Part shown: in pieces, positions 1 to 32,625 of the stretch | Layout: every line of letters begins with the position of its first letter | Numbering within the stretch: position 1 is the stretch's first letter | From: Vulcanimicrobiota bacterium | GTDB lineage: Bacteria > Vulcanimicrobiota > JAJTBE01 | Assembly: GCA_021107945.1 (NCBI GenBank) | Contig: JAIORV010000159.1 | Span: forward strand, 1 to 32,625 | Direction of reading: 5' to 3' | DNA length: 32,625 nt | The notes under the pieces: model-generated | Told to the model about the DNA's origin: nothing | Seen by the model: only the letters and a program-made list of their open reading frames with translations | Database searches by the model: none | Program-made: the position numbers and the translations under genes

Positions 1-33
1 CGGGAATAACTGATCTCAAGGCGGCATGATTTT

Positions 34-62
34 TTGACAGAATGTATATACACCCATTTAAA
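34..62 (+). promoter_or_regulatory. Possible sigma-70 promoter upstream of the DsrE-like gene
   Basis: TTGACA at 34-39 is followed after 17 bp by TTTAAA at 57-62, which matches TATAAT at four of six positions. It would give a leader of about 120 nt before the first gene. The -35 is perfect and the -10 is weak, so this is tentative. Confidence 0.35.
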
Positions 63-191
63 AATGGCTAAAATATTTTTACGCGACGAAGGAAAAAAGA
101 TATATATCGGGAAATCTTTGTTACTCGTTTTTATATCCTGAGGACTTTCAATCTGTTTGATTGATCCTTTTTCAGACCAATAGGAGGAAAT

Positions 192-545
192 GTGGCTAAT
201 TTCGGTTTTATAATTAACAGGAGCCCATTTGTCGGTGGACATCTGGAAACCCTTTACGGACTTGCGGACGCAGCTCTCGAAAAAGAGCATCAGGTTTTTA
301 TATTCCTTAATAATGATAGCGTCATTGCACCACTCAGGCATCAGAAAAGTCTGGAGGAAGGAAAAAGTCCGAAAGAGATAGTGGAAAAACTCATACAAAG
401 GGGCGCAGAAGTAATTCTGAGTGATCTGGACTTGAAAATGAGAGGACTTGACAGGAGTAAATTTTTTATTGATGGGGTCAAGACAGGCGGGTTACCGGAT
501 ATCGCCGAAGCAATTGCAGATATGGATAAATTGATTACCCTTTGA
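192..545 (+). CDS. DsrE/TusD-like sulfur-relay fold protein lacking the active cysteine
   Basis: 117 aa, GTG start with an AGGAGG ribosome site at 182-187. The fold is DsrE/TusD-like: an N-terminal strand, a G-rich turn, then the RG element near residues 84-85 and a final strand ending in KLITL. In TusD/DsrE a cysteine eight residues before the RG glycine carries persulfide. Here that position is Ser77 and the whole protein has no cysteine, so classic sulfur transfer is unlikely. It heads a three-gene set with DsrF-like and DsrH-like proteins, as in dsrEFH/tusDCB, with a 22-nt gap to the second gene. The family assignment rests on fold pattern and gene order. The real function is unknown and could be structural or regulatory. 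Confidence 0.72.
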   Translation: MANFGFIINRSPFVGGHLETLYGLADAALEKEHQVFIFLNNDSVIAPLRHQKSLEEGKSPKEIVEKLIQRGAEVILSDLDLKMRGLDRSKFFIDGVKTGGLPDIAEAIADMDKLITL

Positions 546-567
546 ATTTATTGAACAGGATAGTAAT

Positions 568-915
568 ATGCAATCAAAAAAAGTGCTTGTAATTATCAAG
601 GAATTATCAACGGGAGAAAATGAATTAAAAGCCAAATTGCGGCTTATGTTGGGTATATCCGCAGGTTACAAGGAACATAAAGTGGATATGGTGCTTGTTG
701 AAGATGCCGTCTATTTTACTAAAATACTCCAAGGCAATAAAGCACTTGAAAAATATATGAAATCATTTCATTATAATGACTTTAATATTTTTGTGGATGC
801 GGAATCTCTCAAGAATCGTAATATAAAAAAACCGATCTCTGAGGATTTCAAAACGCTGAATAGAGATGAATTAAAAGAACTGCTTGATCAATCAGATATG
901 ACAATCAGTATTTGA
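568..915 (+). CDS. DsrF/TusC-like protein, cysteine-free
   Basis: 115 aa, ATG preceded by AGGA at 557-560. It resembles TusC/DsrF: a short first strand (KVLVII), a helix, the strand MVLVEDAVY, a central NDFNIFVDAESLKNR segment, and a final strand after ELLDQSD, as in the E. coli TusC ending YDVILRF. The segment that in TusC reads VCAASLRERG has Asp77 in place of the cysteine, and there is no cysteine in the protein. It lies second in the DsrE-F-H order. In characterised TusBCD complexes the subunits form a hexamer, so this protein may pair with its neighbours. That is inference. Confidence 0.65.
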   Translation: MQSKKVLVIIKELSTGENELKAKLRLMLGISAGYKEHKVDMVLVEDAVYFTKILQGNKALEKYMKSFHYNDFNIFVDAESLKNRNIKKPISEDFKTLNRDELKELLDQSDMTISI

Positions 916-956
916 GGATACGAATTCACTCGAAAGGAAAAAGTGAGGAGAGGAAA

Positions 957-1217
957 ATGTCCCTATACTTGATAGATAAAAAACTTGCTGAGCTTGGCCT
1001 GCAAATGGCGGAGAAGGATGATGAGGCAATAATCGTTTTGATACAAGACGGTGTATATTCAGATGTTTCATCAATATCCAATTCAAAGCGGGTATTTCTG
1101 GTTGAGAGCGATGTCGAAAAGCGAAAAATTGAGAATATTCCGGAAAATACCAAAACTATCTCATACAACGATCTTATTGATCTTATTGAGAAAGAAAAAG
1201 TCCTTAGTTTTATCTAA
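957..1217 (+). CDS. DsrH/TusB-like protein, cysteine-free
   Basis: 86 aa when started at ATG 957, which has a GAGGAGAGG ribosome site at 945-953. An upstream in-frame start at 912 would overlap the previous gene and lacks such a site. The pattern MSLYLIDKK, then IIVLIQDGVYSDV, then VFLVESDVEKR and ISYNDLIDLIEK follows TusB/DsrH, where the LLLLQDGV strand and a late YTDFV segment are typical. It contains no cysteine. As third gene of the triplet it completes a DsrEFH-like set. Short length makes the assignment moderate, and the gene order is the main support. Confidence 0.62.
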   Translation: MSLYLIDKKLAELGLQMAEKDDEAIIVLIQDGVYSDVSSISNSKRVFLVESDVEKRKIENIPENTKTISYNDLIDLIEKEKVLSFI

Positions 1218-1308
1218 ATACTACATACGATGTTGATTACTGAATCTCTATTTTATCCTGGAAAGTAATGTTTATGTAGTATTTATATTGGATCAAATTT
1301 TTTTTTTT
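1215..1308 (+). repeat. 13-bp inverted repeat with 45-nt spacer, then an 11-T run
   Basis: TAAATACTACATA (1215-1227) and its exact reverse complement (1273-1285) lie between the DsrH-like gene and the next gene. A run of eleven T follows at 1298-1308. The arms overlap the stop codon of the DsrH-like gene. The large loop and the 12-nt gap to the T run make a classical terminator doubtful, but attenuation or RNA processing is possible. Confidence 0.5.
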
Positions 1309-1327
1309 CGTATTGGAGGTTTGCAAA

Positions 1328-2290
1328 ATGGGTTGGCTAAAAAGTCTGTTGGGTAAATTTGGTGGTAAATCAGATGAAGTAAAAATTGTAAGCGAGAAGA
1401 AAGAGATTTCCAAAAAATCAATAATCACAAAACCTGTAATAGGCGAGGAAATTGCTCCAGTGCCGATTGAAGAGCCGCTAAAAGAGATTTTTGGGAAATT
1501 GATAGAATCAAAAGTGAGTTATATTTTCTTTGATCCCGAAGAAACAAAATGTTATGTCTATTTATTATCTGATAATAATGCCAATGAAATTGACAAGTTT
1601 CCGGTTGATGAATGGAAGAAAAAGGCAACACTTCTAAAGGAAATAAACTCAAAATTAATCGAACTTGATGGGAATAAATATATTTGTGTTCTAAACGTCT
1701 CCCTTACCAACCTGGGTGAGAGAATTGCCGTTGCACTTCTTGAACCGGGAACCCCGGATGATGAAATCAAGGAAAAAAAGCGAAACGCAATAAGACTTGT
1801 CAATAAACTGAAGCCGGCCACATCTCTTACTCATATTAATATTGAGAATCTTGAGAAAACAATTGAATCAGTGAAAGAGAAAGCTGATGGGGATATTTTC
1901 AAATTGTTTATGGAAAGTGAATTGTTGAAACGCAAAGAAGCTGATGAGTTAAAGGCTGAAAATGGTTATCGCTCTATACTGTCGTTGCCGTTACCAAGGA
2001 AACAGGTTGTGTTAAATGTTGCCAAATGGCTTGGAATTGAATATTATGACATTGAAATATCTGATTATGATGAAAAGACGGCGCGTATCCTGCCGGAAGA
2101 GATGGCAAGGAGACTCAATGCAATAGTATTCGAAGAAGAAGAAAAGAATGTGAAAATTGTAATGACGAATCCATTTAATAAAGAACATTTAAATGAAATA
2201 GAGAATAAACTCGGCAAAAAAGTCATTCCTTTCATGTCATGCGAAGAGGATATAAGGTATGAAATGGGAAAAATTTACAGGGAATATTGA
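1328..2290 (+). CDS. GspE/PilB-like regulatory-domain protein without an ATPase domain
   Basis: 320 aa from ATG 1328, chosen because GGAGG at 1315-1319 sits 8 nt upstream. A TTG five codons earlier overlaps the ribosome site. Residues 215-320 look like a MshEN/GspE N-terminal domain: LPEEMARRLNAIVF, KIVMTNPFN, a G..V.PF segment, and EEDIRYEMGKIY. Residues 50-140 resemble the N2E part of secretion ATPases in degenerate form: IFFDPEE where ASDIHIEP is usual, and VSLTNLGERIAVALLE where RVS.LPT..GE...R is usual. The order is reversed relative to GspE/PilB and no Walker A, Asp box or Walker B motif is present. MshEN domains can bind cyclic-di-GMP, but the full binding motif was not seen. A regulatory or scaffold role is inference. 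Confidence 0.6.
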   Translation: MGWLKSLLGKFGGKSDEVKIVSEKKEISKKSIITKPVIGEEIAPVPIEEPLKEIFGKLIESKVSYIFFDPEETKCYVYLLSDNNANEIDKFPVDEWKKKATLLKEINSKLIELDGNKYICVLNVSLTNLGERIAVALLEPGTPDDEIKEKKRNAIRLVNKLKPATSLTHINIENLEKTIESVKEKADGDIFKLFMESELLKRKEADELKAENGYRSILSLPLPRKQVVLNVAKWLGIEYYDIEISDYDEKTARILPEEMARRLNAIVFEEEEKNVKIVMTNPFNKEHLNEIENKLGKKVIPFMSCEEDIRYEMGKIYREY

Positions 2291-2325
2291 GTTTATTAAC
2301 GAGGTGTGGATAAAAGGAGAATGAT

Positions 2326-3276
2326 ATGAAAGAGAATATATATGATGTAATAATTATCGGAGGCGGCCCGGCGGGCTTAACTGCAGGGCTTTATGCATCA
2401 CGAGCCATGCTCAAAACCGTTTTGCTTGAAAAAGGACTGACCGGAGGGCAGATGGCCAGCACCGGAGTAATAGACAATTATCCCGGAATCAGGAACATTT
2501 CCGGGATGGAGCTGGGACAGAAAATGGAAGAGCACGCAAAAGATTTCGGTCTTGAAATAGTGCTTTGTGAGGTTAAATGCCTTGATAAAGAAGGGGACAT
2601 ATTCAAGGTTAACACAGATAAGGGAGAATTCAGGAGTAAAACGGTAATAATGACAACAGGTGTGAGACCCCGCAGTTTGAATGTCCCGGGGGAGAAGGAT
2701 CTCAAGGGAAAGGGAGTATCATATTGTGCCATATGCGACGGATTTTTTTTCAGAAATAAAAAAGTTGCGGTAATAGGAGGCGGAGATTCCGCCCTGGAAG
2801 AGGGAGATTACCTTACAAAATTTGCGGACAAAGTCTGTATCATCCATCGTAGAGACGAATTCAGAGGAGGGCAAAATTACCGGGAAAGAGCGAGAAAGAA
2901 TCCCAAAATTGAATTCATAATGGACACAATAGCCACAGAGATTATTGGAGACGAATTTGTAACGGCGTTGAAGCTTAAAAATAAGAAAACCGGCAAAGAA
3001 TGGGTTGAGTCTTTTGATGGGGTTTTCATATATGTTGGAACACTGCCCAACCTCTTTGTTTGCAAAATCGATTATGACAGTGACAAGATGGGATACATCA
3101 AGACTGATGATAAAATGAGCACATCAATCAAGGGGCTTTTTGCGGCAGGAGATGTACGCTCAAAATTATTGAGGCAAATTACAACGGCGGTTGGAGACGG
3201 CGCCACGGCATCAGTATCCGCCGAGAAATATATCGAAGAGTTGAAGTATCAGAATAACTTGAAAAAAGTGGGGTAG
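2326..3276 (+). CDS. trxB: Thioredoxin reductase
   Basis: 316 aa, the usual length. Uses NADPH and FAD to reduce thioredoxin in the cytoplasm. Visible motifs: FAD-binding GGGPAG at 12-17, redox-active C134-A-I-C137-D-G, NADPH-binding GGGDSA at 151-156, HRRDEFR at 174-180, and the second FAD motif AAGDVR at 273-278. ATG 2326 has AAGGAGA at 2314-2320. One difference from most TrxB is RGGQNYRERA after HRRDEF, where an RA-rich helix start is common. It lies 35 bp after the GspE-like gene and 22 bp before the LURP-one-like gene, so the three may be cotranscribed. No thioredoxin gene is in the window. Confidence 0.93.
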   Translation: MKENIYDVIIIGGGPAGLTAGLYASRAMLKTVLLEKGLTGGQMASTGVIDNYPGIRNISGMELGQKMEEHAKDFGLEIVLCEVKCLDKEGDIFKVNTDKGEFRSKTVIMTTGVRPRSLNVPGEKDLKGKGVSYCAICDGFFFRNKKVAVIGGGDSALEEGDYLTKFADKVCIIHRRDEFRGGQNYRERARKNPKIEFIMDTIATEIIGDEFVTALKLKNKKTGKEWVESFDGVFIYVGTLPNLFVCKIDYDSDKMGYIKTDDKMSTSIKGLFAAGDVRSKLLRQITTAVGDGATASVSAEKYIEELKYQNNLKKVG

Positions 3277-3298
3277 GGAAGGAACAGGAGATTTAATA

Positions 3299-3943
3299 AT
3301 GGCAAATCCACTTGATTATACCCGTTTAGTAATAAAAATGTCCTCAAAACCCACCAAAGACGGATCTCGTAAAGTGCCGATTCTACACCCTAATGGAAAG
3401 AAAGTCGGCGAAGTAGCTTTATCTCAACGCCCTTTTCCCGACAAGATCCTCAGGCGTGCAAGGTTCCCGGAGTTTTTCAGAAAATTCTTTGTTTTCTTTC
3501 CAAATTTTGCATTGAAATTTGAAGTGAAAATTCTTGACTCGGAGGGAAAGCTGCTCTTGCGAATGGAGAAGCCATTCAGTTTCAAGAAGTTTATTCTCTC
3601 GATATATGATCAAGCGGGCAGGAAGCTGGGAGTTCTCGAGAAGGTTCCACCCGACACAAGCATTGATGAGGTTTCAAAAAAATCGGAATATCACCTTTTT
3701 GACTATAAAGGTAAGCTTGTCGGCATTTTCAGGGGAGATTGGGGAGCATGGAATATGCAGATCCTGGATTCAAATCAGAAAGCTGTGGGGAAATTATCCA
3801 AAAGCTATACTGATGTGAATAAAGTAATCCATGGTTATACAGATATTTTTGCCGCCGAGATTTACGAATTTGCGGATGATGTGAAATTTAGAGTGCTGAT
3901 TATGGGGGTTGCCTCTGCAATGGATATTATTGCAAAGGAATAG
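3299..3943 (+). CDS. LURP-one-related / phospholipid-scramblase-like protein
   Basis: 214 aa, ATG with AGGAG at 3286-3290. The protein is a run of short beta-strand hairpins, each with a phrase of the type 'y D..G+.lG', for example YDQAGRKLG near 108, FDYKGKLVG near 139, then GDWGAWNMQILDSNQKAVGK near 151-170. This repeated pattern with a central hydrophobic stretch and a final helix (VLIMGVASAMDII) is typical of the Tubby-like LURP-one/scramblase superfamily. No signal peptide is seen, so it is probably cytoplasmic or membrane-associated. The bacterial members have no settled function. Its TAG stop directly abuts the stop of the convergent gene. Confidence 0.62.
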   Translation: MANPLDYTRLVIKMSSKPTKDGSRKVPILHPNGKKVGEVALSQRPFPDKILRRARFPEFFRKFFVFFPNFALKFEVKILDSEGKLLLRMEKPFSFKKFILSIYDQAGRKLGVLEKVPPDTSIDEVSKKSEYHLFDYKGKLVGIFRGDWGAWNMQILDSNQKAVGKLSKSYTDVNKVIHGYTDIFAAEIYEFADDVKFRVLIMGVASAMDIIAKE

Positions 3944-4945
3944 CTATTTCCCCTTTTTCTCTTTGTGCTCCCTGTCTTTTGCAACATCCAGGAAAACGGA
4001 GACTTCATCAGATATTGATTTTATCCCCTCGCTGTCTCTTGCCTGGATATTTATAACCGCCTTGAGACCGTTTACGCTTACAGGGAAGCCAAATTCCTTG
4101 CTGAAATATCCGTTGGAGTCAGATCTTGTTTCTATTCCTCCCTGCTCTGGTCCCTTGCCCGATATCAGCCCGCCCAACTGCCTGAAGGACAGGGAAATAG
4201 TCATTAATACATCAACATTGGGCTTTGTTCTTCCCTTAATGGTAAATTTCTGAGCCACCAATTCGCCGTCTTTTGGGGAGAGGATTTTTATTTCAAAAAG
4301 CTGGGCGATAATAGAAACCGGGGTTTTCGCTTTCATCTTTTCATATTTGCCGTCTGGCATTCTCAAGTTTCCATATATATATACATTTGTCGTATAATCA
4401 AATTTCCCGACCCGGTAAGATCCCTTGTAAAGCCCTGGTGAGACTTCTTTCATAGGAATATTTGTTTTTAATCCACTGATATCAAAAAATGCTTCCCCTC
4501 CGGGTTTGCCCTTCATCGTTACGTGTAATATCTCCCTGATCATAAGTGGAGGTTTATAATCATGATTTATTGATTTAATAAGATCAAAGCTCTTTATTTG
4601 AAACATCCAGGATATGGAATATTTTTTTTCAGATTTATCGGTGAAGTGAACTTCAACCCGATTTTCCCCAAAAGGTAAATCCACACCAGGCTTATAACTC
4701 ATAAAGCCTGGTAATATAATACTACTTGCAGTAACATCTTTATTATTAATCAGGACTTTCACACTATTCAGCTTGATGGCAAGGTTACGAAATGCCAGAG
4801 AGATGGTGGGTTTACGGCTATAAATAAAACTGCTTTTCGCAGGCGAAAACAAGAAAGAATCTGATTCTTCCGAAAAAATCGGATTATTGGATTGTAGAAA
4901 TATAATTATCAGTAATGTAATAATAATTGTTATTAATTGCTTCAT
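3944..4945 (-). CDS. Exported protein with Ig-like / cadherin-like domains
   Basis: 333 aa from the ATG at 4945, chosen because it begins a clear signal peptide (MKQLI followed by a long Ile/Leu core). A longer reading from 5035 adds 30 residues before that signal and is less likely. After cleavage the chain reads as beta-sandwich modules: residues about 35-140 with the phrase LPFGENRVEVHFTDKSEKKYSISWMF, a middle module about 150-230, and a C-terminal module about 235-325 that starts IKILSPKDGELV and contains FTIKGRTKPNVDV and SDSNGYFSKEF. This matches bacterial Ig-like modules of envelope proteins. It ends in a Lys-rich tail. No enzymatic motif is seen. Confidence 0.6.
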   Translation of the reverse strand: MKQLITIIITLLIIIFLQSNNPIFSEESDSFLFSPAKSSFIYSRKPTISLAFRNLAIKLNSVKVLINNKDVTASSIILPGFMSYKPGVDLPFGENRVEVHFTDKSEKKYSISWMFQIKSFDLIKSINHDYKPPLMIREILHVTMKGKPGGEAFFDISGLKTNIPMKEVSPGLYKGSYRVGKFDYTTNVYIYGNLRMPDGKYEKMKAKTPVSIIAQLFEIKILSPKDGELVAQKFTIKGRTKPNVDVLMTISLSFRQLGGLISGKGPEQGGIETRSDSNGYFSKEFGFPVSVNGLKAVINIQARDSEGIKSISDEVSVFLDVAKDREHKEKKGK

Positions 4946-5058
4946 GTTGTTTGTTATTCTTCCCCAAATAAACATTAAATAAGTACTTTGTAAGATACTG
5001 GTTATTATAACATAAAATTGCCAAATCGGGATCAATTGTATTTATTCAGACCCATCAC

Positions 5059-5109
5059 TGTAGGAGAGGCTTCCAGCCTCGATTTTCGTGGCAAGATGCC
5101 ACTCCTGCA
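5059..5109. repeat. Dispersed palindromic repeat, TGTAGGAGAGG family, copy 1
   Basis: The element begins TGTAGGAGAGGCTTCC and ends CTCCTGCA, whose reverse complement differs from TGTAGGAG by one base. Inside are two small hairpins, GAGGCT/AGCCTC with a 3-nt loop and GTGGCA/TGCCAC with a 3-nt loop. The first 26 bases match the repeats at 15428 and 15460 except in the arm bases. It lies in the 202-bp gap between the Ig-like gene and the cyclase gene; nothing else was recognised there. Confidence 0.72.
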
Positions 5110-5237
5110 AGGGAGGACTGAATGCTTACAACCAATTTAATTTGAATCTCCATGGGCTCTGCATTCTCTGTGGTGAATAGTCATATAAAATTAAAAAAAC
5201 TAACAGGAAAAGAATTTCATTCAAAGAAAATTAAATC

Positions 5238-5867
5238 ATGAAGTTCTATGACTTAACCATTCCAATAAAAAACAAGATGGCGGTTTATGAGGGAGATCCC
5301 GGTGTCAGCGTTGAGAGTTTTTCCTCGATGAAGAAGGGTGACCCGTATAATCTGCTAAATGTCCAGATGGGTTCTCATACAGGTACACATATTGATGCTC
5401 CTTTTCATTTTTTCCAGAATGGGAAATCCGTCGATGATATTCCCCTCAAAACCCTTGTAGGTCCTGCAAGGGTTTATCTTATCAGGAATGAGAAGATAAT
5501 TACAAAGCAAATACTTCAAAACATGGATTTCAACGGTGTAGAGAGAGCTCTTTTCAAAACAGACCATTCTTTTCTCAGAGACAGATATTCGCGCTTTCGT
5601 AGTGATTACGTTCATCTGGATTTAGATGCGGCGGGATATCTTGTGGGAAAAGGAATGAAGATAGTTGGAATTGATTCTTTCTCGGTGGAATCCTATAGCA
5701 GGAAAGATCATCTATCTCACAAGGTTCTTCTTGGATCTGGAATAACAATTCTTGAAATGCTGGATCTAAAAAAAGTAGAGCCGGGTGATTATGAATTGAT
5801 ATGTCTTCCTTTGAAAATCCATGAAGGTGACGGGGCGCCGGTAAGGGCTATCCTGAGAACACTTTGA
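5238..5867 (+). CDS. Cyclase family metal-dependent hydrolase (KynB-like)
   Basis: 209 aa, the usual length for the cyclase / kynurenine formamidase family. The metal-binding phrase HTGTHIDAPFH gives H47, H51, D53 and H57, and a second site H161 with E173 has the same 12-residue spacing as in KynB. The N-terminal DLTIPI...MAVYEGDP is also typical. Members hydrolyse amide or ester bonds such as N-formylkynurenine, but the wider family includes isatin hydrolases and unknown activities. No other kynurenine-pathway gene is nearby, so the substrate is open. No good Shine-Dalgarno site precedes ATG 5238. The next genes are separated by a dispersed repeat. Confidence 0.82.
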   Translation: MKFYDLTIPIKNKMAVYEGDPGVSVESFSSMKKGDPYNLLNVQMGSHTGTHIDAPFHFFQNGKSVDDIPLKTLVGPARVYLIRNEKIITKQILQNMDFNGVERALFKTDHSFLRDRYSRFRSDYVHLDLDAAGYLVGKGMKIVGIDSFSVESYSRKDHLSHKVLLGSGITILEMLDLKKVEPGDYELICLPLKIHEGDGAPVRAILRTL

Positions 5868-5913
5868 TTATCAAAAGGAAGTAGGAAATTAGAAGCGGGA
5901 GGTTGGAATAGAC

Positions 5914-5999
5914 GGTATCGAAAAACCTCAGAACCCCGGTTATTTTCTTTTTTCCCGTTTCCCGCTTCCCGTTTCCCGTTTCCCGTTTCCCATTCACCC
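5914..5999. repeat. Dispersed intergenic repeat with CCCGTTT runs, copy 1
   Basis: Starts with GGTATCGAAAAACCTCA (5914-5930), found identically at 29303-29319, and continues with a pyrimidine-rich stretch of CCCGTTT/CCCGCTT units ending CCCATTCACC. The copy at 29303-29380 has the same order in the same orientation. Small antisense reading frames over it are artefacts of the repeat. It fills most of the 167-bp gap before the aldolase-like gene. Confidence 0.7.
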
Positions 6000-6034
6000 C
6001 AGAGATTACAGAAATCATGAGAGGTAACGAAGAT

Positions 6035-6715
6035 ATGAAAGCAATGATTGATTTAATTAACGAACAGAGAATTTTTACCATCTTGAATATTGACGATTAT
6101 GATCTGGCGAAAAAATGCGGAGAAATTGCAATAAACGGCGGATTGAAACTAATTGAGGTTTCTCTTCTCGCGCCGGATTGTTTCAAGCTGATTGATGAGT
6201 TCTCCGGAAATGATTCTATTAAAATCGGAGTTACCGGTGTTCGGAAAAAAGAGGATGTAATCAATGCAAAAAAGGCAAATGCAAGTTTTATGGTCACACT
6301 TCACCAGGATAGAGAATTAATTGAAGAAGGGAAGAAACAGGATATATTTGTTATTGGGGGTGCATCTACGCCAACGGAGATTTTTAACGCGAATAAATGG
6401 GGTGCCGATCTTGTTAACGTCTTTCCAATTCAACCCCTGGGAGGACCAAGGTATATCAAGCTTTTACTTGATTATTTTCCATCTATCGACTTGAGGGTAC
6501 AGGGAGGTCTGAATATTCATAATTACGTGGATATGCTTGATGCAGGAGCAGTGGCGGTAGGTTTGTCTTCCAGTATGTTTGATAAAAAGACTTTAAAAAG
6601 AAAAGATTTTAAGATGTTCGAGAAAAAAATGGAAGTCTTCCTGGGGCGTTATCATATGTGGAAATCATTCCATTCACAGGAAAGAAAGGAACATAGCGGT
6701 GTTGATGGGGATTAA
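6035..6715 (+). CDS. KDPG/KHG aldolase-fold protein lacking the Schiff-base lysine
   Basis: 226 aa from ATG 6035, preferred over ATG 6017 because GAGAGGT at 6019-6025 is a well placed ribosome site for it. The TIM-barrel signatures of Eda are present in order: IEVSLL near 40-45 with E41, FVIGGASTP near 105-113, GADLVNVFP near 123-131, GGPRYIK near 136-142, RVQGGLN near 154-160, and AGAVAVGLSS near 170-179. The catalytic lysine of Eda (VKxFP) is Asn128, and the arginine of EVTLRT is missing. Normal KDPG cleavage by Schiff base is therefore not expected. It overlaps the TPR gene by 17 bp, implying coupled translation. It may have a non-aldolase sugar-acid or phosphate-binding role. Confidence 0.75.
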   Translation: MKAMIDLINEQRIFTILNIDDYDLAKKCGEIAINGGLKLIEVSLLAPDCFKLIDEFSGNDSIKIGVTGVRKKEDVINAKKANASFMVTLHQDRELIEEGKKQDIFVIGGASTPTEIFNANKWGADLVNVFPIQPLGGPRYIKLLLDYFPSIDLRVQGGLNIHNYVDMLDAGAVAVGLSSSMFDKKTLKRKDFKMFEKKMEVFLGRYHMWKSFHSQERKEHSGVDGD

Positions 6716-8183
6716 TCGGAAGTTTTCCTGGTTGGTTTTGATCCTGTTCATATTTGTTACTTTTGGAAGTTCACATGCAATAATCGAACACATAAACAAA
6801 AATAAGCTCGATAAAGCATTTGCTGAATTTAAAAAAGGCAATCTTGATAAAGCATCAATAATGTATAGGGAAATTATTGAAAAAAATCCGAAAAACTTTC
6901 AAGCGCATTTCGGACTTGGCGTTATTTATCAGGCAAAAAAGAAATATAATCTTGCCCTCAAGCACTTTCAAGCTTGCGTTAGCATTAATCCGAGTTTTGC
7001 TCCCACATACAATAATATGGGATGGATATACTTTGTCACGGGACAATATGACAGAGCTCAACTTGAATATATGAACGCCATAGAAAAAGATCCCACTTAT
7101 TTTCTTGCATACAATAACCTTGGTGCACTTTTTTTCGCGAGAAATCAGGTGGATACGGCCGAGTTTATCTTTAATAAAGTGTTGAAAATGCATCCCAATA
7201 ACTTGATGGCTTTAAACAACATGGGGCTTGTTTATGAGTTCAGGGGTCAATATGATAAAGCTGAACACAAGTTCGGGGAAGTATTATCCATGGATCCTGA
7301 CAATGCAACAGCACAGTTAAACCTTGCAAGAGTTTATTCGAGCCGGGGCAAGTGGGGAAGTGCAAGAAGAATCCTGGAAAAGCTTATAAAAAAAAGACCT
7401 GATTCTCCTGCAATTATCTCCGCCCTTGCGTATTTCCATTTCAGAACGGGAAATATGGAGAAATCAAAGCATTACCTGGAAAAAATTCTAAAAATGAATC
7501 CCGATTATTTCTCTGCAAGAGAGATGTTATCATATATATTAATGAAGGAAGGTAAATACAAAAAAGCGATAACGCACCTTGAGAAGCTTCATAAAATAGC
7601 TCCCTATTATTTTAATGTTTTATATAACCTGGGCTTTTGTTACAGGGAGTCGGAGAAATATGAAAAAGCTATGTTTTATTATAAGAAGGCTCTCAAAATC
7701 AGGCCTGATTCACTTGATACCCTAAACAGCCTGGGTCTTACATACGAGGCGGCAGGGGACTATAATCTTGCTTTTTATTATTATAATCATGCCTTGATGA
7801 AAAATCCTTCCAATACCGATTCTCTTTTAAGTATCTCAAGAATATATATATATTATGGAAAATTGGATGAGGCGGAAATCTACCTTGACAGAATATTGAA
7901 AAATGATATAATGAATAAAGCTGCTATTGTTGAAAAATCATATATATTCTGGAATCGCAACAAGAAAAACCTTGCCATAAACATGGTGAAAAGCGTATTA
8001 AATAAGGATCCTGACTATTTGCCTGCGCTTTATGCATATGGATTATTCAAGTTTTTAAAGGGACAAGAATGTGAAGGTCTTCAGATACTGCGAAAAACTA
8101 TCAATATTGACAACAAATTTTTGAAGGAGATTAAAGAATACCCTCGAATTAACGAAAAACTGGAAAAAAATATACATAATTAA
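6699..8183 (+). CDS. Exported tetratricopeptide-repeat protein (about 13 TPRs)
   Basis: 494 aa. A signal peptide or N-terminal anchor (FSWLVLILFIFVTFGSSHA) is followed by about thirteen consecutive 34-residue TPR units from near residue 35 to 475, with typical N/D-P turns such as IEKNP, VSINP, IEKDP, LKMHP and LSMDP. No other domain is visible. Three starts are possible: GTG 6699, TTG 6702 and ATG 6705. AAAGGAA upstream fits GTG 6699 best by spacing. It overlaps the aldolase-like gene by 17 bp. TPR arrays bind protein partners, so a periplasmic assembly or scaffold role is likely, but the partner is not evident. Confidence 0.85.
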   Translation: MLMGINRKFSWLVLILFIFVTFGSSHAIIEHINKNKLDKAFAEFKKGNLDKASIMYREIIEKNPKNFQAHFGLGVIYQAKKKYNLALKHFQACVSINPSFAPTYNNMGWIYFVTGQYDRAQLEYMNAIEKDPTYFLAYNNLGALFFARNQVDTAEFIFNKVLKMHPNNLMALNNMGLVYEFRGQYDKAEHKFGEVLSMDPDNATAQLNLARVYSSRGKWGSARRILEKLIKKRPDSPAIISALAYFHFRTGNMEKSKHYLEKILKMNPDYFSAREMLSYILMKEGKYKKAITHLEKLHKIAPYYFNVLYNLGFCYRESEKYEKAMFYYKKALKIRPDSLDTLNSLGLTYEAAGDYNLAFYYYNHALMKNPSNTDSLLSISRIYIYYGKLDEAEIYLDRILKNDIMNKAAIVEKSYIFWNRNKKNLAINMVKSVLNKDPDYLPALYAYGLFKFLKGQECEGLQILRKTINIDNKFLKEIKEYPRINEKLEKNIHN

Positions 8184-8186
8184 CTA

Positions 8187-8233
8187 AATTCGATCGAATT
8201 AATAATAACCTTAATAATGAATAAGTCATTATT
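8187..8233. promoter_or_regulatory. Palindrome and hairpin upstream of the XRE regulator
   Basis: AATTCGATCGAATT (8187-8200) is a perfect 14-bp palindrome just after the TPR gene. AATAATGA/TCATTATT (8213-8220 and 8226-8233) forms an 8-bp hairpin with a 5-nt loop. The first could be an operator for the XRE regulator and the second a weak AT-rich terminator. Neither role is proven. Confidence 0.35.
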
Positions 8234-8320
8234 ATTTCTGTTGAACAATTGAAAGATTATTCATGTTTTACAGAAATTTTGTTGTAATAAGTCAAATAAG
8301 CTAGGGAGGTATATATACCG

Positions 8321-8719
8321 GTGAGAAATAATCTCTGGTCCAACTACGTAAAAGAAAAACGAAAAGGAAAGCATCTAACCAGGAGGAAACTGGCTGAATT
8401 GGCAAAAGTTGATCCCAGTTATCTCACCCTGATCGAGAGAGACGGGTTCGTTCCAAGGAAGGATAAAGTCGTCAGATTGGCAAGGGCAATGGGATGTGAT
8501 ATTGACGAATGCCTCTTGACTGCAGGGTATGCTCCGCAGAGAGTGCCTGTAACCGAATTCCTGGAAAGACTCGAACGATATAAGGATGATCGGGACATGG
8601 ACGAGGATCTTAAAAAAGCGGTCAGGGAAATTCGCACTTTCCACGCTGAAGAGCAGAAGAAAGTAGCTCAAATGATTGCCGCATACCTTCAAGTTTTACA
8701 CAAGGGTAAAGAAGGATAG
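8321..8719 (+). CDS. XRE-family helix-turn-helix regulator
   Basis: 132 aa, GTG start with AGGGAGGT at 8303-8310. The N-terminal HTH_XRE domain covers about residues 6-65: LTRRKLAELAKVDPSYLTLIERDG is the classic Cro/CI two-helix pattern, followed by PRKDKVVRLARAMGCDIDECLLTAGY. The C-terminal half is a charged helix-rich stretch (EDLKKAVREIRTFHAEEQKKVAQMI) that may dimerise. It stands as a single-gene unit with its own terminator, so it probably regulates itself or a distant target. A perfect palindrome lies 120 bp upstream. The inducing signal cannot be told. Confidence 0.88.
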   Translation: MRNNLWSNYVKEKRKGKHLTRRKLAELAKVDPSYLTLIERDGFVPRKDKVVRLARAMGCDIDECLLTAGYAPQRVPVTEFLERLERYKDDRDMDEDLKKAVREIRTFHAEEQKKVAQMIAAYLQVLHKGKEG

Positions 8720-8744
8720 TTGAGAATTTTTAGTTTGAACAAAG

Positions 8745-8775
8745 AGCCCCTTAATAGAAGGGGCTTTAGTTTTTT
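8745..8775 (+). terminator. Rho-independent terminator of the XRE gene
   Basis: An 8-bp GC-containing stem AGCCCCTT/AAGGGGCT (8745-8752, 8758-8765) with loop AATAG is followed by TTAG and six T. It lies 25 bp after the stop codon. Confidence 0.92.
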
Positions 8776-8805
8776 ATCTAAATAAGGATAAGCTTTATTT
8801 TTCTT

Positions 8806-9057
8806 TCAAGATACATCTTGTTCGGGTGGTATCCATTCTTCCCAGAATTCACAGGGTGTAAAGTCAAGTTCATTCAGGTTTTTTTGAATCGGAGCCATCA
8901 GGTAGAATTCTTTTTTTTCCCAGCCAAGAATTTTACATGTGAATTTTGTGTATTCAGTATCAATTATCTTTTCAAATTCTCTTCCTATTTCCATCGCGTT
9001 GAGATGACGACATGTGGCACATATTTTAAAAGCGTTTTTCACAACTACATTTTTCAT
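8806..9057 (-). CDS. Small four-cysteine protein, unknown function
   Basis: 83 aa, ATG at 9057 with GGGTGA about 9 nt upstream. It has four cysteines: C13 and C16 in CATC, C41 in FTCKILGW, and C69 in TPCEFWEEW. The spacing suggests a small metal- or Fe-S-binding protein, but no named family was recognised. It is transcribed away from the MarR gene, and the two share the short intergenic region that contains the strong promoter of the MarR gene, so the regulator could control both. Low complexity is absent and the hydrophobic pattern looks like a folded protein. An overlapping plus-strand frame lacks these features. Confidence 0.6.
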   Translation of the reverse strand: MKNVVVKNAFKICATCRHLNAMEIGREFEKIIDTEYTKFTCKILGWEKKEFYLMAPIQKNLNELDFTPCEFWEEWIPPEQDVS

Positions 9058-9075
9058 TCGACAGTCACCCTTTTA

Positions 9076-9104
9076 TTGACATCAACATTATTTTATCATA
9101 TAAT
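9076..9104 (+). promoter_or_regulatory. Consensus sigma-70 promoter of the MarR gene
   Basis: TTGACA (9076-9081), a 17-bp spacer and TATAAT (9099-9104) match the consensus at every position. Transcription would start near 9111, only about 10 nt before ATG 9121, which bears on the choice of start for the MarR gene. Confidence 0.85.
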
Positions 9105-9120
9105 TTATCTGTTTGCATAG

Positions 9121-9648
9121 ATGTTGTCAAATCTTAATATAATTGGAGTTGATCAGTTGGATACAAGGCAATCTTCTGAAATTCTGGAAAAATTGATACC
9201 ATATATCTATAGGATGTTAAGAAGCGAAAAAAATGATTATTATAAGAAGTACTCACTTACACCGACACAAATGGATGTACTGAGCACATTAAAGACAGGC
9301 AGCATGAATTTATCCACTCTGAGCGAATTAGTCCTCCTTGACAGTAGCACGCTTGTGGGTATAGTGGATAAATTAGAGAAGAGAGAATTATTAATAAAGA
9401 AAGTCAGTCCAAAGGATCGCAGGAAAAACAATTTGAAATTAACCCGGAAGGGTAATAATTTATTAAGATCAATTCCACCGTTTACAAGTCCGATCCTCAA
9501 ATTAGCAATTGAAAAACTGGGTGATAAAGAAAAAAAGCAATTTATTGACATTATGAATAGCATATTGAGGAATCTGGAGTTAGAGGATTTAATGATATCG
9601 AGTAAGAATGAGCTCAAACCTGTTTCTCCAATAGCAACGGTTCTATAA
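9121..9648 (+). CDS. MarR-family transcriptional regulator
   Basis: 175 aa from ATG 9121, or 163 aa from TTG 9157. The winged helix-turn-helix is plain: LTPTQMDVLSTLKTG, then LSTLSELVLLDSSTLVGIVDKLEKRELL as recognition helix region, and the wing DRRKNNLKLTRKG. Flanking helices would form the dimer interface. MarR proteins usually repress their own promoter and a neighbouring gene until a ligand or oxidant is bound. There is no cysteine. The promoter ends so near ATG 9121 that no ribosome site fits there, while GGAG at 9145-9148 suits TTG 9157. The divergent four-cysteine gene is a plausible second target. Confidence 0.88.
   Translation: MLSNLNIIGVDQLDTRQSSEILEKLIPYIYRMLRSEKNDYYKKYSLTPTQMDVLSTLKTGSMNLSTLSELVLLDSSTLVGIVDKLEKRELLIKKVSPKDRRKNNLKLTRKGNNLLRSIPPFTSPILKLAIEKLGDKEKKQFIDIMNSILRNLELEDLMISSKNELKPVSPIATVL
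9143..9159 (+). promoter_or_regulatory. Ribosome site favouring the TTG 9157 start of the MarR gene
   Basis: TTGGAG at 9143-9148 lies 8 nt before an in-frame TTG at 9157-9159. Given a transcript start near 9111, this is the better supported initiation site unless the gene is translated almost leaderless from 9121. Confidence 0.45.
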
Positions 9649-9736
9649 AGCAAGTGACAAAGCTTTTTCCAATAAATAATGTCATCCTTCTTATCTCTGC
9701 GTTCTTCGCTATAAAAGATTATGGAGTTTTTACTAT

Positions 9737-12277
9737 ATGAATATACAAAATTTATTTAATTTTATGGAGTTATTGCAGGTTCAGAAACCTGCCCGCTATA
9801 TGAACGGCGAATGGAATTCTATTCATAATCGCAAGGAAAAAGAATTCTCCTTCGCTCTTGCATTTCCCGATGCATATGAAGTTGCCCAGTCGGGTTTGGG
9901 CTTTAAGATACTGTATCATATAATAAATGAACATAGAAATTTTTCATGTGAACGTGTTTTTGCCCCAATGCCCGATATGGAAAAATTCCAAAGAGATAAC
10001 AAGATTCCACTTTTTTCGTTGGAGTCAAAAACGCCATTATCACAATTTGATATTATTGGCTTTACACTTCAATATGAAATGACATATTCCAACATACTCA
10101 ACATTCTTGACATGGGAGGAATCCCTCTTCGAAGCTCAAACAGGGATGAAAGCTATCCGATTATTATCGGCGGAGGACCTGGAGCTTTTAACCCGGAGCC
10201 TGTGGCGGACTTTTTCGACCTGTTCGTGGTAGGTGATGGAGAGGAAGTTATTAACGAGATTTTAGATGTTTACAGTGAGTGGAAATCCGAAGGAAGTAAT
10301 AAAAAGGAAGAATTTCTGGTTAAATGCGCCAAAATTCAAGGCGTATATATACCGTCTTTTTATGATGTCAAATACGATAAAAGTACTGGTCATATAGATT
10401 ACCTCGCTCCAAATCGAACATGCGTTCCCCCCGCTGTAAAGAAACGAATAGTGCAAAATCTGGATGATGTGGATTTTCCCACAAAACCTGTTATTCCGTA
10501 TATCCAGACAATTCATGACAGAATAATGCTTGAGATATTCCGGGGATGCACCAGAGGGTGTCGATTTTGCAGGGCAGGATATATTTACAGACCGATAAGG
10601 GAAAGATCCATTGACAAACTCCTGGATATGGCATCGGAAAGTGTAGATTCAACAGGATATGATGAAATATCTCTTCTCTCTCTGAGCTGCAGTGATTATT
10701 CACAGATTGAAAAGCTTATCGGTTCCCTTTGCGAAGAATTTTCCGGCAGGGGCATAAATGTTTCCCTTCCGTCGCTGAGAATGGACAATTTCTCACTCAA
10801 GCTGGCGGATATCGTAAGGACAAAGAGAAAGGCCGGGCTTACCTTTGCGCCCGAAGCAGGGTCACAGAGATTGAGAGATGTTATCAATAAAAACATCACG
10901 GAATCTCAGATCCTGGATACATTGAAAAAAACCCGGGAAATAGGATGGCAAAGAGTAAAACTCTATTTTATGATAGGACTCCCCACGGAAACCCATGAGG
11001 ATTTAAACGAGATAATCCAACTGGTTCGCAAAATAAAGAAAACAACCAGGTTGAACCTCACGGTCAGCATCTCCCATTTTGTTCCTCAACCTTCAACTCC
11101 ATTCCAGTGGGAGCCTATGGAGTCAATCGAATCTCTTCTAAAGAAGATTTATTATTTGAAAGATAATCTACGTAACAAAGGAATACAATTCAATTATCAT
11201 GATCCGCAAACAAGCTTCCTTGAATCCGTATTTACCCGGGGTGACAGGCTTCTATCAGAGGTAATCGAACAAGCGTTCTATAATGGAGCTCGCTTTGATG
11301 GATGGAGTGAATTTTTCAATTATTCAATTTGGGTAAATGCTTTCAAAGAAAAGAATGTCAATCTGGAAAAATATACAGGCAGAATCAGCGCAGATAGAAT
11401 TTTGCCATGGAGAAATATTGACACAGGAGTCACGCAAGAATACCTTGAGTCTGAGAGAAAACGATCACTGGAGGGGGCTGTTACAACTGATTGCAGGGTA
11501 ACCGAATGCACCGGCTGCGGAGTCTGTTCAGGCTCAATCGGAAATGTGTTATCAAAGGAACTGTCCCGGGGGATGATTGTTGAAAATACAGGCGAAAATA
11601 ATGAAATTAATAAGCAGGCGCAGAGGCTAAGGATAAAGTTCAGTAAGAAAGGAAGACTTCGCTGGATCTCGCATCTTGATTTACAAAGAACATTTGAGAA
11701 AGTCCTGAGAAGGGCACGACTTCCAATTTCTTATTCAGAAGGATTTCATCCAAGACCCCGCTTATCTCTTGCTCTTCCGCTCCCACTTGGATATACAAGC
11801 GATTGCGAAGTTGCGGATATGACTTTATTTGAGAAGATGCAGGTTGAGAATTTTAAAGAATCCCTGGAGAAGCAATTGCCAGATGGTATAGAAATAAAGT
11901 CTGTCAGTGATACAACTTTATTTCAAAAATCAATAATGTCATTTTCTCTTAAAATTACATATCTGATAACCCTTCCATTTAAAGGTGAAAAGACTGAAGA
12001 GATATGCTCTTCAATGAAGGATTTTCTCGATAATAGAGAAATTATGATCAGCAGGAAAGGAAAGGATATTAACATAAGACCTTTCGTTGATAGACTCGAG
12101 TTGAAAGTCCCTGACGGGATTTTTAAGCTTTATATGGATCTTATTGTAAAACCCGATGGAAGCGTAAAACCAGATGAAGTAATCGGTAGAATATTTAATA
12201 AAAAAATTGCAGATCTTTCAACATATCATCGACTAACAATTTTAATGAACAAGGATGGTCGTTGGTTACATCCATAA
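9737..12277 (+). CDS. TIGR03960-type B12-binding radical SAM protein fused to DUF2344
   Basis: 846 aa. Residues about 30-200 form the cobalamin-binding-like domain (FALAFPDAYEVAQSGLGFKIL, IIIGGGPGAFNPEP). The radical SAM core follows with C271, C275 and C278 in CTRGCRFC, which ligate a [4Fe-4S] cluster. A second cysteine group, C586, C591, C594 and C597, is typical of this family and may hold another cluster. From about 630 onward is the DUF2344 / TIGR03936 domain, starting LRIKFSKKGRLRWISHLD and including SEGFHPRPRLSLALPLPLG. ATG 9737 has GGAG at 9723-9726. The family commonly precedes rng and is thought linked to RNA or ribosome maturation, though its reaction is not settled. Here a kinase gene separates it from rng. 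Confidence 0.92.
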   Translation: MNIQNLFNFMELLQVQKPARYMNGEWNSIHNRKEKEFSFALAFPDAYEVAQSGLGFKILYHIINEHRNFSCERVFAPMPDMEKFQRDNKIPLFSLESKTPLSQFDIIGFTLQYEMTYSNILNILDMGGIPLRSSNRDESYPIIIGGGPGAFNPEPVADFFDLFVVGDGEEVINEILDVYSEWKSEGSNKKEEFLVKCAKIQGVYIPSFYDVKYDKSTGHIDYLAPNRTCVPPAVKKRIVQNLDDVDFPTKPVIPYIQTIHDRIMLEIFRGCTRGCRFCRAGYIYRPIRERSIDKLLDMASESVDSTGYDEISLLSLSCSDYSQIEKLIGSLCEEFSGRGINVSLPSLRMDNFSLKLADIVRTKRKAGLTFAPEAGSQRLRDVINKNITESQILDTLKKTREIGWQRVKLYFMIGLPTETHEDLNEIIQLVRKIKKTTRLNLTVSISHFVPQPSTPFQWEPMESIESLLKKIYYLKDNLRNKGIQFNYHDPQTSFLESVFTRGDRLLSEVIEQAFYNGARFDGWSEFFNYSIWVNAFKEKNVNLEKYTGRISADRILPWRNIDTGVTQEYLESERKRSLEGAVTTDCRVTECTGCGVCSGSIGNVLSKELSRGMIVENTGENNEINKQAQRLRIKFSKKGRLRWISHLDLQRTFEKVLRRARLPISYSEGFHPRPRLSLALPLPLGYTSDCEVADMTLFEKMQVENFKESLEKQLPDGIEIKSVSDTTLFQKSIMSFSLKITYLITLPFKGEKTEEICSSMKDFLDNREIMISRKGKDINIRPFVDRLELKVPDGIFKLYMDLIVKPDGSVKPDEVIGRIFNKKIADLSTYHRLTILMNKDGRWLHP

Positions 12278-12280
12278 AGA

Positions 12281-12295
12281 AAAGGTGTATTTATA
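12281..12295 (+). promoter_or_regulatory. Possible non-canonical ATA start of the hybrid kinase
   Basis: AAAGG at 12281-12285 lies 7 nt before an in-frame ATA at 12293. The frame is open from 12278 and encodes a coding-like extension with a hydrophobic helix. No ATG, GTG or TTG with a ribosome site is present until 12362, where the TTG has no ribosome site either. Confidence 0.3.
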
Positions 12296-12361
12296 GATTC
12301 CTTTGAAAAAATAAAAGAACGGGTAGTTATAATAGTCTGGGTACTGGCCTCTTTTTCAGTA

Positions 12362-15300
12362 TTGGCGTTTATGTTCCGCAAATCAACTCTTGTATTACCA
12401 AAGTTTGTCTATCTGATTCTGGGTATTGTTATACTTGGAAATATAGCACTGACCATCCCAAAAATTCGCAAAATGCTGACGCCAAATCTCTTCCTCGGAA
12501 TGATTGTGGTATATGCGGTTGCGATAGTAGTCCTGCTTGCCTATAGTGAAGATGCCAGCATGGGGCAGTCTTCAGGAAATTCGTTTTCAGAAAGTCCATA
12601 TTTTCTCATCTTCCTCTTTCCCATAATCCTTGCAAGTTTATATTATGGCATGCGTGGAGCTGCATTTATTGCAACTTTGATAGGTGTTATTGATATTGCT
12701 GCAAATCTTATAATGGTCAGCATATTAAAAGATTATAACATTGAAGATGTTTTCAATTTCTCCACACTTGTAAGATTGGCTCTATACTATTTAATTGCAC
12801 TTTTCATTAGTAATATTCAGGAAGAGAAGATGAAGATAGTAAAAGTCAAGGATGAGAAATCCGAGGAGTATAAAAAACTCGTCAAGAAGCTAAGCCTTGT
12901 TAATGAAAAACTCGAAAAAGATGTTGCAAAAATTGAGGAAGAAAGAAACAAGGCGGCAACAACGGCAAAGAAAACCAAGCTGCTCCTTAATATTTCGCAA
13001 AATTTGTCCCAGAATCTTGACCTGCGAATGATCCTCTCGGCTACCCTTACCAAAATTCGCGAACTTGTACTTTATCATTCAGGAGCTATTTTCTTTTATG
13101 ACTCGGATAAGAGCGAGCTATATATGGCCGCCCATGAGGGACTCTATGAAGATGAGATGCAAATAAACCTGCGGTCTGACATTGGCATTCCATATATGGT
13201 GGCACAAACAAGAAGATCTCTTGTAATTAACGATACGGCAAATGACCCGAGATTCAATACCATATTATCCAACGAGCAAAGCGTCAAGGTAAACTCGGCT
13301 ATCTATCTTCCAATAACACATGAAAAAGAAGTTTTTGGCGTTATTTGCCTTTGGAGTATGGAGAAGAATAGCTATGGTGAAGAAGATATCCGACTTCTCA
13401 CAACGGTTACAAGAGAAGCCGCGAGGTCTATTAACAACGCCGAGCTATACAAAAAACTTGATACAAGGTTCAACTTTGTAATCACTCTCTGGCAGATTTC
13501 AAAAAGTCTGACTTCCTCGTTAGACCTTTCAGCTTCATGGGAAAAAGTTCTCGAAGAAGTATTAAGAACAACCGGTTATCTTTTTAACTCGGATAAATTA
13601 ATATTTTTCCAGTATAAAAAAGAATTAAGAGAATTGTCTCCTTACATTGCAATAAATGTAAGTAATGCTACAAAGAAAAACTTTGTTATTAAATTGAAAC
13701 AGGAAGAGGGAAGTTTGCCGGAATTCATGGTTTCGAATTTTCAGGTTCACAATGTTAGAGCGGAAGCACGCTTCTCTATGATTGCTCCCTTCGCTGTGAA
13801 AGAAGGATTTACTTCAATGCTATGGTCTCCTCTGCGGGGGAGAAACAGACTTATTGGGTCGCTTGCTCTTTTTTCTACGGAACAAAGAAAATGGACTTCA
13901 GAAGATATACAGTGGCTTGACATTTTTACAAATATGCTCTCCATGACATTAGAAAACGTTCAGCTACTCGTTGACCTTGTCTCGGAGAAAACTCAGCTTC
14001 AGGCACTTATTGATAATGTACCGGAGGGAGTTTATACAACCGACGCAAACCGCAGAATTTTGACCTGGAACCGTGCAGCCGAGAAAATAACCGGCTTCAA
14101 GATGTCAGATGTTACGGGGAATGATTGTTGCAATACCATTCAATGCCAGAATGTTGAAAATACATTTTGCAAAGATAATTGCCCCATAAATTTAGCCATT
14201 GAAAAACAGGAAAAAGTTGATTCAGGACTTGAAAACGTTTTCATCATAAACTCACAAAAAGAACTTATTCCTGCATTTATAACAGCCGCTCCCATTTTTG
14301 ACGAAGCAGGACAGGTGAACGGTGCTATTATGGTCTTCAGAGACATCACCAAAGAAAAGGAAATCGAGCGGATGAAAGAGGAGTTTCTCGCAACAATTAC
14401 ACATGACCTCAAGAGTCCGTTGGCATCAATAATGGGATATACGGAGCTTATATTAAACCCGAAACTTGGGACCGTTACTCAGAATCAAAAAGAATTCCTG
14501 AACGCTATACTCAGGGCTTCAAATACGCTACAAATTTTGATAAATAATATCCTTGAAAGTACAAGAATGGAAGCAGGCAAGATGACATTCAACCCGGTTC
14601 TTTTCAAACTCTCGGATCTCGTTACAGAAATAGCAGAAATGTTCAGACCTCTGCTTGCACATAAATCCCTCAATTTTGAAGCCCCGGTAGATACTTCTAT
14701 TGTTGTCTATGGCGACAGAGAAAAACTTAGGGAAGTATTCATTAACCTCATTAGTAATGCGCTCAAATTCACACCGGAAGGAGGACTTATAAGCATTGGC
14801 GGCGTGAAACTAAATGGGCAGGCGGAAGTCAGAGTGTCGGACACAGGAAAAGGAATACCTAACTCGGAAATACCAAAACTTTTCCAGAAATTCTCCCAGG
14901 TAAAGGGAGAAAAAAGAGGAACCGGACTGGGGTTATATATTTGCAAAAGAATTGTGGAAGCCCATGAACAGAAGATATGGGTTGAAAGTGTAGTAGGGGA
15001 GGGAACTAGCTTTATTTTCACTCTCCCCACATATAAGAATGTTGTTGATAAGAGTGCCCAAAAAACTATCCTGATTGTTGAGAATGATGAGCCTCTTGCA
15101 GGAAAAATGAAAAAATCTTTAATTGAGCATGAATATCATGTGAATGTTGCTCCGGGTTTCGAAGAAGCTTTGAAGCTGTTGAATGATGATGATGAGCAAT
15201 TGCCGCAAGTCGCTGTGATCGATTGGCATCTTCCTGACGGAGAGGCACTCAAGTTAATGGAATATATAAGAGAAAATGAGAAGCTGGATGATATGGCTTT

Positions 15301-15415
15301 GTTACTCCTTTGTGATTACCGGGAAGAAATCAGCGGCGATTTTGACGCTGTGGTGAATAAGCCTATCAATTTCAGGGATTTATTAATGAAAGCCAATGCG
15401 TTTGCTCAACCATAG
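12362..15415 (+). CDS. Membrane hybrid histidine kinase with two GAF, a Cys-rich PAS and a receiver domain
   Basis: 1017 aa from TTG 12362. Order: several membrane helices (to about 150), coiled coil (155-205), GAF (215-365), second GAF (375-545), PAS (550-668), HisKA with H681 in THDLKSP, HATPase (NLISNALKF, DTGKGI, GTGLGL), and a receiver at about 899-1017 with D954 and a late Lys-Pro. It should autophosphorylate H681 and pass phosphate to D954. The PAS carries five cysteines at 589, 590, 595, 603 and 607, which suggests redox or metal sensing. No separate output regulator lies beside it. The frame continues upstream, so the real start may be near 12293. It sits between the radical SAM gene and rng with short gaps, probably cotranscribed with at least the former. 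Confidence 0.93.
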   Translation: MAFMFRKSTLVLPKFVYLILGIVILGNIALTIPKIRKMLTPNLFLGMIVVYAVAIVVLLAYSEDASMGQSSGNSFSESPYFLIFLFPIILASLYYGMRGAAFIATLIGVIDIAANLIMVSILKDYNIEDVFNFSTLVRLALYYLIALFISNIQEEKMKIVKVKDEKSEEYKKLVKKLSLVNEKLEKDVAKIEEERNKAATTAKKTKLLLNISQNLSQNLDLRMILSATLTKIRELVLYHSGAIFFYDSDKSELYMAAHEGLYEDEMQINLRSDIGIPYMVAQTRRSLVINDTANDPRFNTILSNEQSVKVNSAIYLPITHEKEVFGVICLWSMEKNSYGEEDIRLLTTVTREAARSINNAELYKKLDTRFNFVITLWQISKSLTSSLDLSASWEKVLEEVLRTTGYLFNSDKLIFFQYKKELRELSPYIAINVSNATKKNFVIKLKQEEGSLPEFMVSNFQVHNVRAEARFSMIAPFAVKEGFTSMLWSPLRGRNRLIGSLALFSTEQRKWTSEDIQWLDIFTNMLSMTLENVQLLVDLVSEKTQLQALIDNVPEGVYTTDANRRILTWNRAAEKITGFKMSDVTGNDCCNTIQCQNVENTFCKDNCPINLAIEKQEKVDSGLENVFIINSQKELIPAFITAAPIFDEAGQVNGAIMVFRDITKEKEIERMKEEFLATITHDLKSPLASIMGYTELILNPKLGTVTQNQKEFLNAILRASNTLQILINNILESTRMEAGKMTFNPVLFKLSDLVTEIAEMFRPLLAHKSLNFEAPVDTSIVVYGDREKLREVFINLISNALKFTPEGGLISIGGVKLNGQAEVRVSDTGKGIPNSEIPKLFQKFSQVKGEKRGTGLGLYICKRIVEAHEQKIWVESVVGEGTSFIFTLPTYKNVVDKSAQKTILIVENDEPLAGKMKKSLIEHEYHVNVAPGFEEALKLLNDDDEQLPQVAVIDWHLPDGEALKLMEYIRENEKLDDMALLLLCDYREEISGDFDAVVNKPINFRDLLMKANAFAQP

Positions 15416-15427
15416 ATTAGTAAGTAT

Positions 15428-15513
15428 TGTAGGAGAGGTTTCCTAACCTTGATATTAAATGTAGGAGAGGTTTCCTAACCTTGATATTAGCGGGTTTAAA
15501 AACCCGCGCTACA
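15428..15513. repeat. TGTAGGAGAGG family repeat, tandem copies 2 and 3 plus hairpin
   Basis: A 30-nt unit starting TGTAGGAGAGGTTTCC occurs at 15428-15457 and, identically, at 15460-15489. It is followed by GCGGGTTT/AAACCCGC (15490-15507, 2-nt loop) and CGCTACA. The start matches the repeat at 5059. It lies in the 215-bp gap between the kinase and rng, in which no gene was seen. Confidence 0.8.
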
Positions 15514-15630
15514 TTTCTGAATAGTAATATAGATTATATATATTGATACAAGATATAAATGAGTGATTAATAAGGGGATATTTTAGGGAAAATTTTAAGG
15601 AAAATTTATAGTTCGGAGTTGAATAATTTT

Positions 15631-17310
15631 ATGTTTAAGGAAATTTTAATAAGTATTGACGAGATGGAGAATCGAATAGCTGTCTTGGAAGACGGCAAAT
15701 TGATGGAAATTTTCATAGCGAGGGAAGAACACCAAATTGGTAGCATTTACAAGGGAAAAGTTGCAAATGTCCTTCCGGGAATGCAGGCCGCTTTTGTTGA
15801 TATCGGTCTTGAGAGAAATGCGTTTCTCTGTGTGGATGATGCCATAAGCGGCATTCACATAGATGTTGAAGTTCAGAAAGCTCGCTCATTGTCTATAAAA
15901 GATATCCTGAAAGTTAACCAGGAGACACTTGTTCAAATTGTCAAGGAGTCAATCGGAACTAAGGGAGCCAGGGTTACTACATTTATTACCCTCCCGGGCA
16001 GATTCCTTGTATTAATTCCAACAGCAAATTATACGGGTATATCAAGGAGAATCGAAGATGAAGGGGAAAGGAATCGCCTCAGATCTCTTGTGGAAAAAAT
16101 AAAACCTAAAAGTTATGGACTTATTGTGAGAACCGCCGCCGAGGGGAAGGATCGGGAAAGTCTTGAAAAAGATTTACAGCTATTAATAAAAATGTGGAAG
16201 AAAATTCAAAACACGGAATCAAAGAAAAGTGCGCCTGCAATTATACATTCGGAATTAACACTTGTTTATAAAATTATCAGGGATGTATTTACGCAGGATG
16301 TGGACAGACTTATTATAGACTCACACGTTGAATATGACAAAATACTTGAATTGATGGATATCATAGCTCCACATTTAAAAGGAAGAATACATCTATACCT
16401 GGAGGGAAATCCGTTGTTTCAGGCATACGGGGTGGAATCGGAGATCGATAAATCTCTTCGCCGGAAGGTATGGCTGGAATCCGGTGGCTATATCATAATA
16501 GACAAGACCGAGGCGCTTACCTCGATTGATGTGAATACAGGCAAATATATCGGCAGAACCTCACTTTCGGATACAATACTCAGAACCAACCTTGAAGCTG
16601 TCGATGAAATTACAAGACAGGTACGACTCAGAGACATAGGTGGAATTCTGATTCTCGATTTCATCGACATGGAAAGAATGGAAGATCGAGGCAAGTTAAT
16701 GAGGGCTCTTCATGAAGCTCTGAAAAGAGACAGAACCAAAACGCATATAGTGGGATTGACAGAGTTGGGACTTATTCAAATAACCCGGAAAAGAGTGAAC
16801 AGGGATCTGGATGAGCTATTAAGGACACAGTGTCCGTATTGCGGAGGAAAAGGACGTGTCCTGTCAGTTGATACTATATGCATTAAAGCAAAAAGAGAGA
16901 TAAAAAATGTAAGTGAAGATTCAAAGGTTGAGGCGATGTTGCTAAGAGTTAATCCCCGTATAGGAATGAAACTATTGGGATGGGAAGGCGAAGACCTTGA
17001 GCAATTAGAAGAAGCTATGGGTAAACCTATATATTTAAGAGTCAATCCGAGAATGCATGTTGAGAGGATAGATATTGAAACTGCAACAAGTAAAAAATAT
17101 ATTGAAGAGAAAATTTCGGATTTGAGTCCGGGAGAAGAATTGGATATCACAGTGGAAGAAGTATTCGGTCTGAATCTGCAAAATGGGATGTGCATGCATA
17201 AAGGTAATCTTATAGAAGTACTTCAGGCAGGTAATCGAATCGGAAAAAAGATAAAAGTTGTGGTGACTCTTGTATCACGCTCATATTCACAAGCACAGAT
17301 TAAAGAATAG
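15631..17310 (+). CDS. rng: Ribonuclease G/E family endoribonuclease
   Basis: 559 aa from ATG 15631. TTG 15619 overlaps the GGAG ribosome site at 15615-15618 and is rejected. Residues 35-115 hold the S1 RNA-binding domain with GSIYKGKVANVLPGMQAAFVD. The catalytic acids are D300 in SIDVNTG and D343 in LDFIDM, close to D303 and D346 of E. coli RNase E. C401 and C404 in CPYCGGKG form the zinc link that joins subunits. There is no long disordered C-terminal scaffold, so it is of RNase G size. It cuts single-stranded A/U-rich RNA in rRNA maturation and mRNA decay. In many genomes it precedes rplU and rpmA, which are absent here. Confidence 0.94.
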   Translation: MFKEILISIDEMENRIAVLEDGKLMEIFIAREEHQIGSIYKGKVANVLPGMQAAFVDIGLERNAFLCVDDAISGIHIDVEVQKARSLSIKDILKVNQETLVQIVKESIGTKGARVTTFITLPGRFLVLIPTANYTGISRRIEDEGERNRLRSLVEKIKPKSYGLIVRTAAEGKDRESLEKDLQLLIKMWKKIQNTESKKSAPAIIHSELTLVYKIIRDVFTQDVDRLIIDSHVEYDKILELMDIIAPHLKGRIHLYLEGNPLFQAYGVESEIDKSLRRKVWLESGGYIIIDKTEALTSIDVNTGKYIGRTSLSDTILRTNLEAVDEITRQVRLRDIGGILILDFIDMERMEDRGKLMRALHEALKRDRTKTHIVGLTELGLIQITRKRVNRDLDELLRTQCPYCGGKGRVLSVDTICIKAKREIKNVSEDSKVEAMLLRVNPRIGMKLLGWEGEDLEQLEEAMGKPIYLRVNPRMHVERIDIETATSKKYIEEKISDLSPGEELDITVEEVFGLNLQNGMCMHKGNLIEVLQAGNRIGKKIKVVVTLVSRSYSQAQIKE

Positions 17311-17785
17311 GGATGAATTTGCGATTTGAGAGCATTTAAGGCGTGCAAATGCATTATGATACATTTATGGAGCATGAAATGCATTATAAGGCTCGTGAGA
17401 AGGTGCTTGAGAGCGACATCCGGTCAGATGTATTTCATTCTTATTTTTGCTCTTATATACATACTAATTGGTTCGTCAAATGTTTGTTTGGCGAACCAAA
17501 TGCGAGCGGAGAAAAAGTATATGAATCCCATAAGGACCAAACGGATTTTTTATGGTTTATTCGGAAAATAAACTTTTTCAAAAAAAGCCTCTTCCCCAAA
17601 CCCCATCTTCAAAAATAATTATACTAAAATTATACTAATATGATAAAATGTAAATAGAATGCGTCAATGTAAATGAGAGGTTTTTTAGAGAGGTTTTTAC
17701 AAAAGGACACAGTCCCCGATGTCCCTGGAAAAGCAGGAGAAACACAACAGATGTTTAAGTTGTCAAGGAATTCCGGAGGTGAAGG
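17311..17785 (+). other. 475-bp stretch without a convincing gene
   Basis: It contains two overlapping small frames of 81 and 91 codons with no ribosome site and odd composition, a direct repeat of AAATGCATTAT near 17347 and 17379, a 13-bp hairpin at 17468-17499, short direct repeats of AATTATACTAA near 17630, and GGACA/TGTCC arms around 17704-17723. Only the last 15 bases, GGAGGTGAAGG, have a clear role as the ribosome site of the glycosyltransferase. Confidence 0.6.
17468..17499. repeat. 13-bp hairpin in the orphan stretch
   Basis: TTGGTTCGTCAAA pairs with TTTGGCGAACCAA (one G-T pair) around a 6-nt loop TGTTTG. No T run follows, so it is not a normal terminator. It may mark a dispersed element or a structured RNA. 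Confidence 0.6.
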
Positions 17786-19159
17786 ATGAGGAACTGGATT
17801 ATCGGTCTTATTGTCACGTCAGTCGTGTTACTCGCCGGGCTGGTGTGGGGTTTATATAATATGCGAATAGATTGGCTTCAGGCCATAATGTTGATTTTTA
17901 CCTATTATGGCATGTTGCTTATTCTTGTCGCCGCAGTAACTCGCCCCAAAAAATTTCTAATAAATAAAGATTACTCCCCTTTTATAAGTATAGTAATTCC
18001 CGCAAGGAATGAAGCATATGTGATTGCAAATACCGTCCGCTCAATTTTAAAATTGGATTACAAAAAAGACGACAAGCTCAACTTCGAAATCCTTGTAATG
18101 GATGATAATTCATCCGATGATACCTTTGAAATTGCACAGGAACTGGAAATAGAATTCCCCGGCGTTGTAAGGGCGGTTCACAGGGGGCCTGAAATTGCCG
18201 GAAAAGGCAAGTCGATGGTTCTGAACGACGGTATGAAAAGAGCAAAGGGTGACATAATCGCCGTCTTTGATGCCGATACCAACGTCGCTCCCAACTTCTT
18301 TAAAAATGCGATTCCCCTGCTCTATGACCCCCAGGTGGGAGGCCTCCAGGGAAGAGTCAGACTTTACAACAGGCACAAGAACCTGCTTACTGCCCTGCAA
18401 GAGGATGAGTTCGCGGTAGTAAGTCACCTGTATCAACTGGGCAAGGAACTTGTGGGAGGACTTACCGCTCTGGGCGGAAACGGACAGCTCGTCAAGAGAA
18501 AAGCTCTTGATGATGTGGATGGCTGGAATTGGCTTTCCCCGACGGAAGACCTGGATCTCACATTCAGACTTCTCTTCAAGGGATGGCATGTCAGATACGC
18601 CCCGGATGCGGTTTTGAAGCAGGAGGGAGTCGAGGGAATACATGCTTTTATTCGCCAGCGGGTTAGATGGGCAGAGGGATTTCTCAAATGTATCTTCGAT
18701 TATACAATACCCCTCATTTTCAGCAGAGCCAGTATAATGAAGAAACTTGACGGCACAATGACCATGATCAGAGTTCTCATACCGTTTTTTGTCTGGATTG
18801 GTTACATCTTCATCGGTGTAGCATTGGTCAAAGGTGTGGAATTCTCGTCAGGCGTCTCCCCCACCCTGATGATAATTTCTTCCTGGGCGTTTTTTGGCGC
18901 GCTAACTGTGGCAATGTTCAGGACTATTTATCCTAATGTTTTCACAGCCCTATTCAGGGTTATTAGATATTCATTTTACAATCTCTTCTGGGTTATCGCA
19001 GTCCCAATAGGCTTTGTAAACTGTATCCGGCATATAAATGATATATACTGGGATAAAACAACACATACGGGCGGAAGCCCAAAGAGAACAAAACCATCCC
19101 GACCGCCGGAAGAATTTACAGATTCTCCAGCCCTGACTGTGGCGGAAGCGGCGGACTGA
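17786..19159 (+). CDS. BcsA-like family 2 glycosyltransferase, membrane-bound
   Basis: 457 aa with GGAGGTGA just before ATG 17786. Two N-terminal membrane helices (residues 4-24, 32-52) precede a GT-A domain with the processive family 2 signatures: ISIVIPARNE at 67-76, D106-D107 for UDP, D162-A-D164 for metal, T253-E-D255 for the catalytic base, and Q291-R-V-R-W295. Three or four helices follow, then a Pro/Thr-rich cytoplasmic-like tail. This layout fits polysaccharide synthases such as cellulose, hyaluronan or poly-GlcNAc synthase. No PilZ domain, secretin or partner subunits are next to it, so the polymer is unknown. It appears to be monocistronic. Confidence 0.88.
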   Translation: MRNWIIGLIVTSVVLLAGLVWGLYNMRIDWLQAIMLIFTYYGMLLILVAAVTRPKKFLINKDYSPFISIVIPARNEAYVIANTVRSILKLDYKKDDKLNFEILVMDDNSSDDTFEIAQELEIEFPGVVRAVHRGPEIAGKGKSMVLNDGMKRAKGDIIAVFDADTNVAPNFFKNAIPLLYDPQVGGLQGRVRLYNRHKNLLTALQEDEFAVVSHLYQLGKELVGGLTALGGNGQLVKRKALDDVDGWNWLSPTEDLDLTFRLLFKGWHVRYAPDAVLKQEGVEGIHAFIRQRVRWAEGFLKCIFDYTIPLIFSRASIMKKLDGTMTMIRVLIPFFVWIGYIFIGVALVKGVEFSSGVSPTLMIISSWAFFGALTVAMFRTIYPNVFTALFRVIRYSFYNLFWVIAVPIGFVNCIRHINDIYWDKTTHTGGSPKRTKPSRPPEEFTDSPALTVAEAAD

Positions 19160-19207
19160 ATCAGTTGTAATCTAAAAATAAAGTAATATATTATTGAGTG
19201 ATGTATT

Positions 19208-19600
19208 TTGGCTAATAGTCAAATAGATTATTGGATACAAATTTCTGAATACGATTTTGAAGTCGCAAAATCCCTTTTTGAAAAGGGACATTATATTTAT
19301 GTGGGATTTATGTGTCATCAGGTAATTGAAAAAATATTAAAAGCGGCATATGTAAAAGCAACCGAAACAATTCCTCCCCGAACACATAACCTGGATAAAT
19401 TGATAACGGGAAGTGGAAATGCAGGTAAAATTTCACAAGAATATTTGAATTTTCTTGATGAACTCACTCCATTGAACATTGAAGCAAGATATCCGGCACA
19501 TAAGGATGCAATATATAAAATGATAGACAAGAAAAAGGCGAGAACCATTATTGAAAAAACTGAAAGCTTAAAAACATGGATAATAGAAAACTGGATTTAA
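19208..19600 (+). CDS. HEPN domain protein
   Basis: 130 aa, TTG start without a strong ribosome site. The protein is all-helical and shows PF05168-type HEPN features: DYWIQISEYDFEVAKSLFEKGHYIYVGFMCHQVIEKILKAAYVK, then PRTHNLDKLI, and EARYPAHKDAIYKM. It overlaps the MNT nucleotidyltransferase gene by 25 bp, the classic HEPN/MNT arrangement, which includes toxin-antitoxin pairs such as HepT-MntA. The Rx4-6H motif of ribonuclease HEPN toxins was not found, so this may be a non-toxic HEPN partner that binds nucleotides. Function is inferred from pairing. Confidence 0.82.
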   Translation: MANSQIDYWIQISEYDFEVAKSLFEKGHYIYVGFMCHQVIEKILKAAYVKATETIPPRTHNLDKLITGSGNAGKISQEYLNFLDELTPLNIEARYPAHKDAIYKMIDKKKARTIIEKTESLKTWIIENWI

Positions 19601-19917
19601 ACAAAAAACTGAAAGATTTTATTGATTTGCTCCTTGAAACGATCAGGGTAGAAGCGGTTGTTCTTTATGGCTCCTATGCTCATGGAAATCCCAGGCTTTA
19701 CAGCGATATAGATATTGCAGTATTTTCTCCCGATTTTGGGGGGAACCCAATAGAAGAGACCACATTTTTATTTAAGTTGAGGAGAAAAATAGATACCGAT
19801 CTTGAGCCCTTGGCTTATTCGAGTAACGATTTTTATGATTACACACCTGCTGATTTTGTCCACGAAATTATAGAAAACGGAAAAATAATATATAAAGATG
19901 GCAAATATCTTATATAA
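19576..19917 (+). CDS. Minimal nucleotidyltransferase (MNT) partner of the HEPN protein
   Basis: 113 aa. The signature GSx10DxD is exact: G32-S33 and D44-I-D46, with D75 as likely third carboxylate. These residues bind Mg-ATP in the polymerase-beta superfamily. In studied HEPN/MNT pairs the MNT enzyme adds AMP to the HEPN partner and neutralises it. The start ATG 19576 lies inside the end of the HEPN gene, so translation is probably coupled and the two proteins are made in balance. GAAAG about 10 nt upstream may serve as ribosome site. No other defence gene is adjacent. Confidence 0.85.
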   Translation: MDNRKLDLNKKLKDFIDLLLETIRVEAVVLYGSYAHGNPRLYSDIDIAVFSPDFGGNPIEETTFLFKLRRKIDTDLEPLAYSSNDFYDYTPADFVHEIIENGKIIYKDGKYLI

Positions 19918-19930
19918 CACCTGACTTTAG

Positions 19931-19974
19931 GGAAGATGGAAAATGGATGATGGAAGACGGATAATGGATGACGG
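19931..19974. repeat. Degenerate GATGGA-type short repeat
   Basis: Phrases GAAGATGGA, AAATGGATGATGGAAGACGG and ATAATGGATGACGG repeat imperfectly in the 84-bp gap. A related stretch occurs in the opposite sense at about 29568-29610, beside the receiver gene. Confidence 0.55.
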
Positions 19975-20001
19975 ATCTCGTTTCACACTTCTCATTCCCC
20001 A

Positions 20002-21207
20002 CTACGGCGAATATGCGGAGACAAACAACTTCATAAGCGCAATGAAAAATATTACGCCAAAAATCACCTGAATCGTCAGAAGAAATAAATCGAAAACCAA
20101 TTTAATTGTTCCGGGTAAAAATACGCTTGAAAGCAAAAAGGCAAACGAGAGGATAAACATACCGACAAAACCGATTGAGACTAACTTTAAAAAAGACGCC
20201 AGGTTATTTTTTATGAACGAATAATTCTCCACCAGCATTTCCCTGACTCCCCCTTTTATATATAGAGGAGTAAACGGCAGGGTCACAAGAAACGCTGTCA
20301 TAACGGAAGATATGAATGTGAAGAGAGGTGAGGGTTGAGGGAATGGAATATATATATCGGCGGAGAAATTGGCTATGGTTGGCGGTAACATGATAATGTA
20401 ATACCAGGTTGCAAGTGCTGTTAATAAGATATTTATGCAAAAAAGGGGCTTGAAGATATTTACGGCGACATTTACAGGCTCTTCTTTTGAGAACTCTCTA
20501 TTTTCAACGTATATCCTTGTTGCTCCGAATATATATCCCTGGAGGAGTGAGAGAGGAATCAAAAGTGACACTATAATGGTTATAAATAAAGCAGTGCCTG
20601 CGAAGATAGGGAGAAACGGCATTTTAAACACATAGGATAATACAGACATAATTATAAGGACGACATTTGTAATAAGCGCAAATGTAAGCACAATTCTCAA
20701 TATTCGCAAGTCGGCTTTATTCTCATCTTTGATATATTTATCGAGCTTTCCCGGTATTGCTCTGAATCCTATCATTGTGAATATGAAAACAAGAACGAAC
20801 AACAGGCTGGCGCCATATGCCCCGTTATATCCGTAGGAAAGCTTCGTCAAACTAACGGAAAAGACATTACAAATTCTGAAAAGAAGCATCTTTAAATTAA
20901 TAATTCCGGTTCCCCTCGTTATGTCTGTAAACAGGAAAGCCGGCATCATTGATCGTGATAATACATTAATACCATATTGGATGAGATATCCGAAAATTAC
21001 GAAAATGAGGGGTAAAACAACCAGCCATATATGTTTTCTTGCAATATCTGTGGCGGATCTGAAATATTCAATTATACTTACATTGACTTCTTTTCCGGTT
21101 TCCTCCTGCCCGTCCTTTTTACTCTTCGCATTGCAAATAAAATACCCCACAACTGCAACAACCATTGAAAACATTGTTAAATAGATGAGCAGTATCTGTA
21201 TATCCAT
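20002..21207 (-). CDS. Multi-pass membrane protein, unknown family
   Basis: 401 aa, ATG at 21207 with GAGGT about 10 nt upstream. About eight to nine membrane helices are visible, for example at residues 5-25, 60-80, 130-150, 170-190, 200-225, 255-280, 300-320, 345-370 and 375-398. A short soluble loop with KKDGQEETGKE lies after the first helix. No catalytic motif was recognised. It follows the second MscS gene after only 7 bp, so it is almost surely in the same operon and may work in envelope or osmotic stress, which is inference from position. Confidence 0.68.
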   Translation of the reverse strand: MDIQILLIYLTMFSMVVAVVGYFICNAKSKKDGQEETGKEVNVSIIEYFRSATDIARKHIWLVVLPLIFVIFGYLIQYGINVLSRSMMPAFLFTDITRGTGIINLKMLLFRICNVFSVSLTKLSYGYNGAYGASLLFVLVFIFTMIGFRAIPGKLDKYIKDENKADLRILRIVLTFALITNVVLIIMSVLSYVFKMPFLPIFAGTALFITIIVSLLIPLSLLQGYIFGATRIYVENREFSKEEPVNVAVNIFKPLFCINILLTALATWYYIIMLPPTIANFSADIYIPFPQPSPLFTFISSVMTAFLVTLPFTPLYIKGGVREMLVENYSFIKNNLASFLKLVSIGFVGMFILSFAFLLSSVFLPGTIKLVFDLFLLTIQVIFGVIFFIALMKLFVSAYSP

Positions 21208-21214
21208 ATTTTAT

Positions 21215-23194
21215 CTACCTCGTGAAAATATTAAACGGAGGCGGCGTATAATCTTTCGGCCTTTTGTCTTCAGGTATCGTAATCTCGTTTCCGTCCCTCA
21301 ATGAGGAATAGTGAGACGACATAATCTCCACTCCGGCCTCGTTGAATTTGTCCTGGATATTTTCGTGAAGCTCGGAGTATATCTCGTCCATTAATTCCGG
21401 ATGATTTGTATAAGCATTGATTTCATACGACACATAGAAATCATCAAGGCTTTTCTGCAATACAAAAGGCTTCGGATCATCCAGTACATATTTTATTTCA
21501 GTCGCCGCGTTTATCAGAAGCTCATGCACCTGTCTCCACGGAGCATCATATCCTATTGTAATATTCTTATGCAAAATGAGTCCATAATCTTCTGCAAGGC
21601 TGGAATAATTGGTTATGGGTCCCGATAGAACCTGTGAATTGGGAATTGAGATATCCACATTTTTTATTGTCCTTAAACGGGTTGCAAGAAGTGATTTTTC
21701 AATCACATCTCCAGTTACATTCGCTATTTTAACCCTGTCGCCGACCTTGAACGCCCGGGTGTATGTCAGAACGACTCCGGCAACAATATGAGAGATAAGG
21801 GATGTTGATCCAAGCGAGAATATCACGCCGATAAATATCGATATTGCTCGAAAGGCGGGGGAGCTGTAACCGGGAAGATATGGAAGAATAATTACAATTG
21901 CAATGACAATTATAAATCCCCTGATGATTTTCTGGGTTGGATCAAGCCATTCCTCGTAAAATCCTGGAATGGTTATAGTGCCTTTTTTTACTTCATCGAA
22001 TATAAACCTGACAAAACGGAGTATATATCGGGTGGCAATCAACATCAGCAAGACAAACAGGAAACTCGGCAGATATGAAGATATTGAAGTCCAGAGTTTG
22101 AAAAGCAGTTTTGAAACAGAACTTGAAAAGCTTTCGGATATCCCCTCGGTTTCCGGGAAAAAGTCCGAAACATAATCAAACAGTATGTATATCAGGGTAA
22201 GGATAACAACCCACCTGAGAAACTTGAATATGAAAAACATCAGGTCTGCTAATCTCTTGTCGGATATTATATCCAGGTTCTGAATTTTTATGGATCGTAT
22301 CCACTTACCGCGCCATGAATGTAGTTTCTTGTGAATCGCCGGACTTAATTTACTGCTTATAAATATAAGAATGATGAGCAGGATGCACCCAACAATCCCC
22401 ACCACGGTTCCCTTTACCATTCTTTGTTTCCTGAGTTTATTGCGTGCCTCTTCCAGCGTTATTTGAATGATCAGCTTGTATTCATTTGCCAACTCAAGCC
22501 TTGTGCGCTTTTCGGGCTTTGCGTCCTTATCACTCAGAGTTACCAGTATTCGTTTACCCGCCATTATATTTGTAGTCCATTTTTCCTCAACTACATTTAT
22601 ATCGTCAGGATGAATTTTTGTATCTTTAATAATTGAGTTTAATCTGTGGGAGATAGCTTCCGCTCTCTTGGGGGGCGAATATGGCCCCAATTTTGCATAT
22701 AACGCAAACATAGGCTTTCCCGCCATTGTCACAACCGCACCCTGTGGCTTTTCCTCTGCGATAGCTTTATCGGGGGAAGATGTAGGTGACGGCAACGGCT
22801 TCGGAGATATAAATGAAGACGGTGAAGCTTCCGGAGATGGCGAAAGTTTCTTTGAAGATTGATCCGATGGTGTATGGGATGGCTTGATTGACTCTGGTTT
22901 CGGAGCCGAAGAATCTCCGGGAGATTTGTGGAGTGACGGTGATGTTTTTATATCGGGAGAGGATTGAACCAAATCTGTTACCGCCGGTGTCGGGACAATC
23001 ACGGGCTTGACTGAAGACGACGGCGTGGGTGTTAAGCCTGTAATCTGTGCGATTAATATATTATCACAATGCTCTGTCCGGCCGTGTACTGGAGTGCCTG
23101 CAATAAAAAAGAAAAAAAGTATAATTGCCGCCAGGAAAAATATGGCGGATTTTTTTAAAATCGATTTTCTTTCCAATTTTCTTTCCTTAATCAT
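21215..23194 (-). CDS. MscS-family mechanosensitive channel with Pro/Ser/Thr-rich periplasmic linker
   Basis: 659 aa. A signal peptide or anchor (16-34) is followed by a Ser/Pro/Thr-rich linker (about 52-145) full of SPSP and PTP units, a soluble domain (155-255), and membrane helices at about 261-281, 318-342, 372-392, 422-440 and 446-478. The MscS pore and beta domain then follow: IGVIFSLGSTSLISHIVAGVV near 455-475, RAFKVGDRVKI at 480-490, and DISIPNSQVLSGPITNYS at 514-531. The family opens under membrane tension to release solutes. Its ATG overlaps the stop region of the upstream MscS gene by 8 bp, so translation is coupled. Confidence 0.9.
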   Translation of the reverse strand: MIKERKLERKSILKKSAIFFLAAIILFFFFIAGTPVHGRTEHCDNILIAQITGLTPTPSSSVKPVIVPTPAVTDLVQSSPDIKTSPSLHKSPGDSSAPKPESIKPSHTPSDQSSKKLSPSPEASPSSFISPKPLPSPTSSPDKAIAEEKPQGAVVTMAGKPMFALYAKLGPYSPPKRAEAISHRLNSIIKDTKIHPDDINVVEEKWTTNIMAGKRILVTLSDKDAKPEKRTRLELANEYKLIIQITLEEARNKLRKQRMVKGTVVGIVGCILLIILIFISSKLSPAIHKKLHSWRGKWIRSIKIQNLDIISDKRLADLMFFIFKFLRWVVILTLIYILFDYVSDFFPETEGISESFSSSVSKLLFKLWTSISSYLPSFLFVLLMLIATRYILRFVRFIFDEVKKGTITIPGFYEEWLDPTQKIIRGFIIVIAIVIILPYLPGYSSPAFRAISIFIGVIFSLGSTSLISHIVAGVVLTYTRAFKVGDRVKIANVTGDVIEKSLLATRLRTIKNVDISIPNSQVLSGPITNYSSLAEDYGLILHKNITIGYDAPWRQVHELLINAATEIKYVLDDPKPFVLQKSLDDFYVSYEINAYTNHPELMDEIYSELHENIQDKFNEAGVEIMSSHYSSLRDGNEITIPEDKRPKDYTPPPFNIFTR

Positions 23195-24497
23195 TTGTAA
23201 TCATTTTTTTTGAATCCCCATTTAATTCCACTTTTAAATCCCCTTTTGAATCCCCTTTCATTTCTACTGTTCTTATGGGGAATGGAAGATTTATTCCTTC
23301 TTTATTATACCTTGCATGCAATCGCTTTACAAATTCATTCCTGATGGAATAATGATCTGCATATTCCTTTATACGCAGAACCACAGTCATATTAATGCTT
23401 GAATCGGCAAATGTATGAAATCTAATCTCTGGGATAAAGTCCTTTACTCCTCCGTCCACCTCATTCATTAACTTTCTGACCACTTCTTTCGTTACCTTTT
23501 CCACATATGTAAGATTACTCTCATAACCGACTCCCACCGGGACAAGAATGGACATCTCTTTTTCAGGCCGACTATAATTTGATATTATTGTTTCAGCGAG
23601 TTTAGAATTGGGAATAATTATCATATAATCGGTCAGATCTTTAATCATGGTACTTCGCCATGTTATGTCCATAACATATCCTTCCTCGCCCGAGCTGAGC
23701 TTCACATACTGCCCCGGTTCCACCTCCTTGGATGCAATAATATAAAGCCCGGAGAAAAGATTCGAAAGGGTTTTTTGAAGTGCAAGTGCGACAGCAAGAC
23801 CGCCCACACCCATTGCAGTAAGTATTGGCGTTATGGATACACCCAAAGTATCCATCAGAACAAGGAAGCCCATTAAGTATATAAAGAGCCTGGTTATATT
23901 TCCAATAAGCGTGGTATGGGGAAGGACTTTAGCTACCTTTTCCAAATATTGTTTTTCCAGTGCAACGACAACCCTTGAGAAGATAATAGTCATGAAGATA
24001 ATCACAACTATAACAATCACCTTATGGATTATTTTAAGCTCACTTTCTCCGATATTTACATATAAGATTGACATGTAAAAGCCTGCCATTGTAAACACAA
24101 ATGTTATTAGACCCTTGAACGGAGTGGTGATTATTCTGAAACCTTCCCATTTGGCATTTTTGAACGATCTATTCAGTTCAGATCTTAAAACTATCTCAAG
24201 TATTAATCCCAGAATGAAGCCTCCAAATATAAGCGAAGCTATAATGAGATTTTTCTTTATCTGGCTTTTGTTCTGGAAAAATATATGAATGTCGAAGTCT
24301 ATCTTTTTTTCTGTTAAGTTAGGTGTTGATGTTGGAGTCGGCGTGAGTGTCGGTGTTGATGCCTGTAAGAATAAAGCTGACCCCGATATACCTGTGCCGA
24401 AATCGCAAAGAGAAGCTGACATGGCAAACCCTGTCAACAGTATGAAGAGTGCCAGCGTGAAGTGTGATATGTTTTTTAGTATATTATTGTTTTTCAT
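23187..24497 (-). CDS. MscS-family mechanosensitive channel
   Basis: 436 aa. A signal peptide (to about 28) and a TPTLTPTPTSTPN linker (48-60) lead to membrane helices at about 83-105, 125-147, 156-178 and 200-226. The pore helix and beta domain are clear: GVGGLAVALALQKTLSNLFSG near 230-250, EVEPGQYVKL at 258-267, GYVMDITWRST at 273-283, and IIIPNSKLAETIISNYSR at 293-310. The C-terminal domain ends with a charged tail with repeated GDS-K units. No strong ribosome site precedes ATG 24497. It shares low complexity linker and fold with the next gene, suggesting an old duplication, though the two are very different in length. Confidence 0.92.
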   Translation of the reverse strand: MKNNNILKNISHFTLALFILLTGFAMSASLCDFGTGISGSALFLQASTPTLTPTPTSTPNLTEKKIDFDIHIFFQNKSQIKKNLIIASLIFGGFILGLILEIVLRSELNRSFKNAKWEGFRIITTPFKGLITFVFTMAGFYMSILYVNIGESELKIIHKVIVIVVIIFMTIIFSRVVVALEKQYLEKVAKVLPHTTLIGNITRLFIYLMGFLVLMDTLGVSITPILTAMGVGGLAVALALQKTLSNLFSGLYIIASKEVEPGQYVKLSSGEEGYVMDITWRSTMIKDLTDYMIIIPNSKLAETIISNYSRPEKEMSILVPVGVGYESNLTYVEKVTKEVVRKLMNEVDGGVKDFIPEIRFHTFADSSINMTVVLRIKEYADHYSIRNEFVKRLHARYNKEGINLPFPIRTVEMKGDSKGDLKVELNGDSKKMITND

Positions 24498-24523
24498 AGT
24501 TACATTTATCTGGGATTCAATTC

Positions 24524-24590
24524 ACCACGAAGACACGAAGGACACGGAGATTTTAATTTATATTCTTCGTGCTCTCCGTGGCTCCGTGGT
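24524..24590. repeat. Imperfect inverted repeat of ACCACGGAG type
   Basis: ACCACGAAGACACGAAGG (from 24524) and a segment ending CTCCGTGGCTCCGTGGT (to 24590) are imperfect reverse complements with an AT-rich middle. The gap holds no gene. Similar phrases (CACCACGGAGGACAC, CTCTGCGGTCTCCGCG) recur at 29376 and 29472. Confidence 0.65.
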
Positions 24591-24619
24591 AAAAAAAACT
24601 TCTGACCTCCGACTTCAAA

Positions 24620-26584
24620 TTACCACTCCATTATCCCGAATCCCTCCGCGGGGATATAGAAATACCTCTTGTCTTTCTCGGTTTTAATGGGCTTATCAAG
24701 ATTATGTCCTCCTATGCTCCGAACATCTACCTTGATTTTCTTCTTATCCATATCTTTTGGAAGATGCATTTTCTTCTTATCGGTCGCCCAATTCTTCACA
24801 AGAAGGATGTTTTTGCCGGTTTCACTTGTGAATTTTTTCCTCTGAAGCACAGGTTGCAGGACTGAACAGTCGATTATTGCAGGTAATGTGAGAAGCAAAC
24901 CTCTGTATCTCACTCCGACAGTATGGTAACCGGGTTTCAGTTTGACAGGCTCGATAACTGTCTTCATCAGCATGAAAGGTTCGCCTACTGCTCCGCCAAG
25001 GGGGACAAGAAGAATGGGACCGCCGTCAATCCTGACATTGACGGCAACTGCCGATGAATAAAGAAGTTGTTTCTGGAATGAGAGAAGCATAAAATAATCA
25101 TCTTCCCGGTCAACTGTAAATTTATGCCAGAATGTATTTTTGCGACGAATTATTACAACTTTCCCCTTGCTGTCATGAGAATATTCCCATTCCTTCACCT
25201 CGAAATCCTCGTTTACCGCTCTTCCTTCTTCTGATTCCAGAACGGCAAAAGCATGTGTATATTCAGGCTTGCAGGACAGGTAATCCTGCCCCGGAGTATC
25301 ATATACCGCCATTAATGAGAGAAGGGCGGCGGCGGTTCCCATCAAGCTTTTGGTATCATTCACGCCGTCTTTAAAGATTTTTGTGTAACAGGAGCCATCT
25401 ACGGGAAAATAGACAGGTTTTTTGGTGGGATTATTATGAAAAAACCACGCGGCACAAATACCGGCGACCTTTGCAAATTTCTCGTCGCCTGTTACACGGT
25501 AAAGAGCGTTGAAATTCTCCGTGAGAGTATATGCGCCAATGGGAGACTGGGGAAACAGATCAGGGTGAGGATAGAACCCCTCAATGGGTCCGTAGGATGT
25601 TACAAGGTGCATCAGAAAGCCTGTGCCTTCTTTTTCCGCTTCCTTTATCCAGATATTTCTCTTGAAAGATTTGCCGCCGAACGCCAGTGCCGCGGTCTGA
25701 AAGGCATTTGCTGTCTTCCATATTGTGGGAAGGTCTGAATATGTAAGGTGGGCATACTGTGGGAACCTGTCTTTCTCGATATTCTTGAATTCCATTATTC
25801 CCTGTCCCAATTCCTTGGCAACCCGTCCCAGAACATGGTATTCGGCTCCATCATAAAACTTGCTCATTCCAATAAGATACATCGCCGACAGGTCGCCCCT
25901 GCCTAATATAAGCCAGGCGGGGATTTTCATCTTCTGGTATTTTACATAATTCCCAAACCCCGAATCGGGATTTTGAACAATCTTTTTTATATTGGAAAAA
26001 ACCTGGAGAAATGAGTCTTCCAATTGGTTGTAATCACCGGGTCTTGACTTTCTTAACACCCTGGAACCCTCGGCAAGAGCCATAAATGCATAAGCTGTAT
26101 GCTCCTCAAGGTTGCATCCTGCAAGAGGTTTCTCCTTGATAATATTGCCGTTCTTACCAAGGTATTTATAAAAGCAGCCATTGTCTCCTTGCATATGGTA
26201 CAGGAAATTATAGGCGGCAAGAGCGTTTTTAAGGCTTTTTTCATTCTTGAATATCTCGTAATGCTTTATATATGTCATCGCAACAAGAGCAGTTTCATAT
26301 GTCGAAGCGAGAATATTCTTTTCCTTCAGGGACTTGTCGGTTGTTTCCCAGATGGTCAATTTTGTGCCGTCAGGTACTTTTATTATTTTCTTCCTGGAAT
26401 CCATGAATTTCAGGTTGATTAAATCCCATTTTTTTACATTCGATTTTTGGGACTTTTTTTTATCCGACTGATACTTGTACTTTGATTTCACAGTGCCACA
26501 TAAACCAATTTTTAATAATGACAAGACTAAGATAAGTATTAAAAAAATTACCCGGGTTATTTTTCCCGGATTCTTGAACCTCAT
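24620..26584 (-). CDS. Exported alpha/alpha-toroid (six-hairpin glycosidase-like) protein
   Basis: 654 aa. The signal peptide (residues 10-30) ends near ...SLLKIGLCG. Residues about 85-440 show repeating helix hairpins with phrases such as STYETALVAMTYIKHYEIF, KNALAAYNFLYHMQGDNGCFYKY, EEHTAYAFMALAEGSRVL, ANAFQTAALAFGG and TENFNALYRVTGDEKFAKVA, typical of six-hairpin glycosidases and related toroids. Residues about 470-654 form a beta-rich C-terminal domain. Candidate acids such as Glu/Asp in QGDNGCFY and NLEEHTAY could be catalytic, but no known family was identified. It lies upstream of the MscS operon, separated by 122 bp with an inverted repeat. Confidence 0.7.
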   Translation of the reverse strand: MRFKNPGKITRVIFLILILVLSLLKIGLCGTVKSKYKYQSDKKKSQKSNVKKWDLINLKFMDSRKKIIKVPDGTKLTIWETTDKSLKEKNILASTYETALVAMTYIKHYEIFKNEKSLKNALAAYNFLYHMQGDNGCFYKYLGKNGNIIKEKPLAGCNLEEHTAYAFMALAEGSRVLRKSRPGDYNQLEDSFLQVFSNIKKIVQNPDSGFGNYVKYQKMKIPAWLILGRGDLSAMYLIGMSKFYDGAEYHVLGRVAKELGQGIMEFKNIEKDRFPQYAHLTYSDLPTIWKTANAFQTAALAFGGKSFKRNIWIKEAEKEGTGFLMHLVTSYGPIEGFYPHPDLFPQSPIGAYTLTENFNALYRVTGDEKFAKVAGICAAWFFHNNPTKKPVYFPVDGSCYTKIFKDGVNDTKSLMGTAAALLSLMAVYDTPGQDYLSCKPEYTHAFAVLESEEGRAVNEDFEVKEWEYSHDSKGKVVIIRRKNTFWHKFTVDREDDYFMLLSFQKQLLYSSAVAVNVRIDGGPILLVPLGGAVGEPFMLMKTVIEPVKLKPGYHTVGVRYRGLLLTLPAIIDCSVLQPVLQRKKFTSETGKNILLVKNWATDKKKMHLPKDMDKKKIKVDVRSIGGHNLDKPIKTEKDKRYFYIPAEGFGIMEW

Positions 26585-26944
26585 ATTCGTACACAGCCTT
26601 TCGTTGGGTGTTTTGGAATTGTATCTTTTTCCCTGAATGCATACAAAATCCTTTTCCCATGCATATGGTATGCCCTCGAACCTGACGGGAAAACTGCCGG
26701 GGAAGTGAATAAATGAATGCCGATATAGTCCGAATTGGGTAGCGAAAAGTAACCGCCCCTGTTGGTCTCAGGGATTATTGGTGATTCAAAATATCTTTAC
26801 CGGTGTGTAATAAACCCTGATATAATTTAACATTTTATTAATAAAGAATTGATTGTTAATTCAAGAGTCTTATGATATAATACTTTACTAATAGAAGAAA
26901 CTTATTTTTTTAGTCCTATTGTATTAACATAGGAGATGATTAAC
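26585..26944 (+). other. 360-bp divergent intergenic region
   Basis: It separates the exported toroid gene (leftward) from the first small paralog (rightward). The right end holds a good sigma-70 promoter (26853-26881) and AGGAG at 26931-26935. The middle contains a CCCTG/CAGGG hairpin with a 7-nt loop near 26757-26773 and the phrase GGTAGCGAAAAGTAACC, for which no riboswitch class could be matched. No reading frame with coding features was seen. Confidence 0.6.
26853..26881 (+). promoter_or_regulatory. Sigma-70 promoter of paralog 1
   Basis: TTGTTA (26853-26858), 17-bp spacer, TATAAT (26876-26881). The same region is duplicated upstream of paralog 2 with TAAAAT as -10. Confidence 0.7.
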
Positions 26945-27535
26945 ATGAAGCTCAGATCAAATACACAGTCTGCTATACCCGCTCCGAAAAGTGACCTTTC
27001 AAAGACCGGGAAAAAGGAACCGGTTTACGCAATCAAGGATAAGGTTGACGATCTTCGTAAGAAAGAAAAGGATCTTGGCGAGGATATTAATAAACTCAAA
27101 GAAATGGGTGTAAAGAAGTGGTGGAAAGGTAAGCAAGCCAAGCCTAGAAAATTGCTTGCAGGAATAATTGGTTCCGTAGGGATTCTTGGAATGTCGGCTC
27201 TTATATTTGCGTCGGGAGGCTCCGCAGCAGGTTTCTTGCTTTCGATGGCTGTGGTGGTAGGTATTCCAATGACATGCCTGATGCTCAATAGCCAATCAAG
27301 CGATAAACATCTGGAATCGGCCAGACAGGACGCATATGATACCGAGGTGGAAAAAGCTGAACAAGAACTGCGGAAAGACCATGAGTACCTGGAGCGGTGG
27401 GAAGAGAATAAAGATGCTGCCGATAAGATCGTGGAGGCTTCAATAACAATCAAAGAGGGCTCAAGTGTCTCCGAGATTATCAACGAAGAGAAAAGCGTAA
27501 CCATCGGGGGGATAAAGTTGAAGAAAAGGAGATAA
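26945..27535 (+). CDS. Small two-helix membrane protein, paralog 1, unknown family
   Basis: 196 aa from ATG 26945. ATG 26936 touches the AGGAG site and is rejected. N-terminal 58 residues are polar and Lys-rich with a coiled-coil part (KDKVDDLRKKEKDLGEDINKLKEM). Two membrane helices follow (about 70-89 and 95-114) with a Gly-rich turn, then a charged coiled coil (117-165) and a conserved tail with EIINEEKSVTIGGIKLKKRR. No signal peptide, so both ends probably face the cytoplasm. A 191-aa paralog follows. Ends are nearly identical between the two, even in DNA, while the centre is strongly diverged. No known family was recognised. A hairpin membrane anchor for a complex is a guess. Confidence 0.72.
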   Translation: MKLRSNTQSAIPAPKSDLSKTGKKEPVYAIKDKVDDLRKKEKDLGEDINKLKEMGVKKWWKGKQAKPRKLLAGIIGSVGILGMSALIFASGGSAAGFLLSMAVVVGIPMTCLMLNSQSSDKHLESARQDAYDTEVEKAEQELRKDHEYLERWEENKDAADKIVEASITIKEGSSVSEIINEEKSVTIGGIKLKKRR

Positions 27536-27542
27536 TCAATAG

Positions 27543-27655
27543 AAAAACGGAGCCGGCAAGTGCCAGGAACGGTATCCCATAGGATCAGGAAAGAATCTCC
27601 AGGATTCCCCCTGCCCCATATGCGGCGGAACGGGAAAGACATTAACTTGTAGTAT
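27543..27655 (+). other. Spacer present only after paralog 1
   Basis: Both paralogs end in TAATCAAT and then reach CCTGCCG, but paralog 1 has about 113 extra bases between. One plus frame within it reads SPCPICGGTGKTLTC, a zinc-ribbon-like phrase, but without a start codon. It may be a gene scrap lost from the second copy by deletion. Confidence 0.4.
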
Positions 27656-27676
27656 CATCCTGCCGCCCTGTCTGAT

Positions 27677-27738
27677 CTATTTCTTCAAAATTCTACCCAC
27701 AGGTCCTTTAAGATCCAACATTTCATTTAGTTTCTTAT
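27677..27738 (-). pseudogene. 3'-end fragment of the DUF3298 gene
   Basis: The 65 bp at 27674-27738 match 28419-28483 except at two positions. On the minus strand it encodes KKLNEMLDLKGPVGRILKK and a stop, the last 19 codons of the intact gene at 28422-29165 with two changes. It was copied along with the paralog by a tandem duplication. It is not expressed as protein. Confidence 0.9.
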
Positions 27739-27760
27739 TTCAAGAGCTTTATGATAAAAT
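27732..27760 (+). promoter_or_regulatory. Duplicated promoter of paralog 2
   Basis: TTCTTA (27732-27737), 17-bp spacer and TAAAAT (27755-27760) align with the paralog 1 promoter. The -35 lies inside the duplicated gene fragment, so it was built at the duplication joint. Both boxes are weaker than those of paralog 1. Confidence 0.5.
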
Positions 27761-27830
27761 ATTTTATCAACAGAAGAAACTTATTTTTTAGATCTAATTT
27801 ATTAACATATTATCCTGGGAGATGATTGAC

Positions 27831-28406
27831 ATGAAGCTCAGATCAAATACACAGTCTGCTATACCCGCTCCGAAAAATGACCTTTCAAAAACCGGGAAAA
27901 AGGAGCCGGGCTACACAATCAAGGATAAGGTTGATGATCTTCATAAAGAAGAAGATAATCTTGGCGAGGATATAAACAAGCTCAAAGAAATGGGTGTAAA
28001 GAAGCGGGAGAAAAGCAAGAAGAACAATAAGGTAGGCATGCTTGCGGGCATACTCGGAACCGTAGGGTGTTTCACCTTAGCGGCGGTTGCCCACGCGGCA
28101 GGAGGTTCCATAGGGGGAGTCCTTCCTCTTATTGCAATGATCGGTCTTCCATGGACATTCCTGATACTCACGAGTCGTTCAAACCAGCAAAATCGGGAAG
28201 CGGTCAAACATGACTCAGAGGCAGAAAACGTTAAACAACAACAGCAGGAAGTCCATAAAAGCCGGGAGTGGTGGGAAGAGAAGAAAGTGACTGCCGATAA
28301 AATTGTGGAGGCTTCAAAAAACAGAGATGACTCAAGTGTCCCCGAGATTATCAACGAAGAGAAAAGCGTAACCATCGGTGGGATAAAGTTGAAGAAAAGG
28401 AGATAA
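27831..28406 (+). CDS. Small two-helix membrane protein, paralog 2
   Basis: 191 aa from ATG 27831, with GGGAG at 27817-27821. ATG 27822 touches that site. Layout equals paralog 1: Lys-rich N-terminus with coiled coil, two membrane helices (about 68-90 and 93-111), a Gln-rich charged helix (QQQQEVHKSREWWEEKK), and the constant tail. The first 50 and last 25 residues are almost unchanged, but the membrane and following coil are replaced at more than half of positions. The single cysteine lies in the first helix rather than the second. It converges on the DUF3298 gene with 15 bp between stops. No terminator hairpin was seen. Confidence 0.72.
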   Translation: MKLRSNTQSAIPAPKNDLSKTGKKEPGYTIKDKVDDLHKEEDNLGEDINKLKEMGVKKREKSKKNNKVGMLAGILGTVGCFTLAAVAHAAGGSIGGVLPLIAMIGLPWTFLILTSRSNQQNREAVKHDSEAENVKQQQQEVHKSREWWEEKKVTADKIVEASKNRDDSSVPEIINEEKSVTIGGIKLKKRR

Positions 28407-28421
28407 TCAATCCTGCCGGAT

Positions 28422-29165
28422 CTATTTCTTCAAAATTCTACCCACAGGTCCTTTAGGATCCAATATTTCATTTAGTTTCTTATATGGGACCAGGACTTTT
28501 CGCACACCAGCCGCATAGCAATCAACCTGGTACGGTGGGAACAGAATGAGAATTCCCTTGTCGGTGAGAATAAAACATTTATAGTTTTTCGCTTCCGCCT
28601 TCGCTCCATCTCTGATCCACTTTTCATCTGTATGCTTTGTTTTTATGAGCTGAGCAATACAGTATTTTGAGATCCGAGCCAGGTATTTTGATTTAGGCTT
28701 GAAAAGGTCTTTCAACTCCACCTTTTCCCCGCTTTTCAGATCAAAGGTCAGCGTATAAAACAACGGGTTCGGATGCGCACCCCCGGTAAATTCTCCGCCT
28801 CTCATAATAACACATATGATGTCATTCTTCTGATATTTGATTTCATACGCTATATCAAGATTCCAGGGAAGTCTTAATTTCGGAGTTGATGCCTTCGCCT
28901 TCTTATAATCCTCTTTAAATCCCTTCGCCTGGTTGTCGATATATTTCTTGATCCCGGCGTTGAATTTCTCCTGAGATTTCTTATTTTTATAATTTACAAG
29001 TCGGGGGTATTCGGCCTTGATGGAATATTGATCGCCCTTTTCCTTGAATACTTTCTTCTCGGTCTTGATTGATGCGGCATTGACCGGGCAAGATTGGGCG
29101 AATATGATGAATAACATTGCCAGTACCACCGTAATTATGGGGAGATATTTCCATGTTTTATTCAT
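28422..29165 (-). CDS. Exported DUF4163/DUF3298 (RsiV/PdaC-like) protein
   Basis: 247 aa, ATG at 29165 with GGAGG 8 nt upstream. A signal peptide ends near PVNAAS (residue 31). Residues 35-120 are like DUF4163, and residues about 120-240 are DUF3298: GGEFTGGAHPNPLFYTLTFDLKSGEKVELKDLFK, then a C-terminal part with FILTDKGILILFPPYQVDCYAAGVRKVLVPYKKL. Similar domains occur in the anti-sigma factor RsiV, which binds lysozyme, and in the deacetylase PdaC. No deacetylase or anti-sigma helix is fused here, so it is probably an envelope or lysozyme-binding protein. Its 3' end was copied between the two paralogs. Confidence 0.85.
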   Translation of the reverse strand: MNKTWKYLPIITVVLAMLFIIFAQSCPVNAASIKTEKKVFKEKGDQYSIKAEYPRLVNYKNKKSQEKFNAGIKKYIDNQAKGFKEDYKKAKASTPKLRLPWNLDIAYEIKYQKNDIICVIMRGGEFTGGAHPNPLFYTLTFDLKSGEKVELKDLFKPKSKYLARISKYCIAQLIKTKHTDEKWIRDGAKAEAKNYKCFILTDKGILILFPPYQVDCYAAGVRKVLVPYKKLNEILDPKGPVGRILKK

Positions 29166-29234
29166 AATAATTCCTCCAATTTAATATAATCTATCCTGTT
29201 CTCTATAATTTTTCTCCGAGTTCTCCGCGATTTT

Positions 29235-29268
29235 TGTGGAGAAAATACCTCTGTGGAGAAAATACCTC
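29235..29268. repeat. 17-bp perfect tandem duplication
   Basis: TGTGGAGAAAATACCTC occurs twice without gap at 29235-29251 and 29252-29268. Confidence 0.9.
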
Positions 29269-29302
29269 TTTTGAAGACCGTACTTCTAACTTCCGTGATG
29301 AG

Positions 29303-29380
29303 GGTATCGAAAAACCTCAAAATCTCGTTTATTTTCCATTTCCAGCTTCCCTTTTCTCGTTTCCCATTTCTCATTCACCA
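29303..29380. repeat. Dispersed intergenic repeat with CCCGTTT runs, copy 2
   Basis: The first 17 bases are identical to 5914-5930, followed by a pyrimidine-rich tract ending TCATTCACCA. The tract has decayed more than in copy 1. Confidence 0.7.
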
Positions 29381-29616
29381 CGGAGGACACAAAAAGGATA
29401 AAAGAAAAAAGAAATTGGAAAATGGATCCGTTATCCTTATTCCTCCTTCCCACTCCCATCTGGAAAAATCAATATTTTTTCTCCGGTTATCCTCTGCGGT
29501 CTCCGCGCCTGCACTGAACTTGTTTCAGCGAACTCTGCGGTTGAAAAACCACCTGTTCGATAGTCTCTAATCCATCCTCCATTTTCCACAATCCATTATC
29601 CTTTTTCCAGGCAAAA

Positions 29617-30069
29617 TCACTGACTATCGGGAAGCTCAACTATATCGAGCCAGTACTGACCTATTGTCCTGATAATTTCCACCAACTCATTAAAGCTCGT
29701 CGGTTTCTTTATATATGAATTGGCTCCAAGGTCATAGCTTTGCAATATGTCATCTTCAAGCCCGGATACGGTCAAAACCAGGACAGGGATATTTCTTAGA
29801 TTTTCATGCGTCTTTATTTCTTTTAAAGCCTCTCTCCCATCTTTCCGGGGCATGTTGAGATCCAGCAGTATCAGTCCGGGTCTGGGTGAATCCTCCGGAT
29901 TTTTGTACTCCCCATGACGCAAGAGATAATCCATTAACTCCTCGCCGTTTTTTACCCTGTATAATGGATTGAGAAGACGCGCTTCCTGGAACGCTTCCAT
30001 GGTGAGCATGTAGTCATCATCATCATCATCTGCCATCAAGATAACCACCGATTTATGATCAGACTCCAT
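29617..30069 (-). CDS. Single-domain response regulator, Rcp1-like
   Basis: 150 aa, ATG with AAAGGAAG 7 nt upstream. The receiver domain has an acidic cluster at 14-19 (six Asp, a CAT-rich tract on the plus strand), phospho-acceptor D70 in LILLDLNMP, T100 and K122. The long insertion before the acceptor (NGEELMDYLLRHGEYKNPEDSPRP) is typical of Rcp1-type receivers that pair with phytochrome-like kinases. There is no output domain, so it acts through protein contacts or a phosphorelay. It is 33 bp after the kinase gene in transcription order. Confidence 0.93.
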   Translation of the reverse strand: MESDHKSVVILMADDDDDDYMLTMEAFQEARLLNPLYRVKNGEELMDYLLRHGEYKNPEDSPRPGLILLDLNMPRKDGREALKEIKTHENLRNIPVLVLTVSGLEDDILQSYDLGANSYIKKPTSFNELVEIIRTIGQYWLDIVELPDSQ

Positions 30070-30102
30070 CAGGTACTTCCTTTTTTTGTTAATATGATTA
30101 CA

Positions 30103-31266
30103 TCAGGATTCTTTTTCCGTCATAGGAAGTGTTATCAGAAATGTTGCCCACTCCTTGGGTTTACTCTTTGCAGTGATCTGCCCCCCGTGGCGCTCGACAA
30201 TTTTTTTACATATCGATAATCCCATACCTATACCGGGATATTCATCCCTGGTATGAAGTCTTTGGAAAGGTTTGAAAATCCTGTCAAGATACTTTTCTCT
30301 GAATCCTATGCCATTATCTTTCACCTGGATTTCAACTAATTGCCCTTCAATAATTCTGGAGCTGAAGGCGATCAATGGATTTATCCCGGGGCGGGAAAAC
30401 TTCAAGGCATTCGAAATTAAGTTCTGGAAGAGCAGTTTTATCTGGAGTTTGTCAGCCTTGACTATCGGAAGTTCGCCCTGCTCGATAACGGCGTTGTTTT
30501 TCTTTATATGAGCTTCCAAATCTGAAAGAATTCCCTTTACTATATTATTCAGATCAACTTCCTCAAGAGGTCTTGCTCTTGTAGTGATTCTTGAATATTT
30601 GAGTAATCCCTCAATCAATTGCTTCATTCTGATAGCGGCGTTTTGCATGCGATTGAGATAGTTAAGACTTTTTCCATCAAGAACATCCGCTGAGTGCCTT
30701 TTAAGGCAGTCTCCAAAAGCTGTTACTTTCCTGAGTGGCTCCTGCAAGTCATGCGAGGCGATATATGCAAATTGCTCCAATTCCCTGTTGGATTGCTCCA
30801 GTTCTGCAAGTGTTTCGTTGAGTTTTTTCTCTCCCCATTTACGCTCTGTTATGTCCTGCATAAAGCCTTCGTAATACTTGATTGAGCCATCCTCATCACG
30901 AACTGTCCTTACACTCTTGGACACCCAGATTTTTCTCCCATCCCTGTGATATAACTGGATTTCAAACCCGGATATTGCTTCGTATTTATCGAGAAAATTC
31001 TTTAAGGACTCATAAGCATCCTGGTTCACATTTAATTGAGTCCACACATTCTGCACACTGTCCATTAAGTGACGGGGCGATTTATATCCCAGTATTGCCG
31101 ACATTGCGGGATTTGCCATGATAAATTTACCCCCGGGTGTCACCTGAAAAATACCCTCCGGGGCATTTTTAAACATTATAAGATATTTTTCATCAGCATC
31201 ACGGGATATTGATTCCCGCTTGCTACTTTTCTCGTTATTCTTATATTTATCAGTTTGTTCTTGCAT
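30103..31266 (-). CDS. Soluble PAS histidine kinase of the phytochrome-like group
   Basis: 387 aa. Residues about 25-140 form a PAS domain with the PAC end (YYEGFMQDITERK). Next come a short coiled coil, HisKA with H172 in YIASHDLQEPLRKV (typical of bacteriophytochrome-like kinases), N box around N282 and N286, G1 DNGIGF (317-322) and G2 GIGMGL (345-350). No membrane segment exists. In the last motif, where most kinases have G before ATF, this one has EWATF. It should phosphorylate the adjacent Rcp1-like receiver. No bilin-binding GAF is present, so the signal comes through PAS. The ribosome site is weak (AAAGATAG). Confidence 0.92.
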   Translation of the reverse strand: MQEQTDKYKNNEKSSKRESISRDADEKYLIMFKNAPEGIFQVTPGGKFIMANPAMSAILGYKSPRHLMDSVQNVWTQLNVNQDAYESLKNFLDKYEAISGFEIQLYHRDGRKIWVSKSVRTVRDEDGSIKYYEGFMQDITERKWGEKKLNETLAELEQSNRELEQFAYIASHDLQEPLRKVTAFGDCLKRHSADVLDGKSLNYLNRMQNAAIRMKQLIEGLLKYSRITTRARPLEEVDLNNIVKGILSDLEAHIKKNNAVIEQGELPIVKADKLQIKLLFQNLISNALKFSRPGINPLIAFSSRIIEGQLVEIQVKDNGIGFREKYLDRIFKPFQRLHTRDEYPGIGMGLSICKKIVERHGGQITAKSKPKEWATFLITLPMTEKES

Positions 31267-31400
31267 AATGCTATCTTTGCTAATTGATGATTTCTCAATG
31301 TTTTTATTCGCTTATAATGGTAGTTATCCCTTTGAGATTTCTCAGTAGTGTCCAAAGAACTTTAAAAATTATATGAAACCTGCAATTCTATTACTCCCAA

Positions 31401-32216
31401 TCAAGAATTTGAGGAAATCGCTTCATCTTCTTCTTCATCATCATTTACTTTCTCACGGACATAGACACTTATTAACCTGGCGATAAATACGGCAACGAAC
31501 ATCTGGCCGATAACTGCTTCAATCGTCGTCAAGCTTATGGCTATCCGGCTCACAGGTATGATATCTCCCAATCCAAGAGTTGTAAGAATAGTGAAACTGT
31601 AATACTCAAACGCTTTGAAATCCACTATCAGAGAATCCCTGATCATAAATGCACTTTTATCAAGTATATGGGTGAGATAATAAAGCAATGCCCAGGCAAG
31701 TCCAATTAAGATATAAATACAGATTCCACCCTCGATAGTATCTACCTTTATCTTTTTTTCGGTAAGAAGTCTTTTCATTAAAATCCAGATGGAATAGAGA
31801 AGACAGATAATAAATATTGTTATAGCTATCACAAGTAAGGGTATATAAGTTTTTCCCGATATAACCCTATATCTCACCAGAACAATTGTAATGAAAGCTA
31901 ACGCCGTCAGAGATGATATCGAGTATAAAATTTTCTTTTCTTCAATAACAACCCTCAATGTAAATATAATTGAAAGGAAAAAAATCAATCCGCTGAAGGA
32001 TATTGTAATGTTGAACGAATCAAGTATCGGAGCGAAAAGAAACAAGAAAATGAGAACCATTAGAAGATGATGATATTTATTGTTAATAAATTCCTGGGAA
32101 TAATAATAGCCAAATATTTTTCTTTTCTTTTTTTCAGGTTGTTTCATGGTTGTTAATTGTCCTGTAAAATTCGAATGATTATTGTCCGAATAGACTATTT
32201 TCTGAAAAGAGCTCAT
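31401..32216 (-). CDS. Ion-channel family membrane protein (K+ channel-like)
   Basis: 271 aa. Six membrane segments are visible (about 49-66, 72-90, 98-115, 126-147, 163-184, 224-252), with a pore loop at 203-221. The filter T213-L-G-L-G-D218 matches TxGxGD, but Leu replaces the usual Tyr/Phe. The layout is that of a six-helix K+ channel without charged voltage sensor, or a two-helix pore after four unrelated helices. The C-terminus is acidic (DDEEEDE) and no RCK domain follows. ATG 32216 lies close to AAGGAA. Met24 (32147) with AGGA upstream is an alternative start. Confidence 0.85.
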   Translation of the reverse strand: MSSFQKIVYSDNNHSNFTGQLTTMKQPEKKKRKIFGYYYSQEFINNKYHHLLMVLIFLFLFAPILDSFNITISFSGLIFFLSIIFTLRVVIEEKKILYSISSLTALAFITIVLVRYRVISGKTYIPLLVIAITIFIICLLYSIWILMKRLLTEKKIKVDTIEGGICIYILIGLAWALLYYLTHILDKSAFMIRDSLIVDFKAFEYYSFTILTTLGLGDIIPVSRIAISLTTIEAVIGQMFVAVFIARLISVYVREKVNDDEEEDEAISSNS

Positions 32217-32625
32217 TTCCTTTTTTATAAACTTATTTGATCCTGAAACCGGGAATTATCAGCTTAATATCATTTGGGTGCATTTACTTTTTGTCAAATA
32301 TTCAGGCGTAATTATTCAGTCTCCGGGGGCTTCTTGTCCTTCTGAGCGGATCAAGAAAGACTTGAGCATGTCATTCTGAGCGGATCACGAGAGAATAACT
32401 TTACTTCTATGATTTTCTCAAAGACGGGATTATCTTGATCTACGAGGATTAACACAGCGAAGAATCTCAACCCCCGTGGCATGGAGGAGCAAATATTAAT
32501 AAGAATGATTGTTGTGAGGAGAATCCGGGAGAGGAGATCCTTCGCTGATTTATACATCGGAAGTAAGTAAAATACATTCTTGCCGGGATTGATCGAATAA
32601 AGTAAGATGATCTTTTTCCGCTCAG
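32217..32625. other. 409-bp terminal intergenic region
   Basis: The first 120 bp, adjacent to the channel gene, show no clear motif and must hold its promoter. The remainder is occupied by nested repeats described separately. A 68-codon minus frame across the repeats is not supported. The window ends inside the repeat element. Confidence 0.6.
32340..32625. repeat. Nested inverted-repeat element running off the window end
   Basis: TTCTGAGCGGATCA occurs directly repeated at 32340-32353 and 32374-32387. Its core CTGAGCGGA is found inverted as TCCGCTCAG at 32617-32625, the last bases. Inside, AGCGAAGAATCTC (32456-32468) and GAGATCCTTCGCT (32534-32546) form a second inverted pair with one mismatch. 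The phrases resemble a GTCATTCTGAGCG...GCGAAGAATCTC text that recurs in many bacterial genomes. Confidence 0.65.

What the first reader, a model, noticed from the sequence alone, without database searches (positions are those of the whole stretch)
26853..28483. Tandem small membrane proteins with constant ends and variable centre
The two proteins share almost identical first 50 and last 25 residues (one base difference in the last 65 bp), yet the membrane hairpin and following coil differ at more than half of positions. Uniform drift after duplication cannot give this. Either the ends are kept alike by gene conversion or strong constraint, or the centre diversifies. This constant-variable-constant plan, with coiled coils flanking a membrane hairpin, could mark a family of partner-specific membrane anchors or effectors.
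Basis: partly seen in the sequence, partly recalled or inferred. Interest (0 to 1): 0.62.

Follow-up and report, generated by a model that had tools for sequence, protein, structure and literature searches.

The report
Genome-wide end-tagged modular proteins
Two neighbouring small membrane proteins turn out to belong to a set of more than thirty otherwise unrelated proteins in one uncultured bacterium that share a leader-like start and a short "IGGVKL" tail, which looks like an undescribed address label for docking or secretion.

Summary
Two tandem genes (26945-27535, 27831-28406) have near-constant ends and a divergent coil, membrane hairpin and coil. Neutral-proxy divergence is 16% at the 5' side, 47% in the centre and 5% at the 3' side. 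The low 3' divergence continues past the stop codon into a 72-nt duplicated fragment that includes the 3' end of the convergent DUF3298 gene. Constraint alone cannot explain that, so the ends were homogenised by recombination over an older, fast-changing centre.

The larger result lies outside the window. The C-terminal 20 residues (V-x-I-G-G-[IV]-K-L-x-x-K) recur at the ends of about 34 ORFs in this genome and 26 in a relative from another family. Weaker variants occur in about six more genomes of the phylum. Carriers belong to about ten unrelated families: PQQ propellers, alpha-solenoids and coil-hairpin-coil proteins. They lack Sec-like N-termini and share a second, independently enriched N-terminal motif (D-x-[FVYW]-x-x-[SGT]; p = 2e-16). 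No Pfam or NCBIfam model scanned here describes the tag, and a full-text paper search found none.

Best reading: a bipartite address label (leader plus beta-hairpin tag) on variable cargo. Type-III-like export is plausible but unproven.

The parts
26853..26881 (+). promoter-like site of copy 1 (TTGTTA-17-TATAAT, TG before the -10)
   Evidence: consensus scan; such sites are not above chance in the region
26945..27535 (+). copy 1, 196 aa: leader, coil, membrane hairpin, coil, tag (alternative start 26936)
   Evidence: AGGAG about 9 nt before the ATG at 26945
26945..27028 (+). copy 1 disordered, basic, non-hydrophobic N-terminal leader (aa 1-28)
27149..27292 (+). copy 1 hydrophobic hairpin (aa 69-116), the most divergent part together with the following coil
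   Evidence: hydropathy, dS/dN
27473..27532 (+). copy 1 C-terminal tag EIINEEKSVTIGGIKLKKRR
   Evidence: tag profile A3, 32.3 bits, E 8.6e-7; this sequence is one of the 25 rows of A3
27542..27666 (+). 125-nt segment present only after copy 1; one frame reads SPCPICGGTGKTLTC (zinc-knuckle-like)
   Evidence: no other match in the genome
27667..27738 (+). 72-nt duplicated fragment including the 3' end of the DUF3298 gene, 94% identical to 28412-28483
   Evidence: repeat D4; no notable RNA fold
27732..27789 (+). upstream region of copy 2, 84% identical to 26853-26910
   Evidence: repeat D5
27831..28406 (+). copy 2, 191 aa, same plan; hairpin closer to the relative in G017 than to copy 1 (alternative start 27822)
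28344..28403 (+). copy 2 C-terminal tag EIINEEKSVTIGGIKLKKRR
   Evidence: tag profile A3, 32.3 bits; AF2 beta hairpin at residues 180-187, low confidence
28422..29165 (-). convergent gene, PdaC domain plus DUF3298; its 3' end is part of the duplicated unit
   Evidence: Pfam PF11738 3.7e-17, PF13739 9.9e-16

Best explanation
The two proteins are tandem members of a lineage-specific class of proteins with a bipartite address. The first part is a disordered N-terminal leader without a Sec signal. The second is a C-terminal beta-hairpin-like tag (V-x-I-G-G-[IV]-K-L-x-x-[KR]) on a flexible linker. The middle is exchangeable cargo: PQQ propellers, alpha-solenoids, and in this window a coil, membrane hairpin and coil. 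A common partner is inferred to read the ends and bring the cargo to one place. A type-III (flagellar-type) export machine is the most likely reader and docking inside the cell the main alternative. The pair arose by tandem duplication of promoter, gene and the 3' end of the neighbour. Recombination between the copies later re-homogenised the ends, chiefly the tag and 3' flank, while the centres kept an older and relaxed or diversified divergence. Shown: the class, the tag, the leader motif, and the mosaic divergence of the pair. Inferred: address function, export, gene conversion as the recombination route.
For: Tag pattern: 21 hits in G000 against 1 for the reversed pattern, 12 against 0 in G017, at most 3 in the other 145 genomes. 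18 of the 21 G000 hits end within about 25 residues of a stop. The tag profile finds 34 places in G000 and 26 in G017 at E<=1, usually 0 or 1 elsewhere. Carriers fall into about ten families with no detectable similarity. The leader motif, not used in the selection, is in 28/44 carriers against 12/200 neighbouring ORFs, p=2e-16. None of 44 has a hydrophobic N-terminus against 35% of controls. Leaders are rich in S, P, Q, T, I and poor in L, V, Y, E. Solenoid homologues whose match reaches the end of the model align over the tag. Pair: neutral proxies 18/114, 31/66, 5/93, p=1e-5 and 7e-10; non-coding fragment 94% identical; hairpin identity copy 2 to G017 52%, copy 1 to copy 2 44%.
Against: No partner of the tag was found. 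Neighbours of tagged genes are unrelated. The one striking neighbour, a FlhB_C-FlhA_C fusion beside two tagged genes, is about what chance allows (roughly 0.2 expected). Both full-length FlhA proteins in G000 are flagellar; no injectisome gate reaches its cut-off. FlhA-family proteins are near-universal in the phylum while the tag is not. The window pair lack the full leader motif (KDKVDDL). The tag profile was built from G000 and G017 sequences, so their high scores are partly circular.
Confidence: 0.6

Rival explanations
1. The tag and leader are a type-III (flagellar-type) export address: carriers leave the cell through one of the two flagellar-type export gates, and hairpin carriers such as the window pair insert into a target membrane, working like translocators or Inc-type membrane effectors.
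For: No Sec signals on PQQ propellers, which are usually exported; leaders disordered, rich in S/T/P/Q/I and poor in L. Leaders such as DSVQIS recall FlgM-type leaders (from memory). Two flagellar-type FlhA gates and several FlhA-C-domain-only proteins in G000, one fused to FlhB_C next to two tagged genes. FlgM leaders can carry foreign cargo through the flagellar machine (PMC7911332).
Against: No SctV above cut-off; genomes with many FlhA paralogues (G016, 17 matches) have no tag matches; the one gene-neighbour link is within chance; G000's own FlgM has only a partly similar leader; no type-III signal known to me has a conserved C-terminal tag.
Confidence: 0.35
2. The tag is a docking peptide that recruits carriers to an intracellular scaffold or membrane complex, as cargo-loading peptides do; nothing is secreted.
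For: Short C-terminal hairpin on a flexible linker, shared by unrelated cargo.
Against: Encapsulin, the best-known reader of such tails, is absent from G000 and G017, the two tag-richest genomes. Docking alone does not predict the shared leader without Sec signals.
Confidence: 0.3
3. The pair alone: a recent duplication whose centre diversified under positive selection while the ends stayed as they were.
For: High dN in the centre (0.52), dN/dS about 0.7; copy 1 hairpin far from both relatives.
Against: Synonymous change is also several-fold higher in the centre (0.74 against 0.08-0.26), which selection on protein sequence alone does not give.
Confidence: 0.12
4. Constraint alone: old duplicates whose ends are conserved because the leader and tag are needed.
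For: The tag is conserved in G017 and on many proteins; codons 31-58 have nearly the same synonymous change as the centre (5/23 against 11/37), so that part of the N-terminal similarity may be constraint.
Against: Low divergence continues into a non-coding gene fragment (4/72) with no RNA structure above shuffles and into synonymous sites of the tag (1/27).
Confidence: 0.1

Closest known systems
Flagellar type-III export substrates with N-terminal leaders (FlgM type)
   Same: Short N-terminal leader, disordered, no hydrophobic stretch, sometimes ending in D-x-[VF]-x-x-[SG]
   Different: FlgM has no C-terminal tag; carriers here are large unrelated proteins; export not shown
Encapsulin cargo-loading peptides (from memory: C-terminal GSL-type tails)
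   Same: Short hydrophobic-glycine C-terminal tail on a linker, shared by unrelated cargo
   Different: No encapsulin in G000 or G017; motif is IGG[IV]KL; carriers include membrane proteins and share an N-terminal leader
C-terminal sorting tags (PEP-CTERM and similar, type IX CTD)
   Same: One conserved C-terminal signature on dozens of otherwise unrelated proteins of one genome
   Different: No membrane helix or Arg cluster as in CTERM tags, no about 80-aa Ig-like domain as in type IX; carriers lack Sec signals; no NCBIfam or Pfam model matched the tail
Type-III translocators / chlamydial Inc proteins (from memory)
   Same: Coil, hydrophobic hairpin, coil behind a Sec-free N-terminus in the window pair
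   Different: No sequence relation detected; no injectisome identified in G000
Concerted evolution of paralogues in prokaryotes (PMC6053082)
   Same: Paralogues in one genome more alike than orthologues, here in the ends only
   Different: Only the ends of this pair are homogenised; the centre escapes

Membership tests
IGGVKL-tagged class (defined here) | V-x-I-G-G-[IV]-K-L within about 30 residues of the stop | tested here: met
   both copies, 32.3 bits, E 8.6e-7
IGGVKL-tagged class (defined here) | N-terminal leader without hydrophobic stretch | tested here: met
IGGVKL-tagged class (defined here) | leader motif D-x-[FVYW]-x-x-[SGT] (common, not universal, so not required) | tested here: not met
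   window pair have KDKVDDL, which lacks the final S/G/T; 28 of 44 carriers have the motif
Type-III secretion substrate | secreted in an FlhA/SctV-dependent way | not testable with these tools
   needs secretion assay
Type-III secretion substrate | injectisome export gate in the genome | tested here: not met
   both full FlhA proteins score above the FlhA cut-off and below the SctV cut-off; flagellar-type gates are present
Encapsulin cargo | encapsulin shell protein in the genome | tested here: not met
   PF04454 absent in G000 and G017
CTERM sorting tags | match to a curated CTERM model, membrane helix plus basic cluster | tested here: not met
   no such match in NCBIfam or Pfam scans of carriers; tail is not hydrophobic enough for a helix
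Any curated family for the whole window proteins | match above a curated cut-off | tested here: not met
   Pfam, NCBIfam, PHROGs below cut-off or insignificant; no PDB fold match, model of low confidence

The most novel reading that the evidence does not exclude
An undescribed bipartite secretion or sorting signal (N-terminal leader plus C-terminal IGGVKL beta-hairpin) that routes 30 or more unrelated proteins per genome, membrane-inserting hairpin proteins among them, through a flagellar-type export gate or gate-derived adaptors (soluble FlhB_C-FlhA_C fusions) in an uncultured bacterial phylum.
Probability: 0.25. Interest if true: 0.85.

Novelty: new variant of a known kind. Interest (0 to 1): 0.6.

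Why it matters
A tail shared by more than thirty unrelated proteins of one genome marks a common partner or destination. It turns many uncharacterised genes of an uncultured lineage into one testable question: what reads the tag? If it is an export signal, it defines a large secretome that signal-peptide predictors miss entirely. The window pair also gives a clear small example of recombination homogenising gene ends while the centre diverges, datable because the copied unit carries a fragment of a neighbouring gene.

Tried and rejected
Homologues of the window protein: none in two genome-contig scans or one viral-contig scan; the single clear relative is in G017. Weak hits L005, L006, L007 and L009 were not taken as relatives. 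Encapsulin docking: rejected for G000 and G017. Operon context as a clue: rejected, neighbours are a D-Ala-D-Ala carboxypeptidase, a PilB-type ATPase, a sodium symporter, a peptidase M16, DsbD and YebC. A terminator or RNA element keeping the 72-nt fragment alike: no fold above shuffles. A genome source for the 125-nt segment: none. Structure: AF2 on two sequences gave pLDDT 56 and no PDB match, so only the secondary-structure plan is used. Literature on the tag: no paper in the library holds both IGGVKL and C-terminal.

Full report
1. What is there. Two tandem genes lie at 26945-27535 and 27831-28406 on the + strand. The likely starts are the second ATGs, because AGGAG lies about 9 nt upstream of them and the first ATG overlaps that site. 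The products are 196 and 191 residues long. Each has a disordered basic leader (1-28), a helix, a hydrophobic hairpin (about 69-116), a second helix, a linker and a C-terminal SVTIGGIKLKKRR. The AF2 model is of low confidence (mean pLDDT 56) and only its secondary-structure plan is used. In that model the tail is a tiny beta-hairpin with a GG turn.

2. Is the pattern real? Yes. From the likely starts, the copies match at 26/28 in the leader, 25/31 in the first coil, 20/45 in the hairpin, 17/44 in the second coil and 20/20 in the last twenty residues. The last 65 bp differ by one base. The best high-divergence segment differs at 38% of sites against 12% outside it, and none of 300 permutations reached that.

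3. Constraint or recombination? dS is about 0.17 in the first 30 codons, about 0.75 in codons 63-165 and about 0.08 in the last 33. The duplication carried a fragment of the convergent DUF3298 gene with it. The 72 nt at 27667-27738 are 94% identical to 28412-28483, of which 28422-28483 is the coding 3' end of that gene. The fragment in the first unit has no apparent function and no RNA fold better than shuffles. Counting synonymous and non-coding sites together, the 5' side has 18/114 changes, the centre 31/66 and the 3' side 5/93 (centre against 5' p=1e-5, against 3' p=7e-10). The 3' end was therefore homogenised, or copied, recently, while the centres are older. The 5' side is less clear: with identical residues only, codons 31-58 (5/23) are close to the centre (11/37), so part of the N-terminal similarity may be constraint. 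In the hairpin, copy 2 is closer to the relative in G017 (52%) than to copy 1 (44%), and copy 1 to that relative is 31%; copy 1's centre has evolved fast. Two other paralogue pairs of the same class diverge roughly evenly along their length, so homogenised ends are a feature of this pair. No close strain is held, so gene conversion, import from another strain and unequal exchange cannot be told apart.

4. Relatives. One clear relative exists in 149 genomes of the phylum (G017, another family, 38% identity). It keeps IGGIKLKK at its C-terminus although its leader is different. That led to the search for the tail by itself.

5. The tail is a genome-wide tag. The pattern for I-G-G-[IV/M]-K-L hits 21 times in G000 (1 for the reversed control), 12 times in G017 (0), and at most 3 times in each of the other 145 genomes. 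Of the 21, 18 end within about 25 residues of a stop codon. The three exceptions include an internal hit in the histidine kinase of this window (14795). A 20-position profile finds 34 places in G000, 26 in G017 and 4-10 in G048, G012, G028, G030, G034 and G036, with variants such as IGGVRLP and IGGIKV; most other genomes have 0 or 1 at E<=1. The profile was made from G000 and G017 rows, so their top scores are partly by construction. The reversed-pattern control, the position at the stop and the leader test below do not depend on it.

6. The carriers. Most are PQQ/BamB-type propellers (PF13360). Others are alpha-solenoids of about 870 residues, found in five or six genomes; where the match reaches the end of the model it covers the tag. 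Others again are coil-hairpin-coil proteins: the window pair, G017 C40, and by hydropathy G017 C12, G017 C64 and G028 C396. Several families have no Pfam match. In all there are about ten clusters with no detectable mutual similarity.

7. The leader. Carriers were chosen by their tails only. In residues 10-60 the motif D-[STRKNQ]-[FVYW]-x-x-[SGT] occurs in 28 of 44 carriers and 12 of 200 other ORFs of the same loci (p=2e-16). None of the 44 has a signal-peptide-like stretch, against 35% of controls. Leaders are enriched in S, P, Q, T and I and depleted in L, V, Y and E. The window pair have a leader of this style but not the full motif (KDKVDDL).

8. How it may work. Shown: one tail and one style of leader on many unrelated middles. 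Inferred: the ends are an address and the middle is cargo. Export by a flagellar-type type-III gate would fit the leaders, the missing Sec signals and the extra FlhA-type genes. G000 has two full flagellar FlhA proteins plus several with the C-terminal domain only, one of them fused to a FlhB C-terminal domain and lying directly after two tagged genes. I do not count that neighbourhood as evidence: with 34 tags and 8 such genes about 0.2 adjacent cases are expected by chance. FlhA paralogues are common in the phylum also where the tag is absent. Docking inside the cell is the main alternative; encapsulin, its best-known form, is excluded for the two tag-richest genomes.

9. Known or new. No Pfam, NCBIfam or PHROGs model describes the window proteins, no Pfam or NCBIfam model matched the tail of the carriers scanned, and no paper in the library holds the string together with the word C-terminal. 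C-terminal sorting tags are a known kind of thing; this tag, joined to a leader and found on Sec-free proteins, is a new variant.

Noticed in passing
G000 contig C44, locus L057:4833-6611 (+): A soluble protein made of a FlhB C-terminal domain (residues 165-267) fused to a FlhA C-terminal domain (385-590), without membrane part; the FlhB NPTH cleavage motif appears replaced (KGPNYA). It follows two tandem tagged PQQ genes.
   Followed up: partly
phylum of G000: Many genomes hold several FlhA-family ORFs that match only the C-terminal cytoplasmic domain (about 320-656 of PF00771), up to 17 FlhA-family matches per genome. An expansion of export-gate cytoplasmic domains.
   Followed up: no
window 27542-27666: 125-nt segment after copy 1 only; one frame reads SPCPICGGTGKTLTCSIILPP, like the end of a zinc-knuckle protein. 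No other match in the genome.
   Followed up: partly
L064 (G000 C90) 606-2301; L063 (G000 C86) 1318-1482: Tags that lie in a different frame from, or detached from, the preceding ORF: possible frameshifted or decayed tagged genes, or assembly errors.
   Followed up: no
window 21215-24497: Two adjacent MscS-type mechanosensitive channel genes, both with long unusual N-terminal parts.
   Followed up: no
window 14795-14811: Internal IGGVKL in the histidine kinase ORF (12362-15415), far from its stop; taken as chance.
   Followed up: yes
window 29235-29268: A 17-bp perfect direct repeat (TGTGGAGAAAATACCTC) back to back, upstream of the DUF3298 gene.
   Followed up: no
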